From assembly GCF_014174355.1 (NCBI RefSeq), contig NZ_JABEQF010000018.1, positions 1 to 64,000 on the forward strand: a DNA stretch of 64,000 nt. Direction: 5' to 3'. The first letter of the stretch is position 1, and each line of letters starts with the position of its first letter. Both the position numbers and the translations under genes were made by a program. The notes beneath the pieces were generated by a model. The model saw only the letters and a program-made list of their open reading frames with translations, was not told the DNA's origin and made no database searches. The DNA is from Gluconacetobacter azotocaptans. GTDB taxonomy: Bacteria > Pseudomonadota > Alphaproteobacteria > Acetobacterales > Acetobacteraceae. Below, one piece after another: positions 1 to 64,000 of this stretch.

Positions 1-319
1 CGGGCCAAAGACCTTAGCAAACCCAACCCCACCAGGCAAGTGCCTTTCGGCCCCGCCCCTGCGGTGAACAGCGATCTACACCCCACCCACACCACCGTCA
101 ACACCGATGAGGCATAAAAACCAAAAAAAGCGACCATCGCCTGTCCAACCCCAGGAAAACCGCCATTCCGCCAATCGTCGGCATGGTGCCCCGGCCAGGG
201 GCTCCCGGCCCCAGCGGACCGGCCATAACTGGACAGGGGGCCGTCTTTCATATTTTCGGTCCTGGCCCTCATATGATGTGTGACATCCTCCGGGAGCCAT
301 CAGGATAGGTTTTCCGCCA
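1..319. other. No gene recognised at the left edge
   Basis: I see no convincing coding sequence here. Reading frames are open on both strands, as is usual in GC-rich DNA, but none gives a recognisable protein and no strong ribosome binding site precedes a start codon. The stretch borders a decayed flippase gene, so part of it may be further eroded remnant. Confidence 0.4.
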
Positions 320-905
320 TTGTCTGCTTCCGCCCCCTCCCTCCCCCCATATGCGACGCGCACCGTCCGCTGGCCCACGGCGACCGGCCGGTGTCCGTTC
401 CACCGGGTGCTGCGCTTCAGCCTCGCCCTCGACCTGATCGGCGGCATCACCGGCGTTCTGCGAAGCCTGAACCGGTTCGACCTTCCGGGCCGGCGGATCG
501 GGCAGGATTTTCCCGGCATCTGGCGCTTCGCCTTCGTCACCAACGCCAATGCGACACTGTCTCTGGTGTTCAGCCATGCCACGCCCTTGATCGTCGGCAG
601 TCGCCTGCGCCCCGCCAAGCCCGAAACATTGATGCAGCCCCCCTCTATCCTGCGATGGCGCCCCTGGGGCGCGACCATGTGATCGGAGAGATGTATCGCC
701 TGGCCCTGCACGCCAGCCTGGCGGCAGGTGGGATCGGCAGCGCGCTGATGTGTCTGGCCTACTGGCCGAGCGGCCCCCTTATGGGCCGGGTCATCGGCAC
801 GCATGACCCGGCCGCGGCAATGATTTCGCGCGGCGTCGACATGGCCTTTTTTCCTGCCCATCTTGCTGGTTTTTATCCGCCTGCAGGGCCTGGAATGAGT
901 GGGGC
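320..905 (+). pseudogene. Decayed Wzx-like polysaccharide flippase remnant
   Basis: Two fragments in different frames resemble the intact flippase at 14794-16125. In the first frame (about nt 400-610) the peptide PGIWRFAFVTNANAT followed by PLIVG matches PGIWRFAWLTNLNSA...VLLIG of the intact gene. After about nt 630 the similarity moves to another frame, with LYPAMAPL and then LALHASLAAGGIGSALM matching the later VLPEF...RRSTGLAIGATLVIV region. Roughly 35 residues are missing at the junction, so a deletion plus frameshift is likely. The N-terminal half of the protein is absent. It lies just upstream of a glycerophosphotransferase-like gene, the same gene pairing as on the right flank of the cluster. 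The assignment rests on eye alignment to the paralogue. Confidence 0.6.
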
Positions 906-964
906 CGGCGTTTCGCGCCTATGCCACCCCGACGCGGCTCATCCCTACCGACACATGAGAACCG

Positions 965-2094
965 ATGCGTATCGTCTTTCCTTATATCGCCCAGCCCCAC
1001 CAGACCCTGCACTCGCTTCCGATCGCGCTGGAAATGGCCCGTCGCCATCCGGGCATCGCGGTACATGTCGCTTGCCTGTCCCAGGCGCATGAGGATTATG
1101 TCCGTCACCTGGCCGGCTTCTATCCGGATTCAGAGGTGACATTCGATCGGCTGCATCTACCGGCCCTGCTGCGCCGCCACATGGAGCGTCGGGGGCACGA
1201 TGTGCTGACCAAGATGGTCGCCCTGCTGTATAACAAGAATTATTTCGATGGATTTCAGGCCATTGTCGTGCCGGAACGCACGTCGCTCTATCTCCGCAAG
1301 ATGGGCGTACGCGCGCCGCGCCTGATCTGGACCGGGCATGGCGCCGGGGACAGGGCAATCGGCTTCGCGCGCGACGTGCGAAATTTCGATTTTATCCTGA
1401 CCGGGGGACGAAAATTGGAAAGCCGCCTTTTGGCGCGGGGGGGCTTGCGTCCTGGCCATTACGTCACGGGCATTTACGCCAAGTTCGACATGGTCCGCCT
1501 TCTGCACCAACAGGCGCCGCCCCTGTTCCCGAATGAACGGCCAACAGTTCTGTATAATCCGCATTTCAGCCGGAAGCTATCCTCATGGCATAGGTTCGGG
1601 TTAAAGGTGTTGGATTATTTTGCAACTCAGGATCAGTACAATCTTGTTTTCGCCCCCCATTACAGGCTGTTCGACGGACGGCGCACCGAGGCCGTCGAGC
1701 TCGTCCGCGCCTATGCGGGTATGTCCCATATGCGGATCGACCCCGGCAGCACGCGGAGCATCGACATGACTTACACCATGGGGGCCGACGTCTATCTGGG
1801 CGACGTCAGCAGCCAGGTCGCCGAATTCCTGATTACGCCGCGGCCGTGCCTGTTCCTGGACGCACATCACACGAACTGGCGCGACGATCCGAACTACCAA
1901 TTCTGGACGCTTGGCAACGTCGCCACATCCACCACCTCACTCGGGCAGTCTATCGACAGGGCATACACGATGCAGGCAGATTTCCTTGAACGGCAAAAAT
2001 CGTATATACGCGACACCTTCGGCCTCTCGGACACCGGCCCCTCGGCGCCTGCCGGCGCGGACGCCATCGTAGAATTTCTCCGGAAGGCCGGCCA

Positions 2095-2098
<4 letters not shown>
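965..2098 (+). CDS. CDP-glycerol glycerophosphotransferase-like protein (GT-B fold), copy 1
   Basis: A 377-residue cytosolic protein without signal peptide or membrane segments. It shares its whole plan with the two proteins at 12491-13642 and 13639-14751: an N-terminal MRIVFPYIAQ start, HGAGDRAIGF near residue 125, PTVLYNPHFS in the middle, and a late block GADVYLGDVSSQVAEF followed by a PRPCLFLDAH strand. The D-x-SS block with a following (K/R)P segment is typical of the CDP-glycerol:polyglycerophosphate glycerophosphotransferase family. The stop overlaps the start of the acyl-AMP ligase gene (ATGA), so the two are probably translated together, which suggests a role in sphingolipid head-group addition. 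Donor and acceptor are not shown by the sequence. A glycosyltransferase role is the alternative. Confidence 0.65.
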
Positions 2099-3885
<1,787 letters not shown>

Positions 3886-4076
3886 CCCGACGGGCGGCGC
3901 GCCTGCCCGCCCGCGATCCATACTGGTCAAGAGACCGGATTTCGATCATAAGGCGTCCTTCTTTCCCGGACGGGCGGCGATACCCTGCCTGCGCCGGGAC
4001 GAGGCCGCCAGATGTGATATGCGGGCGCCCCGGGCCTTGCCTCCCGGGGGGACGGCCCGCAGAAGGATGCAAATAC

Positions 4077-4328
4077 ATGAGTGAAACGGTTGCAGACGTC
4101 TCTGCCCTGATCGTCCAGACGCTGCTGGCGAACCCCAAGGTTCCCCGCGACATCAACGGCAGCAGCAAGATCGTCGAGGACCTGGCCTTCGATTCACTCG
4201 CCGTGATGAATTTCGTCATGGAAATCGAGGATTCGCTCGACGTATCCGTCCCCCTCGACCGTCTTGCCGACATCCGGACCATCGACGACCTGGCCGCCTG
4301 CATCGTGTCCCTGAAGCAGGCCTCCTGA
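4077..4328 (+). CDS. Acyl carrier protein dedicated to sphingolipid synthesis
   Basis: An 83-residue acyl carrier protein. The phosphopantetheine site is the serine at about residue 40 in AFDSLAVMNFVMEIED, and the acidic helices on either side fit the family. The start ATG follows a short AGGATG-type ribosome site. The reading frame is open far upstream through the ligase gene, but only this terminal part is a real protein. It sits 191 nt after the acyl-AMP ligase and 3 nt before serine palmitoyltransferase, so it probably carries the acyl thioester that the transferase condenses with serine. It is distinct from the housekeeping AcpP at 22598-22837, with only weak similarity outside the DSL motif. 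Confidence 0.9.
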   Translation: MSETVADVSALIVQTLLANPKVPRDINGSSKIVEDLAFDSLAVMNFVMEIEDSLDVSVPLDRLADIRTIDDLAACIVSLKQAS

Positions 4329-4331
4329 TCC

Positions 4332-5549
4332 ATGTCGATCTTCAGCAAATATGACGGTCTGGCCCGGTCGCTGGCGGCCGTGACGGCGGATGGCGGCCGC
4401 AATCCGTTCGCCGTCGTCATCGACCGTCCGCTGTCCTCGACCGTCGGCCTGATCGAGGGGCGCGAGACGCTGCTGTTCGGCACCAACAACTATCTGGGCC
4501 TCAGCCAGTCGGAAGCCGCGATCGAGGCCGCGATCGCCGCCGCGCGGACCCACGGCGTCGGTACCACCGGATCGCGGATCGCCAACGGCACGCAGGGCCT
4601 GCACCGCCAGTTGGAAGAACGGATCGCCACCTATTTCCAGCGCCGTCACTGCATGGTGTTTTCCACGGGATACCAGGCCAACCTGGGCATGATCTCGGCC
4701 CTGGCCGGCAAGGACGATTACCTGCTGCTGGATGCCGACAGCCACGCCAGCATCTATGACGGCAGCCGCCTGGGCCACGCGCAGGTCATCCGGTTCCGCC
4801 ATAACGACCCCGAGGACCTGCGCAAGCGCCTGCGCCGCCTGGATGGCACCCCGGGGGCCAAGCTGATCGTCGTCGAAGGCATCTATTCGATGATGGGCGA
4901 TGTCGTCCCCATGGCGGAATTCGCGGCCGTGAAGCGGGAAGCAGGGGCCTGGCTGCTGGCCGACGAGGCCCATTCCTTCGGCGTGATGGGCACGCACGGA
5001 CGCGGCGTGGCCGAGGCCGACGGCGTCGAGGGCGACGTCGATTTCGTAGTGGGCACCTTCTCCAAAAGCCTGGGCACGGTGGGCGGCTATTGCGTTTCGG
5101 ACCATGACGGGCTGGACCTGATCCGGCTGTGCTCGCGCCCCTACATGTTCACAGCCTCGCTGCCGCCCGAAATCATCGCGGCGACGATGGCGGCGCTGGA
5201 CGAGATGGGACGCCGCCCCGAACTGCGGCACACCCTGATGGACAATGCGCGCCGCCTGCATGCGGGGCTGAATGCGGCCGGTCTGCGCACGGGTCCGCAG
5301 GCCAGCCCGGTCGTCTCGGTCATCCTGGACGAGGTGGACCAGGCCGTGCGGTTCTGGAACCGACTTCTGGACCTGGGCGTCTACGTCAATCTCAGCCTGC
5401 CGCCCGCGACACCGGACCAGCATCCGCTGCTGCGGACCTCGGTCATGGCGACGCACACCCCGGCACAAATCGACCGCGCGATAGAGATCTTCGCGACCGT
5501 GGCCCGCGAGTTCGGCCTTATGCGCCCGGCGGCCGTGACCGCTTCCTGA
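4332..5549 (+). CDS. spt: Serine palmitoyltransferase (alpha-oxoamine synthase)
   Basis: A 405-residue PLP enzyme of the alpha-oxoamine synthase family. It would condense serine with a long-chain acyl thioester to form 3-ketosphinganine, the first sphingolipid step. Visible features are FGTNNYLGLS, GSRIANGTQGLH, the DADSHASIYDGSR loop, LLADEAHSFGVMG and the PLP lysine at about residue 245 in GTFSKSLGTVGGYC. 8-amino-7-oxononanoate synthase (BioF) and KBL share this fold. The ligase-ACP pair immediately upstream and the lack of bioA or bioD nearby favour serine palmitoyltransferase. The last 32 nt overlap, tail to tail, the 3' end of the opposite-strand nucleotidyltransferase gene. Confidence 0.87.
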   Translation: MSIFSKYDGLARSLAAVTADGGRNPFAVVIDRPLSSTVGLIEGRETLLFGTNNYLGLSQSEAAIEAAIAAARTHGVGTTGSRIANGTQGLHRQLEERIATYFQRRHCMVFSTGYQANLGMISALAGKDDYLLLDADSHASIYDGSRLGHAQVIRFRHNDPEDLRKRLRRLDGTPGAKLIVVEGIYSMMGDVVPMAEFAAVKREAGAWLLADEAHSFGVMGTHGRGVAEADGVEGDVDFVVGTFSKSLGTVGGYCVSDHDGLDLIRLCSRPYMFTASLPPEIIAATMAALDEMGRRPELRHTLMDNARRLHAGLNAAGLRTGPQASPVVSVILDEVDQAVRFWNRLLDLGVYVNLSLPPATPDQHPLLRTSVMATHTPAQIDRAIEIFATVAREFGLMRPAAVTAS

Positions 5550-6498
5550 ACAGGCCGGCCCGCCGCAGGGTCCACAGCAGCCACGGCAGACAGATCAGAG
5601 GATGGCGCTCGCTAAAGGGTGTCAGCGCAAGCTCGATCCCCGTATGGCGCCTGATCTTCCAGGCCACGTAACGCGCCCCGCCGGTGAAGGTGAAGGCCGC
5701 CTTGGCCAGGCGGGCGATGTTCAGCGGGCGCCCCAGCGTATCGCGCAGCCGCCAGCGCCGGAGCGCTCGGGCGCGGACGCCGGCACTGACATCCGGACGC
5801 AGGATCGCCCCCTGCCGGCTGAAGGACAGGCCCGAGGCCGTCCAGGCCGCGGTCAGCAGATCCCGGTAGCGATCCTCCTGCCCACCCAGCAGGCTACGAG
5901 GCCGCGTCCCGGATTCGACCCGCAGTTCCGCGCCGTAAGTTCGTTCCAGTAGCGATTCCCAGTACCGTTCCGCGGTTCCTTCCGCCGGCCCCAGGCACGC
6001 CGCCCACCAGGCCGCCACCGCGACCGCACGCACTAGGCAGCGCAGGATGTCATCGGCGGCCGCCGCATCACGCACCCAGACCAGGCGCAGCGGCTGGCAG
6101 AACCTGGCCCATAGCGTGGTGTCGACAGTGCGCCGGCCGGTCATGGCGCGAAACTGCGCGATGGTGATGATCGCGACCTTCGCCCGGATGGTGGCGCCAT
6201 TCACGACCTGTTCGTGATATTCGACATTGGGTGGCAGCAGGGCATTCGCCACTTGTGCGCTCCGGCCGCGGGGCCAGTCGGACTGGCGCTCCACCACGAT
6301 ATAGAAATCCAGGATCCCCTCGGGATCGGCCTGCCGCAACGCCGACCCGTAGAACAGCACCCCCATGACCGGCGCCTGCCCCACCAGTCGGGCCGCGAAT
6401 GTGGTGACGGACGGGCTGACCGGTCGGACCAACTCGCCGGCCAGCAGCCGGGCCACCCGTCCGGCGGCCGAACCGTCAAACCGACCGGGGGCGTTCAC
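5518..6498 (-). CDS. Tam41-like lipid nucleotidyltransferase (putative)
   Basis: A 326-residue protein starting at a GTG that overlaps the stop of the lipid kinase gene (GTGA). An N-terminal nucleotidyltransferase-like core shows GVLFYGSALRQ (residues 46-56) followed by ILDFYIVVE (62-70) and a nearby DW. This resembles the YGSG...(M/I)(L/I)DF...W pattern of Tam41, the mitochondrial CDP-diacylglycerol synthase. A later NG-x-I-x-x-K segment is also reminiscent. The classical D-x-D of nucleotidyltransferases is D-x-Y here. With the kinase encoded just upstream, a plausible job is cytidylylation of a phosphorylated lipid, either ceramide-1-phosphate or phosphatidate. The C-terminal half has no recognised motif. 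The Tam41 relationship is my reading from a few motifs. Confidence 0.5.
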   Translation of the reverse strand: MNAPGRFDGSAAGRVARLLAGELVRPVSPSVTTFAARLVGQAPVMGVLFYGSALRQADPEGILDFYIVVERQSDWPRGRSAQVANALLPPNVEYHEQVVNGATIRAKVAIITIAQFRAMTGRRTVDTTLWARFCQPLRLVWVRDAAAADDILRCLVRAVAVAAWWAACLGPAEGTAERYWESLLERTYGAELRVESGTRPRSLLGGQEDRYRDLLTAAWTASGLSFSRQGAILRPDVSAGVRARALRRWRLRDTLGRPLNIARLAKAAFTFTGGARYVAWKIRRHTGIELALTPFSERHPLICLPWLLWTLRRAGLFRKRSRPPGA

Positions 6499-7469
6499 GC
6501 CACCCCCCGGATGAAATCGAAGGCCGGTCCGGCCGACAGGAATGTCCGCCCGTCGGGACCGGAATTCAGGATCTCGCCATCCAGGACGAAATCCTCGTCG
6601 ATCCTCAGCGCCAGCCGGTCGGTCTGGCCGCGCTCGTAGGCCGGGCATCCGTCCAGCCACTCGGGCGACCGGCCGCGGAGCAGGTTCCATGTCGCGGCTG
6701 CCAGTCGTGGGGGATAGGCCTGGACATTCAGATAGGACATTCCCTCGTTCCCCGTCCGGGGGGCGAACGGCCACACCCGGCGCGGCAGGCAATGCAGGGT
6801 GGTGGCGAGGAACAGGAAACAATCCTCCGTCCGCGGGGCCTCCTCCCCGACAGCCAGCGTGATTCTGTTGCCGCCCAGCCATTTCCGCCGCGTGGAACGC
6901 AACGCCAGGCGCCCGATCGACGACGCGATCGCCACCCCGACCGCGATGTCATGGGAAAACCGGTCGATGGCAGGCCGATGCGCGATCCCGACACCTCGCG
7001 TGAAGGCAGCCGCCCCATGGAACATACCCAGCGCCGCCGGGCGATCCGGGTCGGACCAGCGGACCGCCAACGCCTCGCGCCGAACGGTCGTCCGCCGCAA
7101 CCCGCCGTCGCGGGCCAGGGCGCCCAGCCGGTCGAGCGCCGCGACCCCGCGCAGCCCGAACCCGACATCGCTTGCGATCAGATTGGTGTTGCCCGACGGC
7201 AGCACAGCCAAGGCCGGCAGCGCATCGGCGGGGTAATGACGATATATGGCGGACATGACTTCGCTGACGGTGCCGTCCCCGCCATCGATCGCGATCGTCC
7301 CGACCTCGCGCCGGGCCAACTCCGCCACCGCGTCCTGCACATGTTCGCGGCCGGAGGGACGAACGAACAGCGGACCAAGAAGGCGGGCCGCGCTATTGCG
7401 GAACGTCCCGTCATCCTTGCCATTCCGCCGGCTGCGCGGATTGTGAATCAAGGCAAAACGTTCGGTCAC
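6495..7469 (-). CDS. Diacylglycerol-kinase-family lipid kinase (candidate ceramide kinase)
   Basis: A 324-residue protein of the DAGK catalytic family. It has the N-terminal NPRSRRN, the nucleotide-binding IDGGDGTVSEV (GGDGT at 63-67), LPSGNTN (90-96) and a late DGE turn. These proteins phosphorylate diacylglycerol, sphingosine or ceramide. Caulobacter has a ceramide kinase of this general family in its sphingolipid cluster (established knowledge), which makes ceramide the most likely substrate. The start is GTG. The stop overlaps the nucleotidyltransferase gene by 4 nt, giving a two-gene - strand operon. It is divergent from the metallophosphoesterase operon, with 192 nt between starts that probably hold both promoters. 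Confidence 0.75.
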   Translation of the reverse strand: MTERFALIHNPRSRRNGKDDGTFRNSAARLLGPLFVRPSGREHVQDAVAELARREVGTIAIDGGDGTVSEVMSAIYRHYPADALPALAVLPSGNTNLIASDVGFGLRGVAALDRLGALARDGGLRRTTVRREALAVRWSDPDRPAALGMFHGAAAFTRGVGIAHRPAIDRFSHDIAVGVAIASSIGRLALRSTRRKWLGGNRITLAVGEEAPRTEDCFLFLATTLHCLPRRVWPFAPRTGNEGMSYLNVQAYPPRLAAATWNLLRGRSPEWLDGCPAYERGQTDRLALRIDEDFVLDGEILNSGPDGRTFLSAGPAFDFIRGVA

Positions 7470-7661
7470 GCGGTATCGGTCCTTTTCTGGTCATCGTCCA
7501 TCCGTCCGGCCATAAGCCGCGTTCCCGATGGTATTGCAAGGCGGGAAAACCGGGCGCTCCCTCTCGACAGCGCGGGTGGAAGGCGGCATGTGCGGGCACT
7601 GGCGTCGGCGCGTTGAGTCACGGCCCGCCGTCCGCCCGGACCGCACCACAGCGGAGGCCCC

Positions 7662-8567
7662 ATGACCGAGATCACGCTCGCCCACCTGTCGGACCCGCAC
7701 ATTGCGCATGACAAATTGTGTCTGCCGCCGACGGCAATGCTGAACAAGCGTGCGTTGAGCCACCTGTCATGGCGACGCAAGCGCCGTTTCCTGCATGTCG
7801 GCGCCATTCTGGACAGGGTGGTGGCGGACCTGCGCGCCACCGCCCCGGACGTCGTGGCCCTGACCGGCGACCTGACCAACCTGGGCCTGCCTGCGGAATG
7901 CCGGCAGGCGGCCGACTGGCTGCGGCGCGACATGCCCGCGCAGACGATCGTGATCCCCGGCAACCATGACATGCTGGTGCGGGACCGCTGGCCAAACACG
8001 CTCGGGCTCTGGGCGCCATGGATGGCCCCGGCGCCGGATGATTTTCCCTTTGTGCGCCAGGTCGGCCCGGTGGCGCTGATCGGCGTCAATTCCGCGCGGC
8101 CGATGCCGTGCTTTGTCGCGGCCGGGCAGATCGGACGGCCCCAGGCCGACCGTCTGGCCGCCATCCTGCACGACATCGGCCGGCAGGGCCTGTGCCGGGT
8201 CGTCATGATCCATCACCCGCCGGTCGCCGGCATCGTGCCCCCCCGGAAGGCGCTGCTGGACGCTGCACTGTTCAGGGACGCCATCGCCCGCGCCGGGGCG
8301 GAACTGGTGCTGCACGGGCATTCCCATATGTCAGGCCTCTCCTCCCTGCCCGGCCCCCTGGCGCCCGTACCCGTCCTGGGGATAGCGTCGGCCTCGATGC
8401 GGTCCGACCGCCCCGAGCGCGCGGCGGCATGGCAGCAGATCCGGATCGCGACCACGGAACGGGGCTTCCATATCGAAATCCGGCGGCGGATTTTCCGTCC
8501 CGACATGCCGGTGCTGGCGCTTCCGGCCATGATCTTCGCCTCCTATCGCATCCCGTCGCCAATTTGA
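7662..8567 (+). CDS. Metallophosphoesterase
   Basis: A 301-residue calcineurin-like phosphoesterase. All metal-binding blocks are visible: SDPHIAH (10-16), TGDLTN (68-73), PGNHDM (99-104), MIHHPP and LHGHSHMSG. There is no signal peptide, so it should act in the cytoplasm. It is the first gene of a five-gene + strand operon with the LptF-like, LptG-like, hydroxylase and nucleotidyltransferase genes. A role in removing phosphate from a sphingolipid head-group intermediate is possible from context only. Cyclic-nucleotide or UDP-lipid hydrolases share the fold. Confidence 0.8.
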   Translation: MTEITLAHLSDPHIAHDKLCLPPTAMLNKRALSHLSWRRKRRFLHVGAILDRVVADLRATAPDVVALTGDLTNLGLPAECRQAADWLRRDMPAQTIVIPGNHDMLVRDRWPNTLGLWAPWMAPAPDDFPFVRQVGPVALIGVNSARPMPCFVAAGQIGRPQADRLAAILHDIGRQGLCRVVMIHHPPVAGIVPPRKALLDAALFRDAIARAGAELVLHGHSHMSGLSSLPGPLAPVPVLGIASASMRSDRPERAAAWQQIRIATTERGFHIEIRRRIFRPDMPVLALPAMIFASYRIPSPI

Positions 8568-8583
8568 GTATGTGTGGGCCAAC

Positions 8584-9798
8584 ATGAGGCGCGTACCTTC
8601 CCTTCCGTCGTTCGTCCGGAGCATTTCCGCGGGAACGATGGACCATTATCTGATCGCGCAGACCCTGCCCCCGTTCGCCCTTTCGCTCGGCGTCGTGATG
8701 ACGGCGCTGCTGCTGGAACGGCTGCTTGTCCTGTTCAATGTGCTGGCGGCGGACGGCGGCACGCTGCGCACCTTTGTCAATTTGCTGGCGGACCTGGTGC
8801 CGCACTACCTTGGCCTGGCGCTTCCCGCGGCGATCTGCGTCAGCGTGTTTTCGGTCGTCCGCAAGATGAGCCAGAACAACGAGATCGACGCCTTGATGGC
8901 CAGCGGCGTGTCCCTGGCGCGGATCGCGCGGCCGTTCATCGCCATGGGGGTCGTGCTCGGCCTGGTCAGCTTCCTGCTGTACGGGTTCATCCAGCCCTAT
9001 GCCCGCTACAATTTCCGCCAGGGCATGTACCTGGCCAGCCATGCGGGCTGGGCGCCGCATCTGCAGGGACGGATGTTCGCGACACCCTCCGGCACCCTGA
9101 TGCTGACGGCCGACCGGGTCGACGGGGTAGGAACACGGCTGTTCCACGTCTTCATCCGCGACAGGACGCAGGATATGGAACGCGACATCACCGCCGAAAG
9201 CGGGACGCTGCAGATCGCGGACGACCGGTCGTCCGTTCGCCTGGACCTTGCGCACGGCGTGATCGTCACCGACCGCCATGACGACCATCCCACCCTGGCG
9301 ACGTTCGATACGACGACCCGCATCCTCCAAAGCGAGGGCCGGGGCGGCACCTTCCGCCACCGCGGGAACGACGAGCGCGAACTGACGGTGCCCGAACTGC
9401 GCCGGGCCATTCGCCATCGCGATCCCACCATCCAACGCTCCCATCTGGTGGCCGAACTGCATTTCCGCCTGGCCCGGGCCATGGCCATCCCGTTCATTCC
9501 GGTCCTGGCATGCGCCCTGGCCGGGGTGGCCAAGCGGCAACGGCGGAATGTGGGCCTGCCTGTCGCGGCAATCAGCCTCGTGGGCTTCGACCATGCGCTT
9601 CAGCTGGGCCTGAGCCTGGTGGCCAGTCGCGCCATGTCGCCCTGGCTGGTGATCTGGGGACCGTTCGCCCTCTTCTGCATTGCCTGCGTCGTACTGCTGG
9701 CCCGACGCAATGGGATGTCCGGCGCTGGATGGTCCCTGAAACGACTGGCACAACGCGGACCTGTCGCGGTCGGTTCGACGATGGACACAGGTCGATGA
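8584..9798 (+). CDS. LptF-like permease, sphingolipid-cluster paralogue
   Basis: About 404 residues of the LptF/LptG (YjgP/YjgQ) family. Three transmembrane helices lie near the N terminus (ALSLGVVMTALLLERLLVLF and on), with the family segment SVVRKMSQNNEIDALMASGVS just after the second. A periplasmic beta-rich domain follows, and then three C-terminal helices. LptF and LptG form the permease that extracts lipopolysaccharide from the inner membrane using LptB. This copy is embedded in the sphingolipid operon rather than beside lptD, surA or pepA, so it may move sphingolipids. Start choice is uncertain: GTG at 8572 or ATG at 8638 are also possible. Confidence 0.8.
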   Translation: MRRVPSLPSFVRSISAGTMDHYLIAQTLPPFALSLGVVMTALLLERLLVLFNVLAADGGTLRTFVNLLADLVPHYLGLALPAAICVSVFSVVRKMSQNNEIDALMASGVSLARIARPFIAMGVVLGLVSFLLYGFIQPYARYNFRQGMYLASHAGWAPHLQGRMFATPSGTLMLTADRVDGVGTRLFHVFIRDRTQDMERDITAESGTLQIADDRSSVRLDLAHGVIVTDRHDDHPTLATFDTTTRILQSEGRGGTFRHRGNDERELTVPELRRAIRHRDPTIQRSHLVAELHFRLARAMAIPFIPVLACALAGVAKRQRRNVGLPVAAISLVGFDHALQLGLSLVASRAMSPWLVIWGPFALFCIACVVLLARRNGMSGAGWSLKRLAQRGPVAVGSTMDTGR

Positions 9799-10907
9799 AA
9801 GGAGCCCATCTGCCGATCGGATCGGGTCGCGGAGTGCTGCTGCGCTACCTGTCGCGCGAACTGATCACACGCGTGACGGCGACCAGCCTGATTCTGGTCG
9901 CGCTGATGGAAATCCTGGCGCTGCTGGAGCAGTTGACCCCCATCCTGGACCGGCACCTCGGTGTCGGGGGCATCCTGTATTTCCTGGCACTGCGAAGCCC
10001 CCTCCTGCTGGGCAGCGTCTTTCCGCTCGCGGTCCTGATCGGGGCGCTGGTCATGCTGGTGCAAATGACGACGGCGAACGAAATCGCCATCCTGCGCGCG
10101 GCCGGGCTGTCGACCCCCGCCCTGGTCCGGCTTCTGCTGCCCGGCATCCTGGGGCTGGCGCTGGTCGGCGTCGCCATCGACGACCAGGTGACCCCTCGTG
10201 CCGAGCTGGCGCTGGCGCGCTGGTGGAACGCCACCGACCCACACCCCGAAACCGGGCACGCATTCTGGTTTCGCTCCGGCACCACGCTGATCGACGTGGG
10301 GTATATCGCCCGGGGCGGTCGGGACGCCGGCAAGCTGGACCTGTATCGGCGCGATCCGGGGGGACGGCTGAATCGGGTAGTCCATCTCGCGGACGCACAT
10401 TTCGTCGACGGCACATGGAGCGGCGGCGACGGGCGGCAACTGACGATATCCCAAGCGGCAGTGGCCCCGGGCGCCTTCACCGCCACCCTCGCCGACGCGG
10501 GATGGCCGTCCGGGCTTCGTCCGGCGGATCTGGTGCGGCTGTCCATGGATACCCCGCCCCTGACCGCCTCGACGATGATCACGATCCTGCGGGACCGCGC
10601 GCCCGCCAGCCTGCCCCCCAGCTATTTTCGCACCGCATTGCTGCAGCGCGCGCTATTGCCGGTGACATTCATCGTAATGCTGTTATTGGCGATGCCGGTG
10701 GTTTATATCCCCCCTCGCACCGGCGCGCGAAGCTCTCTTCCGGTCTGGTGCCTGGGCGGGGGCCTGCTGTTTATCGTATTCCAGGGACTGATGCGGGCCT
10801 TGGGCAATGCCGGCACCCTGCCGGCCCTGGCCGCGACCCTTCCGGGCCTCGCGATTTTCGCATTCGGAATCGCTGCCCTGATGTTGAGGATAGAAGAAAA
10901 ATCATGA
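9795..10907 (+). CDS. LptG-like permease, sphingolipid-cluster paralogue
   Basis: A 370-residue LptG-family permease, overlapping the LptF-like gene by 4 nt (ATGA). N-terminal helices contain VTATSLILVALMEILALLEQ, followed by the conserved coupling-helix region MTTANEIAILRAAGLSTP, a periplasmic domain rich in beta strands, and C-terminal helices. No ATPase (LptB) gene is in the cluster, so the pair would have to borrow the housekeeping LptB or another ABC ATPase. The tight operon with hydroxylase and nucleotidyltransferase genes argues for transport of a modified ceramide. Standard lipopolysaccharide export is the alternative if no second lptFG exists in the genome. Confidence 0.8.
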   Translation: MKGAHLPIGSGRGVLLRYLSRELITRVTATSLILVALMEILALLEQLTPILDRHLGVGGILYFLALRSPLLLGSVFPLAVLIGALVMLVQMTTANEIAILRAAGLSTPALVRLLLPGILGLALVGVAIDDQVTPRAELALARWWNATDPHPETGHAFWFRSGTTLIDVGYIARGGRDAGKLDLYRRDPGGRLNRVVHLADAHFVDGTWSGGDGRQLTISQAAVAPGAFTATLADAGWPSGLRPADLVRLSMDTPPLTASTMITILRDRAPASLPPSYFRTALLQRALLPVTFIVMLLLAMPVVYIPPRTGARSSLPVWCLGGGLLFIVFQGLMRALGNAGTLPALAATLPGLAIFAFGIAALMLRIEEKS

Positions 10908-11680
10908 GCGGCACCCTGCGCAACGCGAATCTCCGAACGGGACGCAGCTTCGATCTGGGGAAGATGAACCTCCGGCAACTCTGGATCGCCTATCTGACCT
11001 ACCCGACCATCATCCTCTACATCGTCCTCGCCATCGGCAGCTTCACGCTCCTGGCCCGGCATTTCCCCGGAATCGGGCCCACTTTGCTGGCTGGCGGCGC
11101 GGTCGTCGCGGTCTATCCCATGGCATGGTACGCGATACATCGCTTCATCCTGCACGGGCGTTTCTTGTACCGGATGAAATGGACGGCCGGCCTGTGGAAG
11201 CGCATCCATTTCGATCATCATCAGGACCCGCACCTGCTGGATGTCCTGTTCGGATCTCCGCTGAACACGATCCCGACCATCGCGATCATCACCATTCCCA
11301 TCGGCTACCTGATCGGCCACCTGGGGGGCAGCGCGGCCGCCTTCGGGACGGGGCTTACGATCACCTGCATCTATGAATTCTTCCATTGCATCCAGCATCT
11401 GAACTACAAGCCCCGGATGCGCTGGATCCAGAAGATGAAGCAGCGCCACGTCCTCCACCATTTCCATGACGAGGACGGCAATTACGGCATCACCAGCTTC
11501 GTCGTCGACCGGATCTTCGGCAGCTATTACGTCGATGCACGCGCCCGTCCCCGCAGCCCCAGCGTCTTCAACCTGGGGTACGATGTGGCGGAGGCTAACC
11601 GCTATCCCTGGGTGATGGAGCAGACCGGCACGCCCCCCCGGGACCGGCCGGCCGGCGCGCCCCACAGAGACGCCGCATGA
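10904..11680 (+). CDS. Fatty acid / sphingolipid hydroxylase (membrane diiron)
   Basis: A 258-residue integral membrane enzyme of the fatty-acid hydroxylase superfamily. The histidine clusters are HRFILHG (79-84), HFDHHQDPH (102-110), HCIQH (161-165) and RHVLHHFHDE (181-190), which would hold two irons. Hydrophobic helices lie around 30-50, 60-78 and 122-160. There is no cytochrome b5 domain, unlike yeast Scs7, so a separate electron donor is needed. The most likely reaction is 2-hydroxylation of the ceramide acyl chain or C4-hydroxylation of the long-chain base; hydroxylated ceramides are known from acetic acid bacteria. The gene overlaps both neighbours by 4 nt. Confidence 0.75.
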   Translation: MSGTLRNANLRTGRSFDLGKMNLRQLWIAYLTYPTIILYIVLAIGSFTLLARHFPGIGPTLLAGGAVVAVYPMAWYAIHRFILHGRFLYRMKWTAGLWKRIHFDHHQDPHLLDVLFGSPLNTIPTIAIITIPIGYLIGHLGGSAAAFGTGLTITCIYEFFHCIQHLNYKPRMRWIQKMKQRHVLHHFHDEDGNYGITSFVVDRIFGSYYVDARARPRSPSVFNLGYDVAEANRYPWVMEQTGTPPRDRPAGAPHRDAA

Positions 11681-12444
11681 CGCCGGACGGCACGCTGAAC
11701 GTCCTGATCCTGGCGGGCACGCGCGCGGGGACACGCGACCCGATGGCCCAGGCCGCCGGCGTATCGCACAAGGCGATCCTGCCCGTCGCCGGCCGACCGA
11801 TGATCGCGCGGGTTGTCGACGCGCTGTCGGCCGTGCCGAAGATCGGCCGCATCGCCGTCAGCATCGAGGACCCCGAGGTCCTGACCGGCCTTCTGGATCG
11901 TCCCGTCACCATTCTGCCGCCGGCGCGCGGCCCCAGCGGCAGCGTGCTGGAGGCGATCGGCACACTAGGCACGCCATTGCTGGTCACGACGGCCGACCAT
12001 GCGCTGCTGCGCCCGGAATGGATCGAATCGTTCCTGTCCGCCACCGGCGACAGCTGCGACGTCGCGGCCGCCATCGCGATGGAGCAGGACATCCACCGCG
12101 ACGTGCCGGGCACCAAGCGCACGATGATCCGCCTGGCCGACGGGGCGTTTTCGGGCTGCAACCTGTTCCTGTTCCGCACCCCGGCGGCCGTGGGCCTCGT
12201 CCGGCTGTGGCAACGCCTGGAACAGGAACGTAAGCGGCCCATCCGCATGGCCCGCCTGCTGGGGTTGGGAGTCCTGTTGCGCTATCTGACGGGGCGGCTG
12301 ACGCGCCAGGCCCTGTGCGCACGGATCGAACATCTGGCCGGCGCGTCCGCCCGGCTGGTCCCTCTGCCCGACGGACGCGCGGCGGTGGACGTGGACAAGC
12401 CGGCTGATCTCGATCTGGTGCAGTCGCTGCTCGCGGCGGCCTGA
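11677..12444 (+). CDS. MobA-like nucleotidyltransferase (candidate CDP-head-group synthase)
   Basis: A 255-residue NTP-transferase of the MobA/IspD type. It has LILAGTRAGTRDP at residues 9-21, SHKAILPVAGRPM at about 28-40, TTADHALL for metal binding and a late VDVDKPADLD. A nucleotidyltransferase of this kind in Caulobacter (CpgD) is reported to make a CDP-activated phosphoglycerate for ceramide head groups (from memory). The overlap with the hydroxylase gene and the position in a sphingolipid operon support a similar role. The product could be used by the CDP-glycerol-glycerophosphotransferase-like proteins encoded on either side. The substrate is inferred, not shown. Confidence 0.65.
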   Translation: MTPDGTLNVLILAGTRAGTRDPMAQAAGVSHKAILPVAGRPMIARVVDALSAVPKIGRIAVSIEDPEVLTGLLDRPVTILPPARGPSGSVLEAIGTLGTPLLVTTADHALLRPEWIESFLSATGDSCDVAAAIAMEQDIHRDVPGTKRTMIRLADGAFSGCNLFLFRTPAAVGLVRLWQRLEQERKRPIRMARLLGLGVLLRYLTGRLTRQALCARIEHLAGASARLVPLPDGRAAVDVDKPADLDLVQSLLAAA

Positions 12445-12490
12445 CCTGATGGTCAATTCCCGGGAAGGGGGCGGCTGCTCCGCTCGACGG

Positions 12491-13642
12491 TCAGGCGGCT
12501 GAAGGCATCGTTAAAAATCGTTTGATCGCTTCGGCTGCCCTTCTCGATGACTGCGTACCGGACATGCAGAATGTTTCCTTGAACGCCTTCGCCTGGAGAT
12601 CGGCAAATCTGCCGGAGTCTGCCGAAGCACGTTCCAGTGCGCCCGGCAGGTCAGAGACCTTGTTGATCACTTCACCAAGTGACCAATGCGCATAACTGGG
12701 GTTGCCTTGCCAGGATGCGTTGTGTGAGTTGATAAAAATACAAGGCCGCGGGTTATATATCCATTCATAGACTTGGCTGCTGACGTCACCCAGATAAATA
12801 TCGGCAGCGCGGGTGTACGACATATCGGTCGACATCGTGCTGCCGGTATCAATGCGGATATGGGGCAGGTCAGTGAAACGGCGCGGTATCGCCTTTCGAA
12901 GCCTCATGCGTCGATGTTCAAGCGATGCGTGTAGTCGCCTTTGAAACAACATGACATGGGGCGCAAAAATAAGGTTGAAGGTGTCTTGCTGCGAAAAGTA
13001 ATCAAGCACCTCCTCTCCCATCTTCCCCCATGACGACAATAATGGATCAAAATGAGGGTTGTACAATACAGTTGGACGATCATTGTCAAAAATACGCGGA
13101 ACCTGATCAAACGCTATGGTATCAAATTTAGGATATCCAATAACCGCATGATTATCCGACGTGATCAATTCGCCGCGCAACATCCGGTCACGCACCTTGT
13201 TGCCGGGCAACAAGACAAAATCGAACAAACGTGTGACGGCGCGGAATCCCACTGACCGGTCGCCCGCCCCGTGAGGCAGGTAAATCAACTTCAGGTTATT
13301 CAATGCATACCGGCGTTTAAGCAGCGTGGATGTCGTTTCCGGAACCACCAGCGCGTCGAGGCTGGCAAAGACCGGCACATTCTGGCGCAGGATCGCCAGC
13401 CGCCGAAACGGAATGACGCCGAGGGCGATGGCGTTCACCACCTCCACCAATCTGGACGTCGTCAGCCGAACAAAATGCACAGGCATGTCGCTCGGAATGA
13501 GATGCCGTACTCTTTTTTCCTGCTCTGGACTGGACGTGAAAACGGACACGTCGACACCGGCCGCAACCAATTCGGCTATGATCGGCGCTGTATGGGAAAT
13601 TTGATGCAAAGCATCATGATTGAACAGAAAACCGACCTTCAT
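12491..13642 (-). CDS. CDP-glycerol glycerophosphotransferase-like protein, copy 2
   Basis: A 383-residue paralogue of the protein at 965-2098. It shares the family blocks LPHGAGDRSVGFR, PTVLYNPHFDPLLSSW, LIFAPHVMLFQ and ADIYLGDVSSQVYEW followed by PRPCIFINSH. No signal peptide or membrane segment is seen. It overlaps the upstream copy 3 by 4 nt (ATGA), so the two form one - strand transcription unit. Codon use is visibly less GC-biased than in the sphingolipid genes, with several AT-rich stretches, suggesting a different origin. Its 3' end faces the nucleotidyltransferase gene across 46 nt. The activity and acceptor are unknown; surface glycan or lipid head-group transfer are both possible. 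Confidence 0.65.
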   Translation of the reverse strand: MKVGFLFNHDALHQISHTAPIIAELVAAGVDVSVFTSSPEQEKRVRHLIPSDMPVHFVRLTTSRLVEVVNAIALGVIPFRRLAILRQNVPVFASLDALVVPETTSTLLKRRYALNNLKLIYLPHGAGDRSVGFRAVTRLFDFVLLPGNKVRDRMLRGELITSDNHAVIGYPKFDTIAFDQVPRIFDNDRPTVLYNPHFDPLLSSWGKMGEEVLDYFSQQDTFNLIFAPHVMLFQRRLHASLEHRRMRLRKAIPRRFTDLPHIRIDTGSTMSTDMSYTRAADIYLGDVSSQVYEWIYNPRPCIFINSHNASWQGNPSYAHWSLGEVINKVSDLPGALERASADSGRFADLQAKAFKETFCMSGTQSSRRAAEAIKRFLTMPSAA

Positions 13643-14751
13643 TTCCGCAGAATATCCCGAATTATATTCGCACCACGTCGCGCCGCGCCTGGGGATCGAT
13701 CCCCTAGTGATTTGCCTGCCATCTCCTCCTGCCGCGCGCGATAGAGAGCATGTCGCGTTATGGAATTCTGGAGCGCGGCCATGAGATCACCGGGATTTTC
13801 CACAACATCGCCTAAATGCCAATGTTGGAAATCAGGGTTGTTTCGCCAGTCGACCCTATGCGCGTTCAGGAACACGCAAGGCTTGGGTGTTACGAGAAAT
13901 TCGTAAACCTGACTACTGACGTCACCGACATAAATATCGGCTGCGGCCGTATAAGTCATGTCAACACAACGATCGGATCCCGTGTCTATTAAAATCGTGG
14001 AGTTGCTGCGTGCATTCCACCGATCTCGAACCGCCTGCCTGCGACGACGAAACATTTTCGTATGTGGCGCGACAATCAGATTAAATTCGGATTGACCGGC
14101 AAATTGTCGAAGCATGGGTTCGATGAATCGCGGCCATGACGACAGGCCTCGCGCCTTATGGGCGTTATAGAGCACGGTGGGACGCGTCGTGGAAAAAAGG
14201 GGGCCGTAAACATGCGACAATGCCGCACAGGTCTCCAGCTTAACCGAGCCGATCACCATGTGATTATCAGCTCTTACCAGGCCGGCATCGAGCATTCGCT
14301 GAGCCGATTTCTGGCCCGGCAGCAAAATATAATCGAATTCCTTGGCTTCTTTGGTAAACCCGCGAGCACGATCCCCGCAGCCATGCGGGATATAGATAAG
14401 TTTCGGACGGGATATGCCCAGCCGTCTTGCCGAGGCCACTGTATCCTCGACCGTCACGATCGCGTCGTATTGGTCGAGTATTGCCGCGTTGTCGCGCAGG
14501 ACCATGTTTTTGAACATGCCAAGAGTACGGATCGACTGCATCGCGGCCGTCGGCACAGACCGGCGGAGGCGGCGATATTCCATTTCCGGTCCGTCAACGG
14601 CTCGACGAATGCGCTCAAGCTGATAGGGCGTCTCGGGGTCGTTGTAAAAGCTTGTAACATTTACGCCGCATTTCGCCAACTCCAGGGCAATTGCCGCGGC
14701 ATGATAGCACTGATATGATTCAGCTATGTACAGGAATGCAATCTCCGCCAT
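13639..14751 (-). CDS. CDP-glycerol glycerophosphotransferase-like protein, copy 3
   Basis: About 370 residues, third member of the family in this window. I start it at the ATG giving MAEIAFLYIAESYQ because this aligns with the N termini of the other two; an upstream start would add 12 residues. Shared blocks are IPHGCGDRARGF, PTVLYNAHKARGLSSW, LIVAPHTKMFRRR and ADIYVGDVSSQVYEF with PKPCVFLNAH. The gene is AT-richer than its GC-rich neighbours. It is divergent from the flippase gene, with 42 nt between starts, which suggests joint function in building and moving a surface glycan or glycolipid. Confidence 0.65.
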   Translation of the reverse strand: MAEIAFLYIAESYQCYHAAAIALELAKCGVNVTSFYNDPETPYQLERIRRAVDGPEMEYRRLRRSVPTAAMQSIRTLGMFKNMVLRDNAAILDQYDAIVTVEDTVASARRLGISRPKLIYIPHGCGDRARGFTKEAKEFDYILLPGQKSAQRMLDAGLVRADNHMVIGSVKLETCAALSHVYGPLFSTTRPTVLYNAHKARGLSSWPRFIEPMLRQFAGQSEFNLIVAPHTKMFRRRRQAVRDRWNARSNSTILIDTGSDRCVDMTYTAAADIYVGDVSSQVYEFLVTPKPCVFLNAHRVDWRNNPDFQHWHLGDVVENPGDLMAALQNSITRHALYRARQEEMAGKSLGDRSPGAARRGANIIRDILRK

Positions 14752-14793
14752 ACCCCAATCCATAAGCCAAAAGCGTATAATGAGCAAGAACCG

Positions 14794-16125
14794 TTGATAT
14801 CCTCAGCGAGTAAACAGGGCTCACTTCGGCGGGCTCTGGCTAATGTCTCTTGGCTTTTGGCAGGTAAAGGCGTCGGTGCAATACTAAGCCTTGTCTATTT
14901 GGGATTGGCAGTACGTGTACTGAAGAGCGAAGGATTTGGTGAATTCACTCTCGTTTTCGGCACTGCGCAGGCTATCGCTGCGATCGTTAGCTTCCAGACC
15001 TGGCAGATCGTCGTTCGCTATGGTGTGCATCACGTCTTGACGGAGGAAGAAGGCCCGCTGGCGCGTCTGGTTGGCTTTTGTATCGGACTCGACCTCGCCG
15101 GTGCCGTCGCGGGATGCTTTATCGCATGGGGCGGCGTAACACTCTTGAAGCCCCTCCTCGGATGGTCGAATAGCCTGTCTCACGCAGCGCTGGCATTCTG
15201 CTTCGTCATGTTGCTTTCTATTCGATCTACCGCAGTCGGTCTGTTGCGATTGCGCGATCGCTTCGGTCTTGGCGCGATGGCGGACGCGGTAACGCCGATC
15301 ATGCGCTTCCTCGGCGCGCTGGCCGCGGTCTTATGGGATCGTACGGTTACGGGTTTTCTTCTTGCCTGGGCGATCGCGGACATCGTCACCTCGATTGTCT
15401 ACTGGGTTTGCGCCATAAAAGTTATGCCGCGATCTTTCGTCGTTGCAGATCTTCGAAAAAGCTGGTCCGCAGCAAGCGAGAATCCGGGTATCTGGCGCTT
15501 CGCCTGGCTGACCAATCTTAATTCGGCTGTCGGTACCGGTTGCAACAATATGATCGTATTGTTGATTGGCATCGCCACGGGCGCTGCCGATGCCGGGCAT
15601 TATCGTTTGGCGTACCAGCTCAGTCAGGCACTCGTTCGTGTTTCCGAAATGTTTGCGCGTGCTGTCTTGCCGGAGTTCGCGCGATCCCATGCCGGCCAGG
15701 ATTTAGACAGTATAAAAAGGCTGCTGCGTCGATCGACCGGGTTGGCAATAGGCGCCACGCTGGTCATCGTTCTGTCCTTGTTTGCGTTTGGCCGGTTCAC
15801 ATTGCAACTCGTGGCCGGACGGGACTTCATGGGGGCTTTTCCGCTTTTGCTCGTTCTTGGCATCGCCGCATCTCTGGATTTAATTGGCGTCAACTTCGAA
15901 CCGGCACTTGTCGCGACGGGGCATGCCGGCCGGGCGTTTCAGGTTCGCTGCGTCCGTACGCTGGCGCTGTTCGGCATGCTCGCACTGTTGATGCCGCATT
16001 TCGGCACCATGGGCGTCGCATTCGGTATACTGGTTTCATCACTGTTCGGTCTTGTGCTGCTGGCCATAACGGCCTGGAGGGCCGTGACCCGCGCGGGTAA
16101 TGCGCCAGTTACCGAGATCGTTTGA
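14794..16125 (+). CDS. Wzx-like oligosaccharide flippase
   Basis: A 443-residue polytopic protein with about twelve hydrophobic helices from residue 15 onward, of the polysaccharide transporter (Wzx/MATE) type. It starts SWLLAGKGVGAILSLVYLGLA and carries a central ENPGIWRFAWLTNLNS loop that is also seen in the flippase remnant at the left edge. It would flip undecaprenyl- or lipid-linked glycans across the inner membrane. The only in-frame start near the expected N terminus is TTG at 14794, with no strong ribosome site, so the start is uncertain. Base composition is lower in GC than the flanking housekeeping genes. Confidence 0.75.
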   Translation: MISSASKQGSLRRALANVSWLLAGKGVGAILSLVYLGLAVRVLKSEGFGEFTLVFGTAQAIAAIVSFQTWQIVVRYGVHHVLTEEEGPLARLVGFCIGLDLAGAVAGCFIAWGGVTLLKPLLGWSNSLSHAALAFCFVMLLSIRSTAVGLLRLRDRFGLGAMADAVTPIMRFLGALAAVLWDRTVTGFLLAWAIADIVTSIVYWVCAIKVMPRSFVVADLRKSWSAASENPGIWRFAWLTNLNSAVGTGCNNMIVLLIGIATGAADAGHYRLAYQLSQALVRVSEMFARAVLPEFARSHAGQDLDSIKRLLRRSTGLAIGATLVIVLSLFAFGRFTLQLVAGRDFMGAFPLLLVLGIAASLDLIGVNFEPALVATGHAGRAFQVRCVRTLALFGMLALLMPHFGTMGVAFGILVSSLFGLVLLAITAWRAVTRAGNAPVTEIV

Positions 16126-16315
16126 GATGCCGCCTGCCCTAAGACCGGCGTGACGGGGTCGGCGATGAAACTGCGTCAGGATCACGCGGCGCCGGCTTTT
16201 CCATGGCTTGCCCCGCAGGGTCCAAACGCCACTCTTGTGCCCTCGCCCATAGCCATCCCGCCATGATGAAGAACCGCACCATGACGCGGGCACCGGATCG
16301 TGGCACGATCGGGAT

Positions 16316-16813
16316 ATGCCCTCCGACCTCGCGGAAAACCAGATCGCCATCCGGCGCGCCATCCTGCATCTATGCGGCCAGATGGGGTGGTCGTCCCTGA
16401 ACGAACTGCCGCTGCCAGACGGACGGCGGGCGGACATCATGGCGCTGCGCCCGGACAACGGATTCGTCTGCATCGAGATCAAGTCCGGTCCCCGGGATTT
16501 CCTGACCGATTCCAAATGGCACCGTTATCGCAACTGGTGCGACCAGTTCTTCTTCGCCGTGGACCGGGATTTTCCGCTCGCCCTTCTGCCCGACAGCGCG
16601 GGCCTGATGGTCGTCGCCACGGATATGCGGCCCGCCGGCTACACGATCATCGCCGAATCGGCCATCACGCGGGATGCGCCCACATTTCCCCTGGCCTCCG
16701 CCCGGCGGCGAAAGCTGACCCATCTGTTCGCGACGCAGGCCGCCGAACGGCTGGGCCGACTGGACGACCCGGCGATCACGGCATCCCTGCGCGCCGCCCG
16801 GCGTATCGAATAG
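16316..16813 (+). CDS. mmcB: MmcB family DNA repair protein
   Basis: A 165-residue protein matching the MmcB (DUF1052) family, found almost only in alphaproteobacteria and linked in Caulobacter to DNA damage survival. The nuclease-like core is visible: ELPLPDGRRADIMAL, then CIEIKSGPRDFLTDSKW, reminiscent of the D...(E/D)-x-K pattern of restriction-type nucleases. The protein is soluble and of usual length. It is a monocistronic + strand gene 190 nt after the flippase. No LexA box was recognised upstream. Confidence 0.85.
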   Translation: MPSDLAENQIAIRRAILHLCGQMGWSSLNELPLPDGRRADIMALRPDNGFVCIEIKSGPRDFLTDSKWHRYRNWCDQFFFAVDRDFPLALLPDSAGLMVVATDMRPAGYTIIAESAITRDAPTFPLASARRRKLTHLFATQAAERLGRLDDPAITASLRAARRIE

Positions 16814-16910
16814 ACCGGCCACCCGCGCCTGTGCGCCCCATCGCATGACACGGGGCACAATGTACGCCATCACCCACCGACAGTGCCCGCCATCCAGAAA
16901 GGCCCCCCCG

Positions 16911-17699
16911 ATGTCAGACGCCATCCTGTGCCGGTTCGAAGCCGCCCGTTCCATCGTACGGGACGCCGCCGACCTCGCCATGTCCATGCGTCCCGCCTCG
17001 GGCGGGCCATCGGGCACCCAGAAAAGCGCGCAGGACTGGCTGACCGAGGCCGACGGCGCGGTAGAGGCCCTGATTTCCACCCGGATCGGCGCCCTGTTCC
17101 CCGAGGACGGCTTCCAGGGCGAGGAAGAAGGACGAACCCGCACGGGCCGCCTGCGCTGGGTCGTGGACCCGATCGACGGCACGTCGAACTTCGCGCGCGG
17201 CCGCAACCGCTGGTGCGTATCGCTGGGTCTTCTGGAAGACGATCTGCCGGTCGCCGGCATTATCCAGGCCCCGGCCCTGAACGAGACCTACACGGCCGTG
17301 CGCGGTCGGGGCGCGTTCCTCAACGGCCGGCCGATCCACGCCTCGCCGGTCGACGACACGCGCTCGGCGATGATCGAGATGGGCTGGAGCAGCCGCGTCC
17401 CCGCCGGCGTATTCGAAGACAAGGTGGCGACGATGCTGCGGCTGGGCGCGATGCCCCGATCCGGCGGATCGGGCGCACTGGCGCTGGCCGATGTGGCATG
17501 CGGCCGTCTGGACGGATATCTGGAAATGGTCATCAATATCTGGGACGTCGCGGCGGCCCTGGTCATCCTGGACGAGGCCGGGGCCAGGACCTCGCCGTTC
17601 GTGCGCGACGGCGGGCTGGAACGCGGCATCACCATCCTTGCCGCCGCGCCCCGAATCGCGGACGATCTGGCCGCGGCGCTCGACGTCCCTCTGGGCTGA
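16911..17699 (+). CDS. Inositol monophosphatase family protein (possible histidinol-phosphatase)
   Basis: A 262-residue metal-dependent sugar phosphatase. Motifs: the metal-binding FQGEEEG, VDPIDGTSNFARG and the late NIWDVAAALVILDEAGA. Family members dephosphorylate inositol monophosphate, histidinol phosphate (HisN type) or PAP, and sequence alone does not separate these here. I start it at the ATG giving MSDAILC because it is preceded by AGAAAGG and matches the family length; an upstream start adds 22 residues of non-family sequence. It lies 97 nt after mmcB. Confidence 0.8.
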   Translation: MSDAILCRFEAARSIVRDAADLAMSMRPASGGPSGTQKSAQDWLTEADGAVEALISTRIGALFPEDGFQGEEEGRTRTGRLRWVVDPIDGTSNFARGRNRWCVSLGLLEDDLPVAGIIQAPALNETYTAVRGRGAFLNGRPIHASPVDDTRSAMIEMGWSSRVPAGVFEDKVATMLRLGAMPRSGGSGALALADVACGRLDGYLEMVINIWDVAAALVILDEAGARTSPFVRDGGLERGITILAAAPRIADDLAAALDVPLG

Positions 17700-17737
17700 C
17701 CCACGGCCATTGTTACGACACAAAATTTCATCAACAC

Positions 17738-17775
17738 TCCCGGTCTGAAATCCATGCATGGATTTCAGACCGGGA
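17738..17775. repeat. Perfect 38-bp palindrome without loop
   Basis: The arms TCCCGGTCTGAAATCCATG and its exact reverse complement meet with no spacer, giving 38 bp of perfect two-fold symmetry centred between 17756 and 17757. It sits between the phosphatase gene and the SYLF gene, both on the + strand, 38 nt after a stop and 69 nt before a start. No T-run follows, so it is not a standard rho-independent terminator. A repressor or dimeric regulator site, or a cruciform-type terminator, are possibilities. Confidence 0.85.
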
Positions 17776-17844
17776 TACGAGAGACAGCCGCCCGGAGCTT
17801 TTGTGAGATCCGTGCCGCTGTCCCAGGCCAGGAGATAAGGGAGC

Positions 17845-18687
17845 ATGCTTTTGCAAGACGGCCGATTCCGGTTGAAGCCGGCACTGCTGGCGGCAACCCT
17901 GCTGCTACCGGCGGCACCGGCCCTTGCCGCCGGTGAAAAGCAGCAGGCGCTGGTGGACCGCGCGACCCTGACCGTGCGCGACATGTTTTCCGGCGCGCGG
18001 TCGGACAGCAAGATCTCCCAGTACATGACGCGGGCCCGCGCAGTGATGGTCTGCCCGTCGATCTTCCGCATGTCGATCGGCTTTGGCGGGTCCGGCGGAG
18101 GATGCGTCCTGCTGTCGCGCGATGCGCGCGGATCGTGGTCCGATCCGGCATTCTTCAGCCTCAGTTCTGCCAATGTCGGTATCCAGCTGGGCATGCAGGA
18201 TTCCCAGGTCATGTTCTTCGTCATGACCGATCGCGGCCTGCAGGCGCTGCTCGACAACCAGTTCCAGCTCGGCGCCAACGCGGCGGCGTCGTTCGCGACC
18301 ATGGGGTCGGGCATCGAAAGCGGCACGACCGGCCAGCGCAACACCGACATCATGGCCCTCCAGAAATCCAAGGGCCTTTTCGCCGGCGCAGCACTTGGCG
18401 GATCGAAACTGTCGGTCAACAGCGGCGCCAACCGGTCCTATTACAACCAGATCGTCGGGCCGGAAGACATCGTGATCTCGATGCGGGTCAATAACCCCGG
18501 CGCCGACCCGCTGCGCAGCGCCCTGACCGAAGTGCAGGCCCGGGCGACGGCGTCCGGTCCCGCCAACAGCGCGCCCGCCGCACCGGCCTACGCGCAGCCC
18601 GGCTATCAGGACGGCGAACCCGCGCAGGTCCCCCCCTCGCCCGCCTCGGGCGCCATCAGCAGCCAGCCGCTCGCTCCGCCGCGTTAA
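17845..18687 (+). CDS. SYLF-domain lipid-binding protein (Ysc84 family), exported
   Basis: A 280-residue protein with an N-terminal signal peptide (LKPALLAATLLLPAAPALAA) and a SYLF/DUF500 domain covering most of the rest. Family features seen are VMVCPSIFRMSIGFGGSGGGCVL, NVGIQLGMQDSQVMFFVMTD, and SKGLFAGAALGGSKL with the following NRSYYNQIV. SYLF domains bind phosphoinositide-type or other anionic lipids in eukaryotes; bacterial copies are periplasmic or lipid-attached and little studied. The C terminus is Ala/Pro-rich and low in complexity. A strong ribosome site (GGAGATAAGGGAG) precedes the ATG. Confidence 0.85.
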   Translation: MLLQDGRFRLKPALLAATLLLPAAPALAAGEKQQALVDRATLTVRDMFSGARSDSKISQYMTRARAVMVCPSIFRMSIGFGGSGGGCVLLSRDARGSWSDPAFFSLSSANVGIQLGMQDSQVMFFVMTDRGLQALLDNQFQLGANAAASFATMGSGIESGTTGQRNTDIMALQKSKGLFAGAALGGSKLSVNSGANRSYYNQIVGPEDIVISMRVNNPGADPLRSALTEVQARATASGPANSAPAAPAYAQPGYQDGEPAQVPPSPASGAISSQPLAPPR

Positions 18688-19169
18688 GGCCCTACCCGAA
18701 CAATATCCCGAACGGGATCGCCGCCATGATCCAAGCCGTGAGAATATTCCGCTTGGATCATGACGAGCCCGTTCTGGCGCGCTGTCCGATCAGGTGAAGG
18801 GGCCTGATCGGGTGACGCTCCATCATGCCACCCGGCGGCCGCCCACCTTACAATAAAGATGCTTGTCCCCCCCGCCCGAGCCACCCAGGCGGGCCGGAAT
18901 GGCGCACGATCATCGCCCTGCAACGCATCTGCAATGAAACTTGCGCGATGTGCTCACGTTGGGGCGGCAACAGGGCACGTTCGGATTGGACCGATCCGAT
19001 CGCACGCGATTTGGGTCGCATGCCCGGCGTCCATGACGCCCTTACTCTGCAAATGTGGGTTCAATCGCTCCGCCTTTCCAGACGCGATGTGACGGCCGGT
19101 CAATTCCGGCAGCCAACGCAGTCAGTATGCGTGAATTTTCATTCCGAACCGCGAAGGGAATCCGATCTC
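18688..19169. other. Gene-free stretch with a nested stem-loop
   Basis: About 480 nt without a supported gene. The first 100 nt contain a strong nested inverted repeat (annotated separately). The rest shows no protein with family features on either strand. The promoter of the acyltransferase gene probably lies in the last 100 nt, where the sequence is locally richer in A and T. Confidence 0.5.
18710..18774. terminator. Nested stem-loop after the SYLF gene
   Basis: The outer arms GAACGGG (18710-18716) and CCCGTTC (18768-18774) enclose the inner arms CATGATCCAAGC (18725-18736) and GCTTGGATCATG (18751-18762), with a 14-nt loop. The position just downstream of the SYLF gene fits transcription termination or mRNA 3'-end protection. 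No T-run follows, so intrinsic termination is uncertain, and a regulatory RNA structure is possible. Confidence 0.45.
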
Positions 19170-20243
19170 ATGGCACGACAGGCATTCCATACACTGGATG
19201 GGTTGCGCGGCCTGGCCGCGATTGCGGTCGTTCTGATCCATATGGGAATGATCTTTCCGCTGGCCTGGTACCCCGCCGGGGCCTATCTCGCGGTGGACCT
19301 GTTTTTCGGTCTCAGCGGTTTTGTAATGGCCGAGGCCTATTCAGCGCGGCTGGACGCCGGGATGCCGGTGTCCGACTTCATGCGAAAGCGCGTGCTGCGC
19401 CTGTGGCCGCTTTATGCGCTGGGCCTGACGATCGGCGCCGCCACGACGGCGTCGCGAGTGCTCATCCATTATTCGCCGCCCTCGGCCCTCACGCCTTATC
19501 CCCTGGCGTTGCTGTACATCCCGTGGAGCGGCCCGAAAGGCGAACTTTATCCGCTCAACCTACCAGCCTGGTCGCTTTTCTACGAACTGGCGGTCAACAT
19601 GGCCATGGCGGTCGGCTGGCGCAGGCTGACCAATCGGGCGCTCCTTGTCCTGGTGGCCCTCTCTGCCCTGGGCCTGATCGCCTCGGCCTTCGCCATCGGC
19701 TCCCTGAACGGCGGGTTGTCGTGGAGGGGCGCGCCGATCGCCGTGTCCCGCGTCACCTTCTCGTTCTTTCTGGGTATCCTGTTGTGGCGCGTCAGGCTGC
19801 GATCATTGAAGATCGCCGCGCCGATACCGCTGATCATCCTGGCGATCGGCCTGACGATCGACACGACCCTGCTTCCGCGCACCGTCATCGACCTGCTGGA
19901 GGTATTCCTGCTTTTTCCATCGATCATCCTGCTCGGCGCGTCGACGCAGCCCACCGAAGGCAGCGTGGCCCTGTTCGGTGGCGTGGGGGGCATATCCTAC
20001 GCCCTCTACGCGGTGCACGAGCCGTTGCTCCAACTGACCAGTTCCTTCATCCACAACGTCCTGCACGTTCCGGTACAGGCGGTGCCGCACTGGGCGTGCA
20101 TGATCTTGCTGGCCGGGCTGATCCTGCTCGCCTGGGTTCTGAACGATCTGGACGTGACGCTGCGCGGGTATCTCGATCGCTTCATCAGATGGATGACGCG
20201 ACGCCCGGCCCAGATCCTGCGCTCGGTACCCGATCAGCCGTGA
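19170..20243 (+). CDS. Acyltransferase 3 family membrane protein
   Basis: A 357-residue polytopic membrane protein of the acyltransferase-3 (OafA/NodX) family. The N terminus has the family pattern LDGLRGLAAIAVVLIHMG with the presumed catalytic histidine, then AVDLFFGLSGFVMA and a K-R-x-L-R-L-W-P-L-Y segment. About ten hydrophobic helices follow. Such proteins O-acetylate or acylate surface sugars or glucans. The ATG follows GAAGGGAA with good spacing. The gene ends immediately against the stop of mltG on the other strand. The specific acceptor is unknown. Confidence 0.85.
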   Translation: MARQAFHTLDGLRGLAAIAVVLIHMGMIFPLAWYPAGAYLAVDLFFGLSGFVMAEAYSARLDAGMPVSDFMRKRVLRLWPLYALGLTIGAATTASRVLIHYSPPSALTPYPLALLYIPWSGPKGELYPLNLPAWSLFYELAVNMAMAVGWRRLTNRALLVLVALSALGLIASAFAIGSLNGGLSWRGAPIAVSRVTFSFFLGILLWRVRLRSLKIAAPIPLIILAIGLTIDTTLLPRTVIDLLEVFLLFPSIILLGASTQPTEGSVALFGGVGGISYALYAVHEPLLQLTSSFIHNVLHVPVQAVPHWACMILLAGLILLAWVLNDLDVTLRGYLDRFIRWMTRRPAQILRSVPDQP

Positions 20244-21224
20244 TCACGGCGTCCGGTGGCCCCGATAGGCGCCGACATTGCGATTGTGCTCCTCCAGACT
20301 GGATGCGAACAGATGGCCGCCCGCGCCGTTCGCAACGAAATACAGCGCATTGCCGGATGCGGGATGAGCCACCGCCTCCAGCGCCGCCTGCCCCGGCGCG
20401 CAGATGGGACCCGCGGGCAGGCCCGGCAGCGTGTAGGTGTTGTAGGGGCTCGGGGTGTCCAGATCCATTCGCGTCAGCGCATGGCCCAGCGGCCCCGCCC
20501 CCTGGTTGAGTCCGTAGACCACCGTCGGATCGGATTGCAGGCGCATGCCCTGTTTCAGCCGGTTGATGAAGACCCGTGCCACCATCGGCCGTTCGGACGG
20601 GATGGCGGTTTCGTGCTCCACCATCGACGCCAGGATCAGCAGCGCACGCCGGTCGGGAATTTCGGGCACAGGGTCACGCCCGCGCCAGACCGTATCCAGC
20701 GCCGTCGCCATCGCCGCCTGCATCCGCGACAGCAGCACCGCACGCGGCGTGCCCCATTCGTAATCGTAGGTCTGCGGCAGGATAGCGCCTTCCGGCGGCA
20801 CGGCGATGGATCCGGTCAGAACCGGCGCGCGCTCGATGATGTCGGCAACCTGCATCGCCGACAGCCCTTCGGGCACCGTGATGCGATGCAGGACGGGCCG
20901 GCCGTGGCGCAGGACGAACAGGGTATCACGGATCGACGCATGGGCAGGGAATTCCAGTTCCGCCGCATGCAGAACCCCGTCCTTGCGCGTCAGGCGGACC
21001 GCCATGCGGAAGACCAGGGCCACGACGTCCCCACCCTCCAGCACCCGTGCGTGCTGAAGGGTGGAAATGGTGCTGCCCAGGCCCCCACGCGGCACGACCA
21101 CCGCACGGGCCACCGGTAACGGGCCGGAGGTGCGATACAGCCACCATCCCCAACCCGCCAGGCCACCGGCAACGAGGCCCAGCAGCATCAGCAGGGCCGC
21201 AAGCCATTTCAGTATCCTGCCCAT
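20244..21224 (-). CDS. mltG: Endolytic murein transglycosylase MltG
   Basis: A 326-residue YceG-like protein that cleaves nascent glycan strands in the periplasm and helps set their length. One N-terminal membrane anchor (LAALLMLLGLVAGGLAGWGWWLY) is followed by a LysM-like region, and then the catalytic block ASMVEHETAIPSERPMVARV with the conserved glutamate. LQSDPTVVYGL and SPYNTY are also family signatures. It is the last gene of the fabD-fabG-acpP-fabF-mltG run on the - strand, a gene order common in alphaproteobacteria, with 37 nt or more after fabF. Confidence 0.92.
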   Translation of the reverse strand: MGRILKWLAALLMLLGLVAGGLAGWGWWLYRTSGPLPVARAVVVPRGGLGSTISTLQHARVLEGGDVVALVFRMAVRLTRKDGVLHAAELEFPAHASIRDTLFVLRHGRPVLHRITVPEGLSAMQVADIIERAPVLTGSIAVPPEGAILPQTYDYEWGTPRAVLLSRMQAAMATALDTVWRGRDPVPEIPDRRALLILASMVEHETAIPSERPMVARVFINRLKQGMRLQSDPTVVYGLNQGAGPLGHALTRMDLDTPSPYNTYTLPGLPAGPICAPGQAALEAVAHPASGNALYFVANGAGGHLFASSLEEHNRNVGAYRGHRTP

Positions 21225-21261
21225 CTAGCGGACCATCAGCCAAGGCAAGGCCGATGGCCGG

Positions 21262-22530
<1,269 letters not shown>

Positions 22531-22597
22531 TCCGGCAGACTGTATCAACCCGCTCCGCTCCCTGATCACGAAAACCGTTTTTCCGGCAAAACCGACT

Positions 22598-22837
22598 TCA
22601 GGCGGCTTTCTGCTTCTCGATGTAGTCGATCGCGTCCTTCACGGTGGCGATCTTCTCGGCCGCATCTTCCGGGATCTCGACGCTGAACGCCTCTTCGAAC
22701 GCCATCACCAGTTCGACCGTGTCCAGGCTGTCCGCCCCCAGATCGTCGATGAAGGAGGCTTCCGGAGTGACCTTGCTTTCCTCGACACCGAGGTGTTCGA
22801 CCACGATCTTCTTAACCTTGTCGGCGATTTCGCTCAT
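22598..22837 (-). CDS. acpP: Acyl carrier protein AcpP
   Basis: A 79-residue housekeeping acyl carrier protein. The phosphopantetheine serine is in [19 protein letters not shown], the near-universal motif. A strong AGGAAG ribosome site precedes the ATG. Compared with the sphingolipid ACP at 4077-4328 it has the classic GADSLD context. It lies between fabG and fabF; the 268 to 305 nt upstream of it are gene-free and probably carry its own promoter, as acpP is usually expressed more strongly than its neighbours. Confidence 0.96.
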
Positions 22838-23105
22838 CTGTCTTCGCTTCCTGTGTGCCCCAAAGAAACGGGCGGTTCGAAATTCATTCGTCCTGTCTGA
22901 CGTCCCGCAAACCGGAACCGGCGGAACACGTCCAGCCCGCTTCGGACGAAGCAGCGGGCGATTAGCATGGTTTTCAGGTCATCGCCAAGGCAGGGATCGC
23001 ATTTCCGGCATAATCCCTTGCCCCGGCCACGGACGAATCCGGAAAAATCGCACCGTTTTCCGCCATATCCCGGCCGGCGTCCAGCGGATTCGGTGCAGCC
23101 GTGCC

Positions 23106-23855
23106 TCAGGGCATCGCCATCCCGCCATTGACGTTCAGGGTCGTGCCGGTGATCCACCCCGCCTCGTCGGATACCAGATAGGTCACGGCGGCGGCGATGT
23201 CATCGGGCTGGCCCATCCGCCCCAGCGGAATGCCGCCCAGCAGCTTTTCGCGCTGAGCCTCGGCCAGGACGTCGGTCATGGCCGTCTGAATGAAGCCCGG
23301 CGCCACGACATTGACCGTTACCCCGCGCGAGCCCGCTTCCTGCGCCAGGGACTTGCTCATGCCGATCATGCCGGCCTTGGCGGCGGAATAATTGGCCTGC
23401 CCGGCGTTGCCGGTAATGCCAACGATCGACGCGATGCTGACGATCCGGCCCGAACGGCGGCGCAGCATGCCCTTCAGGGCGGCGCGGCACAGGCGGAAGG
23501 GGGCCGCCAGATCGACCTCCATCACACGGTTCCAGTCGTCGTCCTTCATGCGGATCGCCAGCCCGTCGCGCGTCAGCCCGGCATTGTTGACCAGAATATC
23601 CAGCGGGGCGCCGGCCGCGGCCTCGGCCGCGGCGACCAGCGCGTCGGCGGCGGCCGGGTCCGACAGGTCGGCCGGGCACACATGCACCCGCGCCCCGTCC
23701 GGCGCGATCTGCGCCGCCAGGCCGTCCAGCACCGCCTGGCGCGTGCCGGACAGGACCACGGTCGCCCCCTGCCCATGCAGGGTCCGCGCGATCGCGGCAC
23801 CGATTCCCCCCGACGCGCCGGTCACCAGCGCGATCTTGCCATCCAACCTGAACAT
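23106..23855 (-). CDS. fabG: 3-oxoacyl-ACP reductase (FabG)
   Basis: A 249-residue short-chain dehydrogenase that reduces 3-oxoacyl-ACP with NADPH. It shows the Rossmann TGASGGIGAAIA, the NNAG motif (ILVNNAGLTRDGL), the catalytic S...Y-x-x-x-K (IASIVGITGNAGQANYSAAKAG), and C-terminal NVNGGMAMP. I place the start at the ATG giving MFRLDGKIALVTG, with AAGGA upstream; a GTG at 23888 would overlap fabD by 4 nt and add 11 residues. Confidence 0.93.
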   Translation of the reverse strand: MFRLDGKIALVTGASGGIGAAIARTLHGQGATVVLSGTRQAVLDGLAAQIAPDGARVHVCPADLSDPAAADALVAAAEAAAGAPLDILVNNAGLTRDGLAIRMKDDDWNRVMEVDLAAPFRLCRAALKGMLRRRSGRIVSIASIVGITGNAGQANYSAAKAGMIGMSKSLAQEAGSRGVTVNVVAPGFIQTAMTDVLAEAQREKLLGGIPLGRMGQPDDIAAAVTYLVSDEAGWITGTTLNVNGGMAMP

Positions 23856-23884
23856 CTGTCCGTCCTTGCTCGTCATCACTTCTG

Positions 23885-24856
23885 TCACAGCGCGGCCAGG
23901 AACGCCTCGATATCGGCAGGCGTGCCGACCGAGCGCGTCGCGACAGCACCGTCGATCCGCCGGACCAGCCCGGACAGGACCTTGCCGGCGCCCAACTCGA
24001 CGAAGCTGTCGACCCCCATGGCCGCCATCGCCTCCACGCTTTCGCGCCAGCGCACGGTACCGGTGACCTGCCGCACCAGCAGGTCGCGAATCGCCTGCGG
24101 GTCGGTCACCTTGGCGGCGGATACATTCGCCACCACCGGCACCACCGGCACAGCCACATCGGCCCGGTCCAGCGCCTCGGCCATCGCATCGGCGGCGGGC
24201 GCCATCAGCGAACAGTGAAACGGCGCCGACACCGGCAGCAGGACCGCACGCTTCACGCCCCGCCCCTTGGCGATGCCGACCGCGCGTTCCACCGCCGCGA
24301 TCCGCCCGGAAATCACGACCTGGCCGCCCCCATTGTCGTTGGCGACCTCGATCGTCTCGGTCACATCCGCCTGGCCCTCGACCCGCAGGGTCGCGGCCTC
24401 GGCGCAGATCTCGCGCGCCTGGTCCAGATCGACGCCGATCAGCGCCGCCATGCCGCCCACACCGGGCGGGACCGCCTTCTGCATCGCCTCGCCCCGCACG
24501 CGCAGCAGGCGCGCGGTCTGGGCGACACCCAGCGCCCCCGCCGCCGCCAGGGCGGAATATTCGCCCAGCGAATGCCCGGCGACCAGCGCCGCCGTCCGCT
24601 TCAACTCGAGGCCGCCTTCCTTTTCCAGCACCCGCAGCACCGCCAGCGACACCGCCATCAGGGCGGGCTGCGTGTTCTCGGTCCGCGTCAACTCGTCCAT
24701 CGGGCCGTCGAACATCAGCGCCGACAGGCGCTGGCCCAGCGCGTCGTCGACTTCCTCGAAGACTTCGCGCGCAGGGGCGAAGGCTTCGGCGAGTTCACGT
24801 CCCATCCCGACGGACTGGCTTCCCTGGCCGGGGAATATGAAGGCGTGAACAGGCAT
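23885..24856 (-). CDS. fabD: Malonyl-CoA:ACP transacylase (FabD)
   Basis: About 323 residues; loads malonate from CoA onto ACP. It has the family start HAFIFPGQGSQSVGMG, the nucleophile motif GHSLGEYSAL (Ser), and the later histidine in LPVSAPFHCSLM. The ATG giving MPVHAFIF has GAGGA six bases upstream; an upstream start would add 15 residues. It heads the fatty-acid part of the operon. The gap to the ydcF-like gene is 66 nt, so it may share its transcript with the upstream genes. Confidence 0.93.
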   Translation of the reverse strand: MPVHAFIFPGQGSQSVGMGRELAEAFAPAREVFEEVDDALGQRLSALMFDGPMDELTRTENTQPALMAVSLAVLRVLEKEGGLELKRTAALVAGHSLGEYSALAAAGALGVAQTARLLRVRGEAMQKAVPPGVGGMAALIGVDLDQAREICAEAATLRVEGQADVTETIEVANDNGGGQVVISGRIAAVERAVGIAKGRGVKRAVLLPVSAPFHCSLMAPAADAMAEALDRADVAVPVVPVVANVSAAKVTDPQAIRDLLVRQVTGTVRWRESVEAMAAMGVDSFVELGAGKVLSGLVRRIDGAVATRSVGTPADIEAFLAAL

Positions 24857-24922
24857 GGCGTCCTCGTGATCCGGATATGTTTTCTTCTGGACAGGGGACA
24901 TGGCGGCAGGAGCCCGGACCTG

Positions 24923-25465
24923 TCAATCGCCGGCGGCACCCGGCCGGCGCGACAGCCGGCGCCGCGCCAGCAGCAGCACATCCCACGGTACGGCCGGGAC
25001 CTCGCGCAGGCGCCAGAACCAGCGGCGCGACCAGCGGCGCGCGGCAGGCACGCGCGCCGGCGGCACCCGTGCCACCTGCCACCCCGCCAGCCGCATCAGG
25101 ATCAGGCAGCGCGGCAGATGGTAGGCGCTGCTGGCCACCGCGACGCAACCACGATACCCGCACCCCCGCAACAGCGCCGAACAGGCCAGGACCGACTCCA
25201 ACGTGTCCAGCGCCGTGTCCTCGATCATGATCGCCGCGTCGGGAATGCCGGCCTCGCGCAGCAGCCGGGCCATGATCGCGGCCTCGGCGGGCCGTCCGTC
25301 CGGACTGCCGCCGGTCGGCACGAACACGGCCGACGGCATCGACCGCGCGTAGGCAAGTGCGGCCTCGACCCGCCGGCGCAGGGTGGCGGTCGGCGTGCCG
25401 TCGGGGCGAACGCGCGCCCCGAAGATCACGATCGCTCGGACCTCGGGCGAGGGCGGGCCGGACAT
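24923..25465 (-). CDS. YdcF family protein
   Basis: A 180-residue protein of the YdcF/SanA/ElyC (DUF218) family. Visible are AIVIFGARVRPDGTPTATLRRRVEAAL, VFVPTGGSP, the E-D-x-A-x-x-T-x-E motif (IEDTALDTLES) and VASSAYHLPRC. The N-terminal membrane helix seen in SanA is missing; this is the short soluble form. The start forms TGATG with the end of the methyltransferase gene, so the two are translationally coupled. Some family members are linked to envelope integrity; the reaction is unknown. Confidence 0.8.
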   Translation of the reverse strand: MSGPPSPEVRAIVIFGARVRPDGTPTATLRRRVEAALAYARSMPSAVFVPTGGSPDGRPAEAAIMARLLREAGIPDAAIMIEDTALDTLESVLACSALLRGCGYRGCVAVASSAYHLPRCLILMRLAGWQVARVPPARVPAARRWSRRWFWRLREVPAVPWDVLLLARRRLSRRPGAAGD

Positions 25466-26718
25466 CACGCCGGCGCGCGCAGCAATACCCGGTTCAGCCC
25501 GGCCAACGTGTCGAACATCCTGCGCCAGACCGTCGCGAACCGTTCGGCGGATACGCCCCGCCCGTCCAGGATCGCCGCCAGATCGCCCACCGTCCGTTCA
25601 CCGTCGATCAGCGGCAGCAGGCCGCGTGTCTGCGGGGGAACGGGCACTGCGACCGACAGCGTGCCGAACGCGAAGGGCAACCGGTCGTCGGGCTGGATCT
25701 GCCGCGCCAGTTCGACACCCGGAATTTCCCGCATGACGGGGACCGAGCACGGGTCCATCGGATCGGCGAACGACACGTCGTCGGTCGCCCGGCGCACATA
25801 AGCCACATGCGTCGCCATGTTGCCGGCCAGGGCCTCGGCCACCGCCGCGCGCTCGCGCTGGGGCAGATGAGCGATACGCGCCCGCAGCCTGGGGTCGGGC
25901 AGCAGCAGCGCGGGGTCGTAGCGCATCGGCTCCATCAGGCAGGTCGCGCGCAATCCGGCGCCGTCCAGCAGCGCGAACAGGCCCGGCACGTCATAAGCCC
26001 GGTCGCGCGGGTTCAGCAGCAGGTCGTACAACCCCGCGTCGCCGCCCGTCAGATGGTCCCCGAAATTGCCGTTCTGCCGCAGCCACGCGGTCTGCGGCAG
26101 ATGGCGCATCACCCGCCGGGCCACGTCCAGCCGTGCGGGCGGCGGTTCGTCATACGGGGCCAGCCGGGCCAGCGCCTCCTGCAGCATGTAGACGCCGGTA
26201 CGGCCGTACGGCGCATAGACCATCAGGCCCATTCCCCCGCCGGGGGCCAGCACCCCCACCAGGCCCGCCAGCGCCGCGTCGGGATCGGGCAGATGGTGCA
26301 GCACGCCGCAGCAATCGATGTAATCGAACGGCCCGGGGGCAAGGCCGGGCAGATCGTCCAGCGCCCCCTGCACGAAACGCATGTTGTCCAGCCCGCGCGC
26401 CGCCGCGCGCGACCGGGCGATAGCCAGCGCCCGGGCCGAACGGTCCAGGCAGACGACGTCGCCGGGCCGGCCCGCGCGGGACAGATGGGTCGCCAGCATG
26501 ATGGCGCCGTCGCCGGTGCCGCACCCAGCCACCAGCGCGCGCAGGGGCTGCGACCGCGGACGGGTGGCGCCGAACACCCAATAGTCGATTTCCCGCAGGT
26601 GGCTGGGGCTGCCGATCAGCAGCCGCCGGGCCTCGTCCGCCGGATCGCGCCCGGGATAGGGATAATGCTCGTACTGGGCGGCCAGCCCGGCATCGCGGCT
26701 GTCGTGTTCGGCCGTCAT
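25465..26718 (-). CDS. Class I SAM-dependent methyltransferase
   Basis: A 417-residue protein. The SAM-binding core lies in the N-terminal half: ALVAGCGTGDGAIMLA, VVCLDRSARALAIA, MRFVQGALDD and DYIDCCGVLHHLPDPD. The C-terminal half (from about residue 200) has no motif I recognise and includes a PP-rich turn. The N-terminal QYEHYPYPGRDP is also found in putative methyltransferases that precede a tetratricopeptide or winged-helix tail. The substrate is unknown. It is 22 nt from the betaine-binding-like gene and coupled to the ydcF-like gene. Confidence 0.8.
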   Translation of the reverse strand: MTAEHDSRDAGLAAQYEHYPYPGRDPADEARRLLIGSPSHLREIDYWVFGATRPRSQPLRALVAGCGTGDGAIMLATHLSRAGRPGDVVCLDRSARALAIARSRAAARGLDNMRFVQGALDDLPGLAPGPFDYIDCCGVLHHLPDPDAALAGLVGVLAPGGGMGLMVYAPYGRTGVYMLQEALARLAPYDEPPPARLDVARRVMRHLPQTAWLRQNGNFGDHLTGGDAGLYDLLLNPRDRAYDVPGLFALLDGAGLRATCLMEPMRYDPALLLPDPRLRARIAHLPQRERAAVAEALAGNMATHVAYVRRATDDVSFADPMDPCSVPVMREIPGVELARQIQPDDRLPFAFGTLSVAVPVPPQTRGLLPLIDGERTVGDLAAILDGRGVSAERFATVWRRMFDTLAGLNRVLLRAPA

Positions 26719-26740
26719 GCCGTCCCCGCCCCGCCGGCCA

Positions 26741-27499
26741 TCAGCGCGGCAGCAGCTTGCCGCGCTGCCAGGCCTCGGCGGCCTCGTCCGCGCTCATGCC
26801 CTCGCACCGCATGGCGTAATCCAGCGCACTGACCACCTTGTTGCCCAGGGTCAGTTCGTCCAGTTCGTCCAGCAGGTCGGAATCCAGTTCGTCCCGCGCC
26901 GCCCGCCGCAGCAGCATCCGGGCCTGCTGGTCGTTGCCCTGCGCGGCCCGAGGGTCGTCCAGCAGGCGCAGCCGCCCGCCATGATGCAGGAAATGCGGCT
27001 GCCACAGCGGCAGGATGGCGGCCTCGTCGGCCTCGATGGCGCGGACGGCGTGCTGGAACGCCTCCTCGTCCGGGCGGGCCTCGATCGTGAAGCCGCATTC
27101 GGTCAGCCCATACATCGCCACGCAGTGCCGCACCCGTTCCAGCACCGAGGCCGGGGTCACGATGTTGCGGCCGACGCCGCCGTCGTCGCCCGACAGGTCG
27201 GCGATCGAGGTGATGTGCCCGGCGGCCCCGGTCGGCAGCGCCCAGCCGAAGGACGGCTTGTACAGCAGGCCGAAGGCCTCCATCCCCAGGGCCGGGGCGT
27301 CCCAGTCGGCATCGACGTCCGACAGCCAGGCCGACACGAACAGGTCGATGTCGCCGGCCGCCATCCGGGCGGACAGTTCCGCCCGGTTTCCGGTGACGTA
27401 ATCGACCTCCAGCTCGTAGGCTTCCAGCACACGCACCACCGCCGCCGCCGCGGCTTCGTGCAGGATGGAATCCGGATGGCCCAGCGTCACCGTCGTCAT
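26741..27499 (-). CDS. Glycine-betaine-binding (OpuAC) family protein, orphan
   Basis: A 252-residue protein with the OpuAC/ProX fold: MTTVTLGHPDSILHEAAAAAV, EVDYVTGNRAEL, DIDLFVSAWLSDVDADWDA, and a late block with AILPLWQPHFLH. The ATG used has GGGAGAG upstream and lies directly before the domain, so no signal peptide is encoded; a longer start adds 23 residues without a signal either. No ABC permease or ATPase gene is adjacent. It could bind a quaternary amine in the cytoplasm or be a regulatory or scavenging relative. Function is uncertain. Confidence 0.7.
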   Translation of the reverse strand: MTTVTLGHPDSILHEAAAAAVVRVLEAYELEVDYVTGNRAELSARMAAGDIDLFVSAWLSDVDADWDAPALGMEAFGLLYKPSFGWALPTGAAGHITSIADLSGDDGGVGRNIVTPASVLERVRHCVAMYGLTECGFTIEARPDEEAFQHAVRAIEADEAAILPLWQPHFLHHGGRLRLLDDPRAAQGNDQQARMLLRRAARDELDSDLLDELDELTLGNKVVSALDYAMRCEGMSADEAAEAWQRGKLLPR

Positions 27500-27617
27500 A
27501 TCACTCTCCCCCGTTCTCGGGAGCGTTCCAGCAGGTAGGTCCCGTTTGCGCAAGGGCCGGCACGGCAAAAAGACCGGCCGGCATACCCCCCGCCCGCTGG
27601 ACGCTGGACGTGATCGC

Positions 27618-29702
27618 CTACCAGATCTTCACCCGATCTTCCGGCTTCAGGTAGAGCATGTCGCCCGGGCGGATGTTCCATGCCCGGTACCAGGCATCGA
27701 TATTGTGCATCGGCATGTTCACCCGCGCCTGCGGCGGCGAATGCGGATCGGTCACGATGCGCTGGCGCACGCTGTCCTCGCGCAGCTTCTGCCGCCAGAC
27801 CTGCGCCCAGCCCAGGAACACGCGCTGGTCGCCGGTCAGCCCGCCCAGCACCGGCGACGGCTTGCCATGCAGCGAGGCATGGTAGGCGTCCAGCGCCAAG
27901 GTCAGGCCGCCGAGATCGGCGATGTTCTCGCCCATCGTCAGCTTGCCGTTCACATGGACGCCCGGCAGCACCTGGAACGCATCGTACTGTGCGCCGAAAC
28001 GGGCGGCCAGCTTCAGGAACCGCGCCTCGTCATCCTTGGTCCACCATTCCTTCAGGCGACCGAGATAATCGAATTTCCGCCCCTCGTCGTCGAAGGAATG
28101 GGTCATCTCGTGACCGATCACGCCGCCGATGGCGCCGTAATTGATCGCCGGATCGGCCTTCGGGTTGAAGAACGGCGGCTGCAGGATCGCGGCGGGGAAC
28201 ACGACCTCGTTGAACAGCGGGTTGTTGTAGGCATTGACCGTCTGCGGCGTCATGTCCCACTCGTCGCGGTCCACCGGATGGCCCAGATGGCCCAGCCAGT
28301 AGCGCCATTCGAACGCCATGGCCCGTTCCGCGTTGCCGTAGGCGTCGCCCTGGCGGATCTCCAGCCCCGAATAGTCGCGCCAGCGGTTGGGATAGCCGAT
28401 CTGGACGGTGAAATGGTCCAGCTTCTGGACCGCCGCGTCACGGGTCTGCGGCCCCATCCATTCGTTATGCTGCAGGCGCACCCGGAAGGCGGCCTTCAGC
28501 TCGTCGGTCAGGGTATGCATCGTGTCGCGATAGGCCGGCGGGAAATAGCGCGCGACATACACCCGGCCCAGCGCCATGCCCATCGCGCTGCCGGTCGCCG
28601 ACGCCCCGCGCTTCCACCGGACGGGAAGCTGCGGCTGGCCGGCCAGGATCCGGTCGTTGAAATCGAACGACGCATCGACGATGGCATGCGGGAGGTAGCG
28701 CGCGGCGTTGTCCACCAGATGGAAGGCCAGCCAGGCCCGCAGGGTCGCCAGATCGGTCTCGGACGCGATCCGCGCTTCGCCGGCGATGGCGTCGGGCTCG
28801 CCGACGATCAGCGTGCCCGTGCGCGTGAGGGGCTCGGGCAGTGCGGCAGCCGTCAGGTAAGCCGTCCAGTCGAACCCGGGCGCGCGCTTCTGCAGGTCCG
28901 GCACCGTGATCGGATTATAGACCTTGTCCGGGTCGCGCAGGTCCGCCCGCGCCCAGTGGACGCCGGCCAGCCGGGTTTCGAATGTCACGATCGCGGGCGC
29001 CATGCGCGCCGCGTCCGGCCAGTGGATCATGTCCAGGATCTTGGCGACATAGGCTTGGTAGGCGGTCTTCTTCGCCGCCATGTCGGGCTTGAGGTAGTAA
29101 TCGCGGTCCGGCATGCCGATCCCGCCCTGATCCAGGGTCAGGGCATAGACCGTCGGGTCCTTGGCGTCCGGCTGGATCCCGAAGCCGAACAGCGAATACT
29201 GGAACCCCGTCTGCGCCCGGCCCAGCAGGGTCGCGAACGCCGTGCGGTCGGTCACCGCGCGTATGGCGTCCAGGCCGGCGGCCAGCGGCTTCTGGCCCCG
29301 GGCTTCGATGCCGCCTTCATCCATGAAGGTCGCATAGAAGGTGCCCAGCTTCTGCTCGATCGTGGTGGGTTGTGCGGCGGGGTGCGCGGACAGGTCCTGC
29401 AGGATGGTCTGCACCCGCTTGCGCGACAGTTCGCTCAGGGCGTTGAACGGCCCGTAGGACGTCATGTCCGGCGGAATCACAATATCGTGAACAGCACGAC
29501 CGTTGGCATAGCCGAAGAAATCATTGCCCGGGCGAATCGCTGCGTCCCGCCCGGCGACGTCGAACCCCCATGCCCCGTAGGTCGGCGCATCGTCGGTCGC
29601 ATGCGCCACCGTCGCCCCGCCCGACATCAGCATCGCCACACCGCACAGCCAGGCCGCGCGGGTCCGTCTTCCGCGCCGGCTTCCTTTGAATTCCGCCATC
29701 AT
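27618..29702 (-). CDS. M13 family zinc metallopeptidase (neprilysin/PepO-like)
   Basis: A 694-residue secreted or periplasmic endopeptidase. A signal peptide ends at GGATVAHA (about residue 35). The N-terminal M13 domain follows, and the C-terminal catalytic domain carries NAYNNP, the zinc motif IGHEMTHSFDDEGRKFD (HExxH) and the downstream GENIADLGGL (third zinc ligand Glu). The end PGDMLYLKPEDRVKIW matches the usual C-terminal CxxW-type block without the cysteine, as in bacterial members. AAGGGACC precedes the double ATG. The gene is single, on the - strand. Confidence 0.9.
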   Translation of the reverse strand: MMAEFKGSRRGRRTRAAWLCGVAMLMSGGATVAHATDDAPTYGAWGFDVAGRDAAIRPGNDFFGYANGRAVHDIVIPPDMTSYGPFNALSELSRKRVQTILQDLSAHPAAQPTTIEQKLGTFYATFMDEGGIEARGQKPLAAGLDAIRAVTDRTAFATLLGRAQTGFQYSLFGFGIQPDAKDPTVYALTLDQGGIGMPDRDYYLKPDMAAKKTAYQAYVAKILDMIHWPDAARMAPAIVTFETRLAGVHWARADLRDPDKVYNPITVPDLQKRAPGFDWTAYLTAAALPEPLTRTGTLIVGEPDAIAGEARIASETDLATLRAWLAFHLVDNAARYLPHAIVDASFDFNDRILAGQPQLPVRWKRGASATGSAMGMALGRVYVARYFPPAYRDTMHTLTDELKAAFRVRLQHNEWMGPQTRDAAVQKLDHFTVQIGYPNRWRDYSGLEIRQGDAYGNAERAMAFEWRYWLGHLGHPVDRDEWDMTPQTVNAYNNPLFNEVVFPAAILQPPFFNPKADPAINYGAIGGVIGHEMTHSFDDEGRKFDYLGRLKEWWTKDDEARFLKLAARFGAQYDAFQVLPGVHVNGKLTMGENIADLGGLTLALDAYHASLHGKPSPVLGGLTGDQRVFLGWAQVWRQKLREDSVRQRIVTDPHSPPQARVNMPMHNIDAWYRAWNIRPGDMLYLKPEDRVKIW

Positions 29703-29749
29703 GGTCCCTTTTTACGTTCGGCCGGCCGGCGCACCCCGCGCCTCCCGGC

Positions 29750-30370
29750 TTATTTCCGGCGACCGGCCTTGCCCGCCTTGGCACCAGCCGGCACCGGGGA
29801 TGCCTCGGCGGCAACCCGGTAGTCGAACACCATTGCCCCTGCCAGATAAGGCGCCGCGAAGACCTTGAAGGCGTCGTGCGCGGGGTCGAACAGGCCCGGC
29901 TGGTTCACCACCGGGCGGCCGACATAATAATTACGATCCCCTTCCGAACGGAAGGTCACGAGGAAGGCGATTTCATACCCCTCGTCCTGTCCCTCGCCGC
30001 TGTTCTGCACCCCGGTTTCGATCGAAACCACCAGCGGCCGCCCGTCGGGGCGGCGCGAATCGGTCGCCAGTTCCAGGAATCGCCGCACGACCTCGGCCCT
30101 CTGGAACGGGGTCGCGGATTTCAGGAATCGGAACAGCACCATGTGCCTGACCACGCCCGGACGGAAATCCGGGGCGGTGAAATTCGCCGCGCCGACCTGC
30201 GCCAGCACCTGCTGGACCGCGACCGCCGCCGCGTCGGGCGGGGCAACCCCGGCGGGGGAACTCGCGATCGGCAGGGAATAAGGATCGGCCAGCGCCGGCG
30301 TAACCGTGGCGGCGCCGGTCACGGCAAGAAACCCCAATCCGGCCATGGCCGTCCAAATCCGATCGGTCAT
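29750..30370 (-). CDS. Exported Dabb (stress-responsive A/B barrel) domain protein
   Basis: A 206-residue protein with a signal peptide (AGLGFLAVTGAATVTPALA) and one Dabb-type ferredoxin-like domain starting at VRHMVLFRFL, with the following EVVRRFLEL and SIETGVQN strands. The later YEIAFLVTF and YYVGRPV segments fit the repeat of this domain. A Dabb protein outside the cytoplasm is uncommon. The start ATG has AAGGAC upstream. It ends 47 nt before the M13 peptidase start and may be cotranscribed. Function unknown. Confidence 0.7.
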   Translation of the reverse strand: MTDRIWTAMAGLGFLAVTGAATVTPALADPYSLPIASSPAGVAPPDAAAVAVQQVLAQVGAANFTAPDFRPGVVRHMVLFRFLKSATPFQRAEVVRRFLELATDSRRPDGRPLVVSIETGVQNSGEGQDEGYEIAFLVTFRSEGDRNYYVGRPVVNQPGLFDPAHDAFKVFAAPYLAGAMVFDYRVAAEASPVPAGAKAGKAGRRK

Positions 30371-30435
30371 CGTGGTGTCCTTCCCTTCCTGTTTCCCCGC
30401 GCGGAACATTCACCCCGCCAGGCATGGCGACGGCG

Positions 30436-31260
30436 TCAGGCGATGGCCGCCTGGCGTATGAACTTCTTTCGGCGCTGGCGGATCAGCAGGTAGACGACCC
30501 GGCCGATCAGCGCATGGACCCAGCCATGCGGCGCAATGCCGATCGTCTTGAGGATCATGCCGGTCACCCGCGCGGTGTGTTTCGGCTGGTAGACACCCAT
30601 CGCCCGCGACATGTAGGCGGCGATGCAGCGCCCGTGGTCGTAGGGCATGCCCACCGGATCGTTGGTGGTATGGTACGCCGACGCCAGTTCGTCGTCCTCG
30701 CTTTCGGTGACGCGGCCCAGCGCGATGCGCGTGCGCTCCCATACCCCCAGGCGTTCCCGCTTCAGGTAGCGGTGCATGTGATCGTAGAACAGCTTGAAAT
30801 GACGGTATTCGTCGGCCGCGATCTGCTTGCAGATCGCCTTCAGCAGCGGCTCGTCCGTCGCATCGGCCAGCGCGGTGTAGAAGGACGACGTCCCGGTCTC
30901 GACCATGCAGCGCGCGATCAGTTCGCCGGTGCGCGACCCGCGGACCGAACTGTCGACCTCCAGGTCCAGGCTGTAGGCCGCGCGATAGCGTTCAAACGCC
31001 TCGGGATAATTCCAGGACGGGTCCGCCAGCATCGCCCAGCGTCCCAGTGCGTCGCCGTGCTGCACTTCCTCTACCGCCCAGTTGTCGGCCGCCGCGCCGA
31101 AGGCCGGATCGTCCGAGAACACATTGTTCAGGTAGACGGCATAATCGACGCCATTCCGTTCGACGACCGAAGCCGCCTTGACCACCGGTATGATGTCGGG
31201 GTCCACCCGCGACGGGTCGAAACTATCCCAATCCATCTGTTCAATGCGCCAGTGCTTCAT
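30436..31260 (-). CDS. Soluble diiron protein related to acyl-ACP desaturases
   Basis: A 274-residue protein with a complete set of putative diiron ligands in the order of plant stearoyl-ACP desaturase: E34, E65-x-x-H68 (in [15 protein letters not shown]), E121, and E151-x-x-H154 (in [12 protein letters not shown]). The spacing is close to that of the plant enzyme, and the EE-x-x-HGD and IAADE-x-RH blocks are almost identical in type. No signal peptide. A role in introducing a double bond into an acyl-ACP is possible; other ferritin-like oxygenases are the alternative. The C terminus is basic (RQRRKKF). It is encoded between the Dabb gene and sucC, on the opposite strand from sucC. Confidence 0.65.
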
Positions 31261-31490
31261 CGTCCCCAGTTCTCTTGCGTCCGTTGCGGTCACAGGCGGC
31301 CGGATATCATCCCCGGCCCGGATCGGGCATTACCGCCGCATATGCGCGGCCTGCACAAATCCTTTTCAGCATCCGAGATGGCATAAACGGCCGCATTATG
31401 CCATGCAGGCAAACCCCGGACGGACGCGCACGCCCCCTGGCGCCCCCACGGCATGACAATCATGACAATAACGAACGCGGACCAAACCGT

Positions 31491-32693
31491 ATGAACATCC
31501 ATGAATATCAGGCGAAAACCCTGTTACGCGGGTTCGGCATGCCCATCCCCGAGGGCCGCGTCGTCCGCTCGCCGGACGAGGCCGTGTCGGCCGCGCGCAC
31601 GATGGCCGGCCCGCTGGTCGTCGTGAAGGCGCAGATCCACGCGGGCGGCCGGGGCGCCGGGCATTTCGCCCACGACCCCGGGGGCAAGGGCGGCGTCCGC
31701 CTGGCCCGCACGCCCGACGAGGTCGAGCAGGCTGCCGTGGCCATGCTGGACCACACGCTGGTCACCCGCCAGACCGGCCCGGCCGGCCGCGTCGTGCGCC
31801 GCCTGTATATCGAGGCCGGCTGCGACATCGGGCGCGAGCTGTACCTGTCCCTGCTGGTGGACCGCACCACGGGGCGAATCGTCATCGTGGCGTCGCAGGA
31901 CGGCGGCATGGCGATCGAGGACGTGGCCGAGGCGACGCCCGAGCGAATCCTGAAGGAATCGATCGACCCGTCCGTCGGGCTGGCCGACTACCAGGGCCGC
32001 AACCTGGCGGCCCGGCTGGACCTGCACGGGCGCTCCATCCGCGCCTTCACCACGGTGCTGCGCGCGGCCTACGACGCCTTCGTCGCGCTGGACGCCTCGG
32101 TCGTCGAGATCAACCCGCTGGTCGTGACGCCGGCGGGCGGCCTGCTGGCGCTGGACGCCAAGATGAGCTTCGACGACAACGCGCTGTTCCGCCACCCGGA
32201 ACTGGAAGAACTGCGCGACGAGAACGAGGAAGACCCCCGCGAGCGCGAGGCCGCGCGCCACGGCCTGGCCTATGTCGGGCTGGACGGCACCATCGGCTGC
32301 ATGGTCAACGGCGCGGGCCTGGCCATGGCGACCATGGACATCATCAAGATGGAGGGCGAGGAACCGGCCAATTTCCTCGATGTCGGCGGCGGCGCGACGC
32401 AGGAACGCGTGGCCGCAGCCTTCCGCATCGTGCTGTCCGACCGCAAGGTCCGGGGCATCCTGGTCAATATCTTCGGCGGCATCATGCGCTGCGACATCAT
32501 TGCCGAGGCCATCATCGCCGCGTCGCGCGAGACGGGCCTGCATGTGCCGCTGGTCGTCCGGCTGGCCGGCACCAATGTCGAACTGGGGCAGGACATCCTG
32601 TCGAAATCGGGCCTGCGCATCATCCCGGCCGACGACCTGGCCGACGCGGCGCGCAAGATCGTCGCCGCCGTGCGCGAAGAAGGAGCCGCCTGA
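31491..32693 (+). CDS. sucC: Succinyl-CoA synthetase beta subunit
   Basis: A 400-residue ADP-forming beta subunit. The ATP-grasp start [16 protein letters not shown] is standard, followed by [40 protein letters not shown], and the C-terminal phosphohistidine-contact domain with [10 protein letters not shown] and [11 protein letters not shown]. The insertion [16 protein letters not shown] is of the alphaproteobacterial type. Its stop and the sucD start share one base (TGATG). Some Acetobacter species lack this enzyme and use an acetate CoA-transferase instead, so its presence is informative about TCA cycle type. Confidence 0.95.
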
Positions 32694-33574
32694 TGTCCAT
32701 CCTGGTCAACCACGCCACGAAACTCATCACCCAGGGCTTCACCGGGGCGCAGGGCACCTTCCATTCCGAACAGGCCCTGGCCTACGGCACCCGCCTGGTG
32801 GGCGGCGTCACCCCCGGCCGGGGCGGCGAGATCCACCTCGGCCTGCCGGTGTTCGACACCGTCGCGCAGGCGCGCGAGGCCACGGGCGCCGACGCGACGG
32901 TCATCTACGTGCCGCCCGCCGGGGCCGCCGACGCCATCCTGGAGGCCATCGCGGCGGAAATCCCGCTGATCGTCTGCATCACCGAGGGCATCCCGGTGCT
33001 GGACATGGTGCGCGTGCATCAGGTCCTGGCCGGGTCGGACAGCATCCTGATCGGGCCCAATTGCCCGGGCATCATCACGCCGGACGAATGCAAGATCGGC
33101 ATCATGCCGGGCGCGATCCACCGGCGCGGCCATGTCGGCATCGTCTCGCGTTCGGGCACCCTGACCTACGAGGCGGTGGCCCAGACCACCGCGATCGGCC
33201 TGGGGCAGAGCACCTGCGTCGGCATCGGCGGCGATCCGGTCAAGGGACTCGATTTCACCGATGTCCTGGAACGCTTCATTGCCGATCCGGATACCGATTC
33301 GATCATCATGATCGGCGAGATCGGCGGCACATCGGAAATCGAGGCCGCCGCCCTGATCCGCGACAGCGGGACGACCAAGCCGGTGGTGGGCTTCATCGCC
33401 GGCGCCACCGCCCCGCCGGGCCGGCGCATGGGCCATGCCGGGGCCGTCATCACCGGCGGGCACGAGACCGCGGCGGCCAAGATCGACGCCCTGCGCGCGG
33501 CGGGCATCCATGTCTCGGCCAGCCCGGCGACGCTGGGCCGCACCCTGGTCGACGTGCTGTCCGGCCGCGCCTGA
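32693..33574 (+). CDS. sucD: Succinyl-CoA synthetase alpha subunit
   Basis: A 293-residue CoA-binding subunit with the active-site histidine loop near residue 250 ([10 protein letters not shown]). Other signatures are [38 protein letters not shown] and [11 protein letters not shown]. It is of normal length and translationally coupled to sucC. A 12-bp stem-loop follows the stop, separating it from bioB. Confidence 0.95.
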
Positions 33575-33585
33575 TGCGCCGCCGC

Positions 33586-33616
33586 CCCCTTGCGCCCGCA
33601 ATCGGGGCGCAAGGGG
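33586..33616 (+). terminator. 12-bp stem-loop after sucD
   Basis: CCCCTTGCGCCC (33586-33597) and GGGCGCAAGGGG (33605-33616) form a perfect stem with a 7-nt loop, 11 nt after the sucD stop. No T-run follows, so it may be a weak or rho-assisted terminator, or an mRNA-stabilising hairpin between sucCD and bioB. Confidence 0.5.
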
Positions 33617-33699
33617 ACGGCCCAGGATGGGTGACATCCGGCCCCCTTCTGTGGCACAGCCGTGTTTCCCTATTCGCCGAGTTCGAGGAAACCTGCCCG

Positions 33700-34707
33700 A
33701 TGCCCGATGGTGTCATCCCGGCCACATCGCCGCATCACGCGGCGTCCCTGCCCCAGCCGCGCACCGACTGGACGCGCGACGAGGTCGCGGCCCTGATCGC
33801 CCTGCCCTTCCCCGAACTGATGTTCCAGGCGCAAAGCGTGCACCGCGCCCGCTTCGACCCGACCGAAATCCAGATTTCCACCCTGCTGTCGATCAAGACC
33901 GGCGGCTGCCCCGAGGATTGCGCCTACTGCCCGCAGAGTGCGATGCACGAGGATGGCGGCGTGAAGGCCAGCCGCCTGATGGCGGTCGAGGCCGTGCTGA
34001 AGGAAGCCCGCGCCGCGCGCGACGCCGGCGCCGCGCGCTTCTGCATGGGGGCCGCCTGGCGGTCGCCCAAGGAGCATGACCTGGATACGGTCTGCGCCAT
34101 GATCGAGGGCGTGAAGGGCCTGGGCCTGGAAACCTGCGTGACGCTGGGCATGCTGGACGACCGGCAGGCAGGCCGCCTGCGCGACGCGGGGCTGGATTAC
34201 TACAACCACAATCTCGACACCTCGCCCGAGCACTACGGCGCCATCATATCCACCCGCACCTACCAGGACCGGCTGGACACGCTGGCGCATGTGCGCGACG
34301 CCGGGATCAATGTCTGCTGCGGCGGCATCGTCGGCATGGGCGAGGACGACAGCGACCGTGCCGGCCTGATCGCCAGCCTGGCCAGCCTGCCCAAACACCC
34401 CGAAAGCGTGCCGATCAACCTGCTGGTCCGCGTCGCGGGCACGCCCCTGGCCCAGGCCGAGCCGGTCGATCCGATCGACTTCGTGCGCATCATCGCCGCC
34501 GCCCGTATCACCATGCCCGCCAGCCGCGTGCGCCTGGCGGCCGGCCGCGAGGACATGACGGACGAGGCCCAGACGCTGTGCTTCCTGGCCGGCGCCAATT
34601 CGATCTTCTATGGCGAGAAGCTGCTGACCACCCCCAACCCGGAAGCCAGCCGCGACGCCCGCCTGCTGGCCCGGCTGGGCATGCACACAAGCCTCAGCCA
34701 GCACTAG
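33700..34707 (+). CDS. bioB: Biotin synthase
   Basis: A 335-residue radical SAM enzyme that inserts sulfur into dethiobiotin. The cluster motif [11 protein letters not shown] (Cys 70, 74, 77) is present, as are [35 protein letters not shown] and [15 protein letters not shown] lies 11 nt before the ATG. No other biotin genes are next to it. Confidence 0.96.
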
Positions 34708-34780
34708 GCAGGGGCACCGACCGGCCGGCGCGGCCATTTAGGGCTTGCGTCCGGCCGCGCTCTGCCCGACATCACCCCTC

Positions 34781-35416
34781 ATGTCGTATGCGATCAAGGA
34801 GATGTTCGCGACCCTCCAGGGCGAGGGCGCGCACGCCGGCCGTGCCGCCGTGTTCTGCCGCTTTGCCGGATGCAATCTCTGGTCGGGGCGGGAGGCCGAT
34901 CGCGCTGCGGCGGTCTGTCGCTTCTGCGATACGGATTTCATCGGCACCGACGGCGAGGGCGGCGGACGCTTCGCCAGCGCCGCACTGCTGGCCGATGCCA
35001 TCGCCACCACCTGGCCGGCCCCCGACCGGTCGCGCGCCTTCGTCGTCTTCACGGGCGGCGAGCCGCTGCTGCAACTGGACGCCGCCCTGATCGAGGCGGT
35101 GCACGCCCGCGGGTTCGAGATCGCGATCGAGACCAACGGCACGCTGCCCGCGCCCGACGGCATCGACTGGATCTGCGTCAGCCCCAAGGCCGGGGCAACG
35201 CTGGTGCAGCGCCGCGGCCATGAGCTGAAACTGGTCTATCCCCAGCCCGACCTGCCGCCCGAAGACATGGCGGGGCTGGATTTCACGCAATTCTGGCTAC
35301 AACCGATGGACGGCCCGGACCAGGTCGCGAATACGGCCGCCGCCGTCGCCTATTGCCGCGCGCACCCGCGCTGGCGCCTGTCGCTGCAGACCCACAAGCT
35401 GATCGGGATTCCCTGA
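34781..35416 (+). CDS. queE: 7-carboxy-7-deazaguanine synthase
   Basis: A 211-residue radical SAM enzyme that makes 7-carboxy-7-deazaguanine in queuosine synthesis. It has [15 protein letters not shown], the variant cluster motif C-x14-C-x2-C spanning [29 protein letters not shown] and ETNGT. The long spacing in the cluster motif is normal for this enzyme subgroup. The ATG giving MSYAIKEMF is chosen over an upstream TTG. One nucleotide separates its stop from queC. Confidence 0.93.
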
Positions 35417-35417
35417 C

Positions 35418-36188
35418 ATGACCGCCTCGCCTGGCATGGCCACATCCCTGGCCCCGGCCGACCCGCTGCGCGAGACGGCCATCGTGCTGTTTTCCGGCGG
35501 CCAGGATTCCGCCACCTGCCTGGCCTGGGCGCTGTCGCGTTTCGGCCGGGTGGAGACGCTGGGCTTCGATTACGGCCAGCGCCACGCCGTCGAACTGACC
35601 TGTCGGGCCAGGCTGCGCGACGGCATGGCGGCGCTGAACCCGCTGTGGGCCGAACGGCTGGGCGAGGACCATACGCTGGCCCTGGATGCGCTGGGCGCGG
35701 TGTCGGACACCGCGCTGACGCGCGACGCCGCGATCACGATGAACGAAAACGGGCTACCCAGCACCTTCGTCCCCGGCCGCAACCTGATCTTCCTGACCTT
35801 CGCCGCCGCCCTGGCCGCCCGGCGGGGAGCGCGCCACATCATCGGCGGCATGTGCGAAACCGATTATTCCGGCTACCCCGACTGCCGCGACGACACGATC
35901 AAGGCGCTCCAGGTCGCGCTGAATCTCGGCATGGCCAGCCGCTATGTCCTGCACACACCCCTGATGTGGATCGACAAGGCCGAAACCTGGCGGCTGGCCG
36001 AAGGGCTGGGCGGCACCGAACTGGTCGAGCTGATCAATCGCGAAAGCCACAGCTGCTACCTGGGCGTGCGCGATACGCTCCATCCGTGGGGCCATGGCTG
36101 CGGCGCGTGCCCCGCGTGCGACCTGCGCCGCGCGGGCTGGGAACGCTATGCCCGGGATCGTCTGGCCGGGACAGCGGCGCATGCTTGA
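35418..36188 (+). CDS. queC: 7-cyano-7-deazaguanine synthase
   Basis: A 256-residue ATP-dependent enzyme that converts carboxydeazaguanine to preQ0. Motifs: the PP-loop [45 protein letters not shown], and the zinc-binding cysteines [11 protein letters not shown] near the end. The middle gene of queE-queC-queD; its end overlaps the queD start by 8 nt. Confidence 0.95.
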
Positions 36189-36708
36189 CCTGGTCTTCAC
36201 CCGTCGGTTCTCGATGGGCCACCGGCTGATCCACGGGGCGAGCGAGAGCTGCGCCCTGCCCCATGGCCACAACGAATTCGTCACCGTCGGGCTGCGTCCC
36301 ACCACCCCGCGCCCGCTGGATGGCGCGGGCAACATGGTCGTGTCGTTCCAGCGGGCGAAGGGCCGGTGGCATCGCTTCGTCGATGACCGCCTGGACCATG
36401 CGCTGCAGTTGTCCGAGGACGACCCCCTGCTGGGGTGGTTCCGCACGCACGAACCCGAACGCGCGCGCCGCATCGTCGTCACCCCCGGCGACCCCACGAC
36501 CGAACTGATGGCCTGCCTGATGATGGCCAAGCTGAACGCGCTGCTGGATGACGACGGCGGCGTGCTGCGCTGCGCCGAAATCACGTTGCAGGAAACGCCG
36601 ACCAACACCGTGCACTTTGCCGGCGACCCGCTGGACATGCTGCCCACGCCCCGCCCGCCGGAACGCTGCTGGTGGCGGCGCGCGGACGACAGCATCTCGG
36701 ATTCCTGA
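36181..36708 (+). CDS. queD: 6-carboxytetrahydropterin synthase (QueD family)
   Basis: A 175-residue member of the QueD/PTPS family. The zinc histidines and catalytic cysteine are in [10 protein letters not shown] and [16 protein letters not shown], and LQETPTNT is the usual C-terminal glutamate block. It makes the pterin precursor for QueE. The start ATG lies inside the end of queC. The C-terminal CWWRRADDS tail is longer than in E. coli QueD. Confidence 0.9.
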
Positions 36709-36775
36709 CCGGGGTCACCGCCCCGCCACACTACATCACGCCCACACCACATCCCGCCTGACACAAGGACCCCGC

Positions 36776-38245
36776 ATGACCGGCCTTGCCCGCTACCGGA
36801 CCGAATGGTTCGGCAACGTGACCCGCGACATCCTGGCCGGCATGGTCGGCACCTTCGCCCTGATCCCCGAGGTCATCGCCTTTTCCTTCGTCGCCGGCGT
36901 CGACCCCGAGGTCGGGCTGTATGCCTCGTTCGTCATCAGTGTCGTCATCGCCTTTGCCGGCGGACGCCCGGGCATGATCTCGGGGGCCGCGGGATCGGTG
37001 GCGCTGGTGGCGGCGGCCCTGGTCCGAGCGCATGGCGTGCAGTACCTGCTGGCCGCGACCCTGCTGGCCGGGGCGTTGCAGATGCTGGCCGGGGCACTGC
37101 GGCTGCATCTGCTGATGCGCTATGTCTCGCGTTCGGTACGCACGGGGTTCGTCAACGCGCTGGCGATCCTGATCTTTTCGGCGCAGTTGCCCCACATGAT
37201 GCATGTCACCTGGCATACCTATGCCGCGATCGCGCTGGGTCTTGCGATCATCTACGGCGTGCCGCGCCTGTTCAGCGCCATTCCCTCGCCGCTGATCTGC
37301 ATCGTGGTGCTGACCGTGGTGGCGTCGGTCTGGCACGCGCCGCTGCACACCGTCGCCGACCTGGGGCGCCTGCCCGACAGCTTGCCGCATCTGGTCTGGC
37401 CCCAGGTGCCGCCGACACTTGCGACCCTGGACATCATCCTGCCCTATGCGGCGGCCATGGCGATGGTCGGCCTGCTGGAATCGATGATGACCGCCAGCGT
37501 CGTCGACGACATGACCGAAACCCACAGCAGCAAGCGTACGGAATGCGTGGGGCTGGGCGTCGCCAACATCGCCGTCGGCCTGTTCGGCGGCATCGCCGGG
37601 TGCGGCATGATCGGCCAGACGGTCGGCAACCTGCGCTATGGCGGGCGCGGGCGGCTGTCGACCTTCGTCGCCGGGGCGTTCCTTCTGCTGCTGATGGTGG
37701 CGTTGCGGCCGTGGGTGGCACGGGTGCCGGTCGCGGCCCTGGTGGCCATCATGATCATGGTGTCGGCCAGCACGTTCTCATGGTCGTCGCTGCGCGACCT
37801 GGGCACCCATCCCGCGACCGCCAGCCTGGTCATGCTGGCGACGGTGGCGGTCGTGGTCGCGACCCACGACCTGGCGGCCGGGGTGCTGGTGGGCGTACTG
37901 CTCAGCGGCCTGTTCTTCGCGTTCAAGGTGTCGCGGATGGTGACGGTCGACAGCATGTACGACGCGGCCCGCGATACGCGCACCTATCGCGTGGCCGGGC
38001 AGATCTTCTTCGCCTCGTCCGACCTGTTCACCGACCAGTTCGACACGCGCGACAGCGCCCGCCATGTGCAGATCGACCTGCGGCAGGCGCATTTCTGGGA
38101 CATCACCGCCGTCGGCGCGCTGGAAGAGGTCGTCGCCCGTCTTGAACGGCACGGAATCGCAGTCGAACTGATCGGCCTCAACGCCGCCAGCGCCACCCTG
38201 ATCGACCGCCATTCGGCGCTGGAGGTCCCGGCGACCTCATCATAG
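36776..38245 (+). CDS. SulP family anion transporter with STAS domain
   Basis: A 489-residue membrane protein. The SulP domain has about eleven hydrophobic helices, with the family signature [26 protein letters not shown] near residue 25 and [34 protein letters not shown] is the conserved helix-7/8 region. A short STAS domain (about 400-489) follows, ending in [24 protein letters not shown]. The substrate could be sulfate, bicarbonate or a dicarboxylate; there is no carbonic anhydrase or cys gene nearby to decide. Confidence 0.9.
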
Positions 38246-38252
38246 CTGGGGT

Positions 38253-39098
38253 CTATGTTCTGGGTGGCGGCTCGGCGAACGGATCCGACCCCACCGCCGG
38301 CAGGACGCCGGCCGTCGCGGGGGTGCCCAGTGCCCGCGCGCTCTGTGCGGCCCGAAGCGACAGCGCCGCCGCGCCGCCGGCATCCCCGGCCAGGCCCGCC
38401 GCCCGCGCCGCGAGCGTCAGCGCCCGCGCCATGCCGCGATAATCCACAATCCGCCGTCGCAGGCCGGCCGCGTGCTGCGCCAGTTGGCGCGCCTGCCCGG
38501 GATCGGCCGTCAGCAGCAGGCGGGCGCGCAGTTCGTCCTCGTCCGCCTGCCATTTGTCAGGGACCGGGCGCGTGTGCGCCAGATGCCGGGCGGTAACGGA
38601 CAGGGTCGCACGGTCGCCCCGCGCATCGGCAATCAGCCCGGTCAGCAGGCTGGCCTGCTCGGCCACACCGGGGTCGGCGACATCCATCGCGCCGGCTGCC
38701 AGGGGGGCGGCCTCGGCATCGCGCGACAGGCGATGCAGCGCCGCCGCCTGCACCAGGTCCAGTTCCGCGTCGCCGCCGTTTCGCTCCCGGACCGCCAGCG
38801 CCGCGCGCGTGGCCGCCACGGTGGACAGCGCATCGGCCGGCCTGTCCTGCGCCAGTTGCACCACGGCCAGATTATATCCGGCATCCCCGATCGCCCCGGC
38901 ATCGTCGCGCGCCAGGGCGCGGGTCCCGGCCTGCCGGTACTGGCCCTCGGCCACCGACAGCCGGTCCAGTTCGGCGGCCTGGCGGGCCGCATCCATCGAC
39001 TGGTTCAGGGTGTCGTCCCGCGGCGGCGCGACACCGCCGCCACCGCACCCGGCAAGAACCACGGACAGCGCCGCGATCGTCAGGCACACCCCCTTCAT
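38253..39098 (-). CDS. Lipoprotein, last gene of the Mla-like operon
   Basis: A 281-residue protein with a lipoprotein signal: MKGVCLTIAALSVVLAGCGGGG, lipobox LAGC, so the cysteine is at about residue 17. The rest is Ala-rich and helical, with repeated LARD/ALAR and LGT-type helices that look like tetratricopeptide-like repeats. No named domain is seen. It overlaps the MlaD-like gene by 4 nt, so it is part of the same transcript and may act as the periplasmic or outer-membrane partner of the MCE complex, in the way auxiliary lipoproteins do in other MCE systems. Confidence 0.65.
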   Translation of the reverse strand: MKGVCLTIAALSVVLAGCGGGGVAPPRDDTLNQSMDAARQAAELDRLSVAEGQYRQAGTRALARDDAGAIGDAGYNLAVVQLAQDRPADALSTVAATRAALAVRERNGGDAELDLVQAAALHRLSRDAEAAPLAAGAMDVADPGVAEQASLLTGLIADARGDRATLSVTARHLAHTRPVPDKWQADEDELRARLLLTADPGQARQLAQHAAGLRRRIVDYRGMARALTLAARAAGLAGDAGGAAALSLRAAQSARALGTPATAGVLPAVGSDPFAEPPPRT

Positions 39099-40054
39099 GG
39101 CTGGATCTTTCCGGCCGGCAGGCGTCGTGACGTGGGCGCCGAAGCGCTGCTGCCACCCAGCAGCCACAGGCCGCGCAACTGATCGGTCAGCTTCTGCAGG
39201 CTGGCCGCCGTCACCTGCGCCTGCGTCAGCAGCACCGGTAATTCGGCCGACGTTTCCTGCAGATTGCGGGTGATCGCCGGAAGGCGCGGGCTGGCCTTGC
39301 GCAGGTCGCCGGTCGCGGCCCGGACGTTGGCCATGCTGGCGTCGGCCTTGGCCATCAACGCCGACATCTGGCGTTCCACCGGGGCCAGCTGGGCGATGGC
39401 GTCGTTCAGCGCCGCGACCGTCTTTTCCGCCTGGCGGATAAGCTCGTCGTTGGTCATCAGGCGGCCCACGGTGCCCTTGCCGGCGTGCAGGTCGGTGATG
39501 GTGCTGTCCAGTTGCGACATCATGTGCTGCGCGCTGTCCAGCACGGGCAGGATCCGGCTGCGGATATCGGCGAAGGTCTGCGTGACCATGTCCGCCGGGT
39601 TGGGCGCGTTGTGCGCGGTGACGACGGCGTAATGCCAGTCCATCTCCTGCCCGGTGCCACGGCTGATATCGATATAGTTCGCGCCGGCCACGACGAAGCG
39701 CTTGCGAATGACGGCGGTGCTGTCGCGCCGGATATAGGGTTCGATCTCCGGATCGATTTCGGCCACCGCGTACATGCCGCCCGACGGATTGATCCGGATG
39801 CGGCGGATATTGCCGGCATGAATGCCCAGCACCTCGATATCGTCACCGATGGACAGGCCGCTGACCCCGACGTCTGGCAGGACGATCCGCAGCCGGCCCT
39901 CCGGCGTCAGCCAGTCCCGCAGGACGCCTGCCTCGATGATCGCGGCGAAGCAGATCACCAACGACAGCAGCACGAGCACCCCGACCCATTCGTCGGCATA
40001 GCGCACCCGCACGAGCTGCCGTGCCAGGTCGGTTTTCTGATCCTGGGCCATCAT
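39095..40054 (-). CDS. MlaD-like MCE-domain protein
   Basis: A 319-residue protein anchored by one N-terminal helix (WVGVLVLLSLVICFAAIIEAGVL, about 23-45). One MCE domain follows: LPDVGVSGLSIGDDIEVLGIHAGNIRRI and a later VAGANYIDI beta strand. From about residue 150 a long helical region with many polar heptads (DIRSRILPVLDSAQHMMSQ and on) suggests coiled-coil needle or barrel formation, as in longer MCE proteins. The gene overlaps the ATPase-like gene and the lipoprotein gene by 4 nt each. Confidence 0.8.
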   Translation of the reverse strand: MMAQDQKTDLARQLVRVRYADEWVGVLVLLSLVICFAAIIEAGVLRDWLTPEGRLRIVLPDVGVSGLSIGDDIEVLGIHAGNIRRIRINPSGGMYAVAEIDPEIEPYIRRDSTAVIRKRFVVAGANYIDISRGTGQEMDWHYAVVTAHNAPNPADMVTQTFADIRSRILPVLDSAQHMMSQLDSTITDLHAGKGTVGRLMTNDELIRQAEKTVAALNDAIAQLAPVERQMSALMAKADASMANVRAATGDLRKASPRLPAITRNLQETSAELPVLLTQAQVTAASLQKLTDQLRGLWLLGGSSASAPTSRRLPAGKIQP

Positions 40055-40746
40055 ACCCCCCGCATGACGAAAAGGCCTTCGTCGAGAAGGCGCAGATGGA
40101 CATTCACCGCCTTGCGGTATTCGTACCAGATCGAGGCATTCCGTGCGAACCACACCACTGCTGCCCCCCGGTCCCGCGCAGCCGTCACGGCTTCGAGGAA
40201 CGGCAGCATCGCATCGGGCGGCAGGGTGTCGGACACATCTTCCAGCAGCAGCAGCTCCGGCCGGCCCAGGAAGGCCCGGACGCAGGCGGCGCGCGCCAGG
40301 TCGGCGGCGGACAGCCGGCCCGGGACCGAGACCGGCAGGCCGGGAAAGCCGAAGGCTTGCCCCAGCGCCATGGCGGCATCGATCACCTCGTCGGTCGGGC
40401 GCGTGGTGTGATGCAGTTGCGGCAGCATGATGTTGAGATGCGTGCCGAACAGATCCACCCACATGCCCTGCCGGGCGATCCGCCCGATGCGCCCCCGCAG
40501 CGCGTTCAATTGCCGGTCGCCCAGGCCCTGCCAGTCCAGCCCCATGAAGCGCACCGATCCCGCGGCCAGCGGCACCATGCCGCAGCACAGGTCGGCAAAC
40601 AGCGTCGCCCGGCGCGGGTCGCGGCATTCGATGACGGCCGAGTCGCCGGGCATCAGCCGCAGGTCGAAGGGCACCGGCGCCAGGCCGCTTTCGTCGAACG
40701 ACGGCAGGGCCGCGCGAAGCTCCAGCATCGGGCCGCTCGTCGCCAT
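40051..40746 (-). CDS. Degenerate ABC ATPase-like subunit (MlaF position)
   Basis: A 231-residue protein with the overall layout of an ABC ATPase but without its catalytic motifs. At the Walker A position (about 40-48) it reads ECRDPRRAT in place of GxxGxGK(S/T); there is no lysine in the loop. The signature is LSAAD (145-149) instead of LSGGQ, the Walker B end reads LLLLED with Glu then Asp exchanged, and the switch histidine position reads WFARN. The Q-loop glutamine (ARQG) seems kept. It lies between the MlaE-like permease and MlaD-like genes exactly where MlaF would be. It should bind nucleotides poorly or not at all; a structural, regulatory or ATP-independent role is inferred. Confidence 0.75.
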   Translation of the reverse strand: MATSGPMLELRAALPSFDESGLAPVPFDLRLMPGDSAVIECRDPRRATLFADLCCGMVPLAAGSVRFMGLDWQGLGDRQLNALRGRIGRIARQGMWVDLFGTHLNIMLPQLHHTTRPTDEVIDAAMALGQAFGFPGLPVSVPGRLSAADLARAACVRAFLGRPELLLLEDVSDTLPPDAMLPFLEAVTAARDRGAAVVWFARNASIWYEYRKAVNVHLRLLDEGLFVMRGV

Positions 40747-40749
40747 CGC

Positions 40750-41628
40750 TCAGAACTCCAGGCTGAACAGGATATTGACGGTCATCACCAGCATAATCCC
40801 GCGCGCGAAGCCGCGCGGCATGATCGTGGCAACCGTGTCGTCCTGGCTGACCAGCAGCCCGGTCATGCACGACCCCAGCCCGACGAAGAATCCGACCAGG
40901 ATGAACTTCAGGGGAATGACCAGAAAATCCCATGCCGACATCGCCGTCAGGACATCGGAAAAGAACGTCCAGACCGACATGTTCATCACGCCGGTCGCAT
41001 GCGTCACGATGAAGCCCATCAGCAGGGAAATCAGGGCGAAGATGATCCCCAGCGTGAAACCGCCCAACGTGAAGGCGAAGGTCCGGGGCATCACCAGCAC
41101 CAGGAACGGATCGATGCCCTGCGCCTGCATGGCGCGGATCTGCCCCCCCAGGGTCAGCAGGCCGATTTCGGTCAGCGACAGCATGCCGCTGCGGCCCAGC
41201 AGGATGATGCCGACCAGGACCGGGGCGATTTCACGCACCAGCACCGATACCAGGATCGACCCCGTCATCTGCGCCATGCCGGCGAACCCCAGCCAGTAGG
41301 CGGCCTGCGACACCACCGTCAGGCCGGCCAGCGTAGCGGTGAAGACGGTGCTGAGAAACCCGCCCGCCACCACCTGGCGCAGGCTGAGCCGGAATTCGTA
41401 GCGGACGGTCCGACGCCACGAATTGGGACGCACGCTTTCGCGCAGCACCCCCCATCCGGCGCCGATCAGGACCAGCGCGAAACGGACCTGATGGCGCGTG
41501 ATGCGCCCGATCCACGCCAGCGGCGTCCTGGCCCGGCCGCACCAGGCCAGGATCCGGCGCCGGATCGACCCGTCCGGCGTTCCGTCGGGGGCCGCCTGTC
41601 CGGGCTGCGTGGCGGCTCCATCCGTCAT
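40750..41628 (-). CDS. MlaE-like permease
   Basis: About 292 residues; an integral membrane permease of the MlaE type, with hydrophobic segments near 115-135, 145-170, 190-215 and 240-285. The family core is recognisable as ILLGRSGMLSLTEIGLLTLGGQIRAMQAQGIDPFLVLVMPR, but the normally strict GRSGS...AE.G.M..TEQ..AL pattern has changes. Start: ATG within TGATG at the end of the cyclase-like gene, with AGGA eight bases upstream. Three nucleotides separate it from the ATPase-like gene. Confidence 0.75.
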   Translation of the reverse strand: MTDGAATQPGQAAPDGTPDGSIRRRILAWCGRARTPLAWIGRITRHQVRFALVLIGAGWGVLRESVRPNSWRRTVRYEFRLSLRQVVAGGFLSTVFTATLAGLTVVSQAAYWLGFAGMAQMTGSILVSVLVREIAPVLVGIILLGRSGMLSLTEIGLLTLGGQIRAMQAQGIDPFLVLVMPRTFAFTLGGFTLGIIFALISLLMGFIVTHATGVMNMSVWTFFSDVLTAMSAWDFLVIPLKFILVGFFVGLGSCMTGLLVSQDDTVATIMPRGFARGIMLVMTVNILFSLEF

Positions 41629-43985
41629 CACCGCCGTCCTGCCAGGACATAGGTGCGGGTCATCCCCGCCTGCGGCACGAAGAACCGCCCCCGTTCACGG
41701 AACAGGAAACGCTGCCGCAGGATCAGGTAGACCTCCTCGGTCACCTGGATGGTGCCGACGTCCGGCGCCCCCTGCGCCATCATCTCGGCCATGCCGATGG
41801 CATCGCCCCACAGGTTGAAGACCTTCGGGTCCTGACCCAGCAATCCGCCGAATACCGGCCCCACGTCGATTCCCATGCGGAAGACCGGCTCCAGGTCCGC
41901 CTTGGCCAGGATGGACAGCGAGGCCTCGCGCATGGCCAGCGCGGCGTTGGCCATGCGCTCGGCCGCACCGGGGTCGGGCGTGCGGGAACATCCCGCGACG
42001 CAGACCAGCCGGTGCCCCAGCATCTTGATCGAGTACAGTCCGCATTGACGCGCCACACCCTGCAACTGCGTGGCCAGCCCTTCCACCAGCGCCAGGACGG
42101 TCGCAGGCTCCCGATGCGACGACGTGATCATGTCCGAGAACGTGATGACCATGACGGCCACCGCCGGAAACAGCCCCTCCGGCACGGCGCCCGCCCCGTC
42201 CAGCGACCCCGGCGGGACCAGGAACCCGTCCCCGAACGCATGGTCCGCTTCCTCGGGCCGGGGTTCGTTCGCCAGTTCGTCGGCCGCCGCCGCCACCGCG
42301 CTATAATGCTGGGCGGCGAAGCGTGCCGCCACCACGCTCGCCATCATCGTCACGAAATGCGGCACCTGCCCCACGCGCGGCGCGTCCTCCAGCGTTATCA
42401 CGCCGACCGGCCCCGACGCCCCCACCACCGGCGCCAGGAACAGGCCCCGGCTGCCGAAGGTGCGCATGAACAGGCGGTAGAAATTGGCCGTGCGCGGATC
42501 GTTTCCGGCATCGTCCACGCTGATGGCGTCGCCGTGTGCCACCGCATCGAAAAAGGCGGTGAGGTCGTTGCGCGACAGTTCGAACCCGCCGGAATGGGCG
42601 TCATGCCGCGAATCGTAGCTGTCGACGCACAGCAAGGTCGCCCCGTCATGCATGATCCGCCAGACCGCCGCCCGCCGTGCCGACGCCAGTTCGGCCAGGC
42701 TGCGCGTCAGGATCAGGGCCTCGTCCGTCGGGTCGAACAGCTCGGGATAGGCCGCGACCCGCTGCAGGACCTGGCTTTCATATCCGGAAACGGCCTGGAA
42801 ACGTTCCAATTCCCGCGTCACATGGTCGGTCCGGCGGCCCTGGCGGAACAGCAGCGCGCCCAGCAGCATCGCCAGCAGCACGATCAGCAGAGAGAACATA
42901 AGATTCTGTCGGCCATCCACCATCGCGAAACCGGCGAAATCGCTTTCCGGCGCGACCAGCAGCAGCACCCATTTCTGCGCCGTCGCCGGCAGCGCCGCGG
43001 CGATGGTGACGAAATTGCGCTTGCGGCTGCGGACTGTATGGGGGCCGTAGCCCTCGACCCGATAGGCGTCGAAGGCCCCGGCCAGGACCGGATAGGTCTG
43101 GGGGTCGATCGTCATCTTCGACGGGTCCCACCCTGCGGCCTTCGCGATGTCGGCCATGCGGCGGCCGGCCAGCAAATGCCCGTCCTGGTCCACGATCAGG
43201 GCATGGCCGCTCTGCCCGATCTTCAGCGAATCGAGGAAATTGGTCAGTTCGTTCATCGACAGGTTGATCGCGAAGACATATTTGCGACCATTCAACCCCT
43301 GATAGGCGATCGATGCGGTGATGATCATCTGCCCGGTCTGCGCGATCAGGTAGGGCGCGGTCCAGAACAGCTGGCCCGACTGCATCGCACCCGTATACCA
43401 GGGGCGCGTGCGCGGATCGTAATTCGCCGCCGTGTTGCTTTCGGTCCGCAACGGCTTGCTCTGCGCGTCGAAGAACTGGTGCGTGAACTGCGCCGCCGCC
43501 CCTTCGCCGGTCAGTTCGGTGGTCTCCAGCCCCTTGCCGTTGGGATCGCGTTCGATCAGGCTGAAATGGCCCTCGGTGTCCGCCAGATAGAAGGAATGGA
43601 TCTGCGGCACGTGCCGCAACATGCTGCCGCCATAGGCGTTGAAGATCTTGCGGACGGCGGTCTCCGGCCCGTGTTCCAGCATGTCGCGGGCGATGACGGC
43701 CCCGGACGACGCGGGGGCCAGGTAATCGCCCACTTCCTGCGCGATATAATTCTGCTGGCTGGTCAGCAGGTCATGGGTCAGCCCCAGCGCGCCGCTGCGA
43801 ATCGTGCGGTAGGAATGAAAGCCGATCCCCGCGATGACCGCGATCACCAGGACAACGCCCAGGACCGGAACCCCGATGTGGAGCAGGAAGCGCCTGACCC
43901 GATCCGAATGGGCGGCGGCGGGATCCACAATCTCGTCAGCGGCCAATGATATCTTCCCGATCTGGTAGAGATACCGCCCCACCAT
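41628..43985 (-). CDS. Membrane sensor with dCache, GAF and degenerate class III cyclase domain
   Basis: A 785-residue protein. The first TM helix (FLLHIGVPVLGVVLVIAVIAG) is followed by a periplasmic double-Cache-like domain, which includes NYDPRTRPWY and LIVDQDGHLLAG, and a second TM near residue 365. A GAF-like domain (about 395-570) precedes a C-terminal class III nucleotide cyclase fold (about 605-785). The first metal aspartate is present (SDM), but the second lies in GHR instead of GDA, the transition-state Asn and Arg are replaced (GDAIGMAEMM for GDxVNxAxRM), and the base-selecting Asp is Asn (FNLWGD). The domain is therefore probably inactive. Its operon position with the Mla-like genes suggests it senses a ligand and controls them. 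Confidence 0.75.
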   Translation of the reverse strand: MVGRYLYQIGKISLAADEIVDPAAAHSDRVRRFLLHIGVPVLGVVLVIAVIAGIGFHSYRTIRSGALGLTHDLLTSQQNYIAQEVGDYLAPASSGAVIARDMLEHGPETAVRKIFNAYGGSMLRHVPQIHSFYLADTEGHFSLIERDPNGKGLETTELTGEGAAAQFTHQFFDAQSKPLRTESNTAANYDPRTRPWYTGAMQSGQLFWTAPYLIAQTGQMIITASIAYQGLNGRKYVFAINLSMNELTNFLDSLKIGQSGHALIVDQDGHLLAGRRMADIAKAAGWDPSKMTIDPQTYPVLAGAFDAYRVEGYGPHTVRSRKRNFVTIAAALPATAQKWVLLLVAPESDFAGFAMVDGRQNLMFSLLIVLLAMLLGALLFRQGRRTDHVTRELERFQAVSGYESQVLQRVAAYPELFDPTDEALILTRSLAELASARRAAVWRIMHDGATLLCVDSYDSRHDAHSGGFELSRNDLTAFFDAVAHGDAISVDDAGNDPRTANFYRLFMRTFGSRGLFLAPVVGASGPVGVITLEDAPRVGQVPHFVTMMASVVAARFAAQHYSAVAAAADELANEPRPEEADHAFGDGFLVPPGSLDGAGAVPEGLFPAVAVMVITFSDMITSSHREPATVLALVEGLATQLQGVARQCGLYSIKMLGHRLVCVAGCSRTPDPGAAERMANAALAMREASLSILAKADLEPVFRMGIDVGPVFGGLLGQDPKVFNLWGDAIGMAEMMAQGAPDVGTIQVTEEVYLILRQRFLFRERGRFFVPQAGMTRTYVLAGRR

Positions 43986-44065
43986 AGGCCGCGCCTGTCC
44001 GGGGTGCCAACCTTGGAAGGCTGTTTAAAAAGCGGGTCTGCCGACTACCCGGCGCACGTTGCCCA

Positions 44066-44082
44066 CGCGCTGCGGCAGCGCG
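44066..44082. terminator. Short stem-loop after dnaQ
   Basis: CGCGCTG and CAGCGCG form a 7-bp stem with a CGG loop, 14 nt downstream of the dnaQ stop on the - strand and before the start of the sensor gene. There is no T-run, so it is at best a weak terminator between the two operons. Confidence 0.3.
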
Positions 44083-44095
44083 GCCTCTCACCCCC

Positions 44096-44776
44096 TCAAC
44101 CTGTCCAGATCGGTTCCTTGATCTTTTCCAGGAAGCGCGCGTGCGCCGACAGTTCGCCGGCTGTCGGCACGATCGGGCGCGGCGACCGCTGGGCGGCATA
44201 GTCGTAGGTATAGGATACCTGGGCGGTGCCCCCATCCTGCACCGCCAGCCCCAGCCCGCGCTGGCGGCCGCCCATCAGTTCCAGATAGACTTCGGCCAGC
44301 AGGCGGCAATCCAGCAGGGCATTATGGGTGGTGCGGGCCGACAGATCGATGGAAAAGCGCCGGCACAGCGCATCCAGACTGTTCGGCAGGCCCGGATAGC
44401 GTTCGCGCGCGATGTCCAGCGTGTCGACCATGCGGTCCAGCGACAGCGGCGGCCGCTGCACGCGCTTCAGTTCGGCATTCAGGAAGCCGAAATCGAACCG
44501 CGCATTATGGGCGATCAGTTCGTCTTCCCCGATGAACTCCAGGAAGGCGTCGGCGATGTCCACGAATTTCGGCTTGCCCTCCAGATCCGCCAGCGTGATG
44601 CCATGCACCCGCGACGCCTCCTCGGGGATGTCACGCTCGGGATGGACCAGCACATGGTAATGCTGGCCGGTCGGCAGGTCGCCGACCAACTCCAGGGCCG
44701 CGATCTCGATCACCCGGTCGCCCCGTGCAGGGTCCAGGCCGGTGGTCTCGGTATCGAACAGGATCGCCCGTTTCAT
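44096..44776 (-). CDS. dnaQ: DNA polymerase III epsilon subunit
   Basis: A 226-residue DEDDh proofreading exonuclease. Exo I is FDTETTGLDP (7-16), Exo II is LIAHNARFDFGFLN, and Exo III is THNALLDCRLLAEVYLEL. It is of standard alphaproteobacterial length with the short C-terminal region that binds the alpha subunit. It overlaps coaE by 4 nt and ends the amidohydrolase-aroE-coaE-dnaQ operon. Confidence 0.95.
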   Translation of the reverse strand: MKRAILFDTETTGLDPARGDRVIEIAALELVGDLPTGQHYHVLVHPERDIPEEASRVHGITLADLEGKPKFVDIADAFLEFIGEDELIAHNARFDFGFLNAELKRVQRPPLSLDRMVDTLDIARERYPGLPNSLDALCRRFSIDLSARTTHNALLDCRLLAEVYLELMGGRQRGLGLAVQDGGTAQVSYTYDYAAQRSPRPIVPTAGELSAHARFLEKIKEPIWTG

Positions 44777-45402
44777 CCGCTATTCCCCTCGCGTTTGCAT
44801 GTTCGCGCGTCATCCGTCCGGCGCAACCGCGCGATCAGGCGCCTGACCCGCCGCGTCGTGTCGCCACGCGACAGGCCGGTCAGGATGACATCGTCGGCGC
44901 GCCGCCGCTTCTCGCGGTCCGGCATCTGCCGCGCGATGACCGCCTTGACCTGCTCGGGCGCCATCTTGCGCCGGCGGCGGACACGATAGGTCTGCACGTC
45001 CACGGGCGCCGAAACGACCACCACCCGGTCGCACGCCCGATCGCCGCCCGTTTCAAACAGCAGCGGCACGTCCAGCACCGCCCAGCGATGGCCCGACCGC
45101 CGCGCCCGGGCCAGGAAGCGCGCGCGTTCCTGGCGGACCAGCGGGTGGATGATCCCTTCCAGCCCCGCCATCAGGGCCGGGTCGCCGATCACCGCCCGGC
45201 GCAGGGCCGCACGATCCAGCACGCCATTCGAGACGGAGCCGGGCACCAGACGGGCAATGGCCGGCAGCGCCCGCCCGCCCGGCGCCTGCAGCGCATGGAC
45301 CACGGCATCGGCGTCGAACACCGGAAACCCAGCCCCCCGCAGCAGGCGCGCCACGGTCGATTTTCCCATCCCGATCCCGCCGGTCAGGCCCAGGACCCGC
45401 AT
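44773..45402 (-). CDS. coaE: Dephospho-CoA kinase
   Basis: A 209-residue P-loop kinase performing the last step of coenzyme A synthesis. LGLTGGIGMGKSTVARLL contains the Walker A, followed by DADAVVHAL and VLDVPLLFETG. One nucleotide from aroE and 4-nt overlap with dnaQ. The chosen ATG (MRVLGLTGG) is the family start; an upstream in-frame start would lie inside aroE. The C terminus is unusually basic. Confidence 0.94.
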   Translation of the reverse strand: MRVLGLTGGIGMGKSTVARLLRGAGFPVFDADAVVHALQAPGGRALPAIARLVPGSVSNGVLDRAALRRAVIGDPALMAGLEGIIHPLVRQERARFLARARRSGHRWAVLDVPLLFETGGDRACDRVVVVSAPVDVQTYRVRRRRKMAPEQVKAVIARQMPDREKRRRADDVILTGLSRGDTTRRVRRLIARLRRTDDARTCKREGNSG

Positions 45403-45403
45403 G

Positions 45404-46258
45404 TCAGCCCGCCAGATCGGCGTCGAGCAGCGCCTGGAGTTCGGCATCCACCACCGGATCGACGCCGAACCATTCCCGAAAGCCCAGCCGCGCCTGGTGC
45501 AGCAGCATGCCCAGCCCGTCCACCGTCGGCAATCCACAGTCCCGCGCGGCGCGCAGCAGCGGCGTCATGCGCGGGACATAGACGATGTCGCAGACGGCCA
45601 TGCCGTCCGGCGCCCGCGCCAGGCTGGGCGCGAACAGGTCGTCCGGCCCGCCATGCATGCCCAGCGACGTCGTGTTCACCAGCGCGGCGTAATCCAGCAG
45701 GCTGTCTTCCCACCGCGCCCAGTCGACGATCGTGATGCCGTCCAGCATCCCGGCCAGGGCCTCGGCCCGGCCGCGGGTCCTGTTGGTGACGGCGACCGGC
45801 ACACCCCGGTCCAGCAGGCTGGCCGCGATGGCCCGCGCGGCCCCTCCCGCCCCCAGCAGCAGGACGGGCCCCCGCGTCACGTCGACGCCGTGCGCTTCCA
45901 GATTGGCGACGAACCCGTCGCCGTCGGTCGAATGCGCCTCGATCCGTCCATCGGCGGCGAACACCAGCGTGTTGACCGACCCCGACCGCTGGGCCGACCG
46001 GTGCAGGGTGTCGGCGATGGCGAACGCCGCCTCCTTGTGCGGGATGGTCACGTTGGCGCCACGGAATCCGGCGGCCTGCAGGCCCCGGATTGCGGTCTCG
46101 AACAGGCCGGGCCGAACCGGCAGGGGCACGTACGCCCCGTCGATGCCATGCCGCGCCAGCCAGAAATTATGCAGCAGGGGCGAACGGGAGTGCGCGACCG
46201 GCCAGCCGATGACACCGGCCAGCATCGTGCGGCCGGTCAGGGTAGGACGCGCGCTCAT
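45404..46258 (-). CDS. aroE: Shikimate dehydrogenase
   Basis: A 284-residue NADP-dependent enzyme of aromatic amino acid synthesis. VIGWPVAHSRSPLLHN is the shikimate-binding start, then NVTIPHKE, the Rossmann LLLGAGGAARA with NRT nearby, NTTSLGM and DGLGMLLHQA. Start ATG overlaps the stop of the upstream amidohydrolase gene (ATGA). Catalytic Lys is in IPHKEAA. Confidence 0.93.
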   Translation of the reverse strand: MSARPTLTGRTMLAGVIGWPVAHSRSPLLHNFWLARHGIDGAYVPLPVRPGLFETAIRGLQAAGFRGANVTIPHKEAAFAIADTLHRSAQRSGSVNTLVFAADGRIEAHSTDGDGFVANLEAHGVDVTRGPVLLLGAGGAARAIAASLLDRGVPVAVTNRTRGRAEALAGMLDGITIVDWARWEDSLLDYAALVNTTSLGMHGGPDDLFAPSLARAPDGMAVCDIVYVPRMTPLLRAARDCGLPTVDGLGMLLHQARLGFREWFGVDPVVDAELQALLDADLAG

Positions 46259-47055
46259 ACGGTATGACGCGCCCAGGCCTGGGGCAGCACCCGGGCCAGG
46301 CGGTCCGCCCATTCGCGCTGGCCGCGCGCATCCGCCACCAGATCCTGCCGGATTTCCAGCTCCACATAGGCCAGGCCGTTGCGCTCGGCATGGACGGGAA
46401 TCGTGTAGTCGCTGCCGTCGGTCAGGGCATAGGGCTCGTTGTCGCCGACCAGCAGGCCGCCTTCCTGCTCCAGCAACGATCTGACGATCAGGCCGAAGCG
46501 CGGCGCGCGGTTATGCAGCACCCCGGCATGCCACGGCCGGGGCATGCCACCCATCTCCGGCGTGAAGCTGTGCAGGGCCACGACCACCGTGGATTGCCCG
46601 TGCCGCGCCGCCAGTTCGTCGGCGATGCGCGCGTGATAGGGACGGAAGATCTCGTCCTCGCGCCGGGCAATGTCGGCCGCGTCCAGTTCCAGATTGGCAG
46701 GCACGTCGGTCCCGTCGCTGACCCGCACGACCGAGGTCGGATGACCCGGCGCCCGATTGCAGTCGATTACCAGCCGCGAATAGACCTGCTCGATCAGGAT
46801 CGTATCCAGCCGCTCGGCCAGCAGACGGCCCATGCCCGCCATGCCGATGTCCCAGGCGATATGCCGGTCCCAGTCGGACGCCGGCACACCCAGGTCCCCC
46901 AGGCATGACGGAACCGCACGGCCCGCATGGTCGCTGAGCAGCAGGAACGGCGACGCGCCCGATCGCCCATGGACGCCGACCGGCGCCGGGTCGCGGGCGC
47001 CCAGCAGCGTCCCCGACGCCAGGCCGCCGCCACGCGGCGCGTCATCCTGTGGCAT
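46255..47055 (-). CDS. N-formylglutamate amidohydrolase family protein, copy 1
   Basis: A 266-residue protein of the FGase family. It shows LLLSDHAGRAVPS, AWDIGMAGMGR, YSRLVIDCNR, and VVALHSFTP with putative zinc-binding histidines. The last step of histidine degradation is the classical role, but no hut genes are nearby; other amidohydrolase substrates are possible. The start with GAGGA eight bases before ATG is preferred; an ATG at 47082 adds nine residues. It is the first gene of the aroE-coaE-dnaQ operon. Confidence 0.75.
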   Translation of the reverse strand: MPQDDAPRGGGLASGTLLGARDPAPVGVHGRSGASPFLLLSDHAGRAVPSCLGDLGVPASDWDRHIAWDIGMAGMGRLLAERLDTILIEQVYSRLVIDCNRAPGHPTSVVRVSDGTDVPANLELDAADIARREDEIFRPYHARIADELAARHGQSTVVVALHSFTPEMGGMPRPWHAGVLHNRAPRFGLIVRSLLEQEGGLLVGDNEPYALTDGSDYTIPVHAERNGLAYVELEIRQDLVADARGQREWADRLARVLPQAWARHTV

Positions 47056-47148
47056 CGCTTCAATCCTCAACGTGCATTGCATCCTGCTACTGGCTTTAAC
47101 CTGCCCGCCTGTCGCGCGAAAGCCGTTCGCGCGAAAGCCGTCCGGCGC

Positions 47149-47745
47149 CTACGCGCCGCTGGCCAGGCGGCGAATCCGATCCTCGGCCCCGGCCTCGTCC
47201 CAGCGGACCGGTCCGACGATGCGCAGCACCTCGCGCCCCTGGCGATCGACCAGCAGGCTCAGCGGCACCCCCTCCTCGCGCAGTGCGGTGGGGATCTGCA
47301 TCTGCGGGTCGCACAGAACCGGAAGCCCCGCGATGGCGCGCGCCTTGTAGAACCGACGCACCGTCGCCGCCCCGCCCCGATCGACGGACACCGGCAGCAC
47401 CGCGATGTCGCCCGTCGCCGACAATCGCGCGGCCAGACGCGACAGGGCCGGCATTTCGGCCACGCAGGGCTGGCACCAGGTGGCCCATAGGTTCAGGATC
47501 ACGATCCGTCCGCGCCAGTCGGCCAGATGCCGCGCCGCACCGCCTTCGTCCGTGAAGTCGATGGCCGGAAGCGGGGTCGGCGCATGCCCCTTCAGGCCCG
47601 ACAGCGAGACGGGCGCCGGTTCGTCCGCCGCCCGCGCGCCGGACGGTGCGAGGATGGAATTGCACCCGAGCCATGCGGCCAGTAGGGTGCCGCCGTTCGC
47701 GAGCAGGGCGCGGCGATCAACGGATGTCGACAGGGTCTGGGGCAT
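47149..47745 (-). CDS. TlpA-like thioredoxin-fold protein, exported
   Basis: A 198-residue protein with an N-terminal signal region containing a twin arginine ([17 protein letters not shown]), followed by a thioredoxin fold with the redox motif [16 protein letters not shown]. The cis-proline loop GVPLSLLVD is present. TlpA proteins reduce periplasmic or cytochrome-related cysteines. Its start codon lies only 3 nt from the argH start on the other strand, with no clear ribosome site, so a leader-poor transcript or an internal start should be considered. Confidence 0.8.
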
Positions 47746-47748
47746 GGA

Positions 47749-49200
47749 ATGTCTGTGAACGAAAAAAGCAGCGCAGGGAACGGCGAAAACAGCGCGGGCA
47801 ACGACGCGGCGCAGGCCAATGCCCAGTGGGGCGGACGGTTCGCGGGCGGGCCGTCGGCGATCATGCAGGAAATAAATGCCTCGATCGGGTTCGACAAGGC
47901 ATTGTGGCGGCAGGATATCGCGGGGTCGCTGGCCCATGCCGCCATGCTGGCCCGGACCGGCATCATCTCGGCGCAGGACGAGGCCGAAATCCGTCAGGGC
48001 CTGACCGAAATCGGGCAGGAGATCGAGGCCGGACGTTTCGTCTTCAGCACCGCGCTGGAAGACATCCACATGAATATCGAGGCGCGCCTGTCCGAGCGAA
48101 TCGGCGAGGCCGGCAAGCGCCTGCATACCGCCCGGTCGCGCAACGACCAGGTCGCGACCGATTTCCGCCTGTGGGTCCGCGACGCCATCGACGGGCTGGA
48201 CGCGCAGGTCGCGGCCCTGATGCGCGCCCTGTGCCGCCGCGCGCAGGAGCATGCCGCCGACCCCATGCCCGGCTTCACGCACCTGCAGACCGCCCAACCC
48301 GTGACCTTCGGCCATCATCTGATGGCCTATGTCGAGATGCTGGGCCGCGATCGCGGCCGCCTGGCCGACACCCGCCGCCGCCTGAACGAATGCCCCCTGG
48401 GGTCGGCGGCGCTGGCGGGCACGTCCTTCCCGATCGACCGGCGGATGACCGCCGCGACCCTGGGGTTCGACCGGCCGACCGCCAATTCGCTGGACGCGGT
48501 GTCCGATCGCGATTTCGCTTTGGAATATCTGTCGGCGCTGTCGATCATGGGCATGCACCTGTCGCGCCTGTCCGAGGAAATCGTGATCTGGTGCTCGGCC
48601 CCGTTCGCCTTCGTGCGCCTGTCCGATGCCTTCACGACCGGCTCGTCCATCATGCCGCAGAAGCGCAACCCGGACGCCGCCGAACTGGTCCGCGCCAAGA
48701 TCGGCCGCGTCAGCGGCGCGCTGGTGGGGCTGCTGACCGTCATGAAGGGCCTGCCGCTGGCCTATGCCAAGGACATGCAGGAGGACAAGGAACCGGTCTT
48801 CGCCGCGACCGACGCCGCCGCCCTGTCGCTGGCGGCGTGCGACGGCATGGTCCGCGACCTCGCGGCCAATACCGACCGGATGCGCGCCTATGCCGGATCG
48901 GGCTATTCGACCGCGACCGACCTGGCCGACTGGCTGGTCAGGGTGCTGAAACTTCCGTTCCGCACCGCCCATCATGTGACCGGGCGGCTGGTCGGCCTGG
49001 CCGAAAGCCGGGGCGTCGATCTGGCGCAACTGTCGCTTGAGGACATGCAGGCCGAGGAACCCGGCATCACCCAGGACATCTTCTCGGTCCTGACGGTCGA
49101 GGCCTCGATCGCGTCGCGCATCAGCGAGGGCGGCACCGCCCCCGGCAATGTCCGCGCACAGGCGACGCGCTGGCTGACGGAACTGGAGGGCGCGGTATGA
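47749..49200 (+). CDS. argH: Argininosuccinate lyase
   Basis: A 483-residue enzyme of the fumarase/aspartase superfamily. Signatures are [20 protein letters not shown], the catalytic [13 protein letters not shown] and the [12 protein letters not shown] loop. The first 25 residues are Ala/Asn-rich and extend past the usual start. The start ATG is 3 nt from the tlpA-like start. Its stop overlaps the lptM start by 4 nt. Last step of arginine synthesis. Confidence 0.96.
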
Positions 49201-49352
49201 CACCGATCCGCGCCAGGACCGGTCTGGGCGCCCTGCTGCTGCTGGCAGCCCTGGCCACCAGCCTTGCCGCCTGCGGCAAGAAAGGCCCGCCCGAAGCCCC
49301 CGGCCCGGCCTCGAAGATGACCTACCCCCGCACCTATCCGGCACCGGACTGA
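49197..49352 (+). CDS. lptM: Small lipoprotein of the LptM (YifL) family
   Basis: A 51-residue lipoprotein: a short positive start, a hydrophobic core [14 protein letters not shown], then lipobox L-A-A-C followed by [10 protein letters not shown]. The C-G-x-K-G-P pattern right after the lipobox is characteristic of LptM, which helps LptD mature in E. coli. It overlaps argH by 4 nt (ATGA), the usual gene neighbourhood in proteobacteria. Confidence 0.88.
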
Positions 49353-49396
49353 CGCCGGCCGGGGCGGCGGCATAAGGTCGGGCTCTGCCCGAACCC

Positions 49397-49418
49397 GGCA
49401 AGGGCCTCGGCCCTTGCC
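49397..49418. terminator. Bidirectional stem-loop between lptM and the TIGR02302 gene
   Basis: GGCAAGGGCC and GGCCCTTGCC form a perfect 10-bp stem around a 2-nt TC loop. A second hairpin (TCGGGC/GCCCGA) lies just before it. Placed between two converging genes, it probably ends transcription from both sides, although no long T-run is present. Confidence 0.55.
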
Positions 49419-49444
49419 TTCGCCTGCCCTGATGAGATGCAAAA

Positions 49445-52222
49445 TCAGAACGGCTTGAGCAGCCGGTCCAGATAGTCCAGCTCCTCGCGCGGACGGGTCC
49501 TGTCGGAATCGCGGCGACGTAGCTCCTGCTCGATCTCGCGCGCCCGCTCGCGCGAGATCGTGTCGGGCACATGGGTGTCGGCGTCCAGGCCGTCCTTGCC
49601 CTCGCCGGTCTTGCGGCCCAGCGGGTCCTGATCGCCTTTCCCGCTCTCTTCGGACTCCGCGTCATCCTCCGGCGTCCCTGCCCCGCCCGATCCCGAGCCG
49701 GTCGCGAAGCCGGGGAAGAAGCTGCCGGCCCCGCCGCCCGACCCTTTCATGGACTGGCGCATCTGCTGGCCGGTCTTCTGCAGGTCGGCCAGCGCCTTGC
49801 GCTGGGCGTCGGCGGCGGCACCGTCATGCCCGTCGCTCAGGGCGGTGCGGGCCGCCTTCATCGCGCCTTCGGCATCGGCGAAGCCCGAGGGCGTCTTGCC
49901 CGTCAGCCCCTTGAATTCCTGACCCAGTTCCCCGAGCGCACGCCCCAGCGCGTGCTGCACCGCCCGGTCAGCATGCTGGCCGTCGGCGTCTTCCGGCCCC
50001 GGCGGCCCCTGCTCCGCCTGCCCGGCCGAGGCCGGCGGCGTATCCTGCCCAGCCGGGGCGGTGGACCCATCCGCCGCATCGGGCGGCGGGTTCAGGCCAA
50101 GCTGGCGCAGCAGTTCCGCCGTCGGCATCGTCGACAGATCGCCATCGGCCCCTTCGCCCCGCACCGCCCGGCGCGCCGCGTCCTGCTGTTCCTGCTGGCG
50201 GCGGCCACGATCCAGGCGCGACTGTGTGCGATCCAGCAAGCCGGACTGACGCCGGATCAGGTCCTGCAGCGCGTCGCCCTGTTCCTTTGCCTGCTGCCGG
50301 GCCTGCATCTGCCGCGCCAGATTGGCCATGTCCTGCGGCGTCGCGTTACGCATCCGCTCCAGCATGTCCTCCATCTGCTGCAGTTTCTGCATGGCGTCGG
50401 CGGAACGTCCGTTCCGGGCATCGTCCTGCATCTGCTGCATCATGCGCGACAGGGCGCGGTCGCCATCCTGGGTCAGGCCCGGCAGGTTGGGGATGGCGGT
50501 GTGCGCCTTCAACGCCTGCTGCGCCAGCGCCTGCATCCGGCGCATGATGGCCTGGCGCAACGTCTCCATTCGCCGTTGCAACTCGGCCTGCTCGCCTGCC
50601 GACTGCCCCTGGTCGCCCAGTTGCCGCATATGGTTCAACTGCGCGGCCACGGCCTCCTGCGCCGCGCGCACATCCAGCGACGCCTGCGCGCCGGCGCGAT
50701 CGCCCTGCCGGTTATCCTCAATATCGAGGGCGAGGTACCACAATTGCCCCACCGCCCCGTCCACCGCGTCCCGGTCCGGCATGTCGTGACTGTCCAGTTG
50801 CGCGGCGGCACTGGCCAGGTTCAGCACCATGCCGGCATTCGTCTGGAACGGCCCGGGTGTCTCGCCCAGCGCCGTCAGGTCGGCAGCCCCGTCGAACCGA
50901 CTCTCCCGCCCGATGGCGACGCGCCTGCGGACATCGAGCACCGCCTTGGCCACCGGGCTGCGGAACAGTCTGGCCCCCAGGCGAAACCGCGCTTCGGGGC
51001 TTTGACCGACACGGCCGCTGGCGCTGGTCGCCACCAGCCGCCCGACGACCTCCTCGCCCGCCCAGGGGTCGGCCGACAAGTCGGGCGTCGCCGTCCCGGT
51101 CACCTCCTTCGGGTGGCCGTCAACCGGTATCGGGACATTCAGGACCCGGGCCGGAACGCCGTCCCCGCCATGGACCAGGCGCAGTTCCGCGCGCAGCGAC
51201 GCAATGCCGTAGGCCTGGCGGGCGGCATAAGGCAGGCGCGTCCGCCATTCCCCCCGGGCACCGCCGGCCCCTGCCCCCCACGCCACGGACGGCGCGGCAT
51301 CGGGTAGGACCGTGACATTCCACCGGCTGAGCGACCGCCCCCGCCCGCGCAGGGTCAGCGACGCGCTGCCCAGCAGCGGGACATCGACCGACCAGCTTCC
51401 CGAACCGAGCGGCCGAAACCGGTCCGGCCCCACGGCCGCCCCGCCGCCGGTGGCGGAGGCACGCAGGTCCGGCCGGCCGCGCAGGTCGGTGATGCTGATG
51501 CTCAGGACCGCGCCCTGCGGCACCGTCGCCTGCCCCGCCCGGTCGTCCAGGAAAACAGGCGCGCCGGGGGCGTAGGCCGGCATGGTGATCCACGCCTGGA
51601 TATGCGGCCGGGGCGCTCCGGGGTCGTCCAGGCCCGGCCAGAACGCGGACGCCAGCCGCCCGGGCGCGTCCCCGCCCGCCCACAGCAGCGCCAGCAGCAG
51701 GACCGGCGCCAGCACGAAGCCGATCCGCAACGGATCATGCGCCGTCAGCGACAGGCGCGGCCAGCCGGTAAGCAGGGTTCCGATCCCCTGTCCGGTGCGC
51801 TGGACATGCAGGCGCCACAGGGCCTGCTGCCCCGCATTGTCTTCCGCCGGCCGGTCCCCCAGCGTCTGCAGCGGACGATGCGCCAGGCCCGACGCATGTT
51901 CGATGCGCCGGTCACCCCCCTCCACCGTCGGAGCCGGCACCTGGCGACCCCGCCACCAGACCCAGCCGACAGACCCACCGGCCAGCGCGACCAGCAGCAC
52001 GGCATGCACGATGTCGGGAAGACGCTGCGGCAGGCGCAGCAGGCCGGCAATCATATAGGCCGCCAGCAGACCGATCACGGGCAGGACGACCGGCCACACC
52101 CCTTCGATCCACAGGACGTTGCGCGCACGGTGCCGCGCGGCCGCCAGCCGGGCGGGAAACGCGGTCAGCGCCGCCTCGGACGGTGCCGGCCTTTCCTGCG
52201 GATGAGCGGTCCCGCCCGCCAT
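49445..52222 (-). CDS. TIGR02302 family (DUF4175) membrane protein
   Basis: A 925-residue protein typical of alphaproteobacteria next to lysA. Two or three N-terminal TM helices (VLPVIGLLAAYMIAGLL, VLLVALAGGSVGWVWW, FVLAPVLLLALLWAGG) precede a beta-rich region with AYAPGAPVFL. A long Gln/Met-rich helical part follows (about 530-760), for example MRQLGDQGQSAGEQAELQR. The C terminus is Gly/Asp-rich. The function is unknown. Its start is 7 nt from the lysA stop, so the two are cotranscribed. Confidence 0.85.
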   Translation of the reverse strand: MAGGTAHPQERPAPSEAALTAFPARLAAARHRARNVLWIEGVWPVVLPVIGLLAAYMIAGLLRLPQRLPDIVHAVLLVALAGGSVGWVWWRGRQVPAPTVEGGDRRIEHASGLAHRPLQTLGDRPAEDNAGQQALWRLHVQRTGQGIGTLLTGWPRLSLTAHDPLRIGFVLAPVLLLALLWAGGDAPGRLASAFWPGLDDPGAPRPHIQAWITMPAYAPGAPVFLDDRAGQATVPQGAVLSISITDLRGRPDLRASATGGGAAVGPDRFRPLGSGSWSVDVPLLGSASLTLRGRGRSLSRWNVTVLPDAAPSVAWGAGAGGARGEWRTRLPYAARQAYGIASLRAELRLVHGGDGVPARVLNVPIPVDGHPKEVTGTATPDLSADPWAGEEVVGRLVATSASGRVGQSPEARFRLGARLFRSPVAKAVLDVRRRVAIGRESRFDGAADLTALGETPGPFQTNAGMVLNLASAAAQLDSHDMPDRDAVDGAVGQLWYLALDIEDNRQGDRAGAQASLDVRAAQEAVAAQLNHMRQLGDQGQSAGEQAELQRRMETLRQAIMRRMQALAQQALKAHTAIPNLPGLTQDGDRALSRMMQQMQDDARNGRSADAMQKLQQMEDMLERMRNATPQDMANLARQMQARQQAKEQGDALQDLIRRQSGLLDRTQSRLDRGRRQQEQQDAARRAVRGEGADGDLSTMPTAELLRQLGLNPPPDAADGSTAPAGQDTPPASAGQAEQGPPGPEDADGQHADRAVQHALGRALGELGQEFKGLTGKTPSGFADAEGAMKAARTALSDGHDGAAADAQRKALADLQKTGQQMRQSMKGSGGGAGSFFPGFATGSGSGGAGTPEDDAESEESGKGDQDPLGRKTGEGKDGLDADTHVPDTISRERAREIEQELRRRDSDRTRPREELDYLDRLLKPF

Positions 52223-52229
52223 GAATCGC

Positions 52230-53588
52230 TCAGTCGCCGGCCGGGGCCGGCCCGACCCAGTCGGGAATCCGGTCGGCCGCCCACAGGGCCTCGACCGGCT
52301 GCCGGTCGCGGATAATGGTCCAGCGGCCGCCGTCCACCAGGACCTGCGCCGCCATCGGACGCGCGTTGTAGGTCGAACTCATGACCATGCCGTAGGCCCC
52401 GGTATCCAGCAGCGCCACCCTGGCCCCGTCGTCCAGACGTGGCAGGGTGCGCCCCTGGCCGAACGAATCCGCGCTTTCGCAGACAGGCCCGACGACATTC
52501 ACGCTTTCGGTCGGCCGCACCGCGTCACGGGCGGACAGCGGCAGGATGCCGTGCCAGGCATCGTACAGGCTGGGCCGCATCAAATCGTTCATCGCCGCGT
52601 CCAGGATCAGGAACGGCGGCCGGCCGTCAAACCCCGCCTTGCGCAGGATCACCTGCGACAGCAGGACGCCGGTCGGCCCGACCAGCCAGCGCCCCGGCTC
52701 GATCGCCAGGCGAACGTCCAACTCGCCCAGTTCCGCCCGAATGGCCCCGGCCAGGGCCGCAGGCGCCCCCTCGATCTCGTCGCGCTGGCAGATGCCCAGG
52801 CCACCACCACAATCCACCAGTTCCACAGGCAGACCACGCGCCCGTACCGCGCGGACCAGTCCGGCGACCCGGGCGAACGCGGCGCGATAGGGCGCCATGG
52901 CGACGATCTGGCTGCCGATATGCAACGAGAAGCCCAACGGCAGCAGGCCGGGCAAATCCACGGCCCGGGCATACAAATCCGCCGCGTGGGCGTAGGGAAT
53001 GCCGAACTTGTTGGTCGACAGACCGGTGGTGATCTTTTCGTGCGTCCCGGCATCGACATCGGGATTGACGCGCAGGGTGATCCGCGCGGTCCGCCCCGCC
53101 GACACCGCCAGCGCGGACAGGATCTCAAGCTCCTCGGCGCTTTCGACCGCGACATGGGCAATGCCCTCGGCCAGGGCCAGGCGCAGTTCGTCCGCCGTCT
53201 TGCCCACGCCGGAGAACACGATGCGCGACGCCGGAATCCCGGCCGCGCGCGCACGGCGCAGTTCCCCGCCGCTGACGACGTCGGCGCCGGCTCCTTCGGC
53301 CGCCAGGATGCGCAGGATCGCCAGATGGTCGTTCGCCTTCACGGCGAAATAGATGGAGGGCGTCAGGCCGGCATCGCGCATGGCACCCGCCAGGCGACGG
53401 TAGCGCGCGCGCAGGGTCGCCGCCCCCATCACCCACGTGGGAGTGCCAACGGCATCCGCGATGGCGTTGAGGGGAACGTCCTCGAGCACCAGGCCGTCGA
53501 GCGCATGCATCGACAGGTGCGGACGGGCGGCCAGCAGGTCTCCGACGGTCGGATCCGGCCCCGCGAGCGGAGAAGTTGAGTCAGCCAT
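52230..53588 (-). CDS. lysA: Diaminopimelate decarboxylase
   Basis: A 452-residue PLP enzyme making lysine from meso-diaminopimelate. Visible: YFAVKAND (PLP lysine), SGGELRRARAAG, GLSTNKFGIP, VDCGGGLGI, the EPGRWLVGPTG motif, and GPVCESADSFGQ with the catalytic cysteine. The usual proteobacterial order argH-lptM-lysA is broken here, as lysA and its partner lie on the opposite strand. Confidence 0.95.
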   Translation of the reverse strand: MADSTSPLAGPDPTVGDLLAARPHLSMHALDGLVLEDVPLNAIADAVGTPTWVMGAATLRARYRRLAGAMRDAGLTPSIYFAVKANDHLAILRILAAEGAGADVVSGGELRRARAAGIPASRIVFSGVGKTADELRLALAEGIAHVAVESAEELEILSALAVSAGRTARITLRVNPDVDAGTHEKITTGLSTNKFGIPYAHAADLYARAVDLPGLLPLGFSLHIGSQIVAMAPYRAAFARVAGLVRAVRARGLPVELVDCGGGLGICQRDEIEGAPAALAGAIRAELGELDVRLAIEPGRWLVGPTGVLLSQVILRKAGFDGRPPFLILDAAMNDLMRPSLYDAWHGILPLSARDAVRPTESVNVVGPVCESADSFGQGRTLPRLDDGARVALLDTGAYGMVMSSTYNARPMAAQVLVDGGRWTIIRDRQPVEALWAADRIPDWVGPAPAGD

Positions 53589-53821
53589 CCCCTCAGGATA
53601 CCGGCTCGCGACCCCGCTTCCAAGGTCTTAGTGTCCATCCGGGAACATCTTGAATCATTAGAATAATTCGATGCTTCTGGAGCGATTGGCGTCGTCTTGC
53701 CGCTTCCGGCGCCCGGAACAAGGTTCCGAAACCGGCGAAGGGCCTCAGCCCGGCCTTGGGGATCGACGGCGGGTTTTACCTGACGATGACGTAATTCCTG
53801 GCCGCCGCATAACGGCACCGT

Positions 53822-54241
53822 TCATACCGAGGGCTCCATCGCGAAGACAAAAAAGCGCCCCCCCAGAAAGGACGTCATGGTGTATACTGCAATACCAATA
53901 AGCTGGGCAGTATAGATCCCGATCCCCATTTCAGTATGGGTGAAGACCACCACGCTCAGATTGACCAGATAGGCAATCAGGGCGACGAGACTCCATCGCA
54001 GAAAACCTTTCTTCCAGCATCCCGTATGCCGGAAGGTCCATAGCCGATTGAGGCTGAAGCTGATGACGTAGCCGACCACGTAGCCAAGGAAATTGGCGAC
54101 ACGGTAATCCGCTCCCGCATAGGAAATCAGCATAAAGATCAGGAGGAGAGAAAAGAGGGTATTGCCTGCGCCTACAAACAGGAATCTGGCAAGCTCGCCG
54201 AGCCTGAGATACAGATCCGGCCTGACATGTACGTTATTCAT
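53822..54241 (-). CDS. GtrA family membrane protein
   Basis: A 139-residue protein with four TM helices. Family features: FLFVGAGNTLFSLLLIF near residue 20, the RVANFLGYVVGYVISFSLNRLWTFRH loop with the conserved N-R-x-W-T-F, and FLGGRFFVF at the C terminus. GtrA proteins are thought to flip undecaprenyl-phosphate-linked glucose for O-antigen glucosylation. The gene is clearly less GC-rich than the window. It lies 17 nt after the methyltransferase gene. Confidence 0.88.
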   Translation of the reverse strand: MNNVHVRPDLYLRLGELARFLFVGAGNTLFSLLLIFMLISYAGADYRVANFLGYVVGYVISFSLNRLWTFRHTGCWKKGFLRWSLVALIAYLVNLSVVVFTHTEMGIGIYTAQLIGIAVYTMTSFLGGRFFVFAMEPSV

Positions 54242-54258
54242 GAACTCAGTCTATCTCA

Positions 54259-54975
54259 TTATTTGTGCAAAATCATGGCAATCGAAAGACCGAACGGAAG
54301 ATTGCCATGAGAGAGGATTTTTTTCTCGAAGGAGAAAATTTTCAGCAAAATTTTATTCGTCGCGGGCGCGGGCATCGTGCCGTCGTCGCTTGTGGCCCCC
54401 GTCATATTCTTGATGATACGCACGGCGGCAGCCATCGGGAAAAGCAGCGTGTTGAAATAGGAACAGCGCTCGACCCTGAAGCCGATCCTTCTCGCCAGAT
54501 CCAGCAATTGTTCCTTGTTATATCTGCGTTTATGATGGTTTTTGACATCATGATTGGACCACATCCAGCTATAGGCCGGAACGGTCAGGAACAGATGGCC
54601 ATCGGGCTTCAGCAGATTCGCCGCCGCACGCAAACAGCCTGCGTCATCGTCCAGATGTTCCAGCACATCGAACATGACGACCAGATCCGCCTCCCCCGAC
54701 CTGAACGGAAGATCCGGCAGCATGCCGTCGCAGACGTCGAAGCCACGGCTGATGGCGAGCTGCCGGCCGAAACCATTGGGCTCCATCCCGACGACATCGC
54801 CGTAGGCAGACAGCATCATCAGGTTTCCGCCCGTCCCCGACCCAAGCTCTATAATTTTCAGTTTCTTTTTTTCTGCTATTTTATTCAGAAAAGAAGAAAT
54901 AATCCTACGCCGACCAACATACCACCAATGATTTTCTTCCATGGAAGCCATGGATGTGTACATGCCTGCGTCCAT
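54259..54975 (-). CDS. Class I SAM-dependent methyltransferase (glycan-linked)
   Basis: A 238-residue protein with a methyltransferase-11 core: IIELGSGTGGNLMML, VVGMEPNGFG, and DLVVMFDVLEHLDDDAG. The N-terminal M-x-x-M-E-E-N-H-W-W-Y-VGRRR is a common opening in methyltransferases encoded with polyprenyl-phosphate glycosyltransferases and GtrA. A hydrophobic segment around FNTLLFPMAAAVRI may associate it with membrane. Lower in GC than the flanks, with AAAAAG-rich stretches. Confidence 0.85.
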   Translation of the reverse strand: MDAGMYTSMASMEENHWWYVGRRRIISSFLNKIAEKKKLKIIELGSGTGGNLMMLSAYGDVVGMEPNGFGRQLAISRGFDVCDGMLPDLPFRSGEADLVVMFDVLEHLDDDAGCLRAAANLLKPDGHLFLTVPAYSWMWSNHDVKNHHKRRYNKEQLLDLARRIGFRVERCSYFNTLLFPMAAAVRIIKNMTGATSDDGTMPAPATNKILLKIFSFEKKILSHGNLPFGLSIAMILHK

Positions 54976-55036
54976 AATCTACGAATCTCTCATTTTGAGC
55001 CGTATTGAGGGGTTCTTGTAAAAAACGAGGATCAGT

Positions 55037-55198
55037 CTTTACGCATCAGCAAAGAGGAAACCGCGCCGGGCATCCCCGAAGCGGGTCTGGTTGTGCGAGG
55101 CTATCATAGCGGGGCCTTGATCGGCAGCGTGGAAAATTGTCCTCGGCTTTTGCGGGCGGGAGGTAGCTAAACGACTGAAGGATGCGGCGGTTGTTGAA
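55037..55198 (-). pseudogene. C-terminal remnant of an IS3-family transposase (OrfB)
   Basis: On the - strand the translation gives FNNRRILQSFSYLPPAKAED, which fits the W-F/Y-N-x-R-R-L...PPAEAE end of IS3-family OrfB. After a frame change, ADQGPAMIASHNQTRFGDARRG resembles the usual L-A-x-L-K-P-N-x-L-R-x-x-R-G tail. The piece is short, frameshifted and lacks the DDE part, and an in-frame stop lies just upstream. It marks an old insertion next to the AT-rich gtrA-methyltransferase pair. Confidence 0.6.
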
Positions 55199-55256
55199 CC
55201 TGTCATTTCATTCGCCCGTCCAGTACATCGGGACGAACAGCTCAGGAGAGACGACA

Positions 55257-55655
55257 ATGACGGACGACCCGCTGATCGACGCCGCCGTGGCGGTCCGCGC
55301 CAATGCCTACGCCCCCTATTCCCGCTTTCACGTGGGTGCGGCGCTGCGCAGCGCCGACGGGCGAATCTTCGCCGGCTGCAATGCCGAGAACGCCGCCTAC
55401 CCCGAAGGCGTCTGCGCCGAAGGCGGGGCGATCTCGGCCATGGTCGCGGCAGGACAGCGCCGGATCGTGGATATCGTCATCAGCGGCGGCGGTGAAAAAC
55501 CCTGTGCCCCCTGCGGCGGCTGTCGCCAGAAGATCCGGGAATTCGGCGCCCCCGACCTCAGGGTCCGCATGGTGGGCGCGACGGGACAGGTCCTTCTGGT
55601 CCGTACATTGTCCGACCTGCTGCCCGATGCGTTCGGTCCCGACGATTTGGCGTGA
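55257..55655 (+). CDS. cdd: Cytidine deaminase
   Basis: A 132-residue homotetrameric-type cytidine deaminase. YAPYSRFHVGAAL is the substrate-binding start, with CNAENAAYPEGVCAEGGAI carrying the catalytic glutamate and PCAPCGGCRQ carrying two zinc cysteines. A strong AGGAG lies 8 nt before the ATG. Single + strand gene between the IS remnant and the O-antigen ligase gene. Confidence 0.94.
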   Translation: MTDDPLIDAAVAVRANAYAPYSRFHVGAALRSADGRIFAGCNAENAAYPEGVCAEGGAISAMVAAGQRRIVDIVISGGGEKPCAPCGGCRQKIREFGAPDLRVRMVGATGQVLLVRTLSDLLPDAFGPDDLA

Positions 55656-55691
55656 TCACAGGGCCCGCGCAATCGACGCCCCCCTTTCACG

Positions 55692-56990
55692 CTAGCCGCG
55701 GAACGGGCGGCCGAGGCGGCGTTCGCCATCGATGTCACGTGACGCCGCCAGTCCCCAGCCCACCATCAGGAACACCCATCCCGCCGTCCGCACCGTGAAC
55801 AATGCGCTGCTGGAAGCCAGCGGCCACAGCAGGATGCAGCAGGTCACAAACAGCATGGCCTGCTGTGGCGCATCCGCGGGCGCCAGTGCCCGCATCATGC
55901 GCCACAGCCACATCACGACCAGCACGACAAAGCAGGCCAGCCCGGTCAGTCCCGCGGTCGTTGCGGCTTCCAGATAGAAGTTATGCGGATGAATATTGCA
56001 CCCCATGGCGGCGTTTCGAGCGTCCAGCCGCCAGCCGAACGGGGCCAGGCCATGGACATAAGCCGGATCGGCGCAGAAATCGCGAAACCCGTCGAACCCC
56101 AGGCCCAGCCAGGGATGATGCCGGACCATGACCGCCGCCCGCAGATAGATCTGTCCATAGGCGCTGTCGGGAAAATTCGTGATCTGCGCCAGGAAGCGCA
56201 CCACCAGCTTCGCATAGGCTGGCGGAGAGAGGACCGGCAGCAGGCATAGTCCTGCCACCCCGGCCAGGGCCGCCGCGAAGACGGGCCATCTGGTCCAGCG
56301 GACGACCAGCGCCATGATCACCAGCCCCAGGCCGAACAGCAGACTGGGCATCCTCTGCCCGATCAGGATCATCGTCAGGACAAGGAACACGATGACGGCG
56401 ACGCCCCACAGCTTGCGTCGCCACTCCGGAGCCTCCAGCCGCCGGACGACATGGGGCATGATGCCGGGAAAGACGACCATCAGCAGCGCGGCACCGGCAC
56501 GGGGCTTGTAGAACGGGCCGGTCAGCGCCCCATCCGTCCAGCGCGGATAGCCCCAGAGATTCCGGCCCAGCAGATATTGCTGCCAGCATTCGGCGACGAT
56601 CCAGACCGCTGCCACACTGACCACCAGCCCCAGCCATCGCCGCGACCGCGCGTCGCGCAGCACCCAATGTTCCAACGCGGCAGCGAACAGAAAAAATCTT
56701 CCGATAACGATCGCTTCCGAAATGGAATGGGCAGACCCATTCAATATCGACGACAGCACTGCCAGCGCCCAGAACAGCATCGCGACGGGAAACCAGCCCC
56801 GACGCCACCAATCGCCCTCCCGCGTCATTGCGCAATGCGCCAGGAACAGGATCCCGACCCCGGAGATGATGCCGTCGGAAATCGCACGCCCACGCAACTG
56901 AAAGAACGGCAGGGTCAAGGTCATCGCCAGCGCCAGCCAGCCCGCGATCCGATCGACCCTCATGCCCCGCAATTTCGTCTTCTCCACCAT
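55692..56990 (-). CDS. O-antigen ligase family membrane protein (Wzy/WaaL-like)
   Basis: About 432 residues with ten to twelve TM helices. The characteristic Wzy_C periplasmic loop is seen in HHPWLGLGFDGFRDFC and in NIHPHNFYLEAATTAGL, with the conserved H-P-H-N. Such proteins join O-antigen or other glycans to lipid A core, or polymerise them. Two in-frame starts are plausible, at 56990 and 56963; an ATG at 57065 is also open. GC content is moderate. Confidence 0.85.
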   Translation of the reverse strand: MVEKTKLRGMRVDRIAGWLALAMTLTLPFFQLRGRAISDGIISGVGILFLAHCAMTREGDWWRRGWFPVAMLFWALAVLSSILNGSAHSISEAIVIGRFFLFAAALEHWVLRDARSRRWLGLVVSVAAVWIVAECWQQYLLGRNLWGYPRWTDGALTGPFYKPRAGAALLMVVFPGIMPHVVRRLEAPEWRRKLWGVAVIVFLVLTMILIGQRMPSLLFGLGLVIMALVVRWTRWPVFAAALAGVAGLCLLPVLSPPAYAKLVVRFLAQITNFPDSAYGQIYLRAAVMVRHHPWLGLGFDGFRDFCADPAYVHGLAPFGWRLDARNAAMGCNIHPHNFYLEAATTAGLTGLACFVVLVVMWLWRMMRALAPADAPQQAMLFVTCCILLWPLASSSALFTVRTAGWVFLMVGWGLAASRDIDGERRLGRPFRG

Positions 56991-57410
56991 TACCCCACAG
57001 ACATGACCCAGACGGCCTGACGATGCCGCCCAATCTGCCGCATCACCATGATTCCAGTCCGACACATGAACGTCATTTGAACTCGTCCGTGGCTGTGTCG
57101 TTACATATCGTAATAATTATCACGCGAGCACATCATGGGACGTCTGTTGATTGCCATCATCGGTGCCATTCGCATGAACCGCCTTCGCTACGGGGAATGA
57201 AGCACCCCCGACATGCAAAATGGCAGGCGAATTGCCTGATCTTCGGAATCGAAAGTTACAATTTCCAGTATTTCATGGCCGAAACAGGGCATGGCTCCCG
57301 GCTTCGAAGCGGGCCGGGATTCAACGCATGACGATGCATGCGTCGATCCGGTCGACCGCCTGGGTCACCGGATGCTGCCGGATATTCGAATGTTCGGAAA
57401 GGAAACTGGC
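56991..57410. other. Gene-free stretch between the O-antigen ligase gene and tRNA-Ser
   Basis: About 420 nt, partly AT-rich (for example ATATCGTAATAATTATCACG near 57106-57125), with no supported protein. If the ligase starts at 57065, the first 75 nt belong to it. A promoter for the ligase gene is likely in the AT-rich part. No repeat or RNA motif was recognised. Confidence 0.5.
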
Positions 57411-57499
57411 GGAGGGGATGGGATTCGAACCCACGGTACGGCTTGACACCGTACAACGGTTTAGCAAACCGCCGCCTTCAGCCACTCGGCCACCCCTCC
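57411..57499 (-). tRNA. tRNA-Ser (GCT anticodon)
   Basis: The - strand gives a class II tRNA starting GGAGGGGTGGCCGAGTGG and ending in the T-arm GTTCGAATCCC before CCCCTCC. The anticodon loop reads TTGCTAA, so the anticodon is GCT (Ser, AGC/AGU codons). A long variable arm is present (TACGG/CCGTA stem). The 3' CCA is not encoded. It lies 94 nt from the gatB stop. Confidence 0.95.
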
Positions 57500-57593
57500 G
57501 CCGAAGAGCGTGTTTTTCACACGGCGTTTGCAGCGCTGCTTGTAGACCGTCGCCACAGCGCCGTCAAACCCGAAACCCGCCCCAACCGGTCGG

Positions 57594-59042
57594 TTACAGA
57601 ACTTTCTTCAGGGCGGCGTTCACCAGCGCGGGATTCCCCTTGCCGGCCATGGCTTTCATGACCTGGCCCACAAAGAATCCGAACAATTTATCCTTGCCGG
57701 ACCGGTATTCGGCCAGCTTGTCCTGGTTCGCGTCCAGCACCGCCTGCACGGCGGCGTCGATCGCGCCGGTGTCGGTGACCTGCCGCAGGCCCCGGCGCTC
57801 GACGACGGCCGCCGCCGATTCGCCGGTTTCCAGCATGTCCTCGAACACGTCCTTGGCGATCTTGCCGTTGATCGTCCCGTCGGTGATCAGGTCCAGCATG
57901 CCACCCAGCCCCTCGGCAGTGATGGGGCTGTCCTGGATGGTCCGGCCGGTACGGTTCAGGGCGCCAAAGAAATCGCCGATCACCCAGTTGGCCGCCAGGC
58001 GCGGATCGCGGCCCCGCGCGACCGTCTCGTAGAAATCGGCCGTCGCCTGTTCGGCCACCAGCACGCCGGCGTCATAGCGTGGAATGCCATATTCGCTCTG
58101 GAAGCGCTGGCGCTTGGCGTCGGGCAGTTCCGGCAGGACGGCCCCCAGCGATTCGACCCAGGCTTCCTCGACCACCAGCGGCAACAGGTCCGGATCGGGG
58201 AAGTAGCGATAATCGTGCGCGTCTTCCTTGCTGCGCAGCGACCGCGTCTCGCCCCGCGCCGGATCGAACAGGCGGGTTTCCTGATCGACCGACCCGCCGC
58301 CCTCCCAGATCTCCACCTGGCGGGCCGCCTCGATTTCGATCGCCTGCATCACGTAGCGAATCGAGTTCACGTTCTTGATCTCGCACCGCGTGCGGAACGG
58401 CTCGCCGGCCTTGCGGACGGATACGTTCACGTCGGCGCGCATGGAGCCTTCCTCCATATTACCGTCGCACGTGCCCAGATAGCGCAGGATCATGCGCAGC
58501 TTGCGCAGATAGGCCCCGGCCTCCTCGGGTGTGCGGATGTCGGGTTCGCTGACGATTTCCATCAGCGCGACGCCCGCGCGGTTCAGGTCGATGAAGGACC
58601 GTGTAGGGTCCTGGTCATGCATCGACTTGCCGGCATCCTGCTCCAGATGCAGGCGGGTAATGCCGATGGTCCGGATCGACCCATCGGCCAGTTCGATCTC
58701 CACCGCGCCCTCGCCGACGATCGGGTGGGTGAACTGGCTGATCTGGTAGCCGGTCGGCAGGTCCGCGTAGAAATAGTTCTTGCGGTCGAATCGGCTTTCG
58801 AGGTTGATGCGCGCCTTCAGGCCCAGCCCGGTACGGACCGCCTGCGCCACGCATTCGCGATTGATGACCGGCAGCATACCGGGAAAGCCCGCGTCCACCA
58901 GGCTGACATGCGTGTTCGGCTCGCCGCCGTACGATGCCGAGGCGCCGGAAAACAGCTTGGACTGGCTGATGACCTGGGCATGGACTTCCAGCCCGACGAC
59001 CAGTTCCCAGGGGCCGGTCCGCCCTTCGATCACATAGCTCAT
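57594..59042 (-). CDS. gatB: Asp-tRNA(Asn)/Glu-tRNA(Gln) amidotransferase subunit B
   Basis: A 482-residue subunit that binds mischarged tRNA and activates the amide transfer. [22 protein letters not shown] is the family start, with [30 protein letters not shown] and [10 protein letters not shown] following. GGAGG lies five bases before the ATG within TGATG at the gatA end. Last gene of gatC-gatA-gatB. Confidence 0.97.
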
Positions 59043-60526
59043 CACACCACCTCCGCGCGCAACGCCGGGCGATGCGTGAAGGACGCCGCCCGTTCGATGG
59101 CGCTGGCGGCCGCCAGGACAGCTTCCTCGTCGAACGACCGGCCGATGATCTGCAGGCCCAGCGGCAGCCCGTTGGCGCTCAGCCCCGCCGGGACCGACAT
59201 CGCGGGCACCCCGGCCATGCTGGCCGGAACGGTGAATACGTCGTTCAGATACATCTGCACCGGATCGTCCATCTTTTCCCCCTGCGCGAAGGCCGGGGAC
59301 GGCGCCGTCGGCGTCAGCAGCACGTCGACCTGCTGGAACGCGCGCTCGAAATCCCGCCGGATCAGGTTCCGCACCTTCTGCGCCCGCAGGTAATACGCAT
59401 CGTAATATCCGGCCGACAGGACGTAGGTTCCCATCATGATCCGCCGGCGAACCTCCGCCCCGAATCCGGCGCGCCGGGTCGCCTCGTACTGCTCGTCCAG
59501 CGAGGCAGCCGGCACCCGGCGCCCGAAGCGCACGCCGTCATAGCGCGCCAGGTTCGACGAACATTCGGCCGGCGCCACGATATAATAGGTCGCCAGGCCA
59601 TACTTGGTGTAGGGCAGCGACACTTCGACGATCTCGCATCCCGCGTCGCGCAGCCAGGCGATGCCCTTGTTCCACGCGGCCTCGATTTCCGCCGGCATGC
59701 CCGCCACGCGGTATTCGGCGGGAATGCCCACCTTCATGCCCTTCAGGTCGCGGCCGCAGGCGGCGCGGTAATCGGGCACCGGGCAATCGACGCTGGTGCT
59801 GTCGCGAAGGTCGAACCCCGCCATCGACTGCAGCAGGATGGCGCAATCCTCGACCGTGCGGGCCATCGGCCCCGCCTGGTCCAGGGAACTGGCGAAGGCG
59901 ATGGTGCCCCACCGGCTGCACCGCCCATAGGTCGGCTTGATGCCGGCGATTCCGCAATAGGATGCCGGCTGGCGGATCGAACCGCCGGTGTCGGTGCCCG
60001 TGGCCCCCATCACCAGGCTGGCCGCCACCGCCGCCGCCGACCCGCCGGACGAGCCGCCGGGAACCAGGACGGTGTCCGCCTCGCCCTCGCGCTTCCACGG
60101 ATTTTCCACCGCGCCGAAGGCCGAATTGATATTGGCCGAACCCATCGCGAATTCGTCCAGGTTGGTCTTGCCCGCGAACACCGCGCCGTCGCGCAGCAGG
60201 TTTGCCGTCACCGTGCTTTCGTACGGCGGCACGAAATTTTCCAGCATCCGGCTGGCAGCCGTCGTCCGCACCCCGTCGGTGCAGAACAGGTCCTTGATGC
60301 CCAGCGGAATGCCCGTCAGCGGCGCGGCCTCGCCCTTGGCCAGCACGTCGTCCGCGCGACGCGCGGCATCCATCGCCTGGTCCGCCGTCACAGTAATGAA
60401 GGCGTTCAGCCGTCCGTTCAGCCGTTCGATCGCGGCGATATGCGCACCGACCAGCTCGACCGCCGAGAAATCGCGCCGCCTCAGCCCGTCCTGGGCCGCG
60501 GCGATCGTCAGTTCGGTCAGCATCAT
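59042..60526 (-). CDS. gatA: Asp-tRNA(Asn)/Glu-tRNA(Gln) amidotransferase subunit A
   Basis: A 494-residue amidase-family subunit. The Ser-cisSer-Lys triad is visible: GIKDLFC (Lys), [14 protein letters not shown], and [12 protein letters not shown]. It hydrolyses glutamine for transamidation. A second ATG one codon later is possible; GGTGG lies upstream. Overlaps gatC and gatB by a few bases. Confidence 0.97.
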
Positions 60527-60810
60527 TCCACCACCTTCGGCACGGTATAAAACGGCCCCGCCGCATCCGGCGCGTTGGACAGGACGGCGTCGCGCGCGTC
60601 CCCGTCCGTCACCACGTCGTCGCGCATGCGCAGCGCCGCATGCCCGGTGCCCACCATTGGTTCGACACCGTCGATGTCGACCTCGTTCAACTGCTCGATC
60701 CAGCCGAGAATGCCGTTGAGTTCACCCTGCAGGGCATGCAGGTCGGATTCGTCGATTCCTATCCGGGCCAGTCTGGCGATACGACGGACGGTCGCGGGAT
60801 CAAGCGACAT
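60523..60810 (-). CDS. gatC: Asp-tRNA(Asn)/Glu-tRNA(Gln) amidotransferase subunit C
   Basis: A 95-residue stabilising subunit of Gat[22 protein letters not shown] is the typical start, then [15 protein letters not shown] and the C-terminal [10 protein letters not shown]. The ATG at 60810 is chosen because it gives the family length. The overlapping gatCAB order shows indirect aminoacylation of Asn- and/or Gln-tRNA in this organism. Confidence 0.95.
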
Positions 60811-60885
60811 GAAGCATAACTTTCCATCATGACTTGGGGGGAATAACCTGCCGGGCAGGACAACGCGCGGACCATAGACCCAGAC

Positions 60886-61350
60886 ATGCCCCTGTTCAAC
60901 ATGCACCAGATCCGCGCCCAACTGGGCCGCGACCAGCGCCTGCTGGGCCTCGACCCCGGCCAGAAGACGATCGGCCTGGCCCTGTCGGACGTCTCGCTGA
61001 TGCTGGCCTCGCCTTACGGAACGCTGCGGCGGGGCAAGCTGTCCGCCATGGCGGTGGAAATCCGCCGCATCGCCGAACGCGAGGACGTGGGCGCCCTGGT
61101 GTCGGGCCTGCCGCTGTCCCTGGACGGCAGCTTCGGGCCGGCGGCCCAGGCGGCGCGCGACTGGATGATGTCCCTGTCCGAGCAGACCGGCCTGCCCGCC
61201 GCGATGTGGGACGAGCGCCTGTCATCCAGCGCCGTCAACCGGATGCTGGTGCAGGACGCCGACGTCAGCCGCCGGCGCCGTGCCGAACTGGTGGACAAGC
61301 TGGCCGCGTCCTACATGCTGCAAGGCGCGCTGGACGCGACCGCATACTGA
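60886..61350 (+). CDS. ruvX: Holliday junction resolvase-like protein YqgF/RuvX
   Basis: A 154-residue RNase H-fold protein. LLGLDPGQKTIGLALSD carries the first acidic residue, GLPLSLDGS follows, and WDERLSSSAVNRML and LVDKLAASYMLQGALD carry the later conserved residues. The family acts in pre-16S rRNA end processing. It is divergent from gatC with 75 nt between starts. Confidence 0.92.
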   Translation: MPLFNMHQIRAQLGRDQRLLGLDPGQKTIGLALSDVSLMLASPYGTLRRGKLSAMAVEIRRIAEREDVGALVSGLPLSLDGSFGPAAQAARDWMMSLSEQTGLPAAMWDERLSSSAVNRMLVQDADVSRRRRAELVDKLAASYMLQGALDATAY

Positions 61351-61415
61351 CGCGGCCGCACGGGTCCGCGCGGCAGGGTGACATGGATCTATTTTTAAAT
61401 GGGAAGCCCGAAGGA

Positions 61416-61490
61416 TGGTGGGCGCAACAGGGATTGAACCTGTGACCCCTACCATGTCAAGGTAGTGCTCTACCGCTGAGCTATGCGCCC
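61416..61490 (-). tRNA. tRNA-Val (GAC anticodon)
   Basis: The - strand starts GGGCGCATAGCTCAGCGG and ends in GTTCAATCCCTGTTGCGCCC followed by encoded ACCA. The anticodon loop TTGACAT gives GAC, reading GUC/GUU. Nearly identical in its arms to the second tRNA-Val at 63270-63344. Confidence 0.95.
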
Positions 61491-61612
61491 ATCCGTTCGG
61501 TGAACAGGCTTCTAGCCGGGCTGGCGGCGTTGCGCAACCCGTCCGTGCGGAAAAAATGAAATCGCACCCCTGTTTTGACGAAGCGCCTGATAACATGGGA
61601 TAACTTCGCGAA

Positions 61613-62533
61613 ATGGTTGCCAGTTCCCGCCTGGATCACACCGACGCGACGCCGTTGAACGACGGGGATGACGCCCATCCCGCCCCATTTGTGGTGACAG
61701 CGCCACGCGCTGCGCCCCTGCCTCTGGTGATCGCCTCGCCGCATTCCGGACGCGCCTATCCGGACGCTTTCCTTGCGATGTCGCGCCTGGACCGCGCCAT
61801 TCTGCGCCGCAGCGAGGATTTCCATGTCGACGAGTTGCTGAACCGGGTGCCGGACCTGGGGGCCAGCCTGATCTGCGCGACATTTCCCCGCATCTATTGC
61901 GATCCCAACCGCGAGGCATGGGAACTGGACCCCACGATGTTCAGCGAACCCTTGCCCGACGGGTGCAACAGCACGACCGCCCGAGTCCGCGCGGGGCTGG
62001 GGACGATCCCGCGCCTGTCGGCCACCGGCGTGCCGATCTATCGCACGCGCCTCCCGTTCGCCGAGGCATGCGAACGGATTCGCACATGCTGGGCGCCCTA
62101 CCACGCCGCCCTCTCGGCGTTGATCGACGCGGCTGTCGCCGCCCATGGCGTCTGCCTGTTGGTCGATTGCCATTCCATGCCTGGCCCGACAGGTCGCAAC
62201 GCACCGGATTTCATCCTGGGCGACGCCTGGGGCACGTCATGCGCGCCGGCCATCACCGCCGCCGCCGAAACTGCCCTGCGCGCACGTGGGTTTGGCACCT
62301 GCCGCAACACTCCGTATGCCGGGGGCTATGTCACACGCCATTACGGCCGCCCCCGCGACGGGGTGCACACCCTGCAGGTCGAAATCAGCCGCGCGCTGTA
62401 CATGGATGAGGCGCGGCTGGAAAAGGGCGACGGATTCGCCCTGATCCGGGCCATGCTGACCGGCCTGCTGCGCGACCTGGCGGCGGCAACGGAACGACTG
62501 ACCCGTGACAGGGCCACCGCCCTGTCGTCCTGA
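61613..62533 (+). CDS. N-formylglutamate amidohydrolase family protein, copy 2
   Basis: A 306-residue protein distinct from the one at 46255-47055. It has VIASPHSGRAYP, SEDFHVDELL, FPRIYCDPNRE and LLVDCHSMPG, with histidines placed for zinc, and THQVEISR-like LQVEISRALYMDE near the end. The family hydrolyses N-formylglutamate or similar amides. No histidine-degradation genes are adjacent. The two paralogues share the fold but little sequence, so they may have different substrates. Confidence 0.8.
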   Translation: MVASSRLDHTDATPLNDGDDAHPAPFVVTAPRAAPLPLVIASPHSGRAYPDAFLAMSRLDRAILRRSEDFHVDELLNRVPDLGASLICATFPRIYCDPNREAWELDPTMFSEPLPDGCNSTTARVRAGLGTIPRLSATGVPIYRTRLPFAEACERIRTCWAPYHAALSALIDAAVAAHGVCLLVDCHSMPGPTGRNAPDFILGDAWGTSCAPAITAAAETALRARGFGTCRNTPYAGGYVTRHYGRPRDGVHTLQVEISRALYMDEARLEKGDGFALIRAMLTGLLRDLAAATERLTRDRATALSS

Positions 62534-62551
62534 AAGGTTCCGACGTGGCGG

Positions 62552-62911
62552 TCAGCCGACCTTCGGCGCCTCGCCCGACGGGGTCTGCTGATCCACGGCG
62601 GCAGGCAGGAACTGCGCCAGCGCCGGCAGGATGGTCGATGCCGGCAACCCCGTCCGGTCCGCCATCGCCTGGATCTGCTGGCTGGACAGGATCGAGCGCA
62701 GTTCGTCGACCGAAATCGGCAGGTTCTGGCCGCTCCCGATCCACGACCGGACCTTGTCCCCCAGCCCCGCCTGCTCGGCCTGGGCCATCAGGGTGGAAAT
62801 CCCCTGTGCCGACGTCAGTTCAGCCAGATGCTGATGTACCTTGTCCGTCAGTCCGGTGCTGTCGGCCAGTTCCGTCACCTTGTTGATCAGTCCGTCGAAT
62901 ATTCCGGGCAT
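62552..62911 (-). CDS. YidB family (DUF937-type) protein
   Basis: A 119-residue soluble protein of helical repeats. The middle resembles YidB: LGDKVRSWIGSGQNLPIS and then SSQQIQAMADRTGL, with LPALAQFLP near the end. An AGGTGAACA ribosome site precedes the ATG. The role of the family is unclear. It follows the amidohydrolase copy 2 tail to tail with 18 nt between. Confidence 0.8.
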   Translation of the reverse strand: MPGIFDGLINKVTELADSTGLTDKVHQHLAELTSAQGISTLMAQAEQAGLGDKVRSWIGSGQNLPISVDELRSILSSQQIQAMADRTGLPASTILPALAQFLPAAVDQQTPSGEAPKVG

Positions 62912-62984
62912 TGTTCACCTGACCTTTCCTGGTCGCATTCCCTGCGGCAGGGCCATTATGAAGCAGCCGCCCGGAAATCAGGAC

Positions 62985-63011
62985 AAAAAAAAGCGGTGCC
63001 AAAGCACCGCC
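62985..63011 (-). terminator. Rho-independent terminator with 8-T tract
   Basis: The - strand reads GCGGTGC, TTTG loop, GCACCGC, then TTTTTTTT. This is the clearest intrinsic terminator in the window. It ends either the candidate small RNA or transcription coming from the tRNA-Val at 63270-63344. Confidence 0.85.
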
Positions 63012-63063
63012 AAGTTTAGGGAGGAAACGTCCAAGAAGCAGCTGCACATCGCAACACTGCAAC
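62985..63063 (-). ncRNA. Candidate trans-acting small RNA with anti-Shine-Dalgarno motif
   Basis: On the - strand a TTGACA -35 element (63094-63099) lies 18 nt from TCCTAT (63070-63075). About 80 nt downstream is a clear intrinsic terminator: stem GCGGTGC/GCACCGC with a TTTG loop, followed by eight T (62985-62992). Between them, the single-stranded-looking UUUCCUCCCUAAA (63015-63027) is complementary to ribosome binding sites, a feature of several alphaproteobacterial small RNAs. No protein of note is encoded. The transcript is inferred. Confidence 0.5.
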
Positions 63064-63069
63064 GCCCCG

Positions 63070-63099
63070 ATAGGAGCCCCAATCACATTTAAGTGTCAA
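63070..63099 (-). promoter_or_regulatory. Candidate sigma-70 promoter for the small RNA
   Basis: TTGACA on the - strand (63099-63094) matches the -35 consensus fully. TCCTAT 18 nt further is a moderate -10. The A/T-rich spacer start and the terminator 80 nt downstream support a short transcription unit. Confidence 0.45.
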
Positions 63100-63269
63100 G
63101 AAAATAGTACCCCGTGTCGCCGCCATCGCCACAAGGCACGGCTGCCCCGGCCCGTGAACGGCGCTGTCACACAGATAATTCGTGAGCTCGAAAGGGGAAT
63201 CGGACTGATGGGAGGCGGGAAAATCTCCCGCTCTCTGCGGCGACATGATCAGCCGCCCGACGATCCGGA

Positions 63270-63344
63270 TGGTGGGTGCGACAGGGATTGAACCTGTGAC
63301 CCCCGCCGTGTGAAGGCGATGCTCTACCGCTGAGCTACGCACCC
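63270..63344 (-). tRNA. tRNA-Val (CAC anticodon)
   Basis: The - strand starts GGGTGCGTAGCTCAGCGG and ends in GTTCAATCCCTGTCGCACCC with encoded ACCA. The anticodon loop TTCACAC gives CAC, reading GUG. It shares its D- and T-arms with the tRNA-Val at 61416-61490. Confidence 0.95.
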
Positions 63345-63418
63345 ATCCGATGTCGTTGCGGCCCTATTAATGGATCTGCCCCCCCTTCGCAAGGGGCCTC
63401 ATGCTCCATTTTTCACCG

Positions 63419-64000
63419 TCAGAAGCCGAACATGTGATCGAGGGAAAAGCCCCCCTCGTCGCGCATGACGCCGTGATAGCCGAACAGACGGCACGTCGTG
63501 TCCCGGATCATGACATAGCCCCCAAGACCGGCCTGCTCGACCGCCTCGGCGCCGAACAGGCGATGCGGCCACACCATCGCCGAGCCCGAACAGGCGATCT
63601 CAAGCCCTGATTCGGCAATGGCCCGCCCCGCCTGGTCGTGCAGGGTCAGGACGGTGCGCGAATGCGGCCGCCAGTCGGCGGATGCCGGATAGATCAGGCA
63701 GCAGAAGGCGTGCCCCAAGCCGTTTCCGCCCTTGAGGAACAGCCGTGTGGTCAGGCCCGGCGGCGGCCCGGAATAGGATTGCGGCTCGCCCCGATAGGTC
63801 ATGACGGTGTTGAAGATGTGCGCGCCGAAACTGGTCTCCGCCGCGTGGCCGCCATCGCGGGCCTGGAATCGCACCAGCGCGTGCAGCCACCCGTCGGCGT
63901 CGCCGCCGTCGCGGAAATCATAGACCAGTTCGGCATGGCCTTCGGGCACGCCCAGTTGCGCCAGGTCCAGGGCCAGATCGTGGTCGCGCGGCAGGCAGCC
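63419..64000 (-). CDS. Unknown protein, partial at the right edge
   Basis: The C-terminal 193 residues or so of a protein whose start lies beyond the window; the frame is open to the edge (LPRDHDLALDLAQLGV just inside). I recognise no family. Visible are SGPPPGLTTRLFLKGGNGLGH, IACSGSAMVWPHRLF and the C-terminal DEGGFSLDHMFGF. The many aromatic and glycine residues and absence of TM segments suggest a soluble globular protein. No function is proposed. Confidence 0.6.
   Translation of the reverse strand, partial: GCLPRDHDLALDLAQLGVPEGHAELVYDFRDGGDADGWLHALVRFQARDGGHAAETSFGAHIFNTVMTYRGEPQSYSGPPPGLTTRLFLKGGNGLGHAFCCLIYPASADWRPHSRTVLTLHDQAGRAIAESGLEIACSGSAMVWPHRLFGAEAVEQAGLGGYVMIRDTTCRLFGYHGVMRDEGGFSLDHMFGF

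Follow-up and report, generated by a model that had tools for sequence, protein, structure and literature searches.

What can an MCE operon do with an ABC subunit that appears to have lost the chemistry of an ATPase? The question touches on a wider debate, concerning both the power source and the direction of lipid flow through MCE bridges. It is raised by an operon in Gluconacetobacter azotocaptans (assembly GCF_014174355.1), located within the window, the whole stretch of 64,000 nucleotides that was analysed (contig NZ_JABEQF010000018.1, positions 1-64,000, forward strand).

The operon and its products

Five genes occupy the minus strand from 38253 to 43985, in the order receptor, E, F', D, and lipoprotein:

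41628..43985, minus strand: P0005, receptor, 785 aa; transmembrane segment, dCache, transmembrane segment, GAF, and class III cyclase-like domain
40750..41631, minus strand: P0002 (E), divergent MlaE-family permease, 293 aa
40051..40746, minus strand: P0001 (F'), putative pseudo-ATPase in the MlaF position, 231 aa
39095..40054, minus strand: P0003 (D), MCE protein, 319 aa
38253..39098, minus strand: P0004, lipoprotein, predicted TPR-like solenoid, 281 aa

Three of the four junctions are 4-base overlaps, and E and F' are separated by 3 bases. The first-pass annotation had described an overlapping five-gene operon of conserved order, and so it proves: all 92 loci examined are collinear on a single strand, and 82 of them match all five genes. 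By sequence comparison, the core comprises E, F', D, and the lipoprotein, to which most loci add the pseudo-cyclase receptor. The receptor is absent beside the operon in five loci on one branch (L098, L099, L102, L113, and L114), and both D and the lipoprotein are absent from L107; thus, neither the receptor nor this pair is strictly required. (A sixth receptor-less locus, L115, ends at a contig edge.)

E matches the Pfam MlaE family (PF02405) at 5.2e-36, with 124.7 bits against a cut-off of 22.5, and falls below the cut-off of NCBIfam TIGR00056 (84.2 bits against 212.2). No STAS match was found in P0002 up to E 1. In the tree, the 58 rows of the E family form one clade, apart from 32 other MlaE-family rows. 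The divergence already noted for the MlaE-like protein extends to the coupling-helix region: comparison of the 58 rows with 29 canonical ones shows that the Q, D, A, and L of QxDAL, invariant in canonical MlaE, are lost, and Arg occupies the D position in 69% of E family rows.

D matches Pfam MlaD (4.3e-10), and consists of an amino-terminal transmembrane segment (hydrophobic residues 24-42), one MCE domain (approximately residues 64-133), and a long carboxyl-terminal part. P0004 carries the lipobox VLAGC, and a lipobox is seen in its homologs as well. Its predicted structure (12 helices, pLDDT 85) is a TPR-like helical solenoid resembling TPR chains, PilF, and PilW; a search of P0004 for the PqiC-like domain PF03886 gave no match.

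The receptor matches Guanylate_cyc (1.2e-21), dCache_1 (3e-17), and GAF (1.1e-6) in Pfam, with hydrophobic segments at residues 33-51 and 362-380. Two positions in its last domain were read by alignment, the first with solved adenylate cyclases:

42012..42014, minus strand: His658, at the second metal-binding Asp position
41781..41795, minus strand: G731..M735, in place of the active-site Asn and Arg

Among 80 distinct cyclase domains, counted on the core, the metal-2 Asp is kept in five, the Asn in 19, and the Arg in three. None combines all three, or even two of them. (The first metal position is Asp in many rows.) The domain shares its fold family with class III adenylate and guanylate cyclases that carry Cache and GAF domains, but differs in never assembling this set of residues. 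Read from these alignments, P0005 is a second dead enzyme of the operon, one that the first-pass annotation missed.

Motifs, fold, and conservation of F'

The positions in F' that correspond to the ABC motifs are as follows:

40603..40626, minus strand: P-loop position, residues 41-48, CRDPRRAT, with neither glycine nor lysine
40300..40314, minus strand: signature position, residues 145-149, LSAAD
40237..40257, minus strand: Walker B position, residues 164-170, ELLLLED, including E169 and D170
40141..40143, minus strand: switch-histidine position, Arg202

An intact Walker A motif follows the pattern GxxGxGK[ST]. None of 91 distinct F' homologs (also counted on the core) contains it, and none of the 90 that are readable at the P-loop Lys column has Lys there. 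Nor does any of the 91 have GG at the signature or the DE pattern of Walker B, and the switch His is retained in only two. By comparison, five control ATPases all have the P-loop Lys, LSGG, and Walker B, and three match the strict Walker A pattern. Hence the reported losses of Walker A, LSGGQ, Walker B, and the switch His recur throughout the family, and the search for the same losses in other carriers found no homolog with intact Walker motifs among those examined. The accompanying statement that the length of F' is preserved holds only loosely, since 231 aa compares with 263 and 270 aa in two intact copies from the same genome. Judged by its motifs, F' is without normal ABC chemistry; it could still bind nucleotide in an unusual fashion.

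Three further details concern these positions. In the F' protein of L070, a Lys lies three residues before the P-loop column, with the glycines absent. SGG occurs away from the signature in two rows. Replacement of the Walker B Asp by Glu is chemically a mild change.

The replacement residues are themselves nearly fixed: Glu (E169) stands as the first Walker B acid in 89 of the 91 homologs, and the signature Asp (D149) is present in 84. R84 and H113 are also family-specific.

Family models recognize F' poorly: Pfam ABC_tran gives 12.6 bits (cut-off 25), the NCBIfam FtsE model 33 bits (cut-off 265), and the MlaF model 17.4 bits (cut-off 441); three of 26 F' homologs reach ABC_tran at E 0.001. 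Because F' scores higher on the FtsE, DevA, and LolD models than on MlaF, it may not descend from MlaF. Nevertheless, the AlphaFold model (pLDDT 86, pTM 0.85) adopts the ABC nucleotide-binding fold, and matches YbbA, FtsE, LolD, and MlaF in the PDB with query TM-scores of 0.73-0.83. As modelled, then, F' retains the nucleotide-binding domain fold. Chance resemblance to ABC proteins was considered, and is ruled out by the predicted fold together with the operon context.

Mean conservation per region was compared between 29 intact MlaE-linked ATPases and 50 F' family representatives; part of the drop is a baseline effect, because the family set is the more diverse of the two. The largest drops are at the D-loop (0.98 to 0.36), the signature (0.99 to 0.53), and the P-loop (0.82 to 0.52), and the smallest are in the permease-facing helical part. 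Values for other regions are: H-loop, 0.80 to 0.55; Q-loop and docking region, 0.71 to 0.61; post-signature helix, 0.84 to 0.76; residues 132-144, 0.70 to 0.68; and residues 114-131, 0.50 to 0.49. Drops occur outside the ATP site too: the carboxyl terminus (0.67 to 0.43), the amino-terminal strands (0.62 to 0.44), and residues 179-195 (0.68 to 0.52).

Distribution and selection

The F' profile was searched in sampled and overlapping sets of 385 class, 397 family, and 398 phylum genomes, and the E profile in the 397 family genomes. F' is present in 136 of 397 Acetobacteraceae genomes, representing 38 of 102 genera; the class search added two other sampled Alphaproteobacteria. Only two of 138 genomes, both fragmented assemblies, have E but lack F'; the other 136 have both. 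These F' and E profile searches, with motifs read in the fetched loci, found no operon of the same clade with an intact F subunit. Five extra matches from the phylum search, which lie in four genomes and at a second site in G314 (75-82 bits), were rejected as ordinary ABC proteins: L131-L134 match all three motif patterns (those of Walker A, of LSGG, and of Walker B), and L135 matches LSGG and Walker B.

The same losses recur in F' homologs down to 33% identity, including the complete genome of G. diazotrophicus PA1 5, which excludes chance and sequencing error. In 12 comparisons, dN/dS for F' is 0.10-0.30, similar to E, D, and dnaQ and well away from the value of 1 that the first-pass annotation had asked about; as far as such ratios tell, F' is under purifying selection. 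With the shared substitutions, these results rule out sequencing error and recent decay as sources of the losses.

Two genomes carry damaged operons. In G517, every gene of the five is broken or shortened while the flanking frames are long, and joint breakage is expected of one functional unit. In G652, whose assembly is 81% complete, four genes are broken and F' is open; this pattern does not fit single-unit decay well, unless the assembly is at fault.

Comparison with known systems and a model

MlaFEDB likewise co-encodes an MlaE-family permease, an ABC subunit, and an MCE protein (PMC7790496). The present operon differs: its five genes include neither MlaB nor MlaC, D is far longer than MlaD, and F' lacks the catalytic motifs. 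Its architecture is closer to Mpc (Mla-Pqi chimeric), reported from Brucella abortus and other Hyphomicrobiales (PMC12436622), a likeness that the first-pass annotation had missed. Shared features are the four-gene core (MlaE-type permease, MlaF position, MCE protein, and lipoprotein) and an MCE protein of approximately 320-330 aa with an extended carboxyl-terminal part. However, PMC12436622 also describes MpcE as having a STAS domain, for which E has no match; MpcF as an MlaF homologue in a well-conserved transporter, whereas F' is dead by its motifs; and MpcA as PqiC-like, whereas the present lipoprotein is TPR-like. Moreover, operons of the present kind usually have a pseudo-cyclase receptor gene ahead of the core.

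The same genome contains a separate Mpc-like operon at C5 and an intact E-F pair at C3. The C5 permease has a longer amino terminus and likewise shows no STAS domain at E values up to 0.001. When profiles of D and P0004 were compared with their C5 counterparts, the probabilities were 8.8% and 3.9%; with a single sequence on one side each time, these values carry little weight.

MCE systems without an ATPase are represented by PqiABC and LetAB, as PqiA and LetA have no ATPase domain (PMC12436622). These systems differ in that their membrane subunits are PqiA and LetA rather than MlaE, and an ABC-fold subunit is absent. The open-licence PMC literature yielded no account of MlaE together with MlaF in Acetobacter, of mammalian cell entry in Gluconobacter, or of a pseudo-ATPase or inactive ABC subunit in such a system.

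From the families of E and D we infer a role in transport, and the function and energy source of the operon are likewise matters of interpretation. The first-pass view of an MCE system specific to this lineage, with a subunit in the ATPase position that is without normal ABC chemistry, accords with the conservation and purifying selection described above. Its three further suggestions, operation without ATP, gating by another signal, or a borrowed ATPase, are conjectural. Probably, the operon encodes a trans-envelope MCE lipid transporter in which the ABC motor subunit has long since become a structural or regulatory pseudo-ATPase. That motor and sensor have both lost their catalytic residues and yet been kept points to a lipid bridge that may work without consuming ATP. 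E would play the part of MlaE as the gate in the inner membrane; F' would sit on the coupling helix of E and may serve as a static clamp or a regulator on the cytoplasmic side, in place of a power stroke. D would contribute a hexameric MCE ring and a helical needle, which the TPR-like lipoprotein may cap at the outer membrane. Lipid could flow down its own gradient, or draw on some drive other than hydrolysis of ATP by F'. The probable role of the Cache-GAF-pseudo-cyclase protein is to detect a ligand in the periplasm and relay the signal through protein contact, not through cAMP or cGMP. A more specific and less certain version is an ATP-free design of ABC shape, in which the pseudo-ATPase and the pseudo-cyclase receptor constitute a signal-gated valve on a passive inter-membrane lipid bridge.

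Mycobacterial Mce systems use one common ATPase, and other ABC transporters include examples with degenerate half-sites. Both precedents favor a borrowed or mixed motor, in which ATP is still used because an intact MlaF-type ATPase from C3 or C5 either joins F' or takes its place. So do two further MlaE loci of this genome, whose ATPases are intact, and a second intact-looking MlaE in 37 of 38 carriers (chosen, mostly small genomes; the count covers the permeases, and the G517 copy is broken). However, F' has lost the P-loop itself, and not only one half of a composite site, and co-occurs with E almost without exception. A weaker argument is that, with its coupling-helix residues lost, E may not fit an intact MlaF. 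On balance, a borrowed motor seems unlikely.

More doubtful still is that F' has become a new ligand sensor, its ATP site rebuilt around E169, D149, R84, and H113 so that another ligand gates the permease without hydrolysis. The near-fixation of replaced and new positions exceeds expectation for mere loss, but the P-loop segment is poorly conserved. That the operon is a dying remnant, as the damage in G517 and G652 might imply, is very improbable given the low dN/dS, the retention of F' across genera, and the shared substitutions.

If F' is indeed a long-standing pseudo-ATPase, an MlaE-type system whose motor is dead across many genera would separate the structural role of an ABC subunit from ATP hydrolysis. 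The pairing of a putative pseudo-ATPase with a pseudo-cyclase in one operon would also be a striking non-catalytic reuse of enzyme folds. Gluconobacter and Gluconacetobacter may serve as harmless test organisms for the ABC role in MCE transport.

The operon, its ABC subunit and its receptor

The window derives from a Gluconacetobacter genome, judging by kinship and named relatives, and holds these features:

36764-38245, plus strand: SulP-type transporter with a STAS domain, convergent with the operon's last gene, 7 bases between
38253-43985, minus strand: five-gene operon, P0005, P0002, P0001, P0003, P0004, all in one direction
44096-46312, minus strand: dnaQ (44096-44776), coaE, and aroE look-alikes (by eye), preceding the operon
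62978-63046, minus strand: suhB/mmgR small RNA family (Rfam match, 55 bits)
57407, 61416, and 63270: tRNA genes

For each of the 12 relatives compared, the loci fetched also contain a homolog of the SulP-type transporter. Three operon junctions are 4-base overlaps, and 3 bases separate the permease gene (E) from that of the ABC subunit (F'). Pfam matches identify P0005, the receptor (dCache, GAF, and Guanylate_cyc); P0002, or E (MlaE); and P0003, the MCE protein D (MlaD), in which a single MCE domain accompanies a long carboxyl-terminal part. P0001, or F', scores under the ABC_tran cut-off, and the lipoprotein P0004 has no significant Pfam match. P0004 carries a lipobox, and its predicted model, an all-helical solenoid (pLDDT 85), matches TPR chains including the pilus proteins PilF and PilW.

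The motif losses ascribed to F' in the first-pass annotation are confirmed: the Walker A glycines and lysine are both missing; LSAAD replaces LSGGQ; the Walker B position reads Glu-Asp; and Arg occupies the switch-histidine position. F' nonetheless remains recognisable as an ABC subunit: it weakly matches family models for FtsE, DevA, YbbA, LolD, and MlaF, matches PDB sequences from 2.5e-5, and yields a confident model (pLDDT 86, pTM 0.85) whose NBD-like fold resembles FtsE, LolD, YbbA, and MlaF. Its sequence is nearer the FtsE, DevA, and LolD models than the MlaF model; the label "MlaF-like" is therefore based on gene position. Intact Walker motifs in homologs, which the annotation had considered, were not found: none of 91 distinct F' sequences has a Walker A or Walker B pattern, or GG at the signature, and none of the 90 readable rows has the P-loop lysine. 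The switch histidine is retained in 2 of the 91, Glu169 in 89, and Asp149 in 84. Five control ATPases all show the P-loop lysine, LSGG, and Walker B (strict Walker A pattern in three).

Class III cyclases have as functional residues the metal-2 Asp, an Asn, and an Arg. When the receptor is aligned with solved cyclases, these are His658, Gly731, and Met735, respectively. Among 80 distinct receptor homologs the Asp occurs in 5, the Asn in 19, and the Arg in 3; none has all three, or even two together. The receptor is probably catalytically dead as a cyclase. With the receptor's cyclase residues lost alongside the F' motifs, the operon encodes two catalytically stripped proteins.

Distribution and companion systems

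The proposed check for the same operon in other Acetobacteraceae was positive: a profile built from 26 F' sequences (A1) found members in 136 of 397 genomes and 38 of 102 genera, the Walker and signature losses being common to the 91 distinct homologs. Members score at least 170 bits, except for half of a split match (129 bits); in the phylum sample, the next-best matches (75-82 bits) are ordinary ABC proteins. The class sample yielded 6 matching genomes in 385, two of them outside Acetobacteraceae (G095 and G413). A profile of E-type sequences (A2) matched 138 of the 397 Acetobacteraceae genomes: the F' carriers plus G694 and G696, both fragmented.

All 92 loci examined are collinear on a single strand, and 82 match all five genes. 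No receptor adjoins in six (one at a contig edge), the lipoprotein is lost at a contig end in three, and D and the lipoprotein gene are absent in one (L107, genome G775, after 6746, behind an open E-F' pair). Loci L098, L099, L102, L113, and L114 form one branch with E-F'-D-lipoprotein and no adjoining receptor gene. In L093 (genome G517, 4031-8509) all five genes are broken or truncated, and the same genome's canonical MlaE is likewise broken; E, F', and D are open in the other sampled species of that genus (G058, locus L029). In L100 (genome G652, 3154-8049; assembly 81% complete) the receptor, E, D, and lipoprotein genes are broken and F' is open.

A permease tree of 90 rows sets 58 chosen family E sequences apart from 32 other MlaE-family rows (branch 100/100), the order among those 32 being uncertain owing to long branches. 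Permeases of the outsiders G095 (L030/L108) and G413 (L090) nest among Acetobacteraceae rows, with moderate and firm support, respectively, which suggests that these operons were acquired by transfer.

The search for other MlaE systems in the window's genome was fruitful. It has three MlaE loci, the present operon and two with intact F, at C3 and C5:

L126 (C3), 5345-6918: E-F pair, its motifs intact, lacking an adjoining MCE gene and followed by a radA-like gene (by eye)

MlaD-type genes are located elsewhere in the genome. The C5 set comprises a 382-aa permease, F, an MCE protein, and a PqiC-like lipoprotein (PF03886), whereas P0004 is TPR-like by predicted model. We call this set Mpc-like because of length, gene set, and lipoprotein; Pfam gave no STAS match in the permease's extra amino-terminal part. 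Further MCE domains lie on C15, C8, C6 (three within one frame), and at C3:16854.

Selection on F' and its permease

Nei-Gojobori dN/dS was computed against 12 named relatives, with dnaQ as control. The check proposed for F' gave 0.10-0.30, within the span of its operon partners (E, 0.09-0.31; D, 0.14-0.25; receptor, 0.10-0.34; lipoprotein, 0.22-0.36) and near dnaQ (0.14-0.23). Decay of F' is very unlikely given these ratios, the shared motif losses, and near-fixed Glu169 and Asp149.

Conservation was compared between 50 representatives of the F' family and 29 MlaE-linked ATPases that are intact. The D-loop, signature, and P-loop show the largest drop in F', and residues 114-144 the smallest; the drop is 0.10 in the Q-loop/docking region and 0.08 in the post-signature helix. 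The contrast is clear at the ATP-site centre, yet not throughout F', because the H-loop, carboxyl terminus, and amino-terminal strands fell by 0.25, 0.24, and 0.18. We read this pattern as suggesting that selection retains the permease-holding parts of F' and frees the ATP site.

In MlaE, according to PMC7790496, the coupling helix links TM2 and TM3 and contacts MlaF. Around this helix, the 58 family rows preserve only some of the residues that never vary among 29 canonical rows, and the QxDAL Asp is Arg in 69%. RE..P, GR.G, and the PR motif are retained. The noted divergence of the MlaE-like protein stands, also in its separate clade; in our reading, the coupling-helix change probably reflects co-divergence with F'.

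A conserved variant of MlaE-type transporters

The closest published architecture is Mpc; PMC12436622 describes its ABC ATPase MpcF as MlaF-homologous and presents Pqi and Let as MCE systems able to do without an ATPase. The open-licence literature searched yielded no prior description of a dead-ATPase variant of an MlaE-type MCE transporter.

The operon's transporter might borrow an intact MlaF from elsewhere, since 37 of 38 checked F' carriers have a second, intact-looking MlaE. The firm part of the case for the operon itself is gene inventory, motif loss, and selection; all beyond that we infer. As a variant of MlaE-type MCE transporters, the operon is real and conserved. We propose that its products form an Mpc-type bridge, in which F' would serve as a clamp with a structural or regulatory role and the receptor would act as a non-catalytic switch that senses a ligand.
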